Assembly (NCBI RefSeq): GCF_000970685.1
Contig: NZ_LAJB01000017.1
Coordinates: 1-64,000 of the forward strand
From: Domibacillus indicus
GTDB lineage: Bacteria > Bacillota > Bacilli > Bacillales > Domibacillaceae
Direction: 5' to 3'
DNA length: 64,000 bases
Shown: positions 1 through 64,000 of the stretch, one piece after another
How the letters are laid out: every line of letters begins with the position of its first letter
Numbering within the stretch: position 1 is the stretch's first letter
Made by a program: the position numbers and the translations under genes
Notes under the pieces: model-generated
Seen by the model: only the letters and a program-made list of their open reading frames with translations
What the model was told of the DNA's origin: nothing
Database searches by the model: none

Positions 1-78
1 GTACTGGCTCGTGCGGTGAAGTGGCATTTAGAAGACCGCGTGATTGTTCACGAAAACAAAACGATTGTATTCCAATAA
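1..78 (+). CDS. purU: Formyltetrahydrofolate deformylase, C-terminal end only
   Basis: The first 25 codons read open and end in TAA at 76-78. The peptide (LARAVKWHLEDRVIVHENK, then TIVFQ) resembles the C-terminus of PurU, which hydrolyses 10-formyl-THF to THF and formate. The rest of the gene is outside the window, so the assignment rests on this short conserved tail alone. It converges with ureH. Confidence 0.65.
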   Translation, partial: VLARAVKWHLEDRVIVHENKTIVFQ

Positions 79-84
79 GAAAAA

Positions 85-109
85 AAGCCGTTTCTTTCTA
101 GAATGGCTT
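85..109 (+). terminator. Imperfect hairpin after purU
   Basis: Arms AAGCCGTTTCT and AGAATGGCTT can pair with a bulge, six bases after the purU stop. No T-run follows on the plus strand; instead the repeat element starts five bases later. It may be a terminator whose T-tract was lost when the repeat arrived. Confidence 0.45.
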
Positions 110-114
110 GAGAA

Positions 115-254
115 TGTAGACAAAGTTAGAAAGCAGGCTGATTGAAAACGTTTGTTCTTCCAGGAACGCCGCCGGCTGGGAAGCGGAGTGACCGTTTGGG
201 GGTCATGAGCATTCACAGCCGGCAAGTGACGCCGAAAGCAAGCGTTTGTCAACA
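115..254. repeat. MITE-like intergenic repeat, copy 1
   Basis: This 140-bp element is nearly identical to 6010-6148. Its ends are short inverted repeats (TGTAGACAAA and TTTGTCAACA). Inside are a perfect GCCGGCTG/CAGCCGGC stem and, nested in it, a TGACC/GGTCA hairpin. The copies differ mainly in loops. No coding potential is seen. It sits between two convergent genes (purU and ureH). Confidence 0.8.
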
Positions 255-286
255 GCCTGAGACTGCCCTTTAAAGCAGCCTGCTTA

Positions 287-910
287 TCAGGAAATCAATC
301 CTGAGCCTGTCTGTACCATATAATACAGACCGTATACAATACTGATGGCCGATGTCAGCCGAATAAAAAAAACAGGGAGCGACTTACGGGTGGAGACAAG
401 AAACGGCAAGCCCAGCACTGCTGTAAACAGAAACATCCCTGCAACTGTTCCTGCCCCGAAAATAAGAATAAATTGAAACGCCTCTAAGCCGGTGTCAGCT
501 GTTGATGCCGTCAGCAGTACCATAGCCGCACTTCCGGCAAGCCCGTGAATAACACCAATTGCAAATGACCTTTTATGAAAATGCTGCTGTTCTCTTTCTT
601 TAAAGTCAGCCCTGGCTTTGCGAATTCCGTTTAGGCCCAAATAAACGAGCATCACGCCGACAAAAAACTCAAGCAGTGAAGCTACAGTTTCTGGAATATG
701 GCGGCCAAGCGCCACGGCTGTCACTCCGATTACCAAAAGAGTTGCCGTATGTCCAAGTCCCCAGAATACACCGGCCAGCGAAGAGTGGGACCATTTTTTT
801 GTCCGGCTTGCAATTGTAGAAACGGCAATGACGTGATCCGGTTCTGTTGCATGCTTGATGCCCAGTGTAAATCCGAGGAACAAAATCGATAGAAGTCCGC
901 CCTGGATCAT
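287..910 (-). CDS. ureH: UreH-type nickel permease / urease accessory protein
   Basis: This is a 207-aa integral membrane protein with about six hydrophobic segments. The motif HATEPDH at residues 20-26 is the HX4DH metal-binding signature of NiCoT/UreH transporters, so it probably brings Ni2+ in for urease maturation. It is last in the urease operon, 13 bp after ureD, with an AGGGGAGAAG ribosome binding site. The gene order A-B-C-E-F-G-D-H matches the urease cluster known from Bacillus sp. TB-90. Metal specificity is inferred from context. Confidence 0.88.
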   Translation of the reverse strand: MIQGGLLSILFLGFTLGIKHATEPDHVIAVSTIASRTKKWSHSSLAGVFWGLGHTATLLVIGVTAVALGRHIPETVASLLEFFVGVMLVYLGLNGIRKARADFKEREQQHFHKRSFAIGVIHGLAGSAAMVLLTASTADTGLEAFQFILIFGAGTVAGMFLFTAVLGLPFLVSTRKSLPVFFIRLTSAISIVYGLYYMVQTGSGLIS

Positions 911-923
911 TTTTCTTCTCCCC

Positions 924-1739
924 TTAATACTTTCTTAACAGCACTGGCTTCTGATCAAGCTTGGCGCGCAGCCAATTGGTACACTTCAAAATGATCTCCT
1001 CGATAACATGGGAGGCATTGGCTAAAATCCGAATGGTGCATCCGCTGTTTTTCAATTCGGAAAATCCAATGCGGGCCTGATTATCGTATAGTTCCAGAAG
1101 CGGTCCCAGCTCTTCCTGCCAGTTTTGCCCAAGCTGTGGCGAGACAATAAACAGCGAACCGGCATGCGTGTAATTTTCCATCTGCATTAACGAAAACAAG
1201 CCATGCTCATCCGGCTTTAAAAAAAGATGATCATACGCCTGAAGAACACCCTGTTCATAAATTTTGAGCTTTGAGCGAATCCATTCGTATCGAAAAGGCC
1301 GGCCGCTTTCAGACCAGCCCGGCGTCATACTGTCACTGTAAAGCAGCGTGGCTCCTTTTTCCATGTGTATAATGGTTTCCTGCTGAAAACGTGCTCGTTC
1401 ATAGGCAATCAGCGGGTCGGGCACATACATAAACGCGCTGCCCTGTGCGAGTGAAACATTCATCGATTGAAAAACCGGTGCGTTCGGTGTTTTGTAGACC
1501 TTCGCTGCTGACTGTGTGGTCAAAGTCATTTTGGCGCCCTGCTCAAGAACCACATCTGTATGGTAGCGGTCGCCGCCGACATAGCCGCCGCCGACATGCA
1601 GGCTGTAAACAGTCGGTTCACTTTCTTCAAAATAAATGGGCCGTGCCACTTTAAACGCTCCGTCAAAATACGTATCTGCCACGACCGTTTTATCGCCCCG
1701 GCAGACCGCTTTCATGCGCAGTGTGCCGGTTATGCTCAT
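924..1739 (-). CDS. ureD: Urease accessory protein UreD (UreH in some nomenclatures)
   Basis: UreD (271 aa) is the scaffold that docks UreF and UreG on apo-urease and, by family knowledge, offers a path for nickel to the active site. The family pattern is visible: [22 protein letters not shown] near residues 36-57 and [13 protein letters not shown] near 73-85, with the typical length. Its ATG overlaps the ureG stop by 4 nt (ATGA), indicating translational coupling. Cytoplasmic, no signal peptide. Confidence 0.95.
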
Positions 1740-2353
1740 GCTTCGAGCCCCATCAGGAGCGCATTTTCTTTAATCCACTTTACTACGTCATCAAGCCCGG
1801 CTTCTTCTTTTAAGTTTGTGAAGAAAAACGGCTTGTCCGCCCCCCGTGATTTTTTGGTGTCTTCTGCCATGATATCCAGGTTGGCACCGACATAAGGCGC
1901 CAGATCGGTTTTGTTAATAATGAACAGATCTGACTTTATCATTCCCTGTCCGCCTTTACGCGGAATTTTTTCTCCCTGCGCGACATCAATAATATAGATT
2001 GAAAAGTCTACAAGCTCCGGGCTGAAGGTGGCTGCGAGATTATCCCCGCCGCTTTCTACAAAAATAATATCCAGGTCAGGATGTGCTTCGTTTAACTCAT
2101 CAATGGCTGCAAAGTTCATGGATGCATCTTCGCGGATGGCTGTATGCGGGCATCCGCCTGTTTCCACACCGATAATCCGGTCCTGCGGCAGCACTCCGTT
2201 TTTCATTAAAAACTGCGCGTCTTCTTTTGTGTAAATGTCATTCGTTACAACAGCCATGCTGAATTCATTATTCATTGCACGCGTTACTTTTTCAACAAGC
2301 ATTGTTTTGCCAGCGCCAACCGGGCCGCCGATGCCAATCCGTACTGGTTCCAT
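1736..2353 (-). CDS. ureG: Urease accessory GTPase UreG
   Basis: SIMIBI-class GTPase of 205 aa. It has a P-loop GGPVGAGKT at residues 9-17, the nickel-binding Cys-Pro-His ([11 protein letters not shown]) near residue 67, and the GTP-specificity NKTD near 147-150. It supplies GTP-dependent nickel transfer to urease together with UreE, UreF and UreD. The family-typical His-rich N-terminal extension of some UreG proteins is absent, as is usual in Bacillus. It lies 22 bp after ureF. Confidence 0.97.
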
Positions 2354-2375
2354 TTTTTTCAGCTCCTTTTATAAG

Positions 2376-3062
2376 TTACGACATAAACAGCCGAACCGGC
2401 AGCTGCTCATGCCGCATCTGGGCAATTTCAAGGCCCGGCATATTCATGCCAAGCTCCTCTTCTGTCATCGTTTCTGTTCGTTCCGCAATCTCCTGAATCA
2501 ACGGCTGAAGCGCCAGAAGAATCCGCTGTCCATCCGTTTGTCCAAGCGGAACCGCGCGAACCGCATTTTGGATAAGTGAATGAACGCCTGAAAAAAGGTG
2601 CGCGGCAATGGCATCCTTTTTGTCCGCCTGCAAATGGTGTGCCGCCAGTGCAAACACTATGGACGGGTGGCCGTTCACTTTTTTCTGGCGAATTTGTTTA
2701 ACGTACGTGTCAATAAATGGACTTTTATATAAATCAGCACAAAGCTTTGCCATTCGTTCTCCAATCCGCCGCGTTCCTTCCCGCGTTTCTTTTGGCAGCG
2801 CCAGTGCGGAAAGCATATGGTCAAGCTCTCTTAAATGATCAAACCGGCCGCTTTCAATATCTTCATAGGCGAGCCGGCAGGCAAGTGCATCTGTATAAGC
2901 CATTTGGTTCGTCATATACATGCGCATGGCGGCCTCAAAGGTGGCCGAGTCATGGATGGCGCCTTCATAAATGTATGTCTCCAATCCGAAAGAATGCGAA
3001 AAAGCACCTGACGGAAAATTGGAATCACACAGCTGCATGAAGGACAGCATCGGATTAATCAT
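2376..3062 (-). CDS. ureF: Urease accessory protein UreF
   Basis: UreF (228 aa) acts as the activator or gatekeeper of UreG in the urease maturation complex. The N-terminal signature [17 protein letters not shown]-like stretch ([19 protein letters not shown], residues 8-26) and the all-helical remainder fit the family. It overlaps the 3' end of ureE by 8 nt, so it is probably translationally coupled. Confidence 0.96.
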
Positions 3063-3501
3063 GGCTGTGCCCGATATGGCGGAACGCTTTTTTTACCTGG
3101 CGCTCCTCACGGCGAAATGGGATTTCCAGCTTCTGGAGCAGCTCTTCTACTAAATAGTCATACTGTACAATCATTTCATCGCCTTCAAACTGGGCGGGCA
3201 GGTGGCGGTTTCCGAGCTGGTGGGCAATGTCTCCCATCTGCCCGATGGATTCCGGCATAATCGTCAGTACATCGTCTGCTAATACACTAATAACGATCAT
3301 GTTTTTTTCATCACGGTATAAAATGTCCCCGTTTTGCAGATCTTTCGGCTCCCGCAGCCGGATGCCAAGCTCCCGGCCATGGTCTGTTTTGACCCGCTGA
3401 ATCCGCTTGACCAGTTCATCACTCGCCAGAAAAACCCGTTCTGTATGCGGAGCGCGGATATTATCTGTTTCAACATTTCCAATTACTTTTTCAATAATCA
3501 T
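3055..3501 (-). CDS. ureE: Urease accessory nickel metallochaperone UreE
   Basis: This 148-aa protein has the UreE N-terminal domain and the ferredoxin-like C-terminal domain that carries the conserved metal-site region ([19 protein letters not shown], about residues 97-115). The tail is short (HIGHSHD), with three histidines, rather than the long His-rich tail of Klebsiella UreE. It delivers Ni2+ to UreG. It starts 12 bp after ureC. Confidence 0.95.
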
Positions 3502-3513
3502 GTTTTCCCCACC

Positions 3514-5223
3514 TTAAAATAAGAAATAGCGCTGTGCCATTGGAACGGTTTCCGCTGGCTCGCACGTAATCAGTTCGTCGTCTACTTTTACTTCATAGGT
3601 TTGCGGGTCCACGTTAATGTCCGGCGTTTCTCCGTTGTATTTCATATCGCTTTTTTGCAATGTGCGGATGCCGCTGACCGGGCGGATCATTTTCTCGAGC
3701 CCCAGCTTTTCAGGAACACCGCGCTCGATCGCCGCCCTGGACATAAATGTCATTGACGTCTGGTACAGCGCTTTGCCAAAGCTTGCAAACATCGGCCGGT
3801 ACAATGCCGGCTGCGGTGTTGGAATGGAAGCATTCGGGTCTCCCATTACGCTGTGCGCGATCAGCCCGCCTTTTAAAACAAGCTCGGGCTTCACTCCAAA
3901 GAAAGCAGGCTCCCATAAAACCAGGTCGGCAAGCTTTCCTTTTTCAACCGAGCCGACGTATTCTGAAATTCCATGGGTAATGGCCGGGTTAATGGTGTAT
4001 TTTGCTACATAGCGCTTTGCCCGAAAGTTGTCTCCTTCGCCTGATTCCTCTTTCATTTTTCCAAGCTGCTTTTTCATTTTATCCGCTGTCTGCCAGGTGC
4101 GCAGAATCACTTCGCCAATCCGGCCCATAGCCTGAGAGTCCGAGCTGATCATGCTGAACACACCCATATCATGCAAGATATCTTCTGCTGCAATCGTTTC
4201 TTTCCGGATTCGTGAATCGGCAAAAGCGATATCTTCCGGCACGGATGGATCAAGGTGATGGCAAACCATCAGCATATCCAGGTGCTCATCCAGTGTGTTG
4301 ACGGTGTATGGCCGCGTCGGATTTGTCGAAGAAGGGAGGATGTTTGGATAGCCTGCCGCTTTAATAATATCCGGCGCGTGCCCCCCGCCTGCTCCTTCTG
4401 TATGATATGTATGAATGACCCGTCCGCCGATTGCCGCGATAGTATCTTCCACAAAGCCGCCTTCGTTTAACGTGTCTGTATGAATCGCCACCTGAATGTC
4501 ATGCTTGTCGGCTGCTTTCAAAGCCGTGTCAATCGCCGCGGCCGTTGTGCCCCAGTCCTCATGGAGTTTTAAGCCAATGGCGCCTGCCTCAATCTGCTCT
4601 TCAAGCGGCTGGAGCCCCGACGCATTTCCTTTGCCAAGAAAGCCAATATTCATCGGAAACGCTTCTGCCGCTTCAAGCATGCGGAAAATATTCCATTCAC
4701 CCGGTGTACAGGTTGTCGCGTTCGTACCGGTAGCCGGTCCCGTCCCGCCGCCAATCATTGTTGTAATACCCGAGGCGAGAGCTGTTTCAATTTGCTGCGG
4801 GCAAATAAAATGAATATGCGCATCAATGCCGCCTGCTGTGACGATTTTTCCTTCTGCCGCAATCACTTCCGTAGAAGCGCCGATGACAATATCTACATTG
4901 TCCATCAAAAGCGGGTTTCCGGCTTTTCCAATTGCCGCAATCATTCCATCCTTGATGCCGATATCCGCTTTATAGATGCCTGTATAATCCAGCACAATGG
5001 CATTTGTCAGCACAAGATCGGCGGCATCTGCACGTCCGGCAAGCGGATGCTGTCCCATGCCGTCCCGAATGACTTTTCCACCGCCGAATTTCACCTCGTC
5101 GCCATAGACGGTGTAATCTTTTTCAATTTCGATAAAAAGCTCTGTATCTGCCAGGCGGACACAGTCACCAGTTGTCGGCCCGAACATATCCGCATACTGG
5201 CGTCGTGGCATATGAAAGCTCAT
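3514..5223 (-). CDS. ureC: Urease alpha subunit (catalytic)
   Basis: The catalytic subunit (569 aa) hydrolyses urea to ammonia and carbamate at a di-nickel centre. Visible residues include HIH (in [14 protein letters not shown], about 135-137), the carbamylated lysine in GLKLHEDWG (about 217), the flap histidine region [19 protein letters not shown], and the metal Asp in [12 protein letters not shown] (about 360). Length is normal. The start overlaps ureB by 4 nt (ATGA). It forms the (ABC)3 enzyme with UreA and UreB in the cytoplasm. Confidence 0.98.
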
Positions 5224-5543
5224 GCATCTTCCTCCTTATCAAGCGCACCGTTCACGCGGTTATTTAGCCCGTAGACATGGCGTGTTCCGGAAAATGATAC
5301 AAGGCCAACCGGCTTTCCATCGCCTGGTTCAAAACGAACCGCTGTACCTGCCGGAATATTTAGCCGCATCCCGAATGACTGCTTCCGGTCAAATTCGAGC
5401 GATGCATTTACTTCAGCAAAGTGAAAATGAGATCCAACCTGTACGGGCCGGTCGCCTCTGTTTGTAACAAAAACCGTTACTTCTTTTTTTCCTTCGTTGC
5501 ATACAACAGCACTGCTTTGCAGCCTGTATTCACCAGGTATCAT
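5220..5543 (-). CDS. ureB: Urease beta subunit
   Basis: This 107-aa structural subunit starts MIPGEYRL. An upstream in-frame ATG at 5576 would lie inside ureA, while the ATG at 5543 is preceded by AAGGGGGAG at proper spacing, so the shorter start is chosen. The conserved block [10 protein letters not shown] (about 36-45) and the [16 protein letters not shown] region fit the family. Confidence 0.95.
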
Positions 5544-5559
5544 CTTTGCTCCCCCTTGC

Positions 5560-5862
5560 TTATCGTATCGGATCATGAACGGTTACAAGCTTTGTACCGT
5601 CCGGGAATGTCGCTTCTACTTGAATGTCTTCAATCATTTCCGGGATGCCTTCCATCACATCATCCCTTGTTAAAATCGTCGTGCCGAACTGCATAAGTTC
5701 CGGAACCGATTTTCCGTCACGCGCTCCTTCCATTACTTCGTAAGTGATAAGCGCGATCGACTCTGGATAATTTAACTTGACGCCTCTGTTCTTACGCCGG
5801 CGTGCCAGGTCCGCCGCCACTACAATCATCAACTTTTCCTGCTCACGTGCTGTCAGCTTCAC
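5560..5862 (-). CDS. ureA: Urease gamma subunit
   Basis: UreA (100 aa) begins (V)[19 protein letters not shown]. The start used is GTG at 5862, preceded by AGAAGGGG. A longer reading from 5949 would add 29 residues unlike any UreA and would run through the probable promoter. It is the first gene of the urease operon. A GlnR/TnrA-type palindrome lies 36 bp upstream. Confidence 0.94.
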
Positions 5863-5897
5863 GAAAGACCCCTTCTTTCTTCTTAATTCACCACTCA

Positions 5898-5914
5898 TGT
5901 TATATTTTATAACA
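5898..5914. promoter_or_regulatory. GlnR/TnrA-type nitrogen box upstream of ureA
   Basis: The 17-bp palindrome TGTTATATTTTATAACA fits the TGTNA-N7-TNACA consensus perfectly. A minus-strand TATAAT (5917-5922) lies directly upstream, so the box covers the expected transcription start. That position suits repression better than activation. No good -35 box is seen at 17-18 bp. Confidence 0.8.
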
Positions 5915-5980
5915 TCATTATAGCTGGTTTTATCCAAAAAAGGAATCAATCTTTTCTGAAAATTGTTTTTTCAATAAAAA

Positions 5981-6002
5981 AAGAAGGATTTTATCCTTCT
6001 TA
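5981..6002 (-). terminator. Terminator hairpin of the urt operon (distal copy)
   Basis: Arms AAGAAGGAT and ATCCTTCTT form a perfect hairpin, followed in the minus direction by a T-run (TTTTTTT, 5975-5982). The same 22 bases occur again at 6155-6176, on the other side of the repeat element, so the urtE terminator appears duplicated around the insertion. Confidence 0.75.
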
Positions 6003-6009
6003 GAGAGAG

Positions 6010-6148
6010 TGTAGACAAAGTTAGAAAGCAGGCTGATTGAAAACGTTTGGCTTTCTAGGAACGCGGCCGGCTGGGAAGCGGAGTGACCTTTTGGGGTCAT
6101 GAGCATTCACAGACGGCAAGTGACGCCGAAAGCAAGCGTTTGTCAACA
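6010..6148. repeat. MITE-like intergenic repeat, copy 2
   Basis: This 139-bp element matches 115-254 apart from changes near the CTTTCTAGG segment, one base lost in the central loop, and one stem mismatch (CAGACGGC instead of CAGCCGGC). The same TGTAGACAAA/TTTGTCAACA ends are present. It lies between two copies of one terminator hairpin. Confidence 0.8.
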
Positions 6149-6154
6149 GCTTGA

Positions 6155-6176
6155 AAGAAGGATTTTATCCTTCTTA
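6155..6176 (-). terminator. Duplicated hairpin proximal to urtE
   Basis: Same 22 bases as 5981-6002. It lies 10 bp after the urtE stop but is followed by only TTTC rather than a T-run, so it is probably a weaker terminator than the distal copy. Confidence 0.6.
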
Positions 6177-6186
6177 CTTATTTCCC

Positions 6187-6885
6187 CTATACAACCAGAT
6201 GTTTTTTCACCATGTCTTTGTGCACATTGTCCGTTATCCCTTCACTTACAATTGTTCCGTGATCCAGAATGTAATAGTAGTCCGCACAGGCAAAAGCGAG
6301 ATCAAGGCTGTGCTCGACAAGAATGATGCCCATTTCCCCCGTTGAAGCAATGTCCACAATCACATCCTGTATCAGCTGCACAATCGATGGCTGAATGCCT
6401 TCCATCGGCTCATCCAAAAGAAGCATTTTCGGCCTGCCGACAATGGCTCTTGCAATTGCCAGCTGCTGCTGCTGACCGCCGCTTAAGTCACCGCCCTTGC
6501 GGTGCAGCATTTCACCTAAAACCGGAAACCACTCAAATATCTGGTCTGGCAGGCCCTTTCTTTCTTTACTTGGCAGTGCTTCAAGACCAAGCAAAAGATT
6601 TTCTTCCACTGTTAAAGAAGGAAATATTTCTCTTCCCTGCGGCACATACGCAATACCGCTTCTTGCCCGAAGCTCCGGCGCTTTTTTTTGAATTTTCTCT
6701 CCCATCCATTCGACCGATCCCGCAGCCGGTTTCAGGAGGCCGGCAATTGTCTTGATAAGGGTGGACTTGCCGACGCCATTGCGTCCAAGCAGTGCGGTTA
6801 CTTTTCCTATCTCCGCTTGAATGGACACGTTATTTAACACCATGCTTTCATCGTATCCGGCCCGGATTGATTCCACTGTCAGCAT
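6187..6885 (-). CDS. urtE: Urea ABC transporter ATP-binding protein UrtE
   Basis: This 232-aa ATPase belongs to the LivF-like branch. Walker A is GRNGVGKST (about 34-42), the signature is LSGGQQQQLAIARAI (about 134-148), and Walker B is MLLLDEPMEGIQPS (about 155-168). The DEPMEGIQPSIV variant is typical of UrtE. With UrtD it powers high-affinity urea uptake through UrtBC. It overlaps urtD by 7 nt and sits upstream of the urease operon, supplying its substrate. Confidence 0.95.
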   Translation of the reverse strand: MLTVESIRAGYDESMVLNNVSIQAEIGKVTALLGRNGVGKSTLIKTIAGLLKPAAGSVEWMGEKIQKKAPELRARSGIAYVPQGREIFPSLTVEENLLLGLEALPSKERKGLPDQIFEWFPVLGEMLHRKGGDLSGGQQQQLAIARAIVGRPKMLLLDEPMEGIQPSIVQLIQDVIVDIASTGEMGIILVEHSLDLAFACADYYYILDHGTIVSEGITDNVHKDMVKKHLVV

Positions 6886-7631
6886 GCGCTTTCTCTCCTT
6901 CCGAGGTATACTTCCGCCACCTGCTCATTCTGCTGGATTTCGGCCATTGTTCCCTCACAAAGCACCCTGCCTTCATGCATAACGGTTACCTGCTTTGAAA
7001 AATTCCGAACAAATTCCATATCATGCTCTACAATTAAGACCGAGCAATTTTGCGAAATTTCATGAATAAGCTCTCCAGTTTTATACCGCTCTGTTTCACT
7101 CATTCCGGCAATCGGCTCATCAAGAAGCAAAATCTCCGGCTCCTGCATCAGCTGCATGCCAATTTCAAGCCACTGCTTTTGTCCATGGGCAAGCATTCCC
7201 GCCTGCTGATGCCGCTGATGCGCCAGCCCAATGCGGCCGAGCATGGCCTCCATTTTTTCTTTGTCTTCTTTTATTAATCTGGCGCGCATTACTGCCCAGA
7301 GGCTGCGTTTTTGTTTAAGTGAAAGCTCCAGGTTTTCCCACACAGTCAAATTGGCGAAAATAGAAGGAGCCTGAAACTTGCGGGTAATGCCCAGATGCAC
7401 AATTTGATGCTCCTGCAGCCTGCGGATATTTTCCGTTTCCCGGTATACTACTTCACCATCGCTTGCTTTTGTTTTTCCGCAAATCACATCAAGCAGTGTT
7501 GTTTTTCCGGCTCCATTCGGCCCAATTAAAAAGCGGACTTCCTGCGGATAAACCGTTAAATCGACTCCTTGAAGAGCTTGAAACCCGTTAAACGAAACTT
7601 TCACATCACGACACGACAGAATCGGCTGCAT
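6879..7631 (-). CDS. urtD: Urea ABC transporter ATP-binding protein UrtD
   Basis: This 250-aa LivG-like ATPase has Walker A GPNGAGKTT (about 38-46) and Walker B ILLLDEPIAGMSETE. The usual LSGG signature is replaced by LAHGQKQWLEIGM, a known feature of UrtD. The start at 7631 has a GGAGGAACTG ribosome binding site and lies inside the 3' end of urtC (26-nt overlap). Confidence 0.95.
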   Translation of the reverse strand: MQPILSCRDVKVSFNGFQALQGVDLTVYPQEVRFLIGPNGAGKTTLLDVICGKTKASDGEVVYRETENIRRLQEHQIVHLGITRKFQAPSIFANLTVWENLELSLKQKRSLWAVMRARLIKEDKEKMEAMLGRIGLAHQRHQQAGMLAHGQKQWLEIGMQLMQEPEILLLDEPIAGMSETERYKTGELIHEISQNCSVLIVEHDMEFVRNFSKQVTVMHEGRVLCEGTMAEIQQNEQVAEVYLGRRESAC

Positions 7632-8670
7632 CGGCAGTTCCTCCTTTTTGCCTGGATTTCTTTCTGCTTTTTTTCCATGACTCTATTGCTCCTACAAGAC
7701 CGTTTGGCAAAAACATTACTACAATAATAAATAGAAGACCCAGGAAGATTGACCATATGTCAGGATACGACTCACTAAAAAAGCTTTTGGCACTGTTAAC
7801 GATAACAGCTCCTAAAATAGCGCCTATCAATGAATGCCGGCCGCCGACTGCTACCCATAGCACCATTTCAATCGACGGAATAATTCCCATCATAGCCGGG
7901 GAAATAAGTCCGACCTGAAGAACAAACAATGTTCCGGCCAGTCCAGCCAGTGCCGCAGACAGGCTGTAAACAAACACTTTATAAGACGTTGGGTTAAACC
8001 CTAAAAAGCGCACCCTGTTTTCTCCATCCCGCACTGCTGACAATACCCGTCCTGCCCGGCTTTTCGTCAGAGCAGCGGCAAGCGCGAAGGAAGCGCCCAG
8101 AATCAAAACGGTAATCAAGTAAAGGGCGATCTGCACAAGCGGAGAGGCAAGTGAAAATCCGAGAAATGTCGTGAAGTTCGTCAGGCCGTTTGTGCCGCCG
8201 GTCCAATCCTGTTTTGCTACAAAAAGCGTCACAAACACAACGACCACAGCCTGGCTGATCAATGAAAAATAAACGCCCTTAATTCGGTTTTTAAATGTTA
8301 AAAACCCGAGCACTGCTGCAAGCAGTGCGGGAACAAGCAAAGAGGCACCAAGCGCGAAAGCGGGATTAGCAAATGGCCGCCAAAATGCGGGGATTCCTGT
8401 TACGCCGCTCCATTCCATAAAGTCCGGAAGACCTCCGCCCGCTGCTTCAAGCTTTAAATACATCGCTGTACAATAAGCGCCGAGACCGAAATAAACACCG
8501 TGCCCGAGGCTTAAAATGCCGGTGTATCCCCAGATAAGGCAGATGCCGAGTGCCACAAGGGCAAAACATAAAAACTTACCCAGGAGCGCCAGGCGGAATT
8601 CAGTTAAATAAAGAGGGCCTAAAAACAGCGCGATAAAAAAAAGCCAATAGCCCAGTTTTTTCTTATCCAT
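7606..8670 (-). CDS. urtC: Urea ABC transporter permease UrtC
   Basis: This 354-aa LivM-type permease has about ten hydrophobic segments. The EAA-like cytoplasmic region (SAVRDGENRVRFLGFNPTSYK, about 215-235) and the SLGHGVYFGLGAY motif near residue 55 are typical of branched-chain amino acid/urea permeases. It pairs with UrtB in the membrane. It starts 11 bp after urtB with a GGAGGGA ribosome binding site. Confidence 0.94.
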   Translation of the reverse strand: MDKKKLGYWLFFIALFLGPLYLTEFRLALLGKFLCFALVALGICLIWGYTGILSLGHGVYFGLGAYCTAMYLKLEAAGGGLPDFMEWSGVTGIPAFWRPFANPAFALGASLLVPALLAAVLGFLTFKNRIKGVYFSLISQAVVVVFVTLFVAKQDWTGGTNGLTNFTTFLGFSLASPLVQIALYLITVLILGASFALAAALTKSRAGRVLSAVRDGENRVRFLGFNPTSYKVFVYSLSAALAGLAGTLFVLQVGLISPAMMGIIPSIEMVLWVAVGGRHSLIGAILGAVIVNSAKSFFSESYPDIWSIFLGLLFIIVVMFLPNGLVGAIESWKKSRKKSRQKGGTADAADSVVS

Positions 8671-8681
8671 TTTGTTCCCTC

Positions 8682-9584
8682 CTATTCCAATGACCGCGTG
8701 CGTGCTGACAGCAGCCCGGCCGGTTTAAATTGTAAAAAGGCAATAATCGCCGCAAACACGATAACCTTCGCCATAGAAGCACCCGTCCAGAACTCGGCCA
8801 CTGTTCCAAGCATGCCGATACTCAGCGCACCAAACACGGTGCCGACGAGGCTTCCGATTCCGCCTAAAATAACGATCATAAATGCATCTACAATATAGTA
8901 CATACCAATGGTTGAGCCGATGGGTCCCAGAATGGTCAGTGCACATCCGGCGATTCCGGCAAGTCCCGAGCCGATGGCAAACGCCGCCGCATCTACTTTT
9001 TTGGTTGAAACCCCCAGGCTTGACGCCATGCTGCGGTTCAAAGTAACTGCACGCATTTTCCGGCCTGCTGCCGTTTTATCAAGGTATAAGTAAAGAGCAA
9101 TCATGCAAACGGCAGCAAGCGCGATAATAAATAAACGCTTATAAGGAAAAACTGCTCCTGCGATTGTTAATCCGCCGTCAAGCCAGGACGGCGCCGTAAC
9201 CGCCACATTTGGCGCACCGAAGATAGAACGTGCCGCCTGCTGTAAAATCAAGCTGACTCCCCATGTGGCCAGCAGGCTGTCAAGCGGCCGGTGATACAAA
9301 AAACGAATAAGTGTTTTTTCAAGAATAAAGCCAAGCAGGGCACCAATTAAAAATGAGAGCGGAATTGCAGCGATATAATAATAATCAAACAGCGCCGCCG
9401 GAACATAATGTGAAAATGCCTGCTGAACCACATATGTTGTATACGCGCCGGCCATAATGAACTCGCCGTGAGCCATATTGATCACATTCATCAGGCCAAA
9501 TGTAATTGCCAGTCCAAGGGCAATTAAAAGCAAAATAGATCCAAGACTAATCCCGTTAAACAGCTGCGTGAAAACGACTGCCAT
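8682..9584 (-). CDS. urtB: Urea ABC transporter permease UrtB
   Basis: This 300-aa LivH-type membrane permease starts MAVVFTQLFNGISLGSILLL. The ATG at 9584 follows AAAAGGAGTG; an earlier ATG at 9611 would lie in the hairpin/T-tract region. The MAHGEFIMAGAY motif near residue 37 is typical of the family. A strong hairpin separates it from urtA. Confidence 0.94.
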   Translation of the reverse strand: MAVVFTQLFNGISLGSILLLIALGLAITFGLMNVINMAHGEFIMAGAYTTYVVQQAFSHYVPAALFDYYYIAAIPLSFLIGALLGFILEKTLIRFLYHRPLDSLLATWGVSLILQQAARSIFGAPNVAVTAPSWLDGGLTIAGAVFPYKRLFIIALAAVCMIALYLYLDKTAAGRKMRAVTLNRSMASSLGVSTKKVDAAAFAIGSGLAGIAGCALTILGPIGSTIGMYYIVDAFMIVILGGIGSLVGTVFGALSIGMLGTVAEFWTGASMAKVIVFAAIIAFLQFKPAGLLSARTRSLE

Positions 9585-9608
9585 GCAGTTCACTCCTTTT
9601 TTAAAAAA

Positions 9609-9639
9609 CAAATAAGGGAGAAGTCCCCTCCCTTATTTG
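9609..9639 (-). terminator. Attenuator hairpin between urtA and urtB
   Basis: A perfect 12-bp stem (CAAATAAGGGAG/CTCCCTTATTTG) with a 7-nt loop is followed in the minus direction by TTTTTT. It lies between urtA and urtB, so it should stop part of the transcripts or protect the urtA 3' end, giving more binding protein than permease. Confidence 0.8.
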
Positions 9640-9645
9640 CAGCGA

Positions 9646-10896
9646 TTAATTTAATCCTTCCGCCCATGGGTACGTTTCTAAGTATGGATCTGGCTTGACA
9701 GGCTCTCCGGAGTTCCACACTTCTTTAAACTGGCCGTCCGCTTGAATTTCACCAATACGGGCGGTTTTGTACGTATGCTGGTTGTCTCCATCAATCGTGA
9801 CTGTTCCACCCGGCGCTTTAAATTCAATGCCGCCCGCTGCTGCTTTTACTGCGTCAACTTCAAAAGACCCGGCTTTTTCAACAGCTGCCGCCCACAGGTA
9901 AACGGCGTTGTAGGCTGCTTCAATTGGATCCCCGGTTACGCGGTCATCTCCATACGCTTCTTTGTAAGACGCAACAAACTTTTCATTTTCCGGCGTGTCG
10001 GTTGTTTGGAAATAATTCCACGCCGCATAATGGCCCGTTAAAATATCTGTGCCAATGCCGCGAATTTCTTCCTCGGCAATACTAACAGAAAGAACTGTAA
10101 TATCATCCGCTGTAATTCCTGCATCCTTCAGCTGCTTAAAAAATGCAACATTGCTGTCGCCATTGAGCGTGTTATAGATAACTTCCGGTTTTTTCTCTTT
10201 GATTTTACTGATCAGCGTGCTGTAATCAGTGTGGCCAAGCGGTGTATATTCCTCGCCTGCGAGTGTGCCGCCTTCCGCCTCAAGCTGCGCTTTAATTTCT
10301 TTATTCGCTGTGCGCGGGAATACATAGTCAGAACCAATCAAGAAAAAGGATTTTCCTTTGTTTTCAAGAAGCCATGTTACAGACGGTACAATTTGCTGGT
10401 TTGTGGTGGCTCCTGTGTAGAAAATATTCGGCGATGATTCCATTCCTTCGTACTGAACCGGATACCAGAGCAGGCCGTTATTCTGTTCAAATACCGGCAG
10501 CATTGCTTTTCGGCTCGCAGAGGTCCAGCCCCCAAAAACAGCTGCTGCCTCGTCTTTTTGAAGAAGCTTTTTCGCTTTTTCTGCAAATGTCGGCCAGTCC
10601 GAGGCACCATCTTCTACGATTGGCTCAATCTGCTTGCCAAGAACACCGCCGTCTGCATTAATCTCTTCGATTGCCATCAATTCTGCATCACGCAGCGATA
10701 CTTCACTGATTGCCATCGTTCCGCTTAATGAATGCAGAACACCGACTTTAACCGTGTCTCCTCCTGTATCGGCAGCTGGCTTTTCTTCTCCTTCATTTAA
10801 AGCACTTGATGCCGCACAGCCGCTTAGTGCAAGTGCGGCAGCTGAAACGGCTGCGATGATTGTTTGTCTGCCCCAAAACTTTTTTATCCCTGTCAT
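9646..10896 (-). CDS. urtA: Urea ABC transporter substrate-binding lipoprotein UrtA
   Basis: This 416-aa lipoprotein has a signal peptide with lipobox ALSGC (Cys 27), so it is anchored on the outer face of the membrane. The mature part is a type I periplasmic-binding fold with family segments [35 protein letters not shown] and [11 protein letters not shown]-like ([18 protein letters not shown]). It binds urea for UrtBCDE. It heads the operon, with a long leader and an upstream GlnR/TnrA-type box. Confidence 0.95.
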
Positions 10897-11173
10897 ATAA
10901 ACACCCCTTCAAAATGATTGACGGCCATTGCAGCGAGAACCGCATTCAACCGAATTGGCCTCTGCTTTCGAAGCAATCTTTTTATCCGCGCGAAATAATG
11001 ATAATTTTTCAAATATTTATCACGGTATGTAAGAAGACCTTACTAAAAAAGAATTTCTCTCTTCCCTCCTTTTAAAATGAAGCTTTTCAAGATAAAAAAC
11101 ATGAAAAAAACGGATAATACCAAAAAATATCTAACAATATATTCGTACTTTTCTGCTTGTTTGTATGGATTTT
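10897..11173 (-). promoter_or_regulatory. Promoter and long leader of the urt operon
   Basis: A minus-strand TATATT at 11136-11141 is a plausible -10, placing the start near 11130, about 50 bp downstream of the centre of the nitrogen box at 11174-11190. That spacing is typical of TnrA-activated promoters, which often lack a good -35. The implied leader is about 230 nt. It contains an AAAAGGAGGG sequence near 11061-11070 (plus-strand coordinates) with no evident ATG after it. No gene is seen here. Confidence 0.5.
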
Positions 11174-11190
11174 TGTCACATAATCTGACA
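11174..11190. promoter_or_regulatory. GlnR/TnrA-type nitrogen box upstream of urtA
   Basis: TGTCACATAATCTGACA fits TGTNA-N7-TNACA exactly and has 5-bp perfect arms. It lies between the terminator of the upstream gene and the inferred urt promoter, so control of urtA is the only sensible target. Confidence 0.8.
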
Positions 11191-11199
11191 AACAAAAAA

Positions 11200-11223
11200 A
11201 AGACCTTCAAAGGTGAAGGTCTT
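11200..11223 (-). terminator. Terminator of the HesB-like gene
   Basis: Perfect 10-bp stem AAGACCTTCA/TGAAGGTCTT with a 4-nt loop, followed by eight Ts on the minus strand. Confidence 0.85.
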
Positions 11224-11224
11224 C

Positions 11225-11536
11225 TCAGGCTCTTTCCAGTTTCAAGTTATAACGGTATGTTTCTTCGGCCGAGGTCAGCTTGTAGCCCATTGCTGGATTG
11301 AAGTCGAGTGAAATATGTTCATGTAAATTGTTCTGGCTTTCTTTTGAGATGATCAGCGGAATTCCTTCCACAACAAATAAATCATCGTCTTCTTTTTTTC
11401 GGTCAATTTTCAAATGATATTCGGAAGCAATAGAACAGCTGCCGATAAAAATCGACTCGATCCGTACGCCCTCATTTTCCTGATAGTCGTATTTTTTTAA
11501 TTCCGCAGCCGCGGCGGGCTTAAGTTCAATATTCAT
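11225..11536 (-). CDS. HesB/IscA-like iron-sulfur biosynthesis-family protein
   Basis: This 103-aa cytoplasmic protein starts MNIELKPAAAAELKKY; the ATG at 11536 follows GAGGTGATAACA. An upstream start at 11584 is less well supported. The fold pattern resembles the HesB-like (YqkB/YneR) small proteins of Bacillus. Only one cysteine is visible (GSCSIASEY), and the C-terminal Cys-X-Cys of A-type carriers is missing, so it may not carry a cluster the usual way. It is monocistronic with its own terminator. Confidence 0.65.
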   Translation of the reverse strand: MNIELKPAAAAELKKYDYQENEGVRIESIFIGSCSIASEYHLKIDRKKEDDDLFVVEGIPLIISKESQNNLHEHISLDFNPAMGYKLTSAEETYRYNLKLERA

Positions 11537-11578
11537 TGTTATCACCTCACTGTTCTTTTCCCCAAACCGTATAAAAAA

Positions 11579-11603
11579 AATCACCGAACTTTGTCCGGTG
11601 ATT
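11579..11603 (-). terminator. Terminator of ptsH
   Basis: AATCACCG/CGGTGATT stem with a 9-nt loop and a run of Ts on the minus strand (plus-strand AAAAAAAA, 11573-11580). Confidence 0.85.
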
Positions 11604-11611
11604 TCTCGATA

Positions 11612-11878
11612 TTACTCGCCAAGTCCTTGAGACTTGATTGTTTCAGCTACGCCTTCAATTGCCTGGTCTTCATCGGAGCCGGAAGCCGTTACTTTGATAG
11701 ACGCGCCTTTTGGAATACCAAGAGACATAACGCCCATGATTGATTTTAAGTTCACTGTTTTGCCATTATACTCAAGGTTTACATCTGAGCTGAATTTTGA
11801 AGCAGTTTGAACAAGCACTGTAGCCGGACGTGCATGGATACCTGTTTCATCAGTAATTGTAAATGTTTTTTCTGCCAT
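11612..11878 (-). CDS. ptsH: Phosphocarrier protein HPr
   Basis: At 88 aa this is the standard length of Bacillus HPr. The active-site histidine lies in TGIHARPAT (His15), and the HPr-kinase target serine in [12 protein letters not shown] (Ser46). Both phosphorylation sites are therefore intact, allowing PTS transfer and, as P-Ser-HPr, CcpA co-repressor function. No ptsI follows, which differs from the ptsHI arrangement of B. subtilis. It could be a second HPr or a relocated ptsH. Strong AAGGAGC ribosome binding site. Confidence 0.93.
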
Positions 11879-11949
11879 GGTATGAAAGCTCCTTTATCAT
11901 TAAAATTAGACATCGTCCTTATTATAAAATAAAGCACACGCAAATACTA

Positions 11950-12474
11950 CTATAGTTCTCCATCCCATTCAATTAAAAAAGACTGCCCTGGCCCAATATG
12001 CGTCAAAAGCGGTACATCTTCTTCCCCCACATGGAGCATAACGTATACTTTCTCGTCAGCCGGCAGGCCGCGAAGGATAATTTGCAGCTCACCCGCACAG
12101 CGCAAATAGCACTCATTATCGACCGTTATGGTTCCGTTCTTCCGTATGCAAGGGCACTGGCGGCATTCCGTTCATTTTTCTTAATTCGACAGAACGGATG
12201 CAGTCACGGGCCGTATCCAGGCGATTCGTCTGAATTCCTTTATAGCGGGAAATATCTGTACCAGCAGAATTCACCCTTACTAAAATATACCCTTCCTTGT
12301 AAAAAGAAAACTATTTCATTGCTTTACACAACAGGTCCGGGTCTCCAGCAAATACCTTTATCACCCGGGACAAACCGGCCGCAGCCTGGTCATACAGTAT
12401 GTAATGGAACGGATATTTTCTTTTTCACCGGCATGCTCCAGGATGCTGACTGCCATTCGCTTTTCTTTGTTCAT
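11950..12474 (-). pseudogene. Degenerate remnant: PTS IIB-like start plus unrecognised reading frame
   Basis: An ATG at 12474 with a GGAGTGA ribosome binding site opens a frame inside the murQ end. It encodes ILEHAGEKENIRSITYCMTRLR, a clear glucose-family EIIB motif with the phosphorylatable Cys, and then stops at TGA 12361-12363. Further on, codon-like sequence continues in other frames with a stop and a frameshift: first GTDISRYKGIQTNRLDTARD, then, after a shift near 12125, YLRCAGELQIILRGLP to a final TAG at 11950-11952. Position after murR-murQ suggests a decayed MurNAc PTS gene (murP), but the second half is unrecognised and could be another gene. Confidence 0.5.
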
Positions 12475-13384
12475 GCCGGTTCACTCCGCCCTGGTAAAAT
12501 GCGCTCCTTACAATCCCGCTTGATTGCTCAAGCTTTTTCTCTGCTGTTGACAAATCGCACTGCAGAAGTGCCATGGCAATCGCTTTTTTTACATGCCCAT
12601 TTGCTGTTTGATAATACTGTTCGGCTGCTGCCGGATCAATTTCCGCCGCTTGAGCAATAATTCTTTTAGAACGTTCAATCAGTTTTTCATTCGACTGCTG
12701 CACATCGGCCAGTAGATTTTTATACACTTTTCCAATACCAATCATCGATGCGGTAGAGATCATATTTAAGATCATTTTTTGTGCAGTCCTTGCTTTTAAG
12801 GGGGTCGTTCCGGTTAATACTTCTGGCCCTGCATCCACTTCAATGGCCAGGTCCGCAAAACGGCTCATAACTGCCCGCTTGTTACAGGAAATGCCGGCGG
12901 TCATTGCGCCGTGCCGCTTCGCGTACTTCAATCCGGTTATAACATAAGGTGTGCGGCCGCTTGCTGAAATTCCAATGATCATATCCCTCGGGCCGATTTC
13001 CAGCCGGCTTAAGTCTGCTTTTGCGAGCAGTTCGTTGTCTCCCGTGCCTTCTACAACTGAAAAAACGGCTTTTTGGCCTCCTGCAATCATGCCTTTAACC
13101 ATTTCAGACGGCGCACCAAATTTCGGTATGCATTCTGCTGCATCAAGCACCCCGAGGCGTCCGCTTGTTCCCGCTCCAATGTAAATAAGCCGGCCTTTTT
13201 GCCGGAATGTATTCACTGCTGCAATGACTACTTTTCTAATCGCAGAAAGCTCCTGCTTTACCGCTTCTGCCACCCTGGCATCTTCCGCATTCATAACGGC
13301 TAAAAATTCAGCAGCCGGCTTATTGTCCAGCTGCATAGTGGCGCAATTTCTCGATTCGGTTATTAGATTGCTTGTATTCAGCAT
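12425..13384 (-). CDS. murQ: N-acetylmuramic acid 6-phosphate etherase
   Basis: This 319-aa SIS-domain enzyme cleaves the D-lactyl ether of MurNAc-6-P to GlcNAc-6-P. The signature GAGTSGRLGVLDAAE is at about residues 71-85, and the catalytic Glu region ECIPKFGAP follows directly. The C-terminal stretch after the usual end (YQGGVNRHEQRKANGSQ) overlaps the start of the next, degenerate frame and may be a shifted tail. ATG 13384 is used; a GTG nine bases upstream is also possible. Confidence 0.93.
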   Translation of the reverse strand: MLNTSNLITESRNCATMQLDNKPAAEFLAVMNAEDARVAEAVKQELSAIRKVVIAAVNTFRQKGRLIYIGAGTSGRLGVLDAAECIPKFGAPSEMVKGMIAGGQKAVFSVVEGTGDNELLAKADLSRLEIGPRDMIIGISASGRTPYVITGLKYAKRHGAMTAGISCNKRAVMSRFADLAIEVDAGPEVLTGTTPLKARTAQKMILNMISTASMIGIGKVYKNLLADVQQSNEKLIERSKRIIAQAAEIDPAAAEQYYQTANGHVKKAIAMALLQCDLSTAEKKLEQSSGIVRSAFYQGGVNRHEQRKANGSQHPGACR

Positions 13385-13545
13385 CTTTCTCACTCTTTCT
13401 TCTCAGATCAGTTTACTGAAGCCTGAATATACCCGCAGCGGCACCAGAATTTTATACAACTGCCAGGAAATTAGGAAATAAACCTTTGACCCTTTCATTA
13501 TAATACGCCTGCGAAATAAAAAAACAATTTTTTTATTGGATTAAA

Positions 13546-13560
13546 TGAAATAAAGTTTCT
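13546..13560. promoter_or_regulatory. Possible MurR operator upstream of murQ
   Basis: TGAAATAAAGTTTCT is an imperfect palindrome of the TGAAAT...ATTTCA kind bound by RpiR-family regulators. It lies in the murR-murQ gap, upstream of a TATAAT-like box (near 13497-13502). Sequence support is modest. Confidence 0.3.
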
Positions 13561-13579
13561 TTTCCGCATACAAAAAAAC

Positions 13580-13605
13580 AGGCCGATTACCTTTTTAACC
13601 GGTCT
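13580..13605 (-). terminator. Terminator of murR
   Basis: Arms AGGCCGATTA and TAACCGGTCT pair with mismatches, followed by seven Ts on the minus strand. The murR stop codon lies within the stem. Confidence 0.6.
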
Positions 13606-14441
13606 GCCGTTTCGCCTGCCTTCTTGCAGGGCTCTTCTAAAGACAAACCAATTCGATGGAAAACAGCTACATAAAGCGCATCAATCATATTCATCTGAAC
13701 CATTTTAGAAGCAATACTGCCAATACGGTTTTCATGCTCCACCATCGGGGTGCCGAGTACAATGTCCGCTTCTTTGTACAGCGGAGATTTGCCGACATTA
13801 GTGATGGCTATTACTGTTGCTCCTCTTACCTGCGCGAATCGGGCAAGCTCCAATACGTCTTTTGTTTTGCCAGACGTACTAATGCCAACAAATACATCGC
13901 CTTTTTTTAAATGGGCGGCAACGGAAAGCATAAAATGAAAATCCGGCGTCATTGTTGTACGGAAGCCAAGCTTTGCAAACTTATAATGTCCATCAGCTGC
14001 CGCCGCTCCTGAACCGCCTACTCCGTAGAACAGTATCGAGTCAGCTTCCAAAAAAACATCAATCGCCTTATCTAACTCGCGCCGGTCCAGGGCTGAAACT
14101 GCTGCTTCAAGTGCTCCGCGGTTTACATGAGTCACTTTATTAAATAACTCGTACGGCGAATCTTTTGACTGGAGCAGTGAAAAATCATTTACGTCAATAG
14201 AGGTATTTGACAGCTCTTTTACAAGCATCAGCTTAAAAGATTTATAGCTTCCAATTCCGATGGTTTTGCAAAATCGAATCACTGTCGCTTCGCTTGCACC
14301 TGCTTTTTCGGATAAATCCTTCGTTGTCATATTTGGAACGAGATGGGCATTATTCAAAATAAAGGAGGCCACTTTCCGCTCAGCCTCACTCATTTCGCTT
14401 TTTTGCCGGTCTATTTTTTTTAAAATTGTTGCGTCACTCAT
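13587..14441 (-). CDS. murR: RpiR-family regulator with SIS domain (MurR-like)
   Basis: This 284-aa protein has an N-terminal HTH_6 (KDLSEKAGASEATVIRFCKTIG, about 41-62) and a C-terminal SIS sugar-phosphate domain (FYGVGGSGAAAADGHYK, VGISTSGKTKDVLELA). Such proteins sense a sugar phosphate and control adjacent catabolic genes. Position directly upstream of murQ suggests MurNAc-6-P as effector. GGAGGAG ribosome binding site. Specificity is inferred from the neighbour. Confidence 0.85.
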   Translation of the reverse strand: MSDATILKKIDRQKSEMSEAERKVASFILNNAHLVPNMTTKDLSEKAGASEATVIRFCKTIGIGSYKSFKLMLVKELSNTSIDVNDFSLLQSKDSPYELFNKVTHVNRGALEAAVSALDRRELDKAIDVFLEADSILFYGVGGSGAAAADGHYKFAKLGFRTTMTPDFHFMLSVAAHLKKGDVFVGISTSGKTKDVLELARFAQVRGATVIAITNVGKSPLYKEADIVLGTPMVEHENRIGSIASKMVQMNMIDALYVAVFHRIGLSLEEPCKKAGETADRLKR

Positions 14442-14532
14442 GCTGCTCCTCCCGCCTCTGTCCCTTTTATCTTATCTGAGGAGTCTAAAAAGCGTCAATC
14501 GCCAAAGAGGCCTGGTTGAAAAGACTGAAAAA

Positions 14533-14558
14533 GCAGGACTGCTTTTCTGCAGTCCTGC
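14533..14558 (-). terminator. Terminator after the DUF3231 gene
   Basis: Perfect 10-bp stem GCAGGACTGC/GCAGTCCTGC with a 6-nt loop, then TTTTTC on the minus strand. Confidence 0.85.
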
Positions 14559-14564
14559 CCAATT

Positions 14565-15077
14565 TTATTCATTTCCCTGGTTTGTTGTATGAAGCGGCGG
14601 TACGACAAGCCAGCCTTTTTCTTTTAATAATTTTAAATTGCTTAAGCCAATTTTGGCTTTCGCAGCATGAAACTGTCCAAATAAAGCAGCGACATCTTCA
14701 CGAATACACTGCGCCATGGCCTGGCTGTGAGCGACCAGCCCCATTCCTATATCTTTTGACAAAGCGGAAGCAATCTCAGGGTCCTGAAAGCGGGCGCCTG
14801 CCGGAATTTCATCAAGGCTCGCTTTTGGCCTTTCAGGCGGCGCCGGCGGAATCGCAATGCCATTTTCTCTTAAGATTTCATCAAGCCCTTCAATTTCCGC
14901 TTGTCCAAGCGAGATAGCTTCCTCGATCAGATTTTTTAAATCCTTGTCTCCCGCGTGATTTAAAAGCGTACTGTATGCTGCTGCCATGGCTTTGGCTGCA
15001 AGAGACGCCGCCCAGACAGCTGACACTTCACCATAATGAAGCGGTTCATCCTTTGGATTTCCACTTAAAATACCCAT
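14565..15077 (-). CDS. DUF3231 family protein
   Basis: This 170-aa cytoplasmic protein begins MGILSGNPKDEPLHYGE. The PPTPPERP-like element (PPAPPERPKASLDEIP, about 98-113) and IREDVAALFGQFHAAKAK segment are typical of the DUF3231 family of Bacillaceae, which has a ferritin-like helical fold and is linked to spore-associated CotF-like proteins. Function is unknown. It is a single-gene unit with a GGAGGG ribosome binding site and its own terminator. Confidence 0.8.
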   Translation of the reverse strand: MGILSGNPKDEPLHYGEVSAVWAASLAAKAMAAAYSTLLNHAGDKDLKNLIEEAISLGQAEIEGLDEILRENGIAIPPAPPERPKASLDEIPAGARFQDPEIASALSKDIGMGLVAHSQAMAQCIREDVAALFGQFHAAKAKIGLSNLKLLKEKGWLVVPPLHTTNQGNE

Positions 15078-15194
15078 CTTTTCCCTCCATAGAAAATAAA
15101 TTTTGTGCGCTTACCTGCACAAGAGTAGTATTTTTAAATGGAGGGAATCCTATTCAGAAAGTTCAGCTTCGCCGTTTTTTAAAGCAGTATCGGA

Positions 15195-16679
15195 TCAAAG
15201 CGTTACACCGGTTTTAAAAATAGCGAGCTCGCGGAAATTGTTTTTCTCATTGTTCACCCATTCTCCGCTTGCAACACGGATAATATACTGAATAAAGTCT
15301 TCAAGCACCAGATCTTCTGATATGTCTTCGATCAGGGCACCGGCATTGTAATCGATCCAATGCCGTTTTTTTTCGTATAGCGGTGTATTCGTGGCAATTT
15401 TAACAGTCGGAACAAATGACCCGAATGGTGTACCCCGTCCGGTTGTAAAAAGCACCATCTGGCAGCCTGCCGCAGCAAGTGCGGAAGACGCGACAAGATC
15501 ATTACCGGGGGCACTCAGCAAATTGAGCCCTGGCTTCTTCAGGGTCCCGCCGTACGGCAGCACATCCACAATTGTCGATGTTCCCGCTTTCTGCGTACAG
15601 CCGAGCGACTTGTCTTCCAGGGTGGTAATTCCGCCGTCTTTATTGCCGGGAGACGGGTTCTCGTAAACCGGCTGTTGATGATCCATAAAATACTGTTTAA
15701 ATTCATTAATCAGCCGGACAATTTTTTGGAACACTTCTTCATTTTCGGCACGCTCCATCAAAATGGTTTCAGCACCAAACATTTCCGGCACTTCCGTCAG
15801 CACAGTAGTCCCGCCCTGCGCAGTTAAAAAGTCCGAGAACCGGCCGAGCAGCGGATTAGCCGTTATACCTGAAAACCCATCCGATCCGCCGCATTTTAAA
15901 CCAATTTTCAGCTTAGAAAGCGGCACATCCTCACGTTTGTCATACTTTGCTGCTTCATAAATCTCATGCAGGCACTGAACTCCGGCTTCAACCTCGTTTT
16001 CTACATCCTGAGAAAGCAAAAAGCGGACACGGCTTTTATCATAGTCACCGAGTGAATCCCGCAGTTCATAAATATTGTTATTCTCACAGCCAAGCCCCAG
16101 TACAAGCACTCCTCCCGCATTCGGGTGGTTGATCGCATCGGCTAAAATCTGCTTTGTTTGATCATGGTCATCACCAAGCTGGGAGCATCCGTAATTATGC
16201 TTTAAAACAAGCACATTTTCAAAAGGGGCAATGTCTCCGCCCCGTTCATTTTTAAACTGCTGGATCATTAAATCGGCGATGCCGTTTACGCAGCCAACGG
16301 TCGGCACAATCCAGAGTTCATTACGGATGCCGGCATCTCCATTGGCACGCTTGAAGCCTTTGAACGTTACATTCTTCTTTTTGTATCGGTTTTCATTTAA
16401 TTTTTGGGTAAATGAATATGATTGAATGTCGCTCAAGTTTGTTTTCACATTATGGGTATGAACTACACTTCCCTGCTTAATCAATGTGGTTGCATGGCCG
16501 ATTGGAAACCCATATTTAACAACGTTGTTATTCTCCGGTATATCGACAAGTGCAATTTTATGTCCTCTGCCCACTTTTTCCAAAAGCTCAATTCCCGGCT
16601 GAATTTGCGTGCCCTTCTCCAGGTCCCGCAGCGCGACTGCCACATTGTCACCCCTATTGATGATCAGCGTATCTTTCAT
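15195..16679 (-). CDS. uxaA: Altronate dehydratase
   Basis: This 494-aa enzyme dehydrates D-altronate to 2-keto-3-deoxygluconate, feeding KdgK/KdgA. An N-terminal SAF-like domain (about 1-95, with HTHNVKTN) is followed by the catalytic domain with NYGCSQLGDDHDQ, GLGCENNNIYE and GLKCGGSDGFSG motifs. The ATG at 16679 follows GTAGGTGG; a GTG at 16688 is an alternative. It overlaps uxaB by 26 nt. A near-perfect copy of the uxaC operator lies within codons ~49-56. Confidence 0.95.
   Translation of the reverse strand: MKDTLIINRGDNVAVALRDLEKGTQIQPGIELLEKVGRGHKIALVDIPENNNVVKYGFPIGHATTLIKQGSVVHTHNVKTNLSDIQSYSFTQKLNENRYKKKNVTFKGFKRANGDAGIRNELWIVPTVGCVNGIADLMIQQFKNERGGDIAPFENVLVLKHNYGCSQLGDDHDQTKQILADAINHPNAGGVLVLGLGCENNNIYELRDSLGDYDKSRVRFLLSQDVENEVEAGVQCLHEIYEAAKYDKREDVPLSKLKIGLKCGGSDGFSGITANPLLGRFSDFLTAQGGTTVLTEVPEMFGAETILMERAENEEVFQKIVRLINEFKQYFMDHQQPVYENPSPGNKDGGITTLEDKSLGCTQKAGTSTIVDVLPYGGTLKKPGLNLLSAPGNDLVASSALAAAGCQMVLFTTGRGTPFGSFVPTVKIATNTPLYEKKRHWIDYNAGALIEDISEDLVLEDFIQYIIRVASGEWVNNEKNNFRELAIFKTGVTL
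16514..16533. promoter_or_regulatory. Intragenic copy of the uxa operator (O3)
   Basis: The 16 bases TAACAACGTTGTTATT match the core of the uxaC operator exactly (16 of 20 over the full site). The site lies near the 5' end of uxaA, about 3.05 kb downstream of O1. It could be an auxiliary operator for looping or a roadblock, as with lac O2. Confidence 0.5.
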
Positions 16680-18114
16680 GGACGCCACCTACTTTGCTTA
16701 ACGTTTCCATTACACCATTCTGTTCAATGGCTGCTGTAAAATCAAACACAGACTCTGTCAAACCTCGGATATCATTTAAATTTTGATCCCAGAGCGCTTC
16801 ATACCCAAGTACATTCTCAACCATCTGCCGGAGCGACTTCTCTGTTCCATCATACTCTCTCCACTGCTCTCGAAAAAAAATAACAATATGCGCTTCATCC
16901 GTTTCGCTTTCCTTGTAAACGTGAATCCAGGCGGCAAGCGCAAGTGCGATCCGTTCCGGCACTTCACCGAATTTCTCGACATGCTTAACTAAAACGGGCA
17001 CATTTCTTGTTTTAAACTTCGGCATTGCATTTAAAGCAATGCTTTTTACATAGTGATGAATAAACGGGTTGGCAAACCGGCTCAACACCTCGTTCGCAAA
17101 GGAAACCGCTGCTTCCTCCGGCAGGCCGCTTGCCGGGATGATTTCTTTAAAAATAAGGTCTTCTACAAATGCTTTTGTTTCATGCTTCGTGACGGTTTCT
17201 CTGACGGTGCCAATGCCGGCCAGCAGCGCCACCGGTGTCAGCGCGGTGTGAGCCCCATTTAAAATGTACACTTTGCTCAGCCGGTATGAAGCCAGGTCAT
17301 TGACAACTTTCACATTTAGTCCTGCCAGATGCGTTGGAAGTTCTTCTTTAAGCCATTCCGGCCCTTCAATTGCCCACAGGTGATAGTGCTCGCCCGCCAC
17401 CATGAGTTCATCCCTATATCCAAGCTCTTTTTCCAGTTCTTCCGCTTCATCTTTCGGATAACCGGGGACAATCCGGTCTACAAGACTGTTGCAGAATGTG
17501 TTCGCTTTTTCTATCCATTCACTAAATGCGGTATCCAGCTCCCATGCTTTTGCATAGCGAAGAATGATTTCTTTTAAAGCCTCGCCATTTTGCTCGATTA
17601 ATTCACACGGGATAATGATAAGCCCCTTTTCTTTATTTCCATTAAAATGAACAAAGCGTTCGTACAATAAGGCCGTTAATTTCCCCGGAAAACTGTTTTG
17701 CGGCCGGCTGTCAAGCCGGTCCTGCTCATCAAACACAATTCCGGTTTCTGTGGTATTGGAAACTACAAAGCGCAAATCCGGGCTTTTTGCAATGGCCATG
17801 TATTCATCATATTGGTCGTGTACGTTTATTGCCCGGCTGATCGACTCAACCACTTCATGGCGGCGAACCGGACGGCCTTCCAGCATCCCCTGCGAGAAAA
17901 GAGTATACAACCCGTTCTGCCGGTTAATCGCGTCAGCCGCCCCGCGTTTTGTAGACTGCACAACAACAACGCTTCCGCTAAAGCCGGCCTCCTTATTCAT
18001 CCGATGAATCATCCAGTCGGTAAATGCGCGCAGAAAATTGCCCGTTCCAAATTGAAGCACTTTTTCTGGATAGGCCTGCTGCTTATTGTGCGCTATTCGG
18101 TTTAGCTGCTGCAA
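16654..18114 (-). CDS. uxaB: Tagaturonate reductase (altronate oxidoreductase)
   Basis: This 486-aa mannitol-dehydrogenase-family enzyme reduces D-tagaturonate to D-altronate with NADH. The N-terminal motif LQFGTGNFLRAFTDWM (about 17-32) and the LNGAHTALTP region (about 314-323) fit the family. The start is TTG at 18114, giving (M)QQLNRIAHNK; it follows AAGGAGG 9 bases away, inside the end of uxaC. Longer ATG readings lie entirely in uxaC. Overlap with uxaC is 32 nt, so translation is probably coupled. Confidence 0.93.
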   Translation of the reverse strand: MQQLNRIAHNKQQAYPEKVLQFGTGNFLRAFTDWMIHRMNKEAGFSGSVVVVQSTKRGAADAINRQNGLYTLFSQGMLEGRPVRRHEVVESISRAINVHDQYDEYMAIAKSPDLRFVVSNTTETGIVFDEQDRLDSRPQNSFPGKLTALLYERFVHFNGNKEKGLIIIPCELIEQNGEALKEIILRYAKAWELDTAFSEWIEKANTFCNSLVDRIVPGYPKDEAEELEKELGYRDELMVAGEHYHLWAIEGPEWLKEELPTHLAGLNVKVVNDLASYRLSKVYILNGAHTALTPVALLAGIGTVRETVTKHETKAFVEDLIFKEIIPASGLPEEAAVSFANEVLSRFANPFIHHYVKSIALNAMPKFKTRNVPVLVKHVEKFGEVPERIALALAAWIHVYKESETDEAHIVIFFREQWREYDGTEKSLRQMVENVLGYEALWDQNLNDIRGLTESVFDFTAAIEQNGVMETLSKVGGVHERYADHQ

Positions 18115-19540
18115 GAACGCCGCCTCCTTCTTCCTGAAGTCCAAAATCAAAGTAAGCAGCTGCATTCTCGTAGCAAATTCCTTTGACAATCCCGCCAAGC
18201 AGGTCCATATCATTTGGCACTTCACCCTGCTCCACCCATGAGCCAATCAGGTCACAAACAAGGCGCCTGAAGTATTCATGCCGTGTGTAGGATAAAAAGC
18301 TGCGTGAATCTGTCAGCATGCCGATAAACTGGCTGAAAAGCCCGAGATTTGCCAGCGCTTTCATTTGATCAAGCATGCCGTCTTTTTGGTCGTTAAACCA
18401 CCAGGCTGTTCCAAACTGGATTTTGCCCGGCACGCCGCCGCCCTGAAAGCTCCCTGTTACGCTTGCAATTGTATAGTTGTCTTTCGGATTTAATGAATAC
18501 AAAACCGTTTTCGGCAAATTCCCCGCATGATTAAGGGCATCCAGCAGGCCGACAAGCGGTTTGGCAAGCGGCTCGTCGTTCATGCTGTCATAGCCTGTAT
18601 CAGGGCCAAGACGTTCAAACATATATTTATTGTTGTTCCGGTGCGCATGCATATGATACTGCATCACCCAGCCGCGCTTTGCATATTGCTCACCGAGAAA
18701 TGTCAATGTGAATGTTTTATATTTCGCTTCTTCCTCAAGAGATACACGTTCACCTTTTAATGCTTTTGCAAAAATACCGGCTGCTTCTTCTTTTGTTGTT
18801 TCTGCAAACATAACTTGATCAAGCGCATGATCTGAAACACGGCCGCCTGTTTCATGGAAAAAGTCGATTCTTGATTCAAGTGCACCTAAAAATGAATCAT
18901 AGCTGTCGATTGTTATCTGTGCCGCTTCTGCCAGCTTCCCAACCCACCCGGCAAAGCCGCTGCGGTTGATTTCAAGTCCTTTATCCGGACGGAATCCCGG
19001 CACGACTTTCACTTCAAAATCGCCTTCCTGAAGAAGTTTTTGATGGTACCCCAATGAATCTGCAGGGTCATCCGTTGTGCAGACTACCTTTACATTCGAA
19101 TTTTGGATTAAGTCCCGCGCCCCCATCTGACCGCTTGTCAGCTGTTCATTTACTTTTTCCCAGATGGCCGGCGCACTTTCTTCATTTAAAATCTCTTTTA
19201 CTCCAAAGAATCGCTGCAGCTCTAAATGCGTCCAGTTATAAAGCGGATTGCCGATCGTCATTGGAACCGTTTTGGCCCAGGCCAGAAACTTTTCATAATC
19301 ATCGGCATTCCCTGTAATATAGGCCTCCTCTATCCCGTTTGCTCTCATTAAACGCCATTTGTAATGATCTCCATACAGCCATGCTTCGGTTATATTCGCA
19401 AACTGCTTGTTTTCATAAATTTCCTTCGGGCTTAAATGGCAGTGATAATCAATGATCGGCATGTCTTTCGCGTATTCCTCATATAATGTAACCGCTGTCT
19501 TATTTGTCAATAAAAACTGGCCATCCATGAATGCTTTCAC
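18083..19540 (-). CDS. uxaC: Glucuronate/galacturonate isomerase
   Basis: This 485-aa amidohydrolase-fold isomerase converts D-galacturonate to D-tagaturonate and D-glucuronate to D-fructuronate. Visible features are the metal motif IDYHCHL (about 30-36), WLYGDHYKWRLMRANG, VVCTTDDPADSL and the YHMHAHRNNN stretch. First gene of uxaC-uxaB-uxaA, transcribed from a promoter with a LacI-type operator over its start. A uxuA/uxuB branch for fructuronate is not seen here. Confidence 0.96.
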   Translation of the reverse strand: MKAFMDGQFLLTNKTAVTLYEEYAKDMPIIDYHCHLSPKEIYENKQFANITEAWLYGDHYKWRLMRANGIEEAYITGNADDYEKFLAWAKTVPMTIGNPLYNWTHLELQRFFGVKEILNEESAPAIWEKVNEQLTSGQMGARDLIQNSNVKVVCTTDDPADSLGYHQKLLQEGDFEVKVVPGFRPDKGLEINRSGFAGWVGKLAEAAQITIDSYDSFLGALESRIDFFHETGGRVSDHALDQVMFAETTKEEAAGIFAKALKGERVSLEEEAKYKTFTLTFLGEQYAKRGWVMQYHMHAHRNNNKYMFERLGPDTGYDSMNDEPLAKPLVGLLDALNHAGNLPKTVLYSLNPKDNYTIASVTGSFQGGGVPGKIQFGTAWWFNDQKDGMLDQMKALANLGLFSQFIGMLTDSRSFLSYTRHEYFRRLVCDLIGSWVEQGEVPNDMDLLGGIVKGICYENAAAYFDFGLQEEGGGVLAAAKPNSAQ

Positions 19541-19560
19541 TTGTTCTGCCTCCTTTTTCT

Positions 19561-19580
19561 TAATAACAACGTTGTTATTA
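19561..19580. promoter_or_regulatory. Perfect 20-bp operator (O1) at the uxaC promoter
   Basis: TAATAACAACGTTGTTATTA is an exact palindrome with the central CG typical of LacI-family operators. It lies immediately downstream of the uxaC -10 (TATTAT, 19580-19585), whose -35 is TTGCAT at 19603-19608 with a 17-bp spacer. Binding here would block uxaC transcription. Confidence 0.85.
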
Positions 19581-19586
19581 TAATAA

Positions 19587-19614
19587 TTGATATGGTTAAA
19601 TAATGCAATATTTT
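19587..19614 (+). promoter_or_regulatory. Promoter of the LacI-type regulator gene
   Basis: TTGATA (19587-19592), 16-bp spacer, TATTTT (19609-19614). It overlaps the divergent uxaC -35. Confidence 0.55.
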
Positions 19615-19616
19615 AT

Positions 19617-19636
19617 TGATAACAACGTTTTTTTAT
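19617..19636. promoter_or_regulatory. Imperfect operator (O2) at the regulator's own promoter
   Basis: TGATAACAACGTTTTTTTAT keeps the left arm of O1 (9 of 10) but not the right. It lies just after the regulator's -10, suggesting autoregulation. Confidence 0.5.
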
Positions 19637-19671
19637 TGTACCATGAAGAAAAAATACAATAGGTGATTTGA

Positions 19672-20655
19672 ATGGCCGTTACAATAAAAGATATCGCAAA
19701 AGCCGCAGGTGTCAGTTATTCCACTGTTTCAAAAGCATTAAATGACAGCCCGCTCGTCCAGCCGAAAACAAAGGAAAAAATTCATCTGGTCGCGCGTGAA
19801 ATGGGGTACGAACCGAATTTTGCTGCCAAGCAGCTGGTCACAAAACAATCGAAGACAATTGGGTTAATATGGCCGACCCTTGAGCGGGCCGCTCACTCAA
19901 CACTTGTTACCCAGTTAAACAATGAAATTAAAAAAAGAGGCTTTTCCATGATTCTATCGGTCAGCCCGGTTGAATCTTCCCTGGACTTATTCAAACGATT
20001 CCACGTAGACGGGGCCATCGTTTTTGACGAAGAAAACAGTTCTCCTTCTCTGACTGCTCCCTTTCCGGTTGTTTCCTATGGCGCCGGGCAGAGCAGCGGT
20101 TTTTCATTTATTAATGTAAATTATCAGCAGGCAATGTTCCTCGCGGTTGAGTATTTGCAGAAGCTTGGCCATCAGCTTATTTCGTTTATCGGCGACTTTT
20201 CCCCTGTTGATTCCCGGCAGCAGGAAAAGTATCTGGGCTTTCAAAAGGCAATGAACCATTTTAACCTGCCGATCCGCCAGCAGTCTTTTATTAATTCGGC
20301 TGGATTAGAATGGTTCGACGGCTACCAGGCGACGAAGCGGATGCTGCAGGGACCCTCGCGGCCAACCGCGGTAATTGGCGCAAGCTATGATATCAGTGCC
20401 GGTATTATCCGGGCGGTCCGGGAAACCGATTTGATTATCCCAAAGGATATTTCTATCATTGGCTATGATAATATTCCCCAAATGGCCACACTCGAAGTGC
20501 CGCTGACCAGCGTCGGCGTTCCGGTTGAACTAATTGCCGGACAGATTGTCGGCCTGCTTTTTGAACAATTGGGAACGTCTCCTTTTGATCAGCTGACCAG
20601 AAGGCTGGAACCTGTTTTAGCCGAACGAAACTCCTGCGCGCATGCAAATATTTAA
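19672..20655 (+). CDS. LacI-family regulator of the uxa operon
   Basis: This 327-aa repressor has an N-terminal HTH (VTIKDIAKAAGVSYSTVSKAL, residues 3-23), a hinge, and a periplasmic-binding-like sensor domain (GLIWPTLERAAHSTL; SIIGYDNIPQMATLEVPLTSV). It is divergent from uxaC with three candidate operators nearby, so local uronate-responsive repression is the natural inference. It corresponds in role to B. subtilis ExuR, but orthology is not shown. The exact effector is unknown. Confidence 0.88.
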   Translation: MAVTIKDIAKAAGVSYSTVSKALNDSPLVQPKTKEKIHLVAREMGYEPNFAAKQLVTKQSKTIGLIWPTLERAAHSTLVTQLNNEIKKRGFSMILSVSPVESSLDLFKRFHVDGAIVFDEENSSPSLTAPFPVVSYGAGQSSGFSFINVNYQQAMFLAVEYLQKLGHQLISFIGDFSPVDSRQQEKYLGFQKAMNHFNLPIRQQSFINSAGLEWFDGYQATKRMLQGPSRPTAVIGASYDISAGIIRAVRETDLIIPKDISIIGYDNIPQMATLEVPLTSVGVPVELIAGQIVGLLFEQLGTSPFDQLTRRLEPVLAERNSCAHANI

Positions 20656-20658
20656 TTG

Positions 20659-20690
20659 AGAAGGAGCTGTTCTTTTGAACAGCTCCTTCT
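20659..20690 (+). terminator. Hairpin after the LacI-type gene
   Basis: Perfect 14-bp stem (AGAAGGAGCTGTTC and its complement) with a TTTT loop, three bases after the stop codon. No T-run follows; TGTCGACAAA begins four bases later. Confidence 0.7.
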
Positions 20691-20694
20691 GGAC

Positions 20695-21069
20695 TGTCGA
20701 CAAACTATATAAGTTGAATGAAGCTTTTCACATGGCGGTTTGCTGTCCTGTAAGAATTTTTTTTAAAACAGCATAATGGGCTGGCGGCTTCGCCCGTTCC
20801 GTTTCAAAAAAAAAGGATATACATGAACGAGAAAGCTCTCTTTCTTTTGAACAGAGAAAAAACCAATCCTGTTGTTTTTCCTCCCCACAAAGACGGCAGG
20901 CGCGGGGCGCAGACTTCTATGGGACCAGCGGGCAGCTAAGAGACGAGCTCAGCGCCTGCCCCATAGAACGCGCACTCACCCGGGTCAAGCTCTGTTCTCG
21001 TACGCTTTTTCTGAGAAACAATAGGTAAAATCATTTGTTCAATTATGAAGTGAATGACATTGTCTACAA
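20695..21069. repeat. Gene-free element with TGTNGACAAA-type ends
   Basis: The block starts TGTCGACAAA and ends TTGTCTACA, the same kind of inverted ends as the 140-bp repeats. Inside is a long hairpin (CTATGGG 20917-20923 with CCCATAG 20960-20966, flanked by GCGC on both sides) resembling shortened forms of a hairpin repeat common between Bacillaceae genes; that resemblance is from memory. No convincing coding frame is present. Confidence 0.5.
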
Positions 21070-21076
21070 GCTGAAA

Positions 21077-21237
21077 GAGGCTGGGACAAAAGTATTTTAG
21101 CCAAATAAAAACCCGAACTATCAAGCGGAATTCTAATTTAGAGTTTCGCAATAGTTTGGGTTTTTATTTAATATCGCTTCATTAAACTAAAGGTTCTTCG
21201 GCTTTAAGAATGGTCAATTTAGTTATGGCCCAGCCTC
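21077..21237. repeat. MITE-like element with GAGGCTGGG ends
   Basis: This 161-bp block has inverted ends GAGGCTGGGAC/GGCCCAGCCTC and an internal stem (ATAAAAACCCGAACTAT with ATAGTTTGGGTTTTTAT). GAGGCTGGGACA-type ends are widespread between Firmicute genes. It lies between the previous element and the GH105 gene. Bases 21238-21339 hold a few short hairpins and nothing coding. Confidence 0.65.
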
Positions 21238-21339
21238 TTCTTTGTGTTTAAACTGCGGCGTGATTCTGCAGCCGGGCGGTTTTTTCTTAGGAGGTATTGG
21301 GCCTCTATGCGTGTTAATCACGCCCGCTTCCTTCGCTTC

Positions 21340-22440
21340 TTACAATTTTACATATAGATATTCTACTAAACATAAAATCGCCATCGACTGGCCATATGGC
21401 ATGGCCGTAACCGGAATTTGCTTGTAAAACTCAAGCGTTTCGCCCATAGCGGTGCCGGCAGACACATGCTGCAGCGCGCCGGTTTCATCAATGTTTTCAA
21501 TAACAGCTTCGACCGCTTTTAAGCCCATTTCTTTATACTTTTTCCCGACATACCGCTTACGGACGGCTTTTAATGTGCCAAAACCGAAGCCGGCTGTACA
21601 GGAAGCCTCCACGTATGAAGTCGGATCAAGCAGCAGTGTGTGCCAGAGCCCGTTTTCATTCTGGCACGTCTGCAAGGCTTCCAGCTGCCGTTCCAGTGTG
21701 TCAATCAGCACCTGGCGGACCGGATCATTAGCCGGAAGCTCGACCAGGTCAAGGAATTCCGGAATCGCGATCGTAATCCAGGAGTTGCCGCGTCCCCATA
21801 GCGCTTCCGCGAAGTTATGATTTCCTTCAAACGTCCAGCCGTGGAACCAGAGGCCGGTTTTTTTATCAAATAAGTACTTGATGTGCACAAGAAATTGCTT
21901 TTTCGCTTCTTCCACATATTCGGGCTTGTCCAGCAGCAGGCCAATTTTTGTCAGCGGAAGCACACTCATCATCAGTGTATCATCCCAGAGCTGCTGGTTG
22001 TTTTCCGAACCGAAGACAACATGCTGAATGCCGCCGTCTTTTGTCCGCGGCATATCATGATACAGCCAGTCACCCCATGACTCCAGATACGGCAGGTATG
22101 TTGGGTTTCCTGTTTCTTCATACAAATAAGCCATCGTTAACAGCTGCACCATTGTGTTCACGTTTTTCTCAACAGGCTGCTCTTTAAACTGATCCTCAAA
22201 CCACTTGACGACAATATCAAGAACATGCTGCTTTTTTGTCAGCTTATAATATTTCATCATGCCGTACAGGCCAACGCCTGCCGTCCATTCCCAGTAGTTA
22301 AAGCTCTTGTTATCAATCTTCCGGCCATCCGCAAGCGGAATCGCGTATTTACCGTCCGGATCGTTTAAATTTACCAGATTATCAATAAGCAGCTCAATGG
22401 TTTGTTCAATGTCATGACGATGCGTATGCGTTGCGATCAC
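21340..22440 (-). CDS. GH105 unsaturated rhamnogalacturonyl hydrolase (YteR/YesR-like)
   Basis: This 366-aa alpha6/alpha6-barrel hydrolase removes the unsaturated uronic acid left by lyases. Family segments include WEWTAGVGLYGMMKYY (about 49-64), the probable catalytic Asp in QLWDDTLMM (about 148-156), ALWGRGNSWITIAIPEF and the C-terminal LQHVSAGTAMGETLEFYKQ. No signal peptide, so cytoplasmic. The start is GTG 22440 after GGAGGAGG; upstream ATGs lie inside lplD. It overlaps lplD by 29 nt and is last in the yesO-type operon. Confidence 0.87.
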   Translation of the reverse strand: MIATHTHRHDIEQTIELLIDNLVNLNDPDGKYAIPLADGRKIDNKSFNYWEWTAGVGLYGMMKYYKLTKKQHVLDIVVKWFEDQFKEQPVEKNVNTMVQLLTMAYLYEETGNPTYLPYLESWGDWLYHDMPRTKDGGIQHVVFGSENNQQLWDDTLMMSVLPLTKIGLLLDKPEYVEEAKKQFLVHIKYLFDKKTGLWFHGWTFEGNHNFAEALWGRGNSWITIAIPEFLDLVELPANDPVRQVLIDTLERQLEALQTCQNENGLWHTLLLDPTSYVEASCTAGFGFGTLKAVRKRYVGKKYKEMGLKAVEAVIENIDETGALQHVSAGTAMGETLEFYKQIPVTAMPYGQSMAILCLVEYLYVKL

Positions 22441-23818
22441 GAACAAAACCTCCTCCAACATGTGATTTTGTATTCTCAATCATTTCCTCAAATAACGCTT
22501 CCGCCTGCTCCAGCCCAATTGGTGCAACAAGTGGATCATTCACAAAAGCATTAAAAGCCAGCTGTCTGTTTTCTTCAAAAGCTGCTTTCAAAACGGCTTC
22601 CTGGTTTGCCACGTGACGGCTGATCATTCCCTGCAAATCAACCGGAAGGCTGCCGGCCAAAACAGGCTGTACACTGTTGAAGCGAAGAACCGCATTGGTT
22701 TCTACGACTGCGCCATGCGGCAAGTTCGCAATCTGCCCGTTGTTTGGCATATTCACATTCGTCACCAGCTCTTCAAGACCGAGAAGAGCGGCAATAATAG
22801 CTACTCCTTCTTCTCCCGATGGTGCAAGCTCGAAATTCTCTTCCCCGGCTGCCACTTTTTGATTCCGCTCAACTTTCATTTGTTGATCTTTAACACGAAA
22901 GTCAACCGGTGTTAAATGAAACTTCCACTCTTTTACTTTTTCCGGGCTTTCCAAATAAACGGGCGGCATAAATTCTGCCAGATGGCGGTCACCGGCTGCG
23001 GCAATTAAGCCATAGCGGTTAAACAGGTCAAATTTCACCCGGTTCGCCGATGAAAATACGCTGTTCACCCAGCTGCCCGGCTCCTTTTCGTAGCCCGTTT
23101 CTGCATACTTTTGTACGAATTCTTTATAAAGCGGCATCAGGTCGATATTTTGATAGCTGGCCCGGTCAATCCAGGTGAAGTGATTAATGCCGAGCACATT
23201 TACATGAATGTCCTGCCGGCGTTCAACTGCTCTTCCTGTCATTTCTTGCACCATGTCAGCGAGCAGGTGCTGCACTTCAAACACTTCGTGGCAGCAGCCA
23301 AATGCTTTTATTTCAGGAAAGACTTCATATAGTGTTCGGGTGCATAACGTCATTGGATTTGTATAGTTAATCACCCACGCATCGGGAGCATATGCTTTAA
23401 TATTTTGGGCGATCTCTTTGTAAATCGGAATGGTCCGCAAAGCGCGAATCATTCCGCCCGGGCCCACTGTATCCCCAACGGACTGGTAAATGCCATACTT
23501 CTCGGGGGCATGAACATCTGAAGCCATTTCATCGAATGAGCCTGGCAAAATCGAGATAATAACAAAGTCCGCATCGGCCAGTGCTTCTTTTATGTCACCG
23601 GTTGCTTCGTATTTCCATTTGCCAGCAGCTTCTGGGCGTTCTGATACGCGGTTGCCGATTTCCGCATTTTTTCGGGCCGCTTCTGGATGAATATCGTATA
23701 ACGAGACCATGCCGCTTATTCGCGGCTCAAGTGCCAGATCGTTCATTAGCCGCTTTGCCCAGCCCTGTGAACCGCCTCCTATGTAAGCAATTTTCACATT
23801 CTCGACTTTATGATTCAT
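22412..23818 (-). CDS. lplD: GH4 alpha-galacturonidase (LplD-like)
   Basis: This 468-aa NAD+/Mn2+-dependent GH4 enzyme has the Rossmann motif AYIGGGSQGWAKR (about 11-23), VINYTNPMTLCTR, the metal Cys-His in GCCHEVFE and GINHFTW. It is closest in pattern to B. subtilis LplD, described as an alpha-galacturonidase; other GH4 specificities (alpha-galactosidase, 6-P-glucosidase) are less likely in a pectin operon. ATG 23818 with an AAGAAGGTG ribosome binding site; overlaps the GH42 gene by 11 nt. Cytoplasmic. Confidence 0.85.
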   Translation of the reverse strand: MNHKVENVKIAYIGGGSQGWAKRLMNDLALEPRISGMVSLYDIHPEAARKNAEIGNRVSERPEAAGKWKYEATGDIKEALADADFVIISILPGSFDEMASDVHAPEKYGIYQSVGDTVGPGGMIRALRTIPIYKEIAQNIKAYAPDAWVINYTNPMTLCTRTLYEVFPEIKAFGCCHEVFEVQHLLADMVQEMTGRAVERRQDIHVNVLGINHFTWIDRASYQNIDLMPLYKEFVQKYAETGYEKEPGSWVNSVFSSANRVKFDLFNRYGLIAAAGDRHLAEFMPPVYLESPEKVKEWKFHLTPVDFRVKDQQMKVERNQKVAAGEENFELAPSGEEGVAIIAALLGLEELVTNVNMPNNGQIANLPHGAVVETNAVLRFNSVQPVLAGSLPVDLQGMISRHVANQEAVLKAAFEENRQLAFNAFVNDPLVAPIGLEQAEALFEEMIENTKSHVGGGFVRDRNAYASS

Positions 23819-25784
23819 GCAAAACACCTTCTTTTTTGAATTCGATGACTTTATATTCGTACGGCTCAAACGTTATCGTTCCTTCTGAGGGAACTGTGAC
23901 CCTGCCGCCTTTTCCGTCCATATTGACGACCACCCAGAAAGTCTGCCCGTCTTCTGTTTCGCGCGGTGCTGCAATCGTGCCAGGGGATACGTCTGTTTTA
24001 ACAGTCACTCCCGCTTCACTGGCATAGTGGCGAATGATCTGCGCCATCAATTCTTTTCCTTCTTCACCTCTTGGCAGAGATCCAAGCATGATGACTTTGC
24101 CTTTGCCCGCTTTATACTCGGTTAAAAAGGCTTTGCCCGATGTTACGCCTTTTGTGACGGTGCCCACTGCCTCTGCTCCCTCCGGCTCAAAAACCGCGCT
24201 CCATAATCCAAGCGGCGCTTCCTTGCCAAACGCTTCGCCTGCTGTTGTTTTCTCATCCATGGGGAATGTAAATAATGTTTTGACGCCGGCCCATTGCTCC
24301 AGTTTTCCCAGAGCCCGATCCGTGTGAATGGTATGCTCCTTTGTCCGCCCGCCTGTCATCGGGCCGGCAATCCAAATGCCGCCGGCTTCCACAAAGGCTT
24401 TCGCTTTTTCCAAATAGTCGTCTGACGTGTAGGGAAGAAGCGGTGTAAACAGCAGTTTATAACCCGTGAGGTCCCCTCCTTCAGGCAATACATCACGATG
24501 AAAACCTTCTGTTACAAAGACGTTATACAGCTCAGTCATCAAGTCTTTATAATGAATACCGTTATGAGGCTCAGTCAGATGGTACATACGGGCGCGGTCG
24601 GAATACGTAATGGCGATGTCGGCTTGAACCGGTTTGGTCCGAAGCATGATCGGCTCAAGTTCTTTTCGAATTTCTTCGACCTGCAATACATTCCGGTAGC
24701 CGACAGACGGCTCGCCCCAGGCACTGATGACCGCACTGTGCGGCTGCTCAGAACCAGAGCGCTGCTGGCGCCACAGCCAGTAGCAGAACCCCTGGCCGCC
24801 GAGTGCGTAAGCGGCCACAGCTTCTGCCTGCAGGTAGCCATTCGCATGCGGATTCGCGTAACTTTCAAGTGATGCTGCGTAGGACGTACTCGTTTCCATT
24901 ACCCAGTAAGGCGTGTTTTTCTTTAATCCCCGCCATACATCGCAGTTTAATAGGTATGATTCCATTTTTTCCTGCGGGGTGTACGTATCGAAGGAGGCGA
25001 AATCCAAATGCTGAAACAGCCGTTCATTATCGACAGAAAAAAAGAGTGTACTGTTATGCGTAATAGGTGCATCCGAATACTGCCGAATAATTTCGGCCTG
25101 CTCATCTGCAAACTCGGCGATTTTTTCTGATGAAAAAATCCGGTACATCGTCTGCAGAGATGAATGATGAAGAAAAGGTGTCGCAACCGGCTGAGGAATT
25201 TGTTCAAATGACTGATAATACTCACTCCAAATGTGCGTGCCCCATTCTTCATTTAACTGCTCAATTGTTCCGTAACGTGCCCGCAGCCAGTCATGCCACA
25301 ATGTTTTGCATGTGCCGCACATGCATTCCGCAATATGGCACTTAAACTCATTATCCAGCTGCCAGGCAATCAGGCCCGGCAGCCGTCCTGCTTCTTTCGC
25401 CAGCTCTGCCGTAATAAGAGCTGACTTTTCCCGAAAATACGCATTATTTGTACAGGCGTGCTGCCTTGAGCCGTGGCTCATGACACGCCCTTCCTGATCA
25501 ATATGCATACGTTCCGGATGGCCGTGCGAAAACCAGATCGGAGGTGTTGGTGTTGGCGTGCAGAGGACGGTTTCAATTCCGTTTTCATATAGCCGGGTAA
25601 TCATGTTTTTGAAAAAGCTGACGTCGATTTCCCCTTCTTCCGGCTCCATTTTCGACCAGGCAAATTCACCGATGCGGACAACGTTAATGCCCGTTTTTTT
25701 CATTAATTCGATATCTTCAGCAATCGTTTTTTCATCCCATAATTCCGGGTAAAAGCAAGCACCATGATACAGCTTTTCAGCCAT
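23808..25784 (-). CDS. yesZ: GH42 beta-galactosidase (YesZ-like), copy 1
   Basis: This 658-aa TIM-barrel beta-galactosidase has the acid/base Glu in WQLDNEFKCH and the nucleophile Glu in PYWVMETSTSYA, plus a Cys-rich zinc site (CHIAECMCGTCKTLW). A trimerisation-like domain and a small C-terminal domain follow. Context suggests removal of galactose side chains from rhamnogalacturonan I fragments inside the cell. No signal peptide. It overlaps the esterase gene by 8 nt. A paralogue lies at 56169-58232. Confidence 0.9.
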   Translation of the reverse strand: MAEKLYHGACFYPELWDEKTIAEDIELMKKTGINVVRIGEFAWSKMEPEEGEIDVSFFKNMITRLYENGIETVLCTPTPTPPIWFSHGHPERMHIDQEGRVMSHGSRQHACTNNAYFREKSALITAELAKEAGRLPGLIAWQLDNEFKCHIAECMCGTCKTLWHDWLRARYGTIEQLNEEWGTHIWSEYYQSFEQIPQPVATPFLHHSSLQTMYRIFSSEKIAEFADEQAEIIRQYSDAPITHNSTLFFSVDNERLFQHLDFASFDTYTPQEKMESYLLNCDVWRGLKKNTPYWVMETSTSYAASLESYANPHANGYLQAEAVAAYALGGQGFCYWLWRQQRSGSEQPHSAVISAWGEPSVGYRNVLQVEEIRKELEPIMLRTKPVQADIAITYSDRARMYHLTEPHNGIHYKDLMTELYNVFVTEGFHRDVLPEGGDLTGYKLLFTPLLPYTSDDYLEKAKAFVEAGGIWIAGPMTGGRTKEHTIHTDRALGKLEQWAGVKTLFTFPMDEKTTAGEAFGKEAPLGLWSAVFEPEGAEAVGTVTKGVTSGKAFLTEYKAGKGKVIMLGSLPRGEEGKELMAQIIRHYASEAGVTVKTDVSPGTIAAPRETEDGQTFWVVVNMDGKGGRVTVPSEGTITFEPYEYKVIEFKKEGVLHES

Positions 25785-26466
25785 TGGGAATGGCCTCCTT
25801 TATATATGCCTTCAGCGGCAAATTCAACTCTTTAATTCCTTCTGCAACAAGCGCCGCGACTTTACGTGCACCCGTCTCGCAAAAGTGGGTATTGTCTTGA
25901 ATGCCCTCGGGGTAATTATCATTTTCACCCGGCTCAAACCAGGTGAACAGTTCTTTGGAGCGTTCAGGTCCGTATGCCTCGTACAGTTCCTTTGTTTTCA
26001 CCCACATATCAATAAGCGGCACATCTTTTTCATCGGCCAGCCTGCGCATGGAATCCGGATAATCACCGAGCGAATTTTGAATTGACCCATCTTCCCCAAA
26101 CGTACGGCGCTGCACAGATGTTAAGAGCACCGGCAGCGCTCCTCTTTCCCTGGCTCCGTCGATGTACTGGGCCAGGGAATGAGGGTATGTGGTCCATGGC
26201 TCCGTTCCATAGTCCTTTTGATCGTTATGGCCGAATTGAATAAACAAATAATCTCCCGCTCCAATGGTTTCCCAAATTTCTTCAAGCAGCCCTTCTTCAA
26301 TAAAGCTATTAGAGCTGCGGCCGCCTTTAGCGGCATTAACAACCTTAGCTTTATCAGTGAAAAACTCGGCTGCCACCTGGCCCCACCCCGCCATTGGAGC
26401 TTCATGGGGCGGGCAACTGGCTGCGGTAGAATCGCCGGCAATAAATAAACAAATCTGTTTTTCCAT
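25777..26466 (-). CDS. yesT: SGNH rhamnogalacturonan acetylesterase (YesT/RhgT-like)
   Basis: This 229-aa SGNH hydrolase has the catalytic Ser in IAGDSTAAS (block I, about 9-17), Asn in FIQFGHNDQKD (block III) and the Asp/His pair in QDNTHFCETGARK (block V). It removes acetyl groups from galacturonate residues of imported rhamnogalacturonan pieces. No signal peptide, so intracellular. AAAGGAG ribosome binding site. Confidence 0.88.
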   Translation of the reverse strand: MEKQICLFIAGDSTAASCPPHEAPMAGWGQVAAEFFTDKAKVVNAAKGGRSSNSFIEEGLLEEIWETIGAGDYLFIQFGHNDQKDYGTEPWTTYPHSLAQYIDGARERGALPVLLTSVQRRTFGEDGSIQNSLGDYPDSMRRLADEKDVPLIDMWVKTKELYEAYGPERSKELFTWFEPGENDNYPEGIQDNTHFCETGARKVAALVAEGIKELNLPLKAYIKEAIPNG

Positions 26467-26487
26467 CTGGCCGCTCCTTTTTGTTTC

Positions 26488-27378
26488 TTATTTCAACCCG
26501 CTTGTACTGATACCTTCAACAATATATTTTTGGAACAGGAAGAAAATCAAGATAACCGGCAGAAGCGATACAACAGACATTGCGAACATCGCACCCCAGT
26601 TAGAAGCAGTTTCTGAATCAAGGAACAGCTTTAACGCAAGAGAGACTGGATATTTGTCCGGACTGTTTAAGTAAAGAACCGGGTTGATCAAGTCCTCCCA
26701 TTTCCAGTAGAACGAGAAGATGGCAGCCGTAGCCATGGCCGGTACAATCAATGGCACAATAACTTTGTAGAAGATACCGAACCGGCCGCATCCATCAATA
26801 CGTGCAGCTTCATCCAGCTCAATTGGAATGTTGCGGATAAACTGAACCATTAAAAAGATAAAGAACGCATGACCGAAAAACTGCGGAACAATGATTGGCA
26901 AGAACGAATTCAGCCAGCCAATCTTGGCAAAAATGATGTACTGCGGGATCATGACGACTTCATGCGGCAGCATCATAGATACCATCATACAGGCGAACCA
27001 AAAGGCTTTTCCTTTAAATGAAATCCGTGCAAACCCGTATGCGATCAGTGCTGAAGAAATGACCGCGCCGATGGTGGAAAACCCAACAATGATCAGTGAG
27101 TTTTTAATAAAAGTGCCAAATGACTGGCCGGCAATCCCTTCCCATCCCTGTGTATAATTGCTTAAAATGAATGGGTCCGGGATTAATGAGTGTGCTGTGA
27201 CAAACACCTGTGAACTTTCTTTAAACGAACTCATTAACAGCCAGATAATCGGATACAGCATCAGCAGGGCAAATGCGCCAGTAACAAGGTGATACAGCCA
27301 TTTTCCCCATTTAAATTTTGGTTTTTGCACTTGAAGTTGCCGGGGCTCCGCCTGCGGTGATTCCTGTAATGCTTTCAT
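26488..27378 (-). CDS. yesQ: Sugar ABC transporter permease (YesQ-like)
   Basis: This 296-aa CUT1 (MalG-type) permease has six membrane segments and the cytoplasmic EAA loop [25 protein letters not shown]-type region (about 190-215). It forms the membrane channel with the YesP-like subunit; no ATPase gene is nearby, as is usual for Bacillus oligosaccharide importers sharing MsmX. Starts 3 bp after yesP with a GAAGGAGGGG ribosome binding site. Confidence 0.92.
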
Positions 27379-27381
27379 TTG

Positions 27382-28281
27382 TTACCCCTCCTTCGACTCG
27401 TAATGCACCCAGTACTTGGATGTTTTAAATAAAATTAAGGTCAAGATTCCAACGATCAGCAGCATGACCCATGCCATTGCAGATGCATAGCCCATTTGGA
27501 AGAAGTTAAACGCTTTTTGGAACAAATAAAGTGAGTAAAGCAGCGTTCCATCAAGAGGGCCGCCTTCCCCTTTTGAAATGATATAAGCCGGTGTAAAAGT
27601 CATAAACGCTGAAATCGTCTGCATAACCAGGTTAAAGAAAATAATCGGGCTTAGCAGCGGCAGTGTAATTTTGAAAAACTTTTGAAATGGATTGGCTCCA
27701 TCTACGCTGGCTGCTTCGTAATATTCCGGTGAAATATTCTTCAAGCCGGCAAGGAAGATCAGCATCGATGAACCGAACTGCCAGACCGACAGCAGAATAA
27801 GTGTCCAAAGAGCAGATGTCGGCTCCTGGTACCAGTAGATTTTTTGATCGATTCCCATAAAGAAAAGCAGCTGGTTGATCGTCCCTTCATTCCCGAAAAT
27901 GTTGCGCCACATAATCGCAACCGCAACACTTCCGCCAATGATGGACGGCAGATAAAACAGTGTCCGGTATATACCAACCATGCGGGAAGCACGGTTCAAA
28001 AGCATTGCAACAATCAATGCAAATGTCAAACGAAGCGGCACTCCAGCAAGAACATATGTGAAGGTAACTTTAATTGTTGTCCAGTACTTTTCGTCTCCTG
28101 TAAACATTTCAATATAGTTGCCGAGCCCAACCCATTGAGGAGTCGAAAACAGGTCATAGTTTGTGAAAGACAAATAAAGTGAAACAACCATTGGGATAAT
28201 AGTGAAGGCTAGAAATCCAATAATGAATGGAGAGATAAATGCATAACCGGCCAGATTATCTCCTGACGGGCGTAATTTCAT
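27382..28281 (-). CDS. yesP: Sugar ABC transporter permease (YesP-like)
   Basis: This 299-aa CUT1 (MalF-type) permease has the EAA loop YYEAASVDGANPFQKFFKITLPL (about 193-215) and six membrane segments. The ATG at 28281 follows AAAGGAC; a GTG three codons upstream is possible. It takes up pectin oligosaccharides delivered by the YesO-like lipoprotein. Confidence 0.92.
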   Translation of the reverse strand: MKLRPSGDNLAGYAFISPFIIGFLAFTIIPMVVSLYLSFTNYDLFSTPQWVGLGNYIEMFTGDEKYWTTIKVTFTYVLAGVPLRLTFALIVAMLLNRASRMVGIYRTLFYLPSIIGGSVAVAIMWRNIFGNEGTINQLLFFMGIDQKIYWYQEPTSALWTLILLSVWQFGSSMLIFLAGLKNISPEYYEAASVDGANPFQKFFKITLPLLSPIIFFNLVMQTISAFMTFTPAYIISKGEGGPLDGTLLYSLYLFQKAFNFFQMGYASAMAWVMLLIVGILTLILFKTSKYWVHYESKEG

Positions 28282-28314
28282 TGGGGTCACGTCCTTTCGT
28301 GTTTTAAAGAAGCA

Positions 28315-28337
28315 GGAGTACGACCAATTCGTACTCC
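28315..28337 (-). terminator. Attenuator hairpin between yesO and yesP
   Basis: GGAGTACGA/CGTACTCC arms lie between the binding-protein stop and the permease start, followed in the minus direction by a broken T-tract (CTTCTTT). Same placement as the urtA-urtB hairpin. Confidence 0.65.
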
Positions 28338-28347
28338 CGCCCGGCTC

Positions 28348-29696
<1,349 letters not shown>

Positions 29697-29790
29697 ACCT
29701 TTATTTTATTGATTTCTCGGATAATTTAAATACAAAAACCCGATAACAATGTTTAAAAAACAGTGATTACCAAAATAAGAAAAAAAATAA

Positions 29791-29806
29791 CCTGACCAGA
29801 GTCAGG
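29791..29806 (-). terminator. Terminator of yesN
   Basis: CCTGAC/GTCAGG stem with a 4-nt loop followed by TTATTTTTTTT on the minus strand. Confidence 0.75.
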
Positions 29807-29811
29807 ATGGG

Positions 29812-30594
29812 TTAAATCGCTTTTCGGTATTCTGTTGGTGTAACGCCTGTATACTTTTTGAATACCTGGCTGAAATACTGCGGATTGTCTCCAAATCCGG
29901 TCCGTTCCGCTAAATCGGCAACCCGGACATCATCCATCTGGCCGATTTGCTTCATCGCTTCTTCTATACGCACCTTTGTTAAATAACCAGAAAAACGCTC
30001 ACCTGTTTCTTGCTTAAACAGCTTGCCAAGATAATCCGCATTCATATAAAGCATTTCCCCTGCAACCCATTTCAATGACAGGTGTTTATCACTAAAATGT
30101 TCATAAATAATATTAACTACCTCATTGATAATAGACGAATACTGCTTACATGGTTTTCTGGCTGTGTCAATGGTCTGTTCATACCTTATTTCTTCAAACA
30201 GCTGCCGTTCCTGCTCTCTTTGCTTAAGCTCGTTGACAGCGTCAGTGACTGTTTCGATAATATCTGCTTCATTACACGGCTTTAATAAATAGTTTTTCAC
30301 ACCGTGCTGCATGGCACACCTTGCATATTCAAACTCTCCAAATCCTGACAGCACAATAAACTGGGTGTCCGGAAAGTCAGCCCGGACCTTTCCTGCCAGT
30401 TCCAGGCCATCCATTCCCGGCATTTTAATGTCACTGATCACAATATGCGGATGATGTTCCACAATTTTGTCGTACGCTTCGATCCCATTGCGCGCTGTTG
30501 CTACAAGCTCTGTTTCAAGCGATCCCCAATCGATCACGCTTGAAATCCCTTCCAAAATAATGCGCTCGTCATCCGCCAGCAACACTTTGTACAT
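29812..30594 (-). CDS. yesN: AraC-type response regulator (YesN-like)
   Basis: This 260-aa regulator has an N-terminal receiver domain (LLADDERIILEGI; phospho-Asp in VISDIKMPGMDGLEL, about 54; Lys in NYLLKPCNE) and a C-terminal AraC HTH (ADLAERTGFGDNPQYFSQVFKKYTG). It pairs with the adjacent YesM-like kinase. ATG 30594 is used because GGGGG lies 9 bases upstream; the ATG at 30603 is too close to it. It overlaps yesM by 26 nt. It probably activates the adjacent yesO unit. Confidence 0.93.
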   Translation of the reverse strand: MYKVLLADDERIILEGISSVIDWGSLETELVATARNGIEAYDKIVEHHPHIVISDIKMPGMDGLELAGKVRADFPDTQFIVLSGFGEFEYARCAMQHGVKNYLLKPCNEADIIETVTDAVNELKQREQERQLFEEIRYEQTIDTARKPCKQYSSIINEVVNIIYEHFSDKHLSLKWVAGEMLYMNADYLGKLFKQETGERFSGYLTKVRIEEAMKQIGQMDDVRVADLAERTGFGDNPQYFSQVFKKYTGVTPTEYRKAI

Positions 30595-32359
30595 GGTTTT
30601 CATCCCCCGTTTCGTAAGGTAAAAAAACTGTTACAGCTGTTCCGCTTTCCGGTGCACTGTGAATAGAAAGTCCATACTTTTCCCCAAAAAACAGCTTTGT
30701 CCTCTCGTCAATGTTTTTTAACCCAATCCCCGTACCGCGTGTTTTCACTTCACCTTTTTGCAGCTTTTCAAGAAATTGCGCATCCATGCCGGGTCCATTA
30801 TCCTCAACTGTTACAAAAACAGCTCCCTGTTTTCTATATGCTTTAATTGTAATTGTACATGGATCAATAATTTTTTCCAGCGCATAATGAATCGCATTTT
30901 CAATCAGCGGCTGGATCGTCAGCTTGGGAATACGGCACTCATATACTTCCTTTTCCACTTTAATATGAAAATCCAGCCGTTCCTCAAAGCGAAACTTCTG
31001 AATAGTCACGTAATGGCTGACCAAATCTACTTCCTGCCGGATTGTCACGATATCTTCTTTTAAATTAATAGAGTTTCGCAGCAAATAGGCGAGTGATTCA
31101 ACCATTTTAGAGATCTGGGTCTGCTTGTTTGCTTTTGCCAGCCAATTTACCGATTCCAGTGTGTTATACAAAAAGTGCGGATTAATCTGGGCCTGAAGCG
31201 CTTTGAACTCTGTTTCCTTTAACAGAAGCTGCTTTTCATAATTTTCCTTAATAAGCTCATTAATGCGCTGTACCATAAATGTAAAATCGCGGTGCAGTAT
31301 CCCAATCTCATCATGATGCCTGGGAGGAGGGGGCAGTGTTTCCGCGATTGCAAAATCCCCTTTCTGTATGTGATGCATTGTTTCCACCAGCTCTTCAATC
31401 GGCGTTGTAATTTTCCTCGTAAAATGAGCAACCGTCGCAATAACTGCCAGCAATAAAACAATTGAAGCTGCGATAATAGAATATTTGACTTTTGTAATAC
31501 TTGAAAACACCGCATCGAATGGAATAAAGTGCCAGTAAGTCCAGCCTGCAAACGATGTTTTTACATATGTTACAAAATATCGTTTTTTATCCAGCTCCGT
31601 AATGGTATATCCCTGGCCCGTCTGTCCGGAAAATGAAAAGTCCCGAAACGGCTTTATGCTTTCTTCTGAAAAAAAGACATGATCGCCATTGGAAATCATC
31701 ATGTTGCCTTTTGTGTCTTCCCATTCTTCGGGCAATGAGGCGACAATCTTGGCAAGATCTACACGGATCACAATTGTTCCGAGGTTTTCCATACTTAAAT
31801 TTTCATAGGAACGAATTTGCCGGGCGGCGGTTAAAAAACGGTTCATACCGTCTGCCGTCACCCATACATTCGAGCCTTTCGCCTGCTCTGCACGCCGGAT
31901 CAGCATCGCTTTTTCTTCCTCTGACGCCGGGGCCAGCGAATTGCCGGCCGAGTACATTTTTCCGTTTGAATCGATTAAGTAAATAGAGTGGATGTACTTC
32001 TCTGAACTGATATAATCGCCCAGCCTGTCGCTGATGGCTGTCTGAATACCGTATTGCTCATAGCGGTTTGTTTCTTTCTTTGTATTGGCGGTCTGTTTAA
32101 TAAGAGAAGGGTCGGTCACAATTTCAAAGGAAATGTCTTGAATGCGCTGCAATTCATTTTCCACACTGTCAGACGACATGCTGAGCACCTGAGAGGACTT
32201 TCGATAAATTTGCTGATCATATGTTTTAAACGTATACTGCAGGCCGACTATCGTAAATACCAAGAAAATAAACATGATGCCTGAAACAAAAACAATAAAT
32301 TTATACTTAATTTTTAAGTTTTCAAACGTGTTGACAAGAAACTGCCATACCCACTTCAA
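30569..32359 (-). CDS. yesM: Membrane sensor histidine kinase (YesM-like)
   Basis: This 596-aa kinase has two membrane segments (about 19-39 and 295-318) flanking an extracellular sensor, then HAMP (ITTPIEELVETMHHIQKGDF), the His_kinase motif (INPHFLYNTLESVNWLAK) and HATPase_c (VEDNGPGMD). The start is a TTG at 32359 (LKWVWQFLVNTF) after GGGGAGGGTG at 7-nt spacing; a GTG eight codons earlier overlaps that site. Members of this class sense extracellular oligosaccharides, often via the lipoprotein. Confidence 0.92.
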   Translation of the reverse strand: MKWVWQFLVNTFENLKIKYKFIVFVSGIMFIFLVFTIVGLQYTFKTYDQQIYRKSSQVLSMSSDSVENELQRIQDISFEIVTDPSLIKQTANTKKETNRYEQYGIQTAISDRLGDYISSEKYIHSIYLIDSNGKMYSAGNSLAPASEEEKAMLIRRAEQAKGSNVWVTADGMNRFLTAARQIRSYENLSMENLGTIVIRVDLAKIVASLPEEWEDTKGNMMISNGDHVFFSEESIKPFRDFSFSGQTGQGYTITELDKKRYFVTYVKTSFAGWTYWHFIPFDAVFSSITKVKYSIIAASIVLLLAVIATVAHFTRKITTPIEELVETMHHIQKGDFAIAETLPPPPRHHDEIGILHRDFTFMVQRINELIKENYEKQLLLKETEFKALQAQINPHFLYNTLESVNWLAKANKQTQISKMVESLAYLLRNSINLKEDIVTIRQEVDLVSHYVTIQKFRFEERLDFHIKVEKEVYECRIPKLTIQPLIENAIHYALEKIIDPCTITIKAYRKQGAVFVTVEDNGPGMDAQFLEKLQKGEVKTRGTGIGLKNIDERTKLFFGEKYGLSIHSAPESGTAVTVFLPYETGDENHVQSVAGG

Positions 32360-32386
32360 TAATATGCACCCTCCCCGGCGCACTGG

Positions 32387-33022
32387 TTACGTTTGCTGCA
32401 GAGACGCTTCTCCCTGCTTCTCGGTGACTTTGCTAAAAGCTTTCATGGCAAACCACATAAGCACGAATCCGAAAGCGCTTCCACTGAAAAATAAAACAAA
32501 CGTAATATGCTGCACGATAATATACGTCATTCCGATTAAGCTGGCGATCATTATGACCGTTTGAATCGGCCGCAATAGGCCTATCGCAAGGGCGTACTTG
32601 ACCGTCTGTTTCAGCGTGACGTTATAGTGAACATACACTGGAAAGAGAAATAATGCAACTACCCCATAAAGCAGAAAAAAACTTGTTAGCAGAAATGGCA
32701 TAAATGGAAGCGGTGCTCCATATTGCTCAAAAATCATAAAGTTTGCCAGGAACAAAACGGCCGGCAGCACAATGATTAATCCAAGCCGGTTCGCCCGCCA
32801 GAATTCTGTTTTATACGTTGTCCAGAAAGTCCGAAAAACAGGTATATCCCATTCTCCCATTGTCCAGCGCCGGGTAACGGAAAACAGTGCAGCCGTGGCG
32901 GGGAAAAATCCAAAAAGAAGCAAACCGGCCATCGAGAAAGTGATCCATAGAATATTTAAATAGGCGAGACGGGTCACCCATTCACAAAAACGATACACGC
33001 CATTGGTCATCATTTGAACCAT
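32387..33022 (-). CDS. yesL: DUF624 membrane protein (YesL-like)
   Basis: This 211-aa protein has about five membrane segments and the DUF624 pattern FFPATAALFSVTRRW (about 38-52), ANRLGLI and VYVHYNVTLKQTVKYAL. YesL-family proteins accompany YesMN-type systems and oligosaccharide importers, but their role is unknown. First gene of the yesL-yesM-yesN unit. A second member lies at 44739-45359. Confidence 0.85.
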   Translation of the reverse strand: MVQMMTNGVYRFCEWVTRLAYLNILWITFSMAGLLLFGFFPATAALFSVTRRWTMGEWDIPVFRTFWTTYKTEFWRANRLGLIIVLPAVLFLANFMIFEQYGAPLPFMPFLLTSFFLLYGVVALFLFPVYVHYNVTLKQTVKYALAIGLLRPIQTVIMIASLIGMTYIIVQHITFVLFFSGSAFGFVLMWFAMKAFSKVTEKQGEASLQQT

Positions 33023-33102
33023 CTGATCATCCCCTTTTTCTTCAGTTTATAAGAATCAGCCAAAAATTCGAATAGAATTTTACCGGGGATTTTGTTTAAA
33101 AA

Positions 33103-33930
33103 TCAGTGATTTTGATTAACAAGAAACTGGCGGCTTTCTTCAATGAATGGATCACGTACATCCTCAAGCAAAACCGGAATGGACCTTCCCGTTTCCTTTA
33201 TCAGGCTGAACACCTTTTTATAGTCGATCAAGCCTTTGCCTACTGGCACTGCTTGAAGCTTTCCATTCTGGAGTTCCACATCTTTGGCATGGAGAACCGC
33301 AATTTTATCGCCAAACAACTCAAATGCTTCCTCATAAATTTCCCCTTGCTTTTCCCATGTATCAGCCGTCAGCAGATTTACTGGATCAAAAATCACCCGC
33401 ACGTATTCGGAATCTACAAGATCAAGAAGGCGCTTCATCGTTTGCGGAGAATAAATCGGATGGTTTACACCCGCCTCCACTCCAATAAAGGCTTCATGCT
33501 TTTCCGCTTCTGCAGCCAGTTCTTTCATGCTGTCCACTACTGCTAAAAAAGGCTCTTCCTCGAAGTTATCCGTTGTATAAGCGATTTCGGCGTTCACATT
33601 GCCGGTTTCGGTGCCGACAAACAGGCAGCCGAAGTCCCCGGCAGCCGCCAGATGCTCTTTAAAGCGCTCCAGCTCTTTCCGGCGGATATCCGGGTCAGGA
33701 TGGATCATTTGAATATAGCAGCCGAGCACCGTGATTTGCACATCATGCTTTTGAAATATTCCACCTATTTCCCGGGAAATTTCTTTCGTTAAACTGCCGG
33801 GACCGGTGTAGAAATCGAATGATTTTCCGACCGCCAGCTGAACGGCGTTAAAGCCTTTTTCCGATATTGTTTTTGCCAGCTGCTCCGCCGGCATTTTTTC
33901 TAAATCATGTCCTCGAATTCCGATTTTCAT
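33103..33930 (-). CDS. Sugar phosphate isomerase/epimerase-like TIM-barrel protein
   Basis: This 275-aa AP-endonuclease-2-fold protein shows metal-site residues in FIGVEAGVNHP (Glu), VIFDPVNLL (Asp), VLHAKDVEL (His) and VLLEDVRDP (Glu). Substrate cannot be told from sequence; 3-keto-sugar, tagatose/fructose-type or hydroxypyruvate isomerases share this fold. It is the last gene after kdgA in the uronate operon, 120 bp downstream. Confidence 0.7.
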   Translation of the reverse strand: MKIGIRGHDLEKMPAEQLAKTISEKGFNAVQLAVGKSFDFYTGPGSLTKEISREIGGIFQKHDVQITVLGCYIQMIHPDPDIRRKELERFKEHLAAAGDFGCLFVGTETGNVNAEIAYTTDNFEEEPFLAVVDSMKELAAEAEKHEAFIGVEAGVNHPIYSPQTMKRLLDLVDSEYVRVIFDPVNLLTADTWEKQGEIYEEAFELFGDKIAVLHAKDVELQNGKLQAVPVGKGLIDYKKVFSLIKETGRSIPVLLEDVRDPFIEESRQFLVNQNH

Positions 33931-34050
33931 GCTTTTTCCTCCCTCATATTCAAAATGAAAAACGGACCGAAATAGCTGCCCCTGCGTCCGAAACAGTGAA
34001 AAATTCGGTCATTGGGCTGGATTTTCCGGTCCCTGTTTTATTATCTGGCT

Positions 34051-34689
34051 TCAGCCCATTACTCTGTTTCCGCTTACTGCAGCAAGCCATTGCTCGGTTT
34101 CTTTTTTGAGGCCTTCCCAATCCTCAGAAGCAATCAGCTCTTTTTTTAGCAGGGCACTGCCCGTTCCAACGGCTGCCGCACCTGCTTGAATATAGTCCGC
34201 TGCTGTTTCCAGCGTGATTCCGCCTGTTGTCATGATGGGAATATGGCCAAGCGGTCCTTTCACATCTTTAATAAATGCCGGGCCAAGCACGGATGCTGGA
34301 AATAACTTAATCGCTTCTGCGCCAAGCTTCACCGCCCGCATCATTTCGGCCGGTGTAAATACACCTGGAATAATAGGAACCCCTTTTTCAACCGCATAGG
34401 AAACGACTTCTTCATCAAGCGCGGGTGTCACGATAAACTGGGCCCCTGCTTCAATCGCACGGCGGCAGTCATCAACATTTAACACAGTGCCGGCGCCTAC
34501 CAGAACCTGCGCCCCATACGCATCAATCGCTTCTGCTATAATATCTTCTGCCCGCTCCGTTTCCATTGTCACTTCAATCGATGCAACACCGCCATCGATA
34601 AGAGCTTTCACAATCTGGGCACTTTTTTCATAAGGCACTTTCCGTAGAATCGGCACAATCGGTGCTGCTGCTAACTGATCAACTATCAT
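34051..34689 (-). CDS. kdgA: KHG/KDPG aldolase
   Basis: This 212-aa class I aldolase splits 2-keto-3-deoxy-6-phosphogluconate into pyruvate and glyceraldehyde-3-phosphate. The Schiff-base Lys is in EAIKLFPASVLGP (about 130-142) and the proton-transfer Glu in SIEVTMETERAE (about 42). It completes the pathway from both the Uxa and Kdu branches. It lies 8 bp after kdgK. Confidence 0.95.
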   Translation of the reverse strand: MIVDQLAAAPIVPILRKVPYEKSAQIVKALIDGGVASIEVTMETERAEDIIAEAIDAYGAQVLVGAGTVLNVDDCRRAIEAGAQFIVTPALDEEVVSYAVEKGVPIIPGVFTPAEMMRAVKLGAEAIKLFPASVLGPAFIKDVKGPLGHIPIMTTGGITLETAADYIQAGAAAVGTGSALLKKELIASEDWEGLKKETEQWLAAVSGNRVMG

Positions 34690-34697
34690 TCTATTCC

Positions 34698-35645
34698 CTA
34701 CCTTTCAATGGTCTCCCGCTGTCCTAAAAATCCTTCGACTTCTTCTAAGTAAGGCAAGCCCTCATTATCACCGTTCACCTGCACAACCATGGCTCCAATC
34801 GCATTGGCGAATTCGAGCGAGCGCTCTACCGGCCAGCCCTGCAGTGTGCCGTATAAAAATCCGGAATCAAACCCGTCTCCCGCACCGACTGTATCGACCA
34901 CTTTTGAAACCGGAAAGCCGGCAACGTGCTTCCATGAGCCATTTTGAAGAACGGCTGCTCCTTTTTCTCCATCTTTCATAATGACCTGCTCAAAGGAAAA
35001 CCCGCCGAGCGCATGACGCAAAAAGCTATCATCCTCGGAATCAAATACTATTTCCAGCTCCTCGCGGCCGGTCAATAAATAATCTACATAAGGCAAGTAA
35101 GATAAAATTGTTTCCCGCGCTTCTTCTTTTGACCACAGGCGAAGGCGGATGTTTGGATCAAAGGATACTTTCACGCCATTTTCCTTCGCAATTTGAACTG
35201 CTCGAAGGATCACCTGCCGATTTTGCGGCTGAATGGCCGGAAAAACGCCTGTTACATGAAGGATTTTCGCCTGTTTAATATATTCTTCCGGAAGTGCATC
35301 CGGTGTCAGCGTTTCTGTTGGAGACGGCAGGCGGTAATAAAAGGTCCGCCCTGCTCCTGATTCCTGTACTTCTTTGAAATTCAGCGACGTCGCATATTTC
35401 TCTTCAAGCTTTACTTCAGAAATATCGACGCCTTCCCCCCGGACGGTATTTAAAATATGCCGGCCAAATTCATCTTTGCCGAGCCGGCTGATCCAGCCGG
35501 AACGAAGACCGAGCCGGGCACAGCCAAGCATCACATTCAGTTCAGCTCCGCCGATTTTTCTTTGAAACTGGCTGACAAAGCGAAGCGGCCCTTTTGAAGC
35601 CGGATCAAACGTAATCATACCGTCACCAATTGTAATAACATCCAT
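34698..35645 (-). CDS. kdgK: 2-keto-3-deoxygluconate kinase
   Basis: This 315-aa PfkB-family kinase phosphorylates KDG to KDPG. N-terminal GGAELNVMLGCARLG (about 32-46) and the C-terminal DTVGAGDGFDSGFLYG (catalytic Asp, anion hole GAGD) are clear. Start at ATG 35645; 15 bp downstream of the first KduD. Confidence 0.94.
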   Translation of the reverse strand: MDVITIGDGMITFDPASKGPLRFVSQFQRKIGGAELNVMLGCARLGLRSGWISRLGKDEFGRHILNTVRGEGVDISEVKLEEKYATSLNFKEVQESGAGRTFYYRLPSPTETLTPDALPEEYIKQAKILHVTGVFPAIQPQNRQVILRAVQIAKENGVKVSFDPNIRLRLWSKEEARETILSYLPYVDYLLTGREELEIVFDSEDDSFLRHALGGFSFEQVIMKDGEKGAAVLQNGSWKHVAGFPVSKVVDTVGAGDGFDSGFLYGTLQGWPVERSLEFANAIGAMVVQVNGDNEGLPYLEEVEGFLGQRETIER

Positions 35646-35660
35646 CCCTTTTGCCCCCTT

Positions 35661-36425
35661 TTATCGGCCCATCCAGCCGCCGTCTACCACTAGAACATGA
35701 CCATTTACATAATCAGCCGCTTTTGAAGAAAGAAACACGGCAGCTCCTGCAATATCATCAGGCGACCCCCATCTTCCTGCTGGAATCCGGTCCAAAATGG
35801 ACTTGCTCCGATCCGGGTCATTGCGAAGCGCCTCCGTATTATTGGTTTCAATGTAGCCCGGTGCAATTGCATTGACCTGCACCCCTTTTGCAGCCCATTC
35901 ATTCGCAAGTGCTTTTGTCAGGCCGGCCACTGCATGCTTGCTTGCTGTGTAAGCCGGGACGAACACACCGCCCTGGAAAGAAAGAAGAGAAGCAATATTA
36001 ACGATTTTCCCGGCACCCCGTTCGACCATGCCGCGCCCGACTTCCTGCGACAAAATAAAGACGGCATTAATGTTAACATCCATTACCCTGTTCCATTCTG
36101 TCTCGCTAAACGCCACAGCCGGCTCACGGTAAATAACGCCTGCATTGTTTACCAGAATATCAATCTGGTGATCCTCGAGCACCGGCTTTATTTGCTCCCG
36201 GATGCTGTCCGTCTGGCTTAAATCGATTAAAACGGTTTCACATGTGCCGTCAACTTCTGCAATTTTCGCTTTCGTTTCATCTAAATTATCACGATGCCCA
36301 AGCAGCAGGACGTGCGCGCCGGAAGCGGCAAGCCCGACAGAGATCGCCTGCCCGATTCCCGTTCTTGCTCCTGTCACAAGAGCGGTTTTTCCTTTCAATG
36401 AAAAGAAACCTTGTTGAAATCCCAT
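35661..36425 (-). CDS. kduD: 2-keto-3-deoxygluconate 5-dehydrogenase (KduD-type SDR), copy 1
   Basis: This 254-aa short-chain dehydrogenase interconverts 2,5-diketo-3-deoxygluconate and KDG. Cofactor loop VTGARTGIGQAIS (about 16-28), NNAGV, and catalytic Ser/Tyr/Lys in NIASLLSFQGG and AYTASKHAVAGLTK. KduD hallmarks include the AIAPGYIETNNTEALR stretch. GGAGGAAAT ribosome binding site. A close paralogue precedes it, so the two may differ in substrate or cofactor. Confidence 0.9.
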   Translation of the reverse strand: MGFQQGFFSLKGKTALVTGARTGIGQAISVGLAASGAHVLLLGHRDNLDETKAKIAEVDGTCETVLIDLSQTDSIREQIKPVLEDHQIDILVNNAGVIYREPAVAFSETEWNRVMDVNINAVFILSQEVGRGMVERGAGKIVNIASLLSFQGGVFVPAYTASKHAVAGLTKALANEWAAKGVQVNAIAPGYIETNNTEALRNDPDRSKSILDRIPAGRWGSPDDIAGAAVFLSSKAADYVNGHVLVVDGGWMGR

Positions 36426-36443
36426 TTTTTATTTCCTCCTTTG

Positions 36444-37199
36444 TTATCGTCCAAGCCATCCGCCATCAACGGCTATGGTATAACCGTTAACGTAATCTGA
36501 TGCTTTCGATGCCAGAAAAATGGCAGCTCCCTGTATATCCTGGCCTGTTCCCCACCGGCCAGCAGGTATTCGCTCTAGAATTTGTCTTGACCGCTGTGGA
36601 TCAGCTATTAAGGCTTCATTCATTTCAGTAGCCATATAGCCAGGCGCTATCGCATTCACATTTACACCAAGCGGAGCCCATTCATTGGCCAATGATTTCG
36701 TAAACTGCATAACGGCTCCTTTACTGGCCGCATAAGCCGGCACGGTAAGACCTCCTTGAAATGATAAAAGAGAAGCCAGATTAATAATTTTCCCAGATCC
36801 TTGAGCCAGCATTTTTTCCCCCGCAGCCTGGCAGAGAAAAAAAGCAGCATTCACATTAACATCCATAACAAAATCCCAATCTTCTTTGGGAAAATGGACA
36901 GATGGATGACGCCTTTGAACACCCGCGTTATTTACCAGGATGTCCACACTGCCCATTTCCCCGTCAATATGCTCAAGCAATTGTTTATACCCGTTTATAT
37001 CTTGAAGATCATAGGAAAGACCCAGAATACGGGTACCTTCTTTGCTCAGTTCTGTTAAAACTTCTTCGGAAATAGAGCGGGCAATTACTACAACGTTCGC
37101 TCCTGCCGAGGCAAGCCCTTTCGCTATTTCCTTCCCGAGTCCCCGGGTCCCGCCTGTGACAACGGCCGTTTTTCCCGTTAAGTCAAACAAATCGTTCAT
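36444..37199 (-). CDS. KduD-type short-chain dehydrogenase, copy 2
   Basis: This 251-aa SDR is clearly paralogous to the next gene: VTGGTRGLGKEIAKG, NNAGVQRRHPSVHF, NLASLLSFQGG, AYAASKGAVMQFTK and AIAPGYMATEMNEAL. ATG 37199 follows AAAAGGTG; a GTG four codons upstream is less likely. Both copies keep the full catalytic set. One copy is probably KduD proper; which one cannot be decided here. Confidence 0.85.
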   Translation of the reverse strand: MNDLFDLTGKTAVVTGGTRGLGKEIAKGLASAGANVVVIARSISEEVLTELSKEGTRILGLSYDLQDINGYKQLLEHIDGEMGSVDILVNNAGVQRRHPSVHFPKEDWDFVMDVNVNAAFFLCQAAGEKMLAQGSGKIINLASLLSFQGGLTVPAYAASKGAVMQFTKSLANEWAPLGVNVNAIAPGYMATEMNEALIADPQRSRQILERIPAGRWGTGQDIQGAAIFLASKASDYVNGYTIAVDGGWLGR

Positions 37200-37214
37200 T
37201 GTCCACCGCACCTT

Positions 37215-38192
37215 TTAGTTAAATTGAAACATAACTTTTACTGCGTCAGAAGGGGTAGTTAATAACTGAAACCCTCCCTGGGCTTCTTCAGGCTCAAGCA
37301 CATGTGTAATAATTTTTTCAAAGTCTGGGTCGGAGTGAATGATTCCCACAGCCAATTCAAAATCTTTCGCGGTGTAAACCCGGACAAATTGGAAAGACAA
37401 TTCTTTAAACATTCCCTGAAGCAAGTTCACTTCGGCCGGCTTTTTGTAGGCAGCAACAATTACTATATGCCCCCGTACTTTAACTACGTCCGTTACTTGC
37501 TGAATAACAGCTGGATGCCCGGCACAATCAAATACTATATCTGCGTTATACTTCATGGAATCCTGCATTGGATTGACTGTTTGAAAGCCAAGTTCCTCAG
37601 CTTTTTTTATCCGTTCCCCGTTTGTTTCCACAACCGTTACGTCATCTGCACCGAACTTACGAAGAACCATCGCAGTACAAAGACCAATAGTGCCGGCTCC
37701 AAATACGACCACCTGATCACCAGGTTTGTATTTTCCCTGTCTTACCGCGTGCACCGCAACAGCAATCGGCTCAACTAACGCTCCTGCCGCAAGCGAGGTG
37801 CCCTCGCGAAGCGGAATAATGCTTTCTGTCGGAACGGATACATACTCAGCCATGCCACCATCCGTATCAATCCCGATAAGCTTCAACTGTTCGCATACAT
37901 GGCTTTCCCCGTTTAAGCACGGCCGGCATGTGCCGCATGTAAGAAGCGGATTAACTGTGACAGGTGTTCCTTCAGGTAATTTTGGATGCTTGGATGCAAT
38001 AACACCGGAAAACTCATGACCCATTACTAGTGGCGCTTGAGCTCTTGGGTGAGTACCGGCAAAAATATTTAAGTCTGTTCCGCAAATCCCTGCATGCGCC
38101 ACTTGGATAAGTGTTTCTCCATCTTTAGGAATAGGGCTTTCTTTTTCAACGGCTTTTACGTTTTCCGCTCCCTGGTAAACAATAGCTTTCAT
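37215..38192 (-). CDS. Zinc-dependent medium-chain alcohol dehydrogenase
   Basis: This 325-aa MDR enzyme has the catalytic zinc site (AGICGTDLN, MGHEFSG), the four-Cys structural zinc site (CGTCRPCLNGESHVC, about 88-102) and a Rossmann fold (VVFGAGTIGLCTAMVL). It resembles sorbitol/threonine/galactitol-1-P-type dehydrogenases; in this operon a sugar-acid oxidation (for example of a gulonate/galactonate-type substrate) is a guess. It lies between the TRAP genes and kduD copy 2. Confidence 0.8.
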   Translation of the reverse strand: MKAIVYQGAENVKAVEKESPIPKDGETLIQVAHAGICGTDLNIFAGTHPRAQAPLVMGHEFSGVIASKHPKLPEGTPVTVNPLLTCGTCRPCLNGESHVCEQLKLIGIDTDGGMAEYVSVPTESIIPLREGTSLAAGALVEPIAVAVHAVRQGKYKPGDQVVVFGAGTIGLCTAMVLRKFGADDVTVVETNGERIKKAEELGFQTVNPMQDSMKYNADIVFDCAGHPAVIQQVTDVVKVRGHIVIVAAYKKPAEVNLLQGMFKELSFQFVRVYTAKDFELAVGIIHSDPDFEKIITHVLEPEEAQGGFQLLTTPSDAVKVMFQFN

Positions 38193-38222
38193 TCTAATAC
38201 CGCCCCTTCCTTCATTAGTATT

Positions 38223-39533
38223 TTAATTGCCCATCAAACCAAACAACTCAGGAATGTACAATGACAAAGATGGGATATACGTCACAAGCATTAAAACCGC
38301 CACTGTTACCACAAAGAAAGGCAAAAGCGGTTTGACTACCTGTTCAATCCGCAGCTTAGCCACTTTCGTTCCAACGAATAAAACAGGACCTACTGGCGGT
38401 GTGATAGTTCCAATACTCAAGTTAAAAACAACCATAATGCCGAAATGAACAGGATCAATACCAAAGCTTTGAGCAATCGGCAGGAAAATCGGTGTAAAAA
38501 TCAACACAGCTGGAGTTGGATCCATGAATGTCCCCACAATTAGCAAAACGATGTTCATAATCAGCAAAATCAGAAACATATTGTCTGTTAAACCGAGCAA
38601 TGCATCAGCAATAATGCCTGGAATATTTGTAAAAGCCATTACCCAGGACATAATAGAAGAAACACCGATCAGAAAGATAACAATAGCCGTTGTCCGGGTG
38701 GATTCAAGTAAAATACGGGGCAGGTCTTTTATTTTAATGGTGCGGTAAATAAACGAAAGAAGAAGCGAATAAACGACTGCAATCGCTGATCCTTCTGTTG
38801 CTGTAAATACACCTCCGATAATCCCGCCGATGACAATAACAATGAGCAGAAGGCTTGGAATAGCATCTAAAAATACTTTTAAAGCAAGTTTAAATGTGAC
38901 TCCATCATCATGTTTATATCCATATTTTTTGGCCAAAATGAAAGCAACAGCCATACAGCCTAATCCCCAGAGAATACCTGGCAAGTAACCCGCCATAAAC
39001 AAAGCGGCAATAGACGTTCCTCCACTGACGAGAGAGTAAACAATTAATGTATTGCTGGGTGGAATCAGCATACCTGTTGGAGCGGAAGCAATATTAACCG
39101 CTGCACTGAAAGTCCGATCATATCCTTCTTTTTCCTGAAGCGGTGCCATCGTTCCGCCAACCGCTGCTGCAGCGGCAACTGCCGAGCCGCTAATTGAACC
39201 AAACATCATGTTTGCTACCACGTTCGTATGGGCAAGTGAACCAGGAAGCCTGCCGCTCAACACTTTGGCACAATTAACAAGACGAATGGCAATCCCGCCA
39301 TTATTCATAATGACTCCGGCCAAAATAAAGAATGGAATGGCCAAAAGAGCAAAGGAATTCATACCTGTGAACATACGCTGTGCAGCCGTAAGCAGCCCAT
39401 TATCAAAATCAAGAATAGAAAAAACGGCCAGAACCGAAGCAAATCCTACGCTTACACTAATAGGGGCCCCGATAATTAATAGAACAGCAACCCCCAAAAA
39501 TAAAATTAATGCGGCTAATAACGCTGGATCCAT
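38223..39533 (-). CDS. dctM: TRAP transporter large permease (DctM)
   Basis: This 436-aa membrane protein has about 12 segments and DctM features: GIMVVFNLSIGTITPPVGPVLFVG (about 379-402) and AVNIASAPTGMLIPPSN (about 144-160). It provides the Na+-coupled transport channel with DctQ and DctP. Genes dctP-dctQ-dctM are in order. Context (kduI, kduD, kdgK) suggests a sugar acid or unsaturated uronate as substrate. Confidence 0.93.
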   Translation of the reverse strand: MDPALLAALILFLGVAVLLIIGAPISVSVGFASVLAVFSILDFDNGLLTAAQRMFTGMNSFALLAIPFFILAGVIMNNGGIAIRLVNCAKVLSGRLPGSLAHTNVVANMMFGSISGSAVAAAAAVGGTMAPLQEKEGYDRTFSAAVNIASAPTGMLIPPSNTLIVYSLVSGGTSIAALFMAGYLPGILWGLGCMAVAFILAKKYGYKHDDGVTFKLALKVFLDAIPSLLLIVIVIGGIIGGVFTATEGSAIAVVYSLLLSFIYRTIKIKDLPRILLESTRTTAIVIFLIGVSSIMSWVMAFTNIPGIIADALLGLTDNMFLILLIMNIVLLIVGTFMDPTPAVLIFTPIFLPIAQSFGIDPVHFGIMVVFNLSIGTITPPVGPVLFVGTKVAKLRIEQVVKPLLPFFVVTVAVLMLVTYIPSLSLYIPELFGLMGN

Positions 39534-39534
39534 A

Positions 39535-40041
39535 TTATTCTCCCTCCGCTTTCAAGTGCATTTCTTCAAGCGGTTTTTTTCTTTTTAAAACAAGGTAAAT
39601 ATTATTTAAACAGTAATAGACAATAAACAAGCCGCTTAAAGGCATGGCTGAGTAAAGATACCCGACAGGAATTTGCAGGGCAGCTGACATTTGGGTCCAC
39701 GCTAAGCTTGTTGCGGATAACCCGCCTTTGATGAGAACCAGTGCAGCAAAGGCGATAATAATCAATTCAATTAAAATCTCTACACCCATTGTCATCTTTT
39801 TCGGAAACCGTTCTTTAATAAACTCGATTGACATATGACCGTTCTCGCCAAAAACAAAGGCGGCGCCGAATAAAACCAGCCAGACAAAACAATATTTGGC
39901 TAACTCTTCGGAAATCATACTCGGTTCGTTGAAAACGAACCGAGTAACAACCTGCCATGTGACGAGTACAACAAGGAAGCCAAACAGTATCATACAAATC
40001 GTGCCAAGTATTTTATCCAATAATGTTTTGATTAAATTCAT
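39535..40041 (-). CDS. dctQ: TRAP transporter small permease (DctQ)
   Basis: This 168-aa, four-helix membrane protein has the family motif RFVFNEPSMISEELAKYCFVWLVLFGAA (about 31-58). It starts 18 bp after dctP and ends 1 bp before dctM. A perfect 11-bp stem with a 3-nt loop (39920-39944) is encoded within the RFVFNEP codons. Confidence 0.9.
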   Translation of the reverse strand: MNLIKTLLDKILGTICMILFGFLVVLVTWQVVTRFVFNEPSMISEELAKYCFVWLVLFGAAFVFGENGHMSIEFIKERFPKKMTMGVEILIELIIIAFAALVLIKGGLSATSLAWTQMSAALQIPVGYLYSAMPLSGLFIVYYCLNNIYLVLKRKKPLEEMHLKAEGE

Positions 40042-40059
40042 CGGATATCACTCCAGTAG

Positions 40060-41097
40060 TTATTCGGCAGCTTCGCGCACTTTTTCATAAAGCGCTTTTG
40101 CGTTATCTGTCGTTAATTTTTCATCAATCACAGGCTGCACTGCTTCCTGGAATACCTTTACATCAGGCTCATTGAATTTTGCTCCTGCCGCTTCCGCTGC
40201 TTCAATCGCTGCCTTCACATCTTCATCCCAGAGCTCAACTTCCGTATCAATAGCCGCTGCCAGCTCTTCTTTAAAGATGTTTTGATGCTCTTCTGACATG
40301 CCATTCATCAAATCATTATTGATAATTAAGTAATCTGGAATCATCAAATGCTTTGTATAAGAATAGTAGGGAGCAATTTCAGCATGCTTAAGGTTAGAAT
40401 AAATCAGCTCATTGTTTTCTCCGCCATCAATAACACCGGACTGAATCGCCGTATACACTTCACCCTGTCCCATTGGAGTGCCGACGCCGCCCATTGCTTC
40501 CATCATTTTAATGTTTGTGTCACTTTCGATAATGCGAATTTTCATACCTTCCAGATCTTCTGGTGTTTCAATTGCTTTTTCCTTGTTATATACGTTACGA
40601 ACGCCGCTGTGGAAAGCTCCAAGCACTTTCATGCCCTGACCTTCAACAGACTTGTATAAGTCTCCAACTACTTCTTCGTCATTTAAAATACTCATCTGGT
40701 GCTCCCTTGAATCAAAAACATATGGAAGATTGAAAACGGAAAAATCTTCATTAAAGTTTTCCATTAAGCTTCCCGCTACAATTGACATCGCGATAGTTCC
40801 GGATTGAACCAGCTCAATTGTTTCACGCTGCGCACCTAATAGCTCATTTGGGTAAATTTCAACTTCATAAGCTCCATCTGTACGCTCAGAAAGCTTCTTG
40901 CCGAACTCTTCCATTGCCTTGTACTGCGGATGGTTTTCTGGCTGGTTAAATGCGACTTTCAAGGTTGTTGTTTTTCCAGAGGAGGACTCTCCTCCTGACT
41001 CATTTCCCTCTCCGCTTCCGCCGCCGCAGGCAGCCAGCAGCGACATCACGAGGAAAACGGTTACAGCAATAGATAATGATTTGAATGATTTTTTCAT
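40060..41097 (-). CDS. dctP: TRAP substrate-binding lipoprotein (DctP)
   Basis: This 345-aa binding protein has a signal peptide and lipobox LLAAC (Cys 24), then a Gly/Ser linker. The DctP fold is shown by LKVAFNQPENHPQYKAMEEFG, YPNELLGAQRETIELVQSGTI and GMKIRIIESDTNIKMMEAMG (the Arg that contacts the ligand carboxylate). It captures an acidic sugar for DctQM. Its start overlaps the stop of the upstream dehydrogenase by 4 nt. Confidence 0.92.
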   Translation of the reverse strand: MKKSFKSLSIAVTVFLVMSLLAACGGGSGEGNESGGESSSGKTTTLKVAFNQPENHPQYKAMEEFGKKLSERTDGAYEVEIYPNELLGAQRETIELVQSGTIAMSIVAGSLMENFNEDFSVFNLPYVFDSREHQMSILNDEEVVGDLYKSVEGQGMKVLGAFHSGVRNVYNKEKAIETPEDLEGMKIRIIESDTNIKMMEAMGGVGTPMGQGEVYTAIQSGVIDGGENNELIYSNLKHAEIAPYYSYTKHLMIPDYLIINNDLMNGMSEEHQNIFKEELAAAIDTEVELWDEDVKAAIEAAEAAGAKFNEPDVKVFQEAVQPVIDEKLTTDNAKALYEKVREAAE

Positions 41098-42062
41098 TTT
41101 TTTACTCCCTTATTACTTAATTGATTGACCGGATAGTAAACTGGCTCATTCCGCAGAAAACGAATCGCTTCCTCGGCTGCTTTCCTTTTTAATTCCAAAG
41201 CGGCCTGCTCTGAATACCAGCCCATATGCGGTGTGCATAAAAAGTTTTCATGCTGCAGCAAAGGTGTATCCGGAGAAAGCGGCTCCTGTTCTGCTACATC
41301 TGAAGCAGCCCCGGCAATCCACTTTTCTTGAAGCGCTTCATGTAATGCCTGCTCATCAATAATCCCGCCTCTGGATACATTTATGAGATAAGCAGTTTCT
41401 TTCATCTTTCTCAGCTCGGCAATACCTATTAAGTGGTACGCTGTATCAAGCGGACAGTGGATGGAGATAACATCTGATTGATCAAGGATGTTATCCATTG
41501 TAACTTTTTCAATAAAGTCAGGGATTTCCCTTGATTCTTCTTTTAAATCATAGCCAATTACGCGGCATCCAAGCGCATGGGCTTTATGGGCAAAAGATAA
41601 TCCAATTCTCCCAAGACCGATAATGCCAACCGTCTGATCTCCATGCCTGAAAATTGGAATGCTTTTTTGATAATCCCATACACCTTTTTTCACATAACTA
41701 TTCATGAGTGGAATTTTCCTTGTCAATGACAGCATTAACGCTAATGCATGGTCTGCCACTTCATTCGTACCGTAATCAGGCACATTGCAAATTTGCACTC
41801 CATATTCTTCCGCTGCCTTAAGATCTACATTATTGACTCCTACTCCGTAACGTACAACCAGCTTTAATTCTGGCAGCGCCTTCATAACTTTCTCTGTAAT
41901 AGGAGCATACTGATTAAGAAAAACAGAAGCATGCTGGCCATGCTGTATTACCTCATCTTCTGTTTTGCATTGCTTCAGCTTAAAAGGAATGGATTCCGTA
42001 TTAAAAAGGGATGATTCGATTTCAATGTCTTTATGGTCGCAATCGGTAATAATAACTGTCAT
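41094..42062 (-). CDS. D-2-hydroxyacid dehydrogenase family protein
   Basis: This 322-aa NAD-dependent enzyme of the phosphoglycerate/CtBP branch has VGIIGLGRIGLSFA (about 145-158), the catalytic Arg in INVSRGGIIDE, Glu in AEQEPLSP and His in CTPHMGWYS. ATG 42062 follows AAAGGATGG. The HMGWYSEQA variant is typical of C-terminal-binding-like dehydrogenases in sugar-acid operons. Substrate is unknown; a role in reducing a 2-keto sugar acid is plausible. Lies between kduI and dctP. Confidence 0.82.
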   Translation of the reverse strand: MTVIITDCDHKDIEIESSLFNTESIPFKLKQCKTEDEVIQHGQHASVFLNQYAPITEKVMKALPELKLVVRYGVGVNNVDLKAAEEYGVQICNVPDYGTNEVADHALALMLSLTRKIPLMNSYVKKGVWDYQKSIPIFRHGDQTVGIIGLGRIGLSFAHKAHALGCRVIGYDLKEESREIPDFIEKVTMDNILDQSDVISIHCPLDTAYHLIGIAELRKMKETAYLINVSRGGIIDEQALHEALQEKWIAGAASDVAEQEPLSPDTPLLQHENFLCTPHMGWYSEQAALELKRKAAEEAIRFLRNEPVYYPVNQLSNKGVKK

Positions 42063-42081
42063 TTCTACTACCATCCTTTAA

Positions 42082-42912
42082 TTAGCGCAAATCTTTCATA
42101 TCAACGAACTGCATATCATCAAAATCAATATTTTCGCCGCACATTCCCCAAATGAATGTATAGTTGTTTGTTCCGGCTCCAGCGTGAATAGACCAGCTCG
42201 GGGATAGAACCGCCTGCTCATTTGCCATTAAAATGTGGCGCGTTTCCTGCGGCTGCCCCATCATATGAAATACGCGTGTATCTTCTTCCATATCAAAGTA
42301 GAAATAAACCTCCATGCGGCGTTCATGTGTGTGGCATGGCATCGTGTTCCAGCCGCTTCCTTTTTCCAGCATGGTCATTCCCATGCTCAGCTGGCATGAT
42401 TCTAAAACATCCGGATGAATAAATTGATAGATTGTCCGTTTATTCATCGATTCATCTGCACCAAGCGGCCGTGCAATCGCATTATCAAGGCCGACTTTCA
42501 CTGTTGGATAAGAATGATGGGCCGGGCAGGAGTTAATATAAAACTTGGCCGGGTTCCCCGAGTCGTTTGATTCGAAGACAATTTCTTTTGTTCCTTTTCC
42601 AACGTAAAGGCCGTCACGGCTGTTGATTTCATATACCTTTCCATCAAGGGTTACCTTGCCATCTCCTCCGACATTAATAACTCCCATTTCACGGCGTTCA
42701 AGAAAGTACTCTGCTGCCAATTCTTCGCCCGCCTCCATTGTCAGCGCTTTCTCAACAGGCATGGCACCACCGTAAATAATCCGATCAACATGGCTGTATG
42801 TTAATTCAATGCTGTCCTGGACGAAAACTTTTTCCATTAAAAATTGTTCACGCAGCTTGTCAGTTGTGTAATTTTTTACATCTTCCGGATGATGGGCGTA
42901 AAGCGTTTTCAT
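42082..42912 (-). CDS. kduI: 5-keto-4-deoxyuronate isomerase
   Basis: This 276-aa cupin enzyme converts 5-keto-4-deoxyuronate (from unsaturated galacturonate) to 2,5-diketo-3-deoxygluconate for KduD. The zinc ligands are in [18 protein letters not shown] (two His, one Glu, about 191-208), with the fourth His near [14 protein letters not shown] 42912 follows GGAGTG at 9 nt. First gene of the long operon running to kdgA. Confidence 0.96.
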
Positions 42913-42936
42913 ATTAATATGCACTCCTTTTTATTT

Positions 42937-42962
42937 TGTTCCACAATGCGGAACATTGTTCT
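42937..42962. promoter_or_regulatory. Overlapping palindromes, likely KdgR-type (IclR) operator
   Basis: TGTTCC-N7-GGAACA (42937-42955) overlaps GAACA-T-TGTTC (42951-42961). Both lie between the kduI promoter and kduI, downstream of the -10, consistent with repression by the divergent IclR-type regulator. Confidence 0.55.
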
Positions 42963-42977
42963 GTTTTTCATAACTTT

Positions 42978-43005
42978 ATTATAAAACGCTTTTTTATTTT
43001 TGCAA
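42978..43005 (-). promoter_or_regulatory. kduI operon promoter
   Basis: Minus-strand TTGCAA (43000-43005), 16-bp spacer, TATAAT (42978-42983). Confidence 0.65.
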
Positions 43006-43038
43006 CCCCTATTCAGAAAAATATAGAAAATACATTGG

Positions 43039-43067
43039 TTTACAAAAAAAATTTCATTCCCTATGAT
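43039..43067 (+). promoter_or_regulatory. Promoter of the IclR-type regulator
   Basis: TTTACA (43039-43044), 17-bp spacer, TATGAT (43062-43067), then GAAGGAGAG ahead of the ATG at 43103. Confidence 0.65.
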
Positions 43068-43102
43068 AGATAGAAAAAGCATTTCTTTGAAGGAGAGCAA
43101 AT

Positions 43103-43864
43103 ATGTCCAATGTCCAATCACTTGAGCGCGCACTAACCCTTTTAAATATCATGTCAGACTATCCGGACGGCATCCAGATCAGCCGCCTTGCGGAGCAAGC
43201 CGGCCTTTCGAAAAGCACCATTCACCGGCTGCTCAGCACATTGATCAATATGAAATACGTCACACAGGATAAAAAAACGGAAAAATACCTGCTTGGCTAT
43301 CAGATTTTATACTTGTCGCGTAATATGACGACTAACAGCGGTATTATTTCCGCTGCCCGTCCATTGTTGGAGAAATTATGCGAGGATATTAATGAAACTA
43401 TTCACTTGTGCATTGAAGATAACGGAGAGGTTGTTTATATTGATAAAATTGAAAGCAACCAGACGATTCGAATGTATTCCAGGGTTGGCAGCCGGAATCC
43501 AATGTACTGCACAGGAGTAGGAAAGGTTTTGCTTTCAGGAATGTTGGAAAAGGAGTATGAACAGGCTGTTTCTTCCATCGAATTTGTAAGACGAACAGCC
43601 AAAACAATTGGGTCACTGGAAGAGTTAAACGAAGAAATTGCTATTGTAAAAAAGCAGGGCTATGCACTGGATAATATTGAAAATGAAGAAGGCATCCGCT
43701 GTATTGCCGCGCCAATCCGTGATTTTCAGGGTAACATTGTTGCCAGTTTCAGTGTCTCCGGCCCGGTTCACCGTATCACCATGGAGCGGGTCAACGATGA
43801 GCTCGTCCGGAAGGTGCGTGAAACATCAAACGAGATTTCCCGGGAGCTTGGATACCGAATGTAA
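43103..43864 (+). CDS. kdgR: IclR-family regulator (KdgR-like)
   Basis: This 253-aa protein has an N-terminal winged HTH (ISRLAEQAGLSKSTIHRLLSTL, about 25-46) and the IclR effector domain (YCTGVGKVLLSG, CIAAPIRDFQGNIVASFSVSGP). It is divergent from kduI with palindromes in between. By analogy with enterobacterial KdgR, KDG-type intermediates are likely effectors. B. subtilis KdgR is LacI-type, so this is a functional rather than orthologous name. Confidence 0.85.
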   Translation: MSNVQSLERALTLLNIMSDYPDGIQISRLAEQAGLSKSTIHRLLSTLINMKYVTQDKKTEKYLLGYQILYLSRNMTTNSGIISAARPLLEKLCEDINETIHLCIEDNGEVVYIDKIESNQTIRMYSRVGSRNPMYCTGVGKVLLSGMLEKEYEQAVSSIEFVRRTAKTIGSLEELNEEIAIVKKQGYALDNIENEEGIRCIAAPIRDFQGNIVASFSVSGPVHRITMERVNDELVRKVRETSNEISRELGYRM

Positions 43865-43914
43865 AAAAAGCACTTCCTGACCACTAAATGCGGCTTCAGG
43901 AAGTGCTTTTTTTA
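43862..43914. terminator. Bidirectional terminator
   Basis: AAAAAAAGCACTTCCTGA pairs perfectly with TCAGGAAGTGCTTTTTTT across a 14-nt loop, giving a T-run in both directions. It serves the convergent regulator and deacetylase genes, and the deacetylase stop codon lies in the stem. Confidence 0.9.
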
Positions 43915-44714
43915 CTTGTGAGTCCGACCTGTTCCCCGCCTCTTACTTCTACAATTTTTTCATCTACAGAAAGCCAGACAGAAATAGCAGACGGATTGTA
44001 AACAAAGCTGCTGTCTGCGGAAAATTTCAACGCCCGGAATGCGTTCATATAGTCAACAATTTCAATATTTGTCGCATACCAAATATCCTCGCGCCCTCCG
44101 ATAAATTTACAAAACCCCTCCATCATTCCCCAGTTGTTATCGTGATCAAATTCATAGCTGTGGCCCCACACATACATCATGTATAAATACTGTGTTTTAT
44201 GAAGGCCCGCAAACATTTCTGCTTTGCCCATCAAATTATGTTTGTGATGGCAGGTTGGGTTCCATTCATGAAAATCATCCGGCATTGAAAACAAACCTGT
44301 GCTATTTACTGTTCTCGCATATTCTATTCCGAGAAAAGGCAGCATGGATTTAATGAATGAATTGTATGAGCCATTCGGGTAAGACATGCCTCTCACTGTA
44401 TAGCCGGCGATCTGCTCTAACTGCTTTCGATCCTCCATCACTTCACTGGCCAGCTGCTCTTTTGGAGAACGCTCAATCGTTGGATGCGTGCATGTATGAG
44501 CGGAAATCTCATGCCCTTTATACAGCGCGGAAATTTCTTTTTCCGGAATCCGGTCTCCTGTCCCAAGCAGTCCTGAATTCAAATGAAATGTGCCCTTAAG
44601 CCCGCACCGGTTAAACAGTTCTACTAACCGGCGGTCGGCTGCTTTTCCATCATCGTAGCTTAGGGTCAGCACTTTGTGTTTTCCTTTCGGGAACGTTACG
44701 ATTACTTTCGCCAC
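43896..44714 (-). CDS. Polysaccharide deacetylase-family (NodB-like) protein
   Basis: This 272-aa CE4-fold protein has the metal/catalytic Asp pair in LTLSYDDGKAADRR (about 17-30) and the metal His pair in ISAHTCTHPTIER (about 71-83), then a RxxxYPNG-type motif (RGMSYPNGSYN). No signal peptide is present, so it would act in the cytoplasm, unlike peptidoglycan deacetylases. Start is GTG 44714 after AAAGGAAGTGG. It follows the yesU-yesV pair, so a role in deacetylating imported glycans is possible but unproven. Confidence 0.8.
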   Translation of the reverse strand: MAKVIVTFPKGKHKVLTLSYDDGKAADRRLVELFNRCGLKGTFHLNSGLLGTGDRIPEKEISALYKGHEISAHTCTHPTIERSPKEQLASEVMEDRKQLEQIAGYTVRGMSYPNGSYNSFIKSMLPFLGIEYARTVNSTGLFSMPDDFHEWNPTCHHKHNLMGKAEMFAGLHKTQYLYMMYVWGHSYEFDHDNNWGMMEGFCKFIGGREDIWYATNIEIVDYMNAFRALKFSADSSFVYNPSAISVWLSVDEKIVEVRGGEQVGLTSKKSTS

Positions 44715-44738
44715 TTTTCCACTTCCTTTTATTTTTTA

Positions 44739-45359
44739 TCAGGCTGCTGCTTTTTGTTTTTCTTCCGCTTTCGCAAAAGCAAGCAGTGCCGCCCACATTA
44801 AAACAAAAGCCATTCCGCTTACACTAAAAAATGGGATCAGCCCCGGAATTGTGACAAGCAGAAAAAAAAGCGTCACCGTTCCGGCTATCATTAAAATCGT
44901 TGAAAGCGGATGAAGCACCATGATCCAGAAAGCATTTTTCACAGCTTGAAAAACCGTTATTTCATAATGAACAAAAATGGGAAACAAATAAAAAAGCGTT
45001 AAAATGAATCCACATAATACTATTAAAATAGGATAATAAATAAATCCTAAAATACCTTCAGCCCCTCTTAAATACATTACATCGAAATAAAGCATATAAC
45101 CTGCCACAGAAACAATGATTCCTAATCGATTGCTTCTTATAAACTCCTTTTTATACATCTGCCAGAACATCTTGAAAATCGGCTGTTCTTCGTTTCCCAT
45201 GATCAATTTTCGAATGACGCCAAACATGGATGTAGTTGCCGGAAAGAAACCGAGAACAAATCCTCCTGCCAGTGTAAACAGCAGCCACAACAGGTTTAAA
45301 TAAGCGAGCTTCATTAGCCATTCCGCTATCCGGTACATACCGCCCAGCATACTGTTCAT
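44739..45359 (-). CDS. yesV: DUF624 membrane protein (YesV-like)
   Basis: This 206-aa protein has about five membrane segments and is related to the YesL-like protein at 32387-33022: GFFPATTSMFGVIRKL, SNRLGIIVSV and FVHYEITVFQAVKNAF align directly. Its ATG overlaps the yesU stop (ATGA). The yesS-yesU-yesV order mirrors B. subtilis. Function unknown. Confidence 0.83.
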   Translation of the reverse strand: MNSMLGGMYRIAEWLMKLAYLNLLWLLFTLAGGFVLGFFPATTSMFGVIRKLIMGNEEQPIFKMFWQMYKKEFIRSNRLGIIVSVAGYMLYFDVMYLRGAEGILGFIYYPILIVLCGFILTLFYLFPIFVHYEITVFQAVKNAFWIMVLHPLSTILMIAGTVTLFFLLVTIPGLIPFFSVSGMAFVLMWAALLAFAKAEEKQKAAA

Positions 45360-46072
45360 CTTTTTCCGTTCCTTTCATCGTTCTTTAAAAGGGCTTCATG
45401 TATAGTTAAATTCGAATAGGCCGCTTTCATCGGGGCCATTTGCCGAAAGCCAATTTTCCCTCCTCTGAATACAGGCCCTGCTGCCTGGCCGTCATCGGTC
45501 CATGACAGTACAGGAAAATCATTGATGTAAAACTCGATAAAAGCATCGTATTTAATGACTTTCATTCGATAAGCTTCCAGTGCATCTTCTGCGGGTGGAA
45601 GCGGGTCAGCTGCTTGAGCCGCCAGGTGAAATCCATAGCTTTTGCGCAAGTTGCACGTTCTGAAAGCACGCTCTTCTGCATGCTTATGACGAAAGTAAGA
45701 AAGATGAAGAGCATTGACAGCGCCTGAATGATACTCTGGATACCTTCCAGTACGAACCGGGAGAGCGGGGTCGAACAAATCTTCACCATGCCTGCCTGTT
45801 GCCGCGAAAAAAACCATGCATAAACCAGGCTCCCTTACCGGATAAAAATCCCACTCGATGATAATTTGATCAGGAAAATTTTCTGGGCACCAGTAAACAA
45901 AATGGGCATCATCTCCGTACTCGTCTGCATCCAATGCATTTTCAAGAATAAGCCCTTTTTCTTCGAAGGAAATAACAGCCTCCCCTTCCATCCGCCATCC
46001 TGCCAGCTGCTTTTCAGATTGCAGGGAATTTTCATACAAGCAACGCCCCTGTTCAAATAATTTACTGCTCAC
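45356..46072 (-). CDS. yesU: DUF1961 protein (YesU-like)
   Basis: This 238-aa protein has a concanavalin-like beta-sandwich pattern: FVYWCPENFPDQIIIEWDFYP (about 53-73), YHSGAVNALHLSYFRHKHAEE and KIGFRQMAPMKAAYSNL. DUF1961/YesU proteins are found next to pectin genes; carbohydrate binding or an uncharacterised enzymatic role is suspected. Cytoplasmic by lack of signal peptide. Confidence 0.85.
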   Translation of the reverse strand: MSSKLFEQGRCLYENSLQSEKQLAGWRMEGEAVISFEEKGLILENALDADEYGDDAHFVYWCPENFPDQIIIEWDFYPVREPGLCMVFFAATGRHGEDLFDPALPVRTGRYPEYHSGAVNALHLSYFRHKHAEERAFRTCNLRKSYGFHLAAQAADPLPPAEDALEAYRMKVIKYDAFIEFYINDFPVLSWTDDGQAAGPVFRGGKIGFRQMAPMKAAYSNLTIHEALLKNDERNGKR

Positions 46073-46105
46073 ACGCAGTCCTCCTTTAAACCAATTTCCA
46101 TGTGA

Positions 46106-48430
46106 CTAGCTTCCATCCGCTGCTTCCCTTTGCTTTCGAAATTGACTGGGCGGAATCCCCATCTGTTTTTTGAAAATCCGGTTAAAATAACTGTGGCGAT
46201 ATCCGACGCTTTCTGCCACATCATTAATTTTCATATCTGTATTTGCGAGCAGCTCTTTTGCTTTCTCCATTCGCAGGTCCGTTAAGTAATCGATAAAATT
46301 GATGCCCGCTACTTGTTTAAACGCTTTACTTAATGAATAAGGGTTTGTTCCCACTTCATCGGCACAGCTTTCAAGTGAAATATCCTGCATATATTCTTTT
46401 TGTATCTTTACTATGACGGATTCGACGAGCCTTTTTAGCTCTACATTCATGCGTCCTTTTATTTGTTCTAAATACGGCATAATCACCTGATTCATAAACC
46501 ACTCAGCAGTACGGTTTAATTCGCGGATTTGTGAGAGTTCTTCAATCATGTTTTTTCCATTGAATAATTCATGAGGGTGAATGCCTGAATACAATATTTC
46601 ATGTTGAATGCTGCTGTACAGCTGAATAATACCCTGCTGTACATAAATTCCGTTGGCGCTTTTCTCTTTCAGCTCCATTAAAAATTGATAAATCAATTCA
46701 TGTATCTCTTCTACTTCACCCATTCGTATTGCTTGAATAATCTCTTTTTCAATCGGGAATGGGTAGCGAACTTCTTTTACAGCATTTTCTTCCGTTGTAT
46801 GCAGCAGGTCAATAATCTGATTTTGGTTATCAACTGCCCGAAGCCGGCTTCCCATCCTTATCTCTTCAAACAATTGGGGAATCTGTTTAATCGTTTCAGC
46901 CGGTTTGCTTAACGTAACCGTTACTTGCACATTCATAATCTCATTGACTGCGTTTGTCACCTGCTCAGAAAAGTGGAGCAGTTCGCTGCGGATATTTGTT
47001 TCCGCGGGATAGATAACGAGTACACCTGCTGAAAGATCCGAGAATCGTATAACCGTATAGGAATTAAAAAAATTCTCGCCAAGCTCCTCCAGTATATTCG
47101 CGGTCATAAACGCAAGAAGACTCTCATCCTGATTAGAAAAATTCCCGGCTGAATCATGAATGCCGGTCAGCTGTACACCCAGGGCGGTGAATGACTGTCC
47201 CCTTACCTCCCATCCGTAACTTTCCATTCTTTTTTGTAAATCCTGTTCATTGTAATAATAAAAGGAACCCTGCATGAGCTGTAAAAGAAAGCTTGTTTTA
47301 ATATCATCGACTTGTTCCGAAAGGCGGTTCTGCAGAAGGGCACTTTTTTCCGAGAGAGCTTCCCACTGCTGTTCAATCATAAGAAATTCATCTTTTCCAT
47401 CTACATTCAGCTTTCGGTCCTGTTCTCCTAGTAGATTTTGAATTAAACGGTTAACGGGTGAATAAATTCTCCTGGATGCGATCCACGAAAGGATCCAGGC
47501 AAGCAATAAAGCACTTGCACTAATAAAAATAATCAGCCTTGAAACGAATAGCAGCGGTGCCGTAATCGAAGACATCGGGGCAGCAGAAACATACGTCCAC
47601 TGGTCATTGATTCGTGAAAACGCTCCTAATGAAACAGAATACGTATTTCCGTTGTACTCATATAAAAAAGCTTTCTCGTTCTTCTGGTTTTCCTCTAAAT
47701 ACCCTTTTAAAGCGCTTACAAATTGATCATTATGTGTGCTGTTGGATGCCAGTATGATCTCTCGCTCTTCATTCATAATAAAAGTAGCACCTTTATCATA
47801 CGGGGTTAATGTTTTCAGCAATTCGAGTGATTTTTGGCGGTCTACTGTCACAATAATAGAGCCAAATGGCCGGCTGCTTGCAGCAGGAATATTCTGCACA
47901 AGCGCCAGTGTGCCATTGCTGTCTGGCAGCTGTACCCACTGAATCGATTTTCCTTTTTCTAAATTTTTCTCGTAAAAAGAGCTTCTCTCATCAGTTAATA
48001 CATTGTACTCATTGCTGAATAAAATCGGCTTGTCTGTGTTTAAATATAAACTCACTTTGTTTATCAGCACATGATTGCTTTGCAGCAACAGAAGTGTTTT
48101 GGTTATATCATAAGTTTCTTCAAAGTCTTTTACAAAGTCAATTTCCTGCAAGCTATCGCCAAAGCGAGGTTCAAACGCCCAGCGGGAGGTTGAATATTCA
48201 ATGTAATTAAACTGTTCATCCATGTTTTTCGCCCGCTGGTCAATTTGGTTTTCATGGAGTGTTTGAAGCTCTTTCTCTACATTTTGAATCACAAACCAGT
48301 ACATACTCAGTCCGGTAATTAATCCAGGTATGCTGGCGATGAGCAGAATGAGAATAAAACTTTTCCGCTGAAAGCTTCCTTTCAATCGGAGTTTATTTAT
48401 TTTTTTCAAAATAAAGTTATTATTCTTCAT
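46106..48430 (-). CDS. yesS: Membrane-anchored AraC-type regulator (YesS-like)
   Basis: This 774-aa protein has two membrane helices (about 22-45 and 290-312) around an extracellular sensor and a C-terminal AraC HTH (ESCADEVGTNPYSLSKAFKQVAG; DVAESVGYRHSYFNRIFKKQMG). It has no kinase or receiver domain, so it is a one-component sensor that binds DNA from the membrane. ATG 48430 follows GGGGAGGG. Expected to control the adjacent lplABC and lyase/hydrolase genes. A cre-like site lies upstream. Confidence 0.88.
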   Translation of the reverse strand: MKNNNFILKKINKLRLKGSFQRKSFILILLIASIPGLITGLSMYWFVIQNVEKELQTLHENQIDQRAKNMDEQFNYIEYSTSRWAFEPRFGDSLQEIDFVKDFEETYDITKTLLLLQSNHVLINKVSLYLNTDKPILFSNEYNVLTDERSSFYEKNLEKGKSIQWVQLPDSNGTLALVQNIPAASSRPFGSIIVTVDRQKSLELLKTLTPYDKGATFIMNEEREIILASNSTHNDQFVSALKGYLEENQKNEKAFLYEYNGNTYSVSLGAFSRINDQWTYVSAAPMSSITAPLLFVSRLIIFISASALLLAWILSWIASRRIYSPVNRLIQNLLGEQDRKLNVDGKDEFLMIEQQWEALSEKSALLQNRLSEQVDDIKTSFLLQLMQGSFYYYNEQDLQKRMESYGWEVRGQSFTALGVQLTGIHDSAGNFSNQDESLLAFMTANILEELGENFFNSYTVIRFSDLSAGVLVIYPAETNIRSELLHFSEQVTNAVNEIMNVQVTVTLSKPAETIKQIPQLFEEIRMGSRLRAVDNQNQIIDLLHTTEENAVKEVRYPFPIEKEIIQAIRMGEVEEIHELIYQFLMELKEKSANGIYVQQGIIQLYSSIQHEILYSGIHPHELFNGKNMIEELSQIRELNRTAEWFMNQVIMPYLEQIKGRMNVELKRLVESVIVKIQKEYMQDISLESCADEVGTNPYSLSKAFKQVAGINFIDYLTDLRMEKAKELLANTDMKINDVAESVGYRHSYFNRIFKKQMGIPPSQFRKQREAADGS

Positions 48431-48498
48431 AACGCCGCCCTCCCCTGACATAATTTTCATATGCTTTACAAATATTATGTCATAATCACACCTTTTTA

Positions 48499-48512
48499 TG
48501 AAAGCGCTTCAA
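48499..48512. promoter_or_regulatory. cre-like site upstream of yesS
   Basis: TGAAAGCGCTTCAA keeps the cre core TGAAAGCGCTT but not the terminal NCA. It lies about 69 bp upstream of yesS. Confidence 0.5.
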
Positions 48513-48574
48513 AATTAAGACCTATTTTTTTCACTGAATTTTAAACAATTTCAAGAAAAAACACTGTTTATTTA

Positions 48575-49465
48575 TCATCCTTTTACGGAGCCAAGCAGCA
48601 TTCCTTTTGCGAAGTGCTTTTGCAGAAATGGATAAATAATTAAAATAGGCAGTGTGGCAATAACAACTACTGCCAGTTTTAATGACTGATCCGGCGGGGT
48701 CACATACTCTGCACCCGTTGCAGCCGTATCACCTATTGTGGACTGGGACAGTAAAATAATCTGCTGAAGCAGTACCTGTACCGGCCACTTCGAGCTATCA
48801 CTAATATACAGGAGCGCACTGAAGAAATCGTTCCAGATGGCAACAGCGTAAAACAAAGCAAATGTTGCAATCACTGGCTTGGATAGCGGAAGCATGATAC
48901 GCCAGAAAATACCCAATTCCGTGCATCCATCCACCTTTGCTGATTCTTCTAACTCAATCGGAATGTTTTGGAAAAATGTTTTTACAATAATTAAGTTAAA
49001 CGGATTAATTGCAATTGGCAGAATTAACGCCCAGTAAGAATCAAGCAGGCCAAGTGATTTAACAACGATGTAAGTCGGAATCATTCCTCCGCTGAACATC
49101 ATCGAAAAAACAACCATGTTCATAAACAAATTGCGCCCTGCTAAATTCCTTCTCGATAATGGATACGCCATAGAGAAAGTAAAGAATAAGCAGACAATCG
49201 TACCAACAACTGTTACACCAATTGAAACCAAAATACTGCGTATAAATCTGTCAGTTGAAAAAATATACTCATAGGCTTCCAGGGTGAATGTCTCCGGGAA
49301 GATAAAAAAGCTTCGGCTCGTTAGTTCCGCTTCCGTTGCAAAAGATCCTGCAATCACATAAAGAAAAGGAATAATCATTAAGATGCCGATCACGCCGAGA
49401 ACAACAAAATTGACGACATCAAATATTCTTCCGCCCGGCGTATTATGCATTTTAGGCATTCCCAT
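48575..49465 (-). CDS. lplC: Oligosaccharide ABC permease (LplC/YtcP-like)
   Basis: This 296-aa CUT1 (MalG-type) permease has six membrane segments and the EAA loop IELEESAKVDGCTELGIFWRIMLP (about 172-195). LplC and YtcP of B. subtilis are close relatives and cannot be told apart here. AGGAGGTG ribosome binding site. Third gene after the binding protein and LplB-like permease. Confidence 0.9.
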   Translation of the reverse strand: MGMPKMHNTPGGRIFDVVNFVVLGVIGILMIIPFLYVIAGSFATEAELTSRSFFIFPETFTLEAYEYIFSTDRFIRSILVSIGVTVVGTIVCLFFTFSMAYPLSRRNLAGRNLFMNMVVFSMMFSGGMIPTYIVVKSLGLLDSYWALILPIAINPFNLIIVKTFFQNIPIELEESAKVDGCTELGIFWRIMLPLSKPVIATFALFYAVAIWNDFFSALLYISDSSKWPVQVLLQQIILLSQSTIGDTAATGAEYVTPPDQSLKLAVVVIATLPILIIYPFLQKHFAKGMLLGSVKG

Positions 49466-49486
49466 TTCTCTGCACCTCCTGTTTTG

Positions 49487-50470
49487 TTAAAAAATTCCCT
49501 CTTGACCCATTTTCTTCGCTAATTTGTTGGCACCAAGAACGAGAATAATCCCAACAACAGACTTAAACAGCCCCACCGCCGTACTGTAACTGAATGCTCC
49601 CTGTGTAATTCCGACAAAATAAACATACGTATCAAATACATCCGCTACATCACGATTTAATGAATTAGTCATTAAGAAAATTTGCTGAAATCCCGTGTCT
49701 AAAAAGTTGCCAAGCCGCAAAATAAGCAAAACAATAATTGTACTTCTAACTGCTGGAAGGGTCACATGCCAGAGCCGTCTGAACCGGCCGGCACCATCTA
49801 CAATTGCTGCTTCGTACTGCTCCTGGTCAACTGTCGCAAGTGCTGCCAGGAAAATAACTGTTCCCCAGCCTGTTTCCTTCCAAATTATCTGGCCCATGAT
49901 AAGCGGCCGAAACCAGTCGGGAGAAGACAAAAAGTTAATTTCTTTTCCATAAAAATGGGCAACAATTTCATTCGCCACACCACCGCTTGTTGTAAAGAAA
50001 ATATACGTAATACTGGCAATGATGACCCAGGACATAAAATGCGGTACATAAATAAGTGTCTGGACCGTCCGTTTATACAAATTAATTCTAAGCTCATTTA
50101 AAAGCAATGCTAAAATGATCGGTGCTGGAAAGAAAAATACTAAATCCAATACCGCCAGGATAAATGTGTTTCGCAAAAGCCGGAAGAAATCCGGGTTTTG
50201 AAAAAAGTTTTTAAAATGGTCAAACCCAACCCATTCGCTTCCAAGAACTCCTTTGAACGGCGAATAGTCCTGAAAAGCAATAATAAGCCCCCACATCGGC
50301 GCATACTTGAAAACAATAAAATACAGCAGCCCGGGAATCAGCAGCAAATACAGCCATTTATCTTTTTTTAAGCGTTTCAGAAATGTTTTCATAGATGAAT
50401 CTGCGGGCTTTGCCTGCGGCACATCAACAGCCAGTTCAGTTTGAGAAGAATTTGATTTAAATAAAGACAT
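49487..50470 (-). CDS. lplB: Oligosaccharide ABC permease (LplB/YteP-like)
   Basis: This 327-aa permease has the LplB signature YLLLIPGLLYFIVFKYAPMWG (about 40-60), VIAFQDYSPFKG and EAA loop YEAAIVDGAGRFRRLWHVTLP. It forms the channel with the LplC-like subunit and works with the large lipoprotein upstream. No ATPase gene is linked. AAGGAGGG ribosome binding site. Confidence 0.9.
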   Translation of the reverse strand: MSLFKSNSSQTELAVDVPQAKPADSSMKTFLKRLKKDKWLYLLLIPGLLYFIVFKYAPMWGLIIAFQDYSPFKGVLGSEWVGFDHFKNFFQNPDFFRLLRNTFILAVLDLVFFFPAPIILALLLNELRINLYKRTVQTLIYVPHFMSWVIIASITYIFFTTSGGVANEIVAHFYGKEINFLSSPDWFRPLIMGQIIWKETGWGTVIFLAALATVDQEQYEAAIVDGAGRFRRLWHVTLPAVRSTIIVLLILRLGNFLDTGFQQIFLMTNSLNRDVADVFDTYVYFVGITQGAFSYSTAVGLFKSVVGIILVLGANKLAKKMGQEGIF

Positions 50471-50494
50471 GAAATCCCTCCTTTTCTTTTAACT

Positions 50495-50531
50495 CAATCG
50501 GGCAGGCAGCTCATCACCCCCTGCCCGATTG
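50495..50531 (-). terminator. Attenuator hairpin between lplA and lplB
   Basis: Perfect 11-bp stem (CAATCGGGCAG/CTGCCCGATTG) between the binding-protein gene and its permease. It is not followed by an uninterrupted T-run, so mRNA-end protection may matter more than termination. Confidence 0.65.
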
Positions 50532-50536
50532 TATAC

Positions 50537-52054
50537 TTACTTTTGTGCTTCTTTATAAAGTTTGTTAATCTCTTCAATATAGTCATTTCCGCCTGATGTT
50601 TTCCAAAGCTCAATGGCCTCTTTGAAGCCTGCTTCATCAATTTGGCCGACGATAAATTTAATTCGGGCATCATTGATAATATTGTCAAGCTGCTGTCCTT
50701 TTTGAGCATACACTTCAGATAAAAGAGCTTCTGCCGGATTTGGTACGACAATCTCTTCGTTTTCCACTTTTACCTGTTCTTCTTTTTCAATAAGAGGTGT
50801 TAGTTCCTCTGTATAAAAACGATTTTCAGGGATTCCTGTCTGGAATTGATTCAAATCAACAAATTCATTGGCACGCGGGTCCGTTAACTCAACAAGCGGC
50901 TTATACTGATCTCCTTCAAGCTCATAATGAGTCCCTTCCACACCGTTATAGGCAAGGACTTGTGCTTCCTTTTCACTTAACTTATCGATAAATGCAAGTA
51001 CTTCTTTCAGCTCTTCCTCGGTTTCAACACTTGCTTTCGGAATAGCCAGCATTCCTGAATAGCCCGATGTCGGCAGATTAAACAAGCCATTTGGCCCTTC
51101 CACCGCTCCGAATACATCAAGCGGCTCTTTCAACTCCGGTTTCGCCTGCAGCATTGTTTCCTCTGCCCGGTGAGCACGGTCCAGTACATCCACAATCGTT
51201 CCTGCCTGGCCGTTTAAAAGCGGGTCTCCCCATTTCTGTGGGTCCATCACAGCAAAGTCTTCATTGATCAGCCCTTCATCATAAAGCTTTTTAAAGAATT
51301 TTTGCGCTTCAAAGTATTCATCCGTCATAAAATCCGGCTGAAGCTTTCCATCTTTATCTTCACCCCATTTGTTTGGAGCGCCGAACCATGTCTGCATAAC
51401 ATCAAAAGGACCCGTATATTTAGAAATAACCATTCCATATGTGTCATTCTTGCCGTTTCCATCCGGATCTTTCTCTGTAAAGGCTTTCATAGTGTTGTAA
51501 AATTCATCAATTGTTTTTGGGTTTTCCATTCCTAAATTTGTAAGCCAGTCTTTTCGAATGATTACACCATTTCTGCCAAGCGGCCTTGCACGGTAGATGC
51601 CGTAAATCTTTCCATCGATTGAACTGTTTTGCAAGGTAATTTCGTTTGCCTGGCTTAAATTAGGATAGTCCTTTAAATACGGACCTAATTCCCAGAATGC
51701 ATCATCTCGGACAGCGCTTACAAAACTAGGCAGCTTTGTTGGGATCATAATAATTTCAGGAAGGTTCCCCGATGCAAGCGTAATGTTTAATTTATCTGCA
51801 TAAGCACTATCAAGCACCCAGTTCATTGTAATGTCTTTTCCGGTAAATTCTTCCAGTTCTTTCAAAGCCGGACTGTCCTCCGCCGGCGGTTCAGTTGTGT
51901 AAGCAGTTGTCATGATGGTAATAGAATCTTCTGATCCTTCGCCTGAAGCATTATTTTCTTCATTACCGCCACAGGCAGCTAAAGAAGCGACCAGCATAGA
52001 CGAGAGAATGGGAAAAGCAATTTTGTTTCTTGACCATTTCTTGGATTGTTTCAT
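50537..52054 (-). CDS. lplA: Large oligosaccharide-binding lipoprotein (LplA/YtcQ-like)
   Basis: This 505-aa binding protein has a signal peptide and lipobox LAAC (Cys 28). Mature segments such as MNWVLDSAYADKLNITLASG (about 77-96), RARPLGRNGVIIRKDWLTNLG and DPDGNGKNDTYGM (a Ca-like loop) are characteristic of the LplA/YtcQ group, which binds rhamnogalacturonan-type disaccharides. Starts a unit after a 157-bp gap. Confidence 0.9.
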   Translation of the reverse strand: MKQSKKWSRNKIAFPILSSMLVASLAACGGNEENNASGEGSEDSITIMTTAYTTEPPAEDSPALKELEEFTGKDITMNWVLDSAYADKLNITLASGNLPEIIMIPTKLPSFVSAVRDDAFWELGPYLKDYPNLSQANEITLQNSSIDGKIYGIYRARPLGRNGVIIRKDWLTNLGMENPKTIDEFYNTMKAFTEKDPDGNGKNDTYGMVISKYTGPFDVMQTWFGAPNKWGEDKDGKLQPDFMTDEYFEAQKFFKKLYDEGLINEDFAVMDPQKWGDPLLNGQAGTIVDVLDRAHRAEETMLQAKPELKEPLDVFGAVEGPNGLFNLPTSGYSGMLAIPKASVETEEELKEVLAFIDKLSEKEAQVLAYNGVEGTHYELEGDQYKPLVELTDPRANEFVDLNQFQTGIPENRFYTEELTPLIEKEEQVKVENEEIVVPNPAEALLSEVYAQKGQQLDNIINDARIKFIVGQIDEAGFKEAIELWKTSGGNDYIEEINKLYKEAQK

Positions 52055-52211
52055 AACCTGTGCCCCCTATTTTATTGTTTAGTCCATCGTGCAGCTCCCA
52101 TGCCGAAGCGGGTTGATGTCTAACCTAAACGTACTCGGAAAAATATTTTCTGACAATTATCATTTTTTGTAACGCCTAAAACATTGATTTAACAAGGTTT
52201 TTAAGCTTTTT

Positions 52212-54782
52212 TCACTTTATTGCCGGCATTGTCTTTTCTTGCAACTGGACTTCCGGGAGCGAATCTCCGATCCATTCAAGAGCCATAATTGTGTTTAGTG
52301 CCCACTGTGATGCAGTATTTGTAGTGATGGAAGGAATCTCCTCCATCTCCCTCCACGCCTTCACTTTATTTGATATAATTGGAAGCTGCATCTCACTGAT
52401 AGCCGGTGTAAGCAGCAGCTCCCATGCTTTCGCAGCAAGCTGTTCATCTTGTTTATAAGCTGCCGCATATGCAACCATTCCGGCAGCGAGCATAGGCAAA
52501 GGGAAGAAATCATTATGCAGTACTCCATTTGTGCGGTTTCTTTTTTCTTCATCGCTTAGCACATAAAAAGCACCGAACTCTGCCAGCATGGCTTCCCACT
52601 CTTTATCTTCAAAAGTATCTGCCATCTCCATCCATACTTGCGGTGCACCGAATGCGATCGTCATATGATAGCTGCCTGCCGTCCCGTCGCCTTTATGATG
52701 AAGCACGGAGGTTTTTGGATCGTAACCGAATGTTGGCCCTGACAAAAGCCGAAGCGGCAGGCTTTTCAACTTATTCATTCCTGTTTTTATTTTTTCTTCG
52801 TACATTTCATTCTCGGTATGTTCCCATTCAAACAGCCAGTTCGAACAAAAAGCAGCCCAGTCCGGCCCGGTTCTGGCGTGTGTTTTATATTCATCGTCCG
52901 GATAAAACTCCCTCATCGGATCCAGTGAAGCAATCGCTTCATCGGCATCTTTTACACTTTCCAGCAAATCGCGGGTCCGCTCGTCAGTTGTTAAAAAATA
53001 ATAATATTTATGAAGGCCTGCCATACTAATCCGGGCCTCTTTACAGCCGCAGCCCCAGTGTGAAACATTATGACGTGAGCCGAGGCCTTTATATTCGCCG
53101 AAATGATAGCGGTCCACTTCACTTGTATGGCGTGTCATTGCTTCTGCCATGCTGAAAATATCACTTCTTCCCGACCGCAAAAACGCATACCAGAGCCATA
53201 TATTCGGCACAAGCTCCGTGTTCTGCCAGGCAAAGCCTCCCAGGTCATAGCGCCATTGATGGCGAACCGCATCATACGTGTGCATAACATCCCCATAATT
53301 CCAATAACCGTACCATTTTCTTTGCTCAATTTCGTTCTGGTAAAATGCAATCGCTCTGTCAAGCTGCTCTTCTATCTTCACTTTTTTTGGGTTTTCTCTA
53401 TCCGGCAAGCTCCATCTGCCCAGTGATTTGTTCTGGTGATAATACTCGGGTTCGCAGACAAGCAGCTGCGGCTGCTGCCATTCGTTTAGTGTATTCATTA
53501 AGAAAGAATGCTCTGGATTCTGGCTGAAGCATTCAATAACGATTTCACTTGTATTGGCTACACCGTAAGGAGTTGCTCTTAGCTCATCAAATCCTTCATA
53601 CGCACTTACAACGTGGGTTTCGTCCGTATAATGACGCAAATCCATTGCTTCTGCATCAGGTGCCCAGAACCAGGCAGTCAAGGCAGCTGCGGATTGGTTC
53701 AAACCATTCACTTCCAGAGACGACGGATGCTTCTGCCAGAAATTTTTAAAACGGATAACCAGGCCGTTTTCTTCACTGCCTGCATACATCAATCCTTGAG
53801 CCCTTGAGCCTTGGGCCGCATCCAGCCACGCATGTCCTTCTTTTGTCCGTTTTTTTATAAAATACGTATCTGATGAGGTTTGTGAGATTTTAAAATCGTT
53901 CCAAATTGAATTCTGCCGAACATTCTCAAGCAGCGGACCAGTGATATTTACTTTCTCTCCACGAATTTGTTTCTCAAAAAGGCCGCCTGCATCCCGATGG
54001 CGTCTTGTCAGCAAAAGCTGGGCCGGCTCTGAAAAAATCCCTTCATCTCCTGCAAAACGGACATTCCTGTTCCATGGCTCACCGGACATTGGCACTGAAA
54101 AAGTCATTCCAACTCCTTTTATAAAATCCTTATTTGGATCGCCGTCATAAAAAAAAGTGTGGACGATCCGTAAGGAATTCATGTTTTTATATGCATATAA
54201 ACGGATGACAAATGGCCAGACGGCGGAATGTCCCAATTGTTCCTGGTGAACCCCTTCTATTTTAATTACACAGCGGATCGGGCCTTCTTGTTCGATACTG
54301 GCACGCTGAACCCGGCTGCAAAGTGTTCTTTGCTTTTGAATAAAAGTTCCCTCATTTTGTTCTCTTGTTTCATGAACAATGACCGCTTTCCCGTTTTCCC
54401 CAATGATTTTGTCATTAAGTTTAATAGATTTGATAACCTCTTCTCCCTGCTTCATTACTTGAACCTGAAGCGGGCCGGTACTTATATAAATTTCACTTTC
54501 TGTTTCTGTAACCATTTTTTCTTTATCCGCCGGCTGCCGGCCGCTGCTTTTTTCAAGCTGATATTCACTGGCTGCCGTTTTGAATACAGCAGACTGTCCC
54601 GTCCATTTAATGCTTCCATCCGGCCAGTATGCCATTGGCCATGATTGGACCGGAATCTCCTTCCCTTGCTCGTCTGTTAAAGAAAGAGCTTCCCCTTTTT
54701 GCAGCTCTCCTTTTTTTCATGGCACTCCCCATGAAATACCAGTTTGATCAGTCGGTTGTTTGTTTAGCCAGTGCAGTTTCAT
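52212..54782 (-). pseudogene. yetA: PL26-type exo-rhamnogalacturonan lyase (YetA-like) interrupted by TGA
   Basis: The natural start is ATG 54782, 6 bases after AAGGAGG. It encodes MKLHWLNKQPTDQTGISWGVP, then TGA at 54717-54719, then in the same frame KKGELQKGEALSLT...SWPMAYWPDGSIKWTG. The stop sits where a Trp (TGG) is expected, so one G-to-A change explains it. The remaining 835 codons are open to 52212, with intact segments such as FFYDGDPNKDFIKGVG, AWFWAPDAEAMDL and GLGSRHNVSHWGCGCKEARIS. Read through, the product is 856 aa, about the size of B. subtilis YetA. Restart at ATG 54635 would drop the first strand and lacks a well-placed ribosome binding site. Sequencing error is possible. Confidence 0.75.
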
Positions 54783-55029
54783 CCTGTTCCTCCTTATCTT
54801 CATTTAGTAAAAGAGCGGAAAGAAAAATAAGCGCAAGTCCCTGTCCCCAGCCCTGAATTCTTTTTTTAGGTGTTTCTTTGTAGCCGGTTTTATCACGCAT
54901 AACCGCTGTTCCTGCTAAAACACTTAATACTGCGCCGTCATGTGCTGTGTGATCCATTAAAAAAGTCCGGTCAACGATCTGGTCAATCGTTTTTGTTATT
55001 TCTGGTTTATCTATTATCAGTTTTGGCAT
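54748..55029 (-). pseudogene. GH105-like remnant with internal deletion (93 aa)
   Basis: The open frame is short but has a good GGAGGAAAAG ribosome binding site. Its N-terminus (ITKTIDQIVDRTFLMD) looks like a GH105 start and its C-terminus (AGTAVMRDKTGYKETP, then RIQGWGQGLALIFLSALL) aligns with the end of the intact GH105 at 21340-22440 (VSAGTAMGETLEFYKQIP, YGQSMAILCLVEYL). About 270 central residues appear to be missing in frame. It overlaps the yetA start by 35 nt. Alternatively it is an unrelated small protein; the fit is by eye. Confidence 0.5.
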
Positions 55030-55047
55030 TTCTTTTCCTCCAACCTA

Positions 55048-56232
55048 TTAGTTCACAGCTTCTGTACCCGGAAGCATTTCAAACTCCGGCACTTCCGCTA
55101 TGTAGACATGTCCATATCCGCTCATATCACTTGTAAACAGCACTTTTGAACTGTCCGGACTGAAGCGCGGATGTATATGAACATGCTGCGTTTGAAAGCT
55201 GCCGCGATGACGGCATAGTTTTCGAGGTCCCTGCATCTTCCCATTTTCCTTTTTCCAGAGAAAGATATAATCCTGTGCAGTACCGTCGGGGTAAGCACTT
55301 GACTGCTGCCCATCCCCAACAATAAGCTCAGTATTATTTGAATGAATATGCATATTTTGATAAGGAAACGCATACTCTTCCGCATCGGTGTTATCAAAAC
55401 GGATGGAGCCAATAAACTTTCCGTCTTTTCGATTCAATGATTCCGTAAAGCCATGATAGCCAATCCTCACTCCATCAGCGTGCCAGTATTCATGGCCGGC
55501 ATACTCTCCTTTCTGTCCGTTCCTTACTTTCCATGCCTCTCCTGTTTTTAAATTCAGTGCCCAAATCCGATGATCGACATTTTCCCATGGGCCCTCATGA
55601 CAAAACGTTAATAAGTCTTTCTGTGTTGGAGAAGTATTGACATGGCCAATCCAGCGTTTTTCTTCACGGACTATACGTGCTTTTTTTGTCTCCAGCTCTA
55701 CTGTCCAAATTTGACTGTGTGGACGGGCTTTTTCTATTTCTTCAAATCCAACATAGCCCTGCCCTAAATTGGCGGCGATCAAATCACTGACATCTTCACT
55801 TATGCCAAAGCAAAGCGACTCTCCATCAGCGGTCACGGACAAATTGCTGAACTGGAAGCCTGCCGGCAGCTGAAACAAGCTTTTTTCTTCATATGTGTCC
55901 AGGTTGAGCGCAACAATAGATTCATTTAAAGTAAAATACGCTTCATTTTTTTTTGGATTGATATAAGTGCCCTGAATCCCTTTTTTTGCTGCTGGATCCA
56001 AGTCTGTCAGCTGCACGAGTTCACCTGATGAGATATCAATGCTGTATAAATTCAGTGCATTTTCACGCTCTGAGCCAATTAATAGCTTTTTTCCATTGTC
56101 GTACCAGCCGTCGTTTGTAAAATACAAATGAAAGTGATGGCTTAAATAACTGGTCAACTGTGTAATTGTTACACCTGTTGCCGAGTCCCGAAAGACCTGC
56201 TTTTCACTTGCCCACACTCTTCCTTTTCCCAT
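55048..56232 (-). CDS. ogl: Oligogalacturonate lyase (PL22)
   Basis: This 394-aa seven-bladed beta-propeller lyase cleaves unsaturated digalacturonate into 5-keto-4-deoxyuronate, the KduI substrate. PL22 features: TGVTITQLTSYLSHHFHLYFT (N-terminal His pair), RWIGHVNTSP, GHEYWHADGVRIGYHG and the metal-site TQHVHIHPRFSPDS near the C-terminus. No signal peptide; intracellular. It starts within the end of the upstream GH42 gene (64-nt overlap). Confidence 0.88.
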   Translation of the reverse strand: MGKGRVWASEKQVFRDSATGVTITQLTSYLSHHFHLYFTNDGWYDNGKKLLIGSERENALNLYSIDISSGELVQLTDLDPAAKKGIQGTYINPKKNEAYFTLNESIVALNLDTYEEKSLFQLPAGFQFSNLSVTADGESLCFGISEDVSDLIAANLGQGYVGFEEIEKARPHSQIWTVELETKKARIVREEKRWIGHVNTSPTQKDLLTFCHEGPWENVDHRIWALNLKTGEAWKVRNGQKGEYAGHEYWHADGVRIGYHGFTESLNRKDGKFIGSIRFDNTDAEEYAFPYQNMHIHSNNTELIVGDGQQSSAYPDGTAQDYIFLWKKENGKMQGPRKLCRHRGSFQTQHVHIHPRFSPDSSKVLFTSDMSGYGHVYIAEVPEFEMLPGTEAVN

Positions 56233-58232
56233 CCTGATTCCCCGCTCTCTGTTTTAAATTGAATAACTGTGTATTCATACGGACCGACTTTTAATGTTCC
56301 CTTTTGGATATTTTTTCTCTTTAACAGATCAATACCATCCTTTGGCAGTGTAATGCTGCCCCCTTTGCCATCCATGTTGATAACCACCCATACTATTCCC
56401 TCATCATTAAATCGTGGGGCAACGATAGTTCCATTTTCAGCATCCGTCTGTAAACCTAAGCCTGCTTCTTCCGCATAATGATGAATCAGCTTTTTAAGCA
56501 TCCGGTCTCCCGGCTCTCCGGCCGGCATAGAACCGAGCATGACGATTTTTCCTTTTCCGATCCGGCTTTCGGATAAAAATGATTTTCCGACACTCATTCC
56601 CTGCTTGATGTGTCCCATTGCCCGACTGCTCTTGTCGTCAAAAACTGCACTCCACATGCTGAGTACGGCTTCTTCTCCAAAAGCGGAGCCGACTGAATCC
56701 GTTCCATCCATCGGATACGTTTGAAGCACTTTTACATTCGCTGCCTGCTCTAAACAGCCAAGTGCCGCTTTTGTATGAATGGTATGCTCTTTTGTTCTGC
56801 CGCCGGTAAGAGGGCCTGCAAGCCAAATGCCGCCTTGCTCTGCAAATCGCCGGGCGCGGTCAATATATTCGTCTGATAAATAATGAATAAATGGAGTAAA
56901 TAAAAGCTTATATCCCGATAAATCAGCTTGTTCTGGGATAAGATCACGATGGATGCCCATTTTCAGCAATCTTTCATAAAAGTCAGTAATCAAACTTCTA
57001 TACTGAAGCTTCTGGTGTGGTTCCGTCTGCAAAAATACCTTTGCCCGATCTGAATACGTAATCGCTGCTTCAGCTTGAAGCGGTCTGGTATGAAGCAGGA
57101 TTGGCTCTAATTCCTGCCGGGCTTCTTCAACTTCAAGAACATTTTTATATCCAATCGCCGGTGTGCCCCACGCACTAATAATGGAGCCATGCGGCTGCTC
57201 ACACCCGGTTCTTTGCTGGCGCCATAACCAGTAGCAAAACCCTTCTGCACCCAGAGAATAAGCCGCTGCCGCTTCTGCTTTTACATAGCCGTCTGGATGC
57301 GGGCTTGCATACCCGGCCAGTGAACCGCTGTAGGAAGGGCTGGTTTCCATCACCCAGAAAGGACTGTCTTTTTTCACATTTCTCCAATAATCGCAGTTGA
57401 TTAAATAAGCTGCCATATTTTCCTGAGAGGCGTACGTATCATACGAAGCAAAATCCAGCTGCTGAAAAAGCTCTTCATTATCCACCTGAAAAGCAATACT
57501 GCTGTTATGGGTAATAGGCTGGTCACAACACTGCCGAATAATGGCCGCCTGCTCATTCGCAAATTCGGCGGTTTTTTCCATTGAAAAAATCCGGTAATTG
57601 GTTACAAGAGAAGAATTGTGCAGGAACGGTGTTGCAGCCGGCTGCGGAACTTGTTCAAATGATTGATAATGCTGGCTCCATATGTGTGTGCCCCACTTTT
57701 CATTCAGCCGTTCTATTTTCCCAAACTTTTTTTCAAGCCATTGATGCCAGAGATTTTCACATGTACTGCAGAAACATTCTGCAACGTGGGATTTAAATTC
57801 ATTATCCAGCTGCCAGGCAATAACACCCGGCAGACTGCCAAGCTCCTGGGCCAGATGCTTTGTCACTTCCCCCGCTTTTTTTCGAAAATATTTATTGTTT
57901 GTACAAATATGCTGGCGGGAGCCATGGCCCATTTTTTGTCCTTCCTGATTTACAAACAGCCTCTCTTCAAAACCGTGAGTCAGCCAGACAGGAGGTGTCG
58001 GGGTTGGTGTGCATATAATGGTCTCAATCCCGTTATCATAAAGTGTTTGAATTACTTCTTTAAAAAAAGTGCTATCCAGGCTGCCTTCTTCAGGCTCAAT
58101 GGACGACCAGGCAAATTCGCCTATTCTCACAACATTAATGCCCGCCTCTTTCATTAGCTGTATGTCCTGCGCGATTGTTTCTTCATCCCATAATTCCGGA
58201 TAATAAGCAGCACCATGATAAAGTTTTTTCAT
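56169..58232 (-). CDS. GH42 beta-galactosidase, copy 2
   Basis: This 687-aa paralogue of the GH42 at 23808-25784 keeps the acid/base Glu (WQLDNEFKSH), nucleophile Glu (PFWVMETSPSYS) and the Cys zinc site (CFCSTCENLW). It has a longer C-terminus (about 30 residues beyond YEYTVIQFK) that overlaps ogl. ATG overlaps the PL11 stop (ATGA). The second copy sits in the YesX/PL22 cluster, so the two may be induced by different regulators. Confidence 0.9.
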   Translation of the reverse strand: MKKLYHGAAYYPELWDEETIAQDIQLMKEAGINVVRIGEFAWSSIEPEEGSLDSTFFKEVIQTLYDNGIETIICTPTPTPPVWLTHGFEERLFVNQEGQKMGHGSRQHICTNNKYFRKKAGEVTKHLAQELGSLPGVIAWQLDNEFKSHVAECFCSTCENLWHQWLEKKFGKIERLNEKWGTHIWSQHYQSFEQVPQPAATPFLHNSSLVTNYRIFSMEKTAEFANEQAAIIRQCCDQPITHNSSIAFQVDNEELFQQLDFASYDTYASQENMAAYLINCDYWRNVKKDSPFWVMETSPSYSGSLAGYASPHPDGYVKAEAAAAYSLGAEGFCYWLWRQQRTGCEQPHGSIISAWGTPAIGYKNVLEVEEARQELEPILLHTRPLQAEAAITYSDRAKVFLQTEPHQKLQYRSLITDFYERLLKMGIHRDLIPEQADLSGYKLLFTPFIHYLSDEYIDRARRFAEQGGIWLAGPLTGGRTKEHTIHTKAALGCLEQAANVKVLQTYPMDGTDSVGSAFGEEAVLSMWSAVFDDKSSRAMGHIKQGMSVGKSFLSESRIGKGKIVMLGSMPAGEPGDRMLKKLIHHYAEEAGLGLQTDAENGTIVAPRFNDEGIVWVVINMDGKGGSITLPKDGIDLLKRKNIQKGTLKVGPYEYTVIQFKTESGESGWEKEECGQVKSRSFGTRQQV

Positions 58233-60055
58233 TTCTGTACGTTCACCTCGTTTGGGTAATACAGGTCGGGCGCAGGCGGCTTTTTCATGTTATGGCCAAG
58301 AAAAAAACCCGGATGCGGCGACTGATTATACGCCACATTCTGCCATGCGACTGACAACCGGTAGACTGGGTCATGCATTAATGTGTAAAAACGATAGTCA
58401 GTTTCATCTGTTGTTGTATAAATACGCAAAGATTTGCTGTCTGCTGACCGCCAAATCACTTCTTCCCGCCAGTCGCCGAACAAGTCGGCCTGCAGGCAAG
58501 GGTTTCCTTTTGTTCCATTATTCGATCGAGTTCCTTTTGCTGTTAATAAATTGACAAGCCGGCCATTTTCATAATCCCATTTGTCAATTCGCCCAATGCC
58601 AATGCCCGTTTCCATGTCATATTCATGGTCAAGGAGCTCACGCAGCAAATCGCCATCCCACCAAATGGCGAAATTAAACGATTGCGGGCTTTGCTCACTA
58701 ATTCGTTCCCCCGTACTGCTGTATAATCCGCCGTCACCATCCCGCCAGTGTGTAGACGACCAGAGCTCCGCCCCTTCATAACGCGGATCAATATCTGCCG
58801 CCATTCCTCTTCCCACATCTTCAAAAGACGGAATGCTCCATAACAGCTCACCTGTTTGTGCATCATGAATTTCAGTTCCATGATCGGATGGGGTTTCGTG
58901 AACCTGGAATATCTCCAGTCCTTCTCTGGATGGAATAAAGCTGCTGACATGAATGGCATCCCCATGACCAAGCCCGGTTGTATAAAGTCCGGTCCCATCG
59001 TGGTCGATCACACAGGAGCCATAAATAATCTCATCACATCCATCGCCGTCAACGTCGGCTACACTGACACTGTGGTTGCCCTGGCCGCTGTACCCTTCAT
59101 TTGCGGGCTCCAGGCTGTCAAATGTCCACACTTTTTCAAGCCGGCTGCCGCGCCAGTTATACGCCGCCAGCACTGCTCGTGTATAGTAGCCCCGGCACAT
59201 CACAATGCTCGGTCTTTCTCCATCTAAATACGCAACACAGGCAAGAAAACGGTCAACACGATTGCCCTCATCATCTCCCCAGTCTATTCCCCGGCCTCGT
59301 GGAGGTTCGTACTCAATCGTTTCCAGCGCTTTACCTGAGATGCCTTCAAAAACGGTTAAATATTCAGGACCCTCTAAAACGAACCCTTTTTGATTGCGAT
59401 AGTCCATGTCAGAATCGCCAATAACCGCTCCTGTTCCATCAATTGTTCCATCTGCAGTTTTGCAGACAATCTCTGCTTTTCCGTCGCCATCAAAGTCATA
59501 TACTAAAAATTGTGTATAATGAGCGCCGGCCCTTATGTTTTTTCCTAAATCAATCCTCCATAAGTGCGTGCCATCCAGCTTATAAGCATCCAGCAGCACG
59601 CTGCCTGTATAGCCGGCATGGGCATTGTCTTTGGAATTTGTCGGGTCCCATTTTAAAATAATTTCGTATTCCCCGTCTCCGTCTATATCTCCCACGCTTG
59701 CATCATTTGCCGAATACTCGTATTGAATATTATCTGGCGTTATGCCGCCGGGCGGTTTTTGAAGCGGCACCGATAAGTAGTTCGTATCCCAAACAGCTGC
59801 TTCTTCAAAATCAGGCTTCTCAATTCCGCCGATCAAAGGCCTCACCTGATAAGTAGATGTACCGCTTCCTTCTTTATCTAAATAATTTGTGCCGGACTGA
59901 AGTTCTTTTGCGATGCATTGGCCGTCACGGTAAACTGAAAAAGAAACGGATTGTTCTTCATGCCCGAGTAAACGCCAGCTCAGATAAACGCCTTTTTCTG
60001 TTTTTATGGCGATTAACCCCCGGTTCAGCTTTTCCATTTGCCTCGTTTTTTTCAC
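58229..60055 (-). CDS. yesX: Rhamnogalacturonan lyase PL11 (YesX-like)
   Basis: This 608-aa beta-propeller lyase carries several calcium loops (VGDIDGDGEYEI, VYDFDGDGKAEIV, VADVDGDGCDEIIYG) and the PL11 segments LNRGLIAIKTEKGVYLSWR and GDWREEVIWR. It lacks a signal peptide, matching the intracellular exolyase YesX rather than secreted YesW. Start is GTG 60055 after AAGGGAGG (9-nt spacing); longer ATG readings add a Lys-rich stretch without support. First gene of this cluster. Confidence 0.9.
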   Translation of the reverse strand: MKKTRQMEKLNRGLIAIKTEKGVYLSWRLLGHEEQSVSFSVYRDGQCIAKELQSGTNYLDKEGSGTSTYQVRPLIGGIEKPDFEEAAVWDTNYLSVPLQKPPGGITPDNIQYEYSANDASVGDIDGDGEYEIILKWDPTNSKDNAHAGYTGSVLLDAYKLDGTHLWRIDLGKNIRAGAHYTQFLVYDFDGDGKAEIVCKTADGTIDGTGAVIGDSDMDYRNQKGFVLEGPEYLTVFEGISGKALETIEYEPPRGRGIDWGDDEGNRVDRFLACVAYLDGERPSIVMCRGYYTRAVLAAYNWRGSRLEKVWTFDSLEPANEGYSGQGNHSVSVADVDGDGCDEIIYGSCVIDHDGTGLYTTGLGHGDAIHVSSFIPSREGLEIFQVHETPSDHGTEIHDAQTGELLWSIPSFEDVGRGMAADIDPRYEGAELWSSTHWRDGDGGLYSSTGERISEQSPQSFNFAIWWDGDLLRELLDHEYDMETGIGIGRIDKWDYENGRLVNLLTAKGTRSNNGTKGNPCLQADLFGDWREEVIWRSADSKSLRIYTTTDETDYRFYTLMHDPVYRLSVAWQNVAYNQSPHPGFFLGHNMKKPPAPDLYYPNEVNVQK

Positions 60056-60202
60056 AGCTCTGTTCCTCCCTTTTTTGTATGCGCTTTCACTTTCTGTTAC
60101 ATTACCTTTCTTTTTTCTTTCCGGCAATGACACTCTTTTGAGAGAGAAGGCACACCGCTAATTGAGACATTTTTGAAAAGTTGCACTTTCTTGATAATAC
60201 CT

Positions 60203-60237
60203 AAACAAGCCGCCAGCAATGTGCTGACGGCTTGTTT
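60203..60237 (-). terminator. Hairpin after the hydroxyacid dehydrogenase gene
   Basis: AAACAAGCCG and CGGCTTGTTT arms with further CAGC/GCTG pairing inside form a strong stem 22 bp after the stop codon. Only a short T-tract is present. Confidence 0.7.
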
Positions 60238-60258
60238 GATTATGAATTTATCCTTCGA

Positions 60259-61218
60259 TTAGAAGATAGGAGTCTTTAATTCCCTGCCTGTTACACCGGC
60301 CACCACGTTCTCCGCGGCCAGCATCGCCATTTTTTTCCGTGTTTCTTCGGTAGCCGAGCCGATATGCGGCAGCGTAACGACATTTGGCATCGAAAGAAGG
60401 GGGTTGTCCCGCTCCACCGGCTCCTGCTCAAACACGTCCAGCCCGGCAGCCCAGATCCGGTTTGATTGCAGCGCTTCAATTAATGCCGTCTCATCTACAA
60501 CCGCACCGCGCGAAGCATTGATAAAAACGGCTGTTTCTTTCATTTGGGAAAATTCCTTTTTGCCAATCAGGCCTTTTGTTTCCGGTGTAAGCGGCGTCAT
60601 TACACAAACGAAATCCGACCGCTCAAGCAGTTCATCCATCTGGCAATATACCGCATCATATGTATTTTCCGCTTGTTTATTTCGGGAGCGGTTGTGATAC
60701 AAAATGTTCATATCAAAGCCAAAGCGCGCCCGTTTGGCTAGTGTAGAGCCAATGCCGCCCATTCCAATAATTCCAAGTGTTTTGTGATGGACGTCCAGGC
60801 CAAATTGATGATCTTTAAAGCCCTTCTCTGTCCATCCGCCCGTTTTCACAAACTGATCGAGCTCCGGCACGCGGCGCGCGGCAGCCAGCATCAAGGCAAC
60901 AATCGTATCGGCAACCGTGTCATCGAGTACACCCGGTGTATTCGCTGCCAGGATGCCCCGCTTTTTTATAAGCGGAATATCAAGGTTATCATATCCAACC
61001 GATTTGTTTGCAATAACCTTCAAATGTGGCGCCTGGTCCAGCAGTGCTTCATCTACCTTTAAGCGCGTACCGATCAGACCATCTGCTTCTTTAAGCGCTT
61101 TCTCAAATTCCGGCATATTTTCTTTGTAATTTGTAAAATACACTACCTCACATGACGCGCGGATGTACTCGAGCGCTTCTTCGTATAAACGATTATAAAC
61201 TACTACAGTTGGCTTCAT
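60259..61218 (-). CDS. D-2-hydroxyacid dehydrogenase (glyoxylate/2-keto-acid reductase type)
   Basis: This 319-aa NAD(P)-dependent enzyme has LGIIGMGGIGSTLAKRA (about 145-161), the catalytic Arg in FINASRGAVVDE, Glu in DVFEQEPVERDNPL and His in VTLPHIGSATEETR. The pattern is that of GhrB/YvcT-type glyoxylate, hydroxypyruvate or 2-ketogluconate reductases. ATG 61218 follows AAAGGATG; earlier ATGs are less well placed. It follows a TPP enzyme and a TIM-barrel isomerase but with its own terminator in between. Confidence 0.88.
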   Translation of the reverse strand: MKPTVVVYNRLYEEALEYIRASCEVVYFTNYKENMPEFEKALKEADGLIGTRLKVDEALLDQAPHLKVIANKSVGYDNLDIPLIKKRGILAANTPGVLDDTVADTIVALMLAAARRVPELDQFVKTGGWTEKGFKDHQFGLDVHHKTLGIIGMGGIGSTLAKRARFGFDMNILYHNRSRNKQAENTYDAVYCQMDELLERSDFVCVMTPLTPETKGLIGKKEFSQMKETAVFINASRGAVVDETALIEALQSNRIWAAGLDVFEQEPVERDNPLLSMPNVVTLPHIGSATEETRKKMAMLAAENVVAGVTGRELKTPIF

Positions 61219-61363
61219 TGCGTTCATCCTTTCATGCTTTTCTTTTTCCATTGTAGCACGATCAGGAAAGAATTCTTCTTTATCTTTTGCATTACCTCTT
61301 GTTTCTTTAATTTATAAAATAAAAAAGCAGCCTGGCCTGTTTCATCAATAGAAGGTTTTAAAA

Positions 61364-61390
61364 AAGACTGGCGACTTTTCCGCCAGTCTT
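61364..61390 (-). terminator. Terminator after the TIM-barrel gene
   Basis: AAGACTGGCG/CGCCAGTCTT perfect stem with a 7-nt loop and TTTTTT on the minus strand. Confidence 0.88.
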
Positions 61391-61396
61391 CCTTTT

Positions 61397-62248
61397 TCAA
61401 TTAATTTTTCGAATTCTTTCTTCTGGCTGCCAGGCAGCTGAATATTTATCCAAATACTGCTTCGCTGACTGCAGGCAGCGCCGCGCAAATTCTTCATAGC
61501 CAAGCTCCCTCAGCCGTTTTGCGTGCGGCAGTTCAATCGAATAAGGCACCTGCGGAATGCGGCTTAGAATAGATGCAACATCAATGCCGCCTTCTCCAAT
61601 ATATAGACGTTCTTCTCGCAAAATGCGGGTCATTTCTTCTTTCGATTCCGGGATAGCAGCTGATGCATCACATACGTGTGCAAAATGGAACCATTCACAT
61701 GGAAGCTGATCAAGGTCTTCCAATTTTTCTCTCGAACGGTGAAAATGATGAATGTCTATCATCAGCCCGTTGTTTTCTTGATTTGCACTTCTTAACAGTT
61801 TCACCGCATCTGCCAGCGTAGAAACACCAGCAATCGGCACAAATTCCAGATCGATTGTTAATCCAAACGGCCGGGCTAATTCACATAGTTCCGCAAACCG
61901 CTCCAGCGCAAGGGAGCCATCCTTTGTCCAAACACTGCTCAGTACATGTCGGCCGCCAAGCTCCGCTGCGGCTTCCATGGCCGGCAGATAGCTTTTCGGG
62001 TCAATGTCATCACAAATACGGGCAAGCTCGATGTCAAGCAGTTTCATTCCTGTATCAGCCATTGCCTTTTTCGTTTCGCGCAGAAGCGCCTTGCTTTCTG
62101 TCAATGAAACATCATGCTCACCCGGTACACCCATATGAATAGGCCTCAGGCTGACATAATCATAACCCGTACGGGCAGCAATCGATATCATCTCCGGGGG
62201 CGGACAGCCAAGAACGGTCAAATACGCAAGTGAAAACTGGCTGGTCAT
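61397..62248 (-). CDS. Sugar isomerase/epimerase-like TIM-barrel protein
   Basis: This 283-aa AP-endonuclease-2-fold protein has metal-site residues in IDLEFVPIAG (Glu), MIDIHHFHRS (Asp/His), FAHVCDAS (His) and GEGGIDVA (Glu). It may act as a keto-sugar isomerase or dehydratase. ATG 62248 follows GGGAGGAG; upstream readings lie in the preceding gene. It starts 19 bp after the TPP enzyme and is probably co-transcribed with it. Confidence 0.72.
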   Translation of the reverse strand: MTSQFSLAYLTVLGCPPPEMISIAARTGYDYVSLRPIHMGVPGEHDVSLTESKALLRETKKAMADTGMKLLDIELARICDDIDPKSYLPAMEAAAELGGRHVLSSVWTKDGSLALERFAELCELARPFGLTIDLEFVPIAGVSTLADAVKLLRSANQENNGLMIDIHHFHRSREKLEDLDQLPCEWFHFAHVCDASAAIPESKEEMTRILREERLYIGEGGIDVASILSRIPQVPYSIELPHAKRLRELGYEEFARRCLQSAKQYLDKYSAAWQPEERIRKIN

Positions 62249-62267
62249 CTGTTTGCTCCTCCCTCTC

Positions 62268-64000
62268 TTAGTTCGTTGAAACGTGATGCACGGTTTTGCC
62301 CGGTGAATAAATGTCCATGATGTTCCAGTGACCCGCTGTCGGCACCGGATTATTGAGCATCGCAACATCAATCACGACCGGCTTATTCGCCTGGACCGCC
62401 GCTTCCAGCGCCGGCTTAAATTCCTCTGCTTTTTGGATCTTTACTCCTTCTACTCCATAAGCGCGGGCAATCGCCGCAAAGTCCGGTGAATAAGGCTCTC
62501 CATCTTTCTCAAACAACGTGCCCAGCGTTGTGCCATAGTGGGCTTTCTGCAGGCCGGCAATGGTGCCGAACGCAAAGTTGTTCATAATCACCCAGATGAC
62601 AGGAATGTTTTCCTCCGCTGCTGTGGCCAGAAGTGCCGGGTTTTGGCCGAAGCCGCCGTCCCCGACAAGGGAGACTACCACGCGGTCCGGGTGCGCGACT
62701 TTTACCCCGAGTGCCGCCGGTGCTCCAAAGCCCATTGTCGCAAACCCGCCAGGCGTAAAAATAGTGCCCGGTGTTAAAATGTCAAACTGCTGGCCGACAC
62801 CGTTTTTATTCCAGCCTACATCGGTTGTAATAAACGCATCACGCGGAAGAACATCGCGCACGTCCGCTAAAATCCGCTGCGGCTGCATTGGAAAGCTGCT
62901 GTCTGCTGCGAACTGCTGATTGCTTTCTTTAAATGCCCGCTTCTCTGCTGCAATCTCTGCTTTTAAGGCCTCATTCTGGCGCCCTTCCGGTATAAGACGC
63001 TTTGCCGCACGGTTTAAAACGATGAGCGCCTGTTTTAAGTCGGCAACCGCTCCGATTTCAACCGGATAGTTGCGGCCAATTTCACTTGGTTCAATGTCAA
63101 TTTGAATCAGCTTTGCCGGCGGAAAGCTGAATGTGTACTCTTCTTCCCATGAACTGCTGTCCGCCTCCGCAAAACGGGTGCCAAGCGCCAGCATATAATC
63201 TGCTTCTTTGCAGGTATCATTAATGAATTTCGTACCCCAGAAGCCGGTCATGCCTAGCACAAGCGGGTTGTCATCTGCCACCGCGCCTTTGCCCATTAAA
63301 GAATGTGCGACGGGGATCCCTAAATGGTTTACGAGTTCCGCCAGCTCTTCTGCTGCATCTGCCAGCAGGATACCGCCGCCTGCATAAATAACAGGGTTCC
63401 GGGCATCCAGCAGTGTTTGAACGATTTTTTCTGCTGTTTCTTCGTCAATCGACGGCTTTTGAAGCGATTTCGTATGACGGTACTGCTTTTCAAACAGCGC
63501 CGTGTCAATTTCTTTTGAAAAAATATCCATCGGGACCGAGACAAGAACTGGACCCGGTGTACCTGTTTCCGCTAATTGAAACGCTTTCTCCAGAATTTCA
63601 GGAAGCAGATGCGGGCTGTCCACACGCCAGGCTCGTTTGACAAAAGGGCGGTAAATTTCGTACTGCGTTGCATCCGCATGAAGATTCACTTCCTGGTGCG
63701 GATGCTTGCCGTAGTAGTGGCTCGGGATATCTCCCGCAATCACGACCATTGGTATGCAGTCGAGTGCTGCGTTGGCAACACCGGTTGCCGCATTCGTCAG
63801 GCCGGGACCAACATGGCTGAGCACGACGGATGTCTTCTTTTTTGCCCGGGCATAGCCATCCGCTGCATGGGCTGCGACCTGTTCATGGCGGACATTAATA
63901 AATCGGATTGAACTTTTTTCAAGCTCGGTTAGGACCGCAATATTCGTGTGCCCGCAAAGGCCAAAGATATGTTCAATGCCGCGGTTTTCCAGGTACTTCA
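62268..64000 (-). CDS. Thiamine-diphosphate-dependent enzyme (acetolactate synthase-like), N-terminus cut
   Basis: The 576 visible residues run off the window edge, missing probably only a few N-terminal residues (first visible: KYLENRGIEHIFGLCGHTN). The catalytic Glu that activates ThDP is present (NVRHEQVAAHAADGYARA), and the ThDP/Mg motif is GDGGFGQNPALLATAAEENI...NNFAFG. The overall three-domain layout fits acetolactate synthase, but the gene has no small subunit and sits with a TIM-barrel isomerase, so it may be a different carboligase or decarboxylase. Glyoxylate carboligase usually lacks this Glu, which argues against Gcl. Confidence 0.78.
   Translation of the reverse strand, partial: KYLENRGIEHIFGLCGHTNIAVLTELEKSSIRFINVRHEQVAAHAADGYARAKKKTSVVLSHVGPGLTNAATGVANAALDCIPMVVIAGDIPSHYYGKHPHQEVNLHADATQYEIYRPFVKRAWRVDSPHLLPEILEKAFQLAETGTPGPVLVSVPMDIFSKEIDTALFEKQYRHTKSLQKPSIDEETAEKIVQTLLDARNPVIYAGGGILLADAAEELAELVNHLGIPVAHSLMGKGAVADDNPLVLGMTGFWGTKFINDTCKEADYMLALGTRFAEADSSSWEEEYTFSFPPAKLIQIDIEPSEIGRNYPVEIGAVADLKQALIVLNRAAKRLIPEGRQNEALKAEIAAEKRAFKESNQQFAADSSFPMQPQRILADVRDVLPRDAFITTDVGWNKNGVGQQFDILTPGTIFTPGGFATMGFGAPAALGVKVAHPDRVVVSLVGDGGFGQNPALLATAAEENIPVIWVIMNNFAFGTIAGLQKAHYGTTLGTLFEKDGEPYSPDFAAIARAYGVEGVKIQKAEEFKPALEAAVQANKPVVIDVAMLNNPVPTAGHWNIMDIYSPGKTVHHVSTN

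What the first reader, a model, noticed from the sequence alone, without database searches (positions are those of the whole stretch)
54717..54719. In-frame TGA at codon 22 of an otherwise intact yetA/PL26 gene
The frame is open on both sides, the start has an excellent ribosome binding site, and the stop falls at a position where tryptophan fits (VP-stop-KKGELQ). This is either a very recent nonsense mutation, a sequencing error, or readthrough. It matters because the enzyme would attack rhamnogalacturonan from its end, and a silent single-base loss would reroute the pathway to the PL11 lyase.
Basis: partly seen in the sequence, partly recalled or inferred. Interest (0 to 1): 0.6.

Follow-up and report, generated by a model that had tools for sequence, protein, structure and literature searches.

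The report
Pectin-enzyme gene with early stop codon
A bacterial gene for an enzyme that trims pectin carries a stop codon where its relatives usually carry tryptophan, next to a second damaged gene, so it looks like an ordinary recent loss of function rather than a new way of reading genes.

Summary
Codon 22 of a PL26 (YetA, exo-rhamnogalacturonan lyase type) gene on the minus strand is TGA (54719-54717). The rest of the frame (codons 1-856) is open, the start has a strong ribosome-binding site, and the position is Trp in 30 of 38 diverse homologues and 25 of 25 relatives from the same group of bacilli. No internal stop was seen in the matched stretches of those 38 loci or of PL26 copies in 24 other genomes; one further locus (Aquibacillus) is a decayed fragment. 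No usual start codon lies between codon 22 and Met50, and starting there would remove most of the N-terminal domain.

Two neighbouring genes of one operon are thus damaged, favouring a real, recent nonsense mutation over a sequencing error; reads were not available. UGA reassignment and selenocysteine are unlikely. Low readthrough as Trp is plausible: UGA is leaky in Bacillus, and both tRNA-Trp genes carry A24, the base of the E. coli Hirsh suppressor. But the relatives examined share A24, and nothing shows selection for readthrough. PL11 and three full-length GH105 genes remain. Ordinary; low interest.

The parts
52212..54782 (-). PL26 (YetA / PcRGLX-type) open frame, 856 codons if codon 22 is read through; the only PL26 copy found in the genome
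   Evidence: 5XQ3 match E 5.6e-147 over residues 3-846
54717..54719 (-). In-frame TGA, codon 22, at the conserved Trp position of the family
54789..54795 (-). Shine-Dalgarno sequence AAGGAGG, 6 nt before the ATG at 54782
54633..54635 (-). First ATG/GTG/TTG codon in frame after the stop (Met50, MAYWPDGS); the frame from here keeps only positions 53-82 of 83 of the N-terminal domain PF19501
54748..55029 (-). 93-aa remnant of a GH105/GH88-type hydrolase gene: about 26 N-terminal and about 67 C-terminal residues, about 260 codons missing between; its 3' end overlaps the PL26 start by 35 nt
55048..56232 (-). PL22 oligogalacturonate lyase-type gene, profile matched at positions 1-384 of 386
56169..58232 (-). 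GH42 beta-galactosidase gene, apparently intact
58229..60133 (-). PL11 rhamnogalacturonan lyase gene, apparently intact
   Evidence: RGL11_C positions 1-490 of 490, RGI_lyase 1-86 of 86
50537..52054 (-). Probable solute-binding lipoprotein (no Pfam hit; named from its sequence; same neighbour in relatives)
48575..50470 (-). Two ABC-type permease genes (49487-50470 and 48575-49465); named from their sequence and from matching neighbours in Neobacillus, not from a family search
46106..48460 (-). AraC-type regulator
21340..22479 (-). GH105/GH88 gene elsewhere in the window, one of three near full-length copies in the genome

Best explanation
A recent nonsense substitution in the yetA/PL26 gene of a rhamnogalacturonan-I operon in a bacterium of the Bacillus group. 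Most ribosomes that start at 54782 stop after 21 residues; re-start downstream is poor, so the enzyme is nearly absent (a loss-of-function or strongly reduced allele). The operon was already losing parts, since the gene just upstream is an internally deleted GH105-type hydrolase. PL11 and the other GH105 genes probably carry rhamnogalacturonan breakdown. Shown: the stop, Trp conservation, open rest of the frame, the upstream remnant by similarity, the other genes. Inferred: that the base is real, that the enzyme is lost, which lesion came first, and that PL11 covers the pathway.
For: Trp at the site in 30 of 38 and 25 of 25 homologues. No internal stop in the matched stretches of the 38 covering loci (the stops counted in L024 and L030 are the natural ends) nor of the PL26 copies in 24 other genomes: 14, where G108's TAA is the natural end, and 10 further ones. 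No in-frame ATG/GTG/TTG between codon 22 and Met50. No second PL26 copy in the genome. The upstream ORF matches a 349-aa Clostridium GH105-type protein at its end (51 aa, 55%, E 4e-18) and at its start (a weak alignment of residues 1-60, 28%, E 8e-4, of which residues 1-26 hold 10 identities by my count), both in a two-sequence comparison. The rest of the PL26 gene is fresh: 153 of 156 family-invariant columns kept, within the spread of 26 sequences (0.916-1.000), and zero stops in 834 codons bounds neutral substitutions at about 57-65 (2.3-2.6%). TGA is a working stop here: 11 of 28 family-matched window genes end in it.
Against: No reads, no second strain: PL26 was not found in the other 12 genus genomes or the other 23 family genomes. 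The 93-aa remnant scores below Pfam's cut-off (22.1 against 26.6 bits), so its identity rests on similarity to homologues. No test shows that the operon is unused. The enzyme is otherwise so intact that an error, or residual function by readthrough, cannot be excluded; its constraint is not visibly relaxed.
Confidence: 0.72

Rival explanations
1. Sequencing or consensus error at one base; the real gene is intact and normal.
For: Single base in an otherwise open gene; the A of the TGA is the first base of a run of seven A, a context where some chemistries miscall (recalled). The assembly is a draft of 32 contigs; its platform is unknown to me.
Against: Genome 99.42% complete, 0.12% contaminated; many window genes match their main profile nearly end to end with no obvious break, though I did not test each for frameshifts; the neighbouring gene carries an independent lesion that a base-call error does not explain.
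Confidence: 0.14
2. Leaky but useful allele: tRNA-Trp reads the UGA at a few per cent, inserting the residue that relatives carry, so a low dose of complete YetA is made and the allele is tolerated or even favoured.
For: Wild-type B. subtilis reads a UGA in catA86 at about 6% (PMC7918605, Discussion part 1 of 2). UGA followed by A is prone to misreading by tRNA-Trp in E. coli (PMC5289835, passages). Both tRNA-Trp genes have a 5-bp anticodon stem, anticodon CCA and A at position 24 (my numbering), the base of the E. coli Hirsh suppressor G24A (G24A from PMC13092985, passages).
Against: A24 is shared by 28 of 28 full tRNA-Trp genes in the 17 genomes that gave one, so nothing here is special to this gene or genome. 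An E. coli reporter library names G as lowering and T as raising termination; A is not named in the passages I saw (PMC11126739). The stop is not shared with any homologue examined.
Confidence: 0.07
3. Re-start at Met50 (or a slip at the A run after an overlapping ATGA) yields a shortened but working enzyme.
For: ATG at 54635 opens an 807-aa frame with the central and C-terminal domains nearly complete.
Against: No Shine-Dalgarno at a usable distance by eye: AAGGAG ends 21 nt before the ATG. It would lose positions 1-52 of the 83-position N-terminal domain and five columns invariant in 25 homologues: L6, G19, P21, W22, G25. The ATGA frame gives 37 aa then a stop; runs of 7 or more A are common in this window's genes (16 in about 36,478 bases).
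Confidence: 0.06
4. Recoding: UGA reassigned to Trp, or selenocysteine.
For: The residue lost is Trp and the codon is UGA.
Against: 11 of 28 window genes end in TGA; RF2 is present, with a CTTTGAC frameshift site; no tRNA-Sec over the Rfam cut-off, best 42.3 against 47 bits; homologues have Trp (or Phe, once Leu), not Cys or Sec.
Confidence: 0.01

Closest known systems
Nonsense pseudogenes and in-frame stop alleles of bacterial genes (surveyed in PMC7918605)
   Same: Single in-frame stop in an otherwise intact gene, apparently young, not shared by the homologues examined
   Different: Nothing essential; here it sits beside a second damaged gene of the same operon
YetA / PL26 exo-rhamnogalacturonan lyase (PcRGLX, PDB 5XQ3)
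   Same: Similarity over residues 3-846 when codon 22 is read through; all three Pfam domains; Trp at the site
   Different: Stop at codon 22; activity untested
Leaky UGA in Bacillus subtilis (catA86-TGA, about 6%, as cited in PMC7918605)
   Same: UGA inside a gene of a bacterium of the Bacillus group
   Different: Readthrough not measured here

Membership tests
PL26 (PcRGLX/YetA) | Three-domain architecture PF19501 + PF21345 + PF21346 | tested here: met
   The 807-aa frame already hits all three over their cut-offs, the first only at positions 53-82 of 83; read through, the protein aligns with 5XQ3 over residues 3-846
PL26 (PcRGLX/YetA) | Exo-lyase activity on rhamnogalacturonan I | not testable with these tools
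   needs an enzyme assay
Nonsense pseudogene | Premature in-frame stop at a position that is sense in homologues | tested here: met
Nonsense pseudogene | Base present in the organism, not a sequencing error | not testable with these tools
   no reads, no sister strain
Nonsense pseudogene | Relaxed constraint on the rest of the gene | tested here: inconclusive
   153 of 156 invariant columns kept, within the range of homologues; no close relative for dN/dS
Programmed stop-codon readthrough | Stop conserved at the same place in orthologues | tested here: not met
   no internal stop in the matched stretches of the 38 covering loci or of copies in 24 other genomes
UGA-to-Trp reassignment | TGA not used as terminator; UGA-reading tRNA-Trp or lost RF2 | tested here: not met
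   TGA ends 11 of 28 genes, RF2 present, the two tRNA-Trp genes found have anticodon CCA; the genome was not scanned for a UCA-anticodon tRNA
Selenoprotein | tRNA-Sec in the genome | tested here: not met
   no hit over the Rfam cut-off; selA/selB were not searched
GH105/GH88 (upstream 93-aa ORF) | Catalytic barrel between N- and C-terminal ends | tested here: not met
   middle about 260 codons absent relative to a 349-aa homologue; a remnant, not a working member

The most novel reading that the evidence does not exclude
Because tRNA-Trp in the Bacillus group naturally carries the Hirsh-type A24, Trp-to-UGA mutations in these bacteria could be systematically mild, reversible 'dimmer' alleles instead of null alleles, and this yetA allele would be one caught in the act, lowering the exo-lyase while PL11 takes over.
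Probability: 0.07. Interest if true: 0.45.

Novelty: new member of a known kind. Interest (0 to 1): 0.13.

Why it matters
As it stands it matters mainly for annotation: the locus should be marked as a probable yetA pseudogene beside a GH105 remnant, and the strain should not be counted as having a working PL26 exo-lyase without a check. If readthrough proved strong, it would suggest that Trp-to-UGA changes in the Bacillus group are often mild, which would affect how pseudogenes are called there.

Tried and rejected
Scan for genes split by an in-frame stop (window plus 400,000 other bases of the genome, codon-usage score): 16 sites passed, 14 TAA, 1 TAG, 1 TGA; in 14 of 16 a start codon follows within 7 codons, as between adjacent genes. 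The scan did not flag the focal TGA itself (only 21 codons of the gene lie upstream), so it has no power for such cases and I draw no rate from it.

4-bp anticodon-stem tRNA-Trp (PMC13092985) as a cause: rejected, both genes have 5-bp stems. E. coli tRNA-Trp as a direct comparison: the search gave no match, so G24 in E. coli rests on the paper's wording 'G24A'. Selenocysteine: the tRNA-Sec search gave 23 sub-threshold hits, some of them exactly where ordinary tRNA genes lie; the controls behave likewise (14 of 14 ring, 5 over the cut-off). Plasmid search with the 807-aa protein: 10 records, all under 60% identity, no near copy. Promoter/terminator scan: counts not above shuffles, not used. Sister-strain check: not possible; PL26 was found in no other genome of the genus or family that is held. 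Structure prediction was not run: the Pfam boundaries and the 5XQ3 alignment already answer what would be lost. PMC10057733 was looked at by passages and not used; the other papers were seen as listings only.

Full report
WHAT IS THERE. The minus-strand frame from ATG 54782 to TGA 52214-52212 has 857 codons including its own stop, and exactly one further stop, TGA at codon 22 (54719-54717). AAGGAGG stands 6 nt before the ATG. From Met50, the first ATG/GTG/TTG after the stop, the frame gives an 807-aa protein that hits the two large PcRGLX domains nearly complete (PF21345, PF21346) but only positions 53-82 of 83 of the N-terminal domain PF19501. Read through, it matches the fungal exo-rhamnogalacturonan lyase PcRGLX (5XQ3, E 5.6e-147, residues 3-846), which has Trp at the same place. 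No second PL26 copy was found in the genome.

IS IT TRP IN RELATIVES? Of 39 loci found in genome contigs, 38 cover the site: W 30, F 7, L 1. Not all 38 are full length in the match (L026, L033 and L041 end early), so internal stops were checked within the matched stretches; two that seemed to hold one (L024, L030) hold only their natural end. In genome searches, PL26 was found in 14 other genomes among 397 searched in the order (15 matched, one being the own genome) and in 10 further genomes in the class search of 398 (14 matched: the own genome, three already seen, ten new). None shows an internal stop in the match, the one TAA reported (G108) being the natural end. One of the ten, G761, is matched only from residue 33. 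PL26 was not found in the other 12 genus genomes (one of them only 77% complete) or the other 23 family genomes searched, so no near relative of this copy is at hand to date the change. That the organism belongs to the Bacillus group is an inference: one same-order genome carries a PL26 protein identical over the aligned stretch to that of Bacillus solitudinis (L051 and L011).

A SECOND LESION NEXT DOOR. The 93-aa ORF at 54748-55029 looks like the start and the end of a GH105/GH88-type hydrolase joined in frame. Its C-terminal part is 55% identical over 51 aa (E 4e-18) to residues 288-338 of a 349-aa Clostridium protein of a similar locus. Its start aligns weakly with that protein's start (residues 1-60, 28%, E 8e-4, two-sequence comparison); residues 1-26 hold 10 identities by my count. 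About 260 codons between are missing. Pfam sees GH88 at 22.1 bits, below its 26.6 cut-off. Eight of 14 PL26-bearing genomes of the order hold 11 matches to it, inside frames of 343-397 codons, one of them with a TAA inside. The genome keeps three near full-length GH88/GH105 genes elsewhere, and the PL11 gene of the cluster is complete by its profiles. In Aquibacillus (L038) no match to residues 1-381 was found and the remaining half is frameshifted (71% identical over residues 382-674), which looks like an independent loss. In Neobacillus L003 the order GH42, PL22, PL26, binding protein, permease is the same as here, with only 11 nt between PL22 and PL26 and no 93-aa ORF.

HOW OLD. Across 26 sequences, each was scored for the columns invariant in all the others. 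This copy keeps 153 of 156 (0.981), ninth from the bottom in a range of 0.916-1.000; it differs at H63Q, A292S and R655H. So relaxed constraint is not visible. With 4.5-5.1% of single changes making a stop, zero stops in codons 23-856 bounds neutral substitutions at about 57-65, or 2.3-2.6%. This is a loose bound and assumes neutrality since the stop.

CAN THE CELL READ IT? TGA is an ordinary stop here: it ends 11 of 28 window genes that match a family (27 by Pfam, one by NCBIfam only), and RF2 is present with a CTTTGAC frameshift site. The two tRNA-Trp genes found have anticodon CCA, a 5-bp anticodon stem and A at position 24 (my numbering of the D-stem). 28 of 28 full tRNA-Trp genes share A24: two own and 26 from 16 relatives (25 genomes searched, 7 without a match; a truncated match in G017 and a partial one in G031 left out). 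The search used this tRNA as bait, so divergent tRNA-Trp genes may have been missed. The E. coli Hirsh suppressor is G24A (PMC13092985, abstract and passages). B. subtilis reads one UGA at about 6% (PMC7918605, abstract and Discussion part 1 of 2), and UGA-A is prone to misreading by tRNA-Trp in E. coli (PMC5289835, passages), although an E. coli reporter library names G as lowering and T as raising termination and does not name A in the passages I saw (PMC11126739). So a low level of full-length enzyme is plausible but not shown, and nothing indicates that readthrough is selected here. One paper search combining A24, tRNATrp, Hirsh suppressor and Bacillus subtilis listed six papers (at least three of four terms); I opened none of them, so I make no claim about what is in print on A24.

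VERDICT. A probable recent nonsense mutation in a decaying part of a rhamnogalacturonan operon, with sequencing error the main rival.

Noticed in passing
54748-55029 (-): 93-aa ORF that joins the two ends of a GH105/GH88-type hydrolase, with about 260 codons missing between; a likely in-frame deletion remnant.
   Followed up: yes
L038:8001-9412: Aquibacillus rhizosphaerae keeps only the second half of a PL26 gene, frameshifted: apparently an independent decay of the same enzyme.
   Followed up: partly
L061:1476-1549, L062:1469-1542 and relatives: All 28 full tRNA-Trp genes examined in 17 genomes (own and 16 relatives up to order level) carry A24, the base of the E. coli Hirsh UGA suppressor.
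   Followed up: partly
52212-54782 (-): PL26 was found in this genome only among the 24 held of its family, so the gene or the cluster may be horizontally acquired or a lone survivor.
   Followed up: no
G611, G674, G721, G753: In four class-level genomes the PL26 match is split near residue 118-130 within one open frame, suggesting an insertion between the N-terminal and central parts.
   Followed up: no
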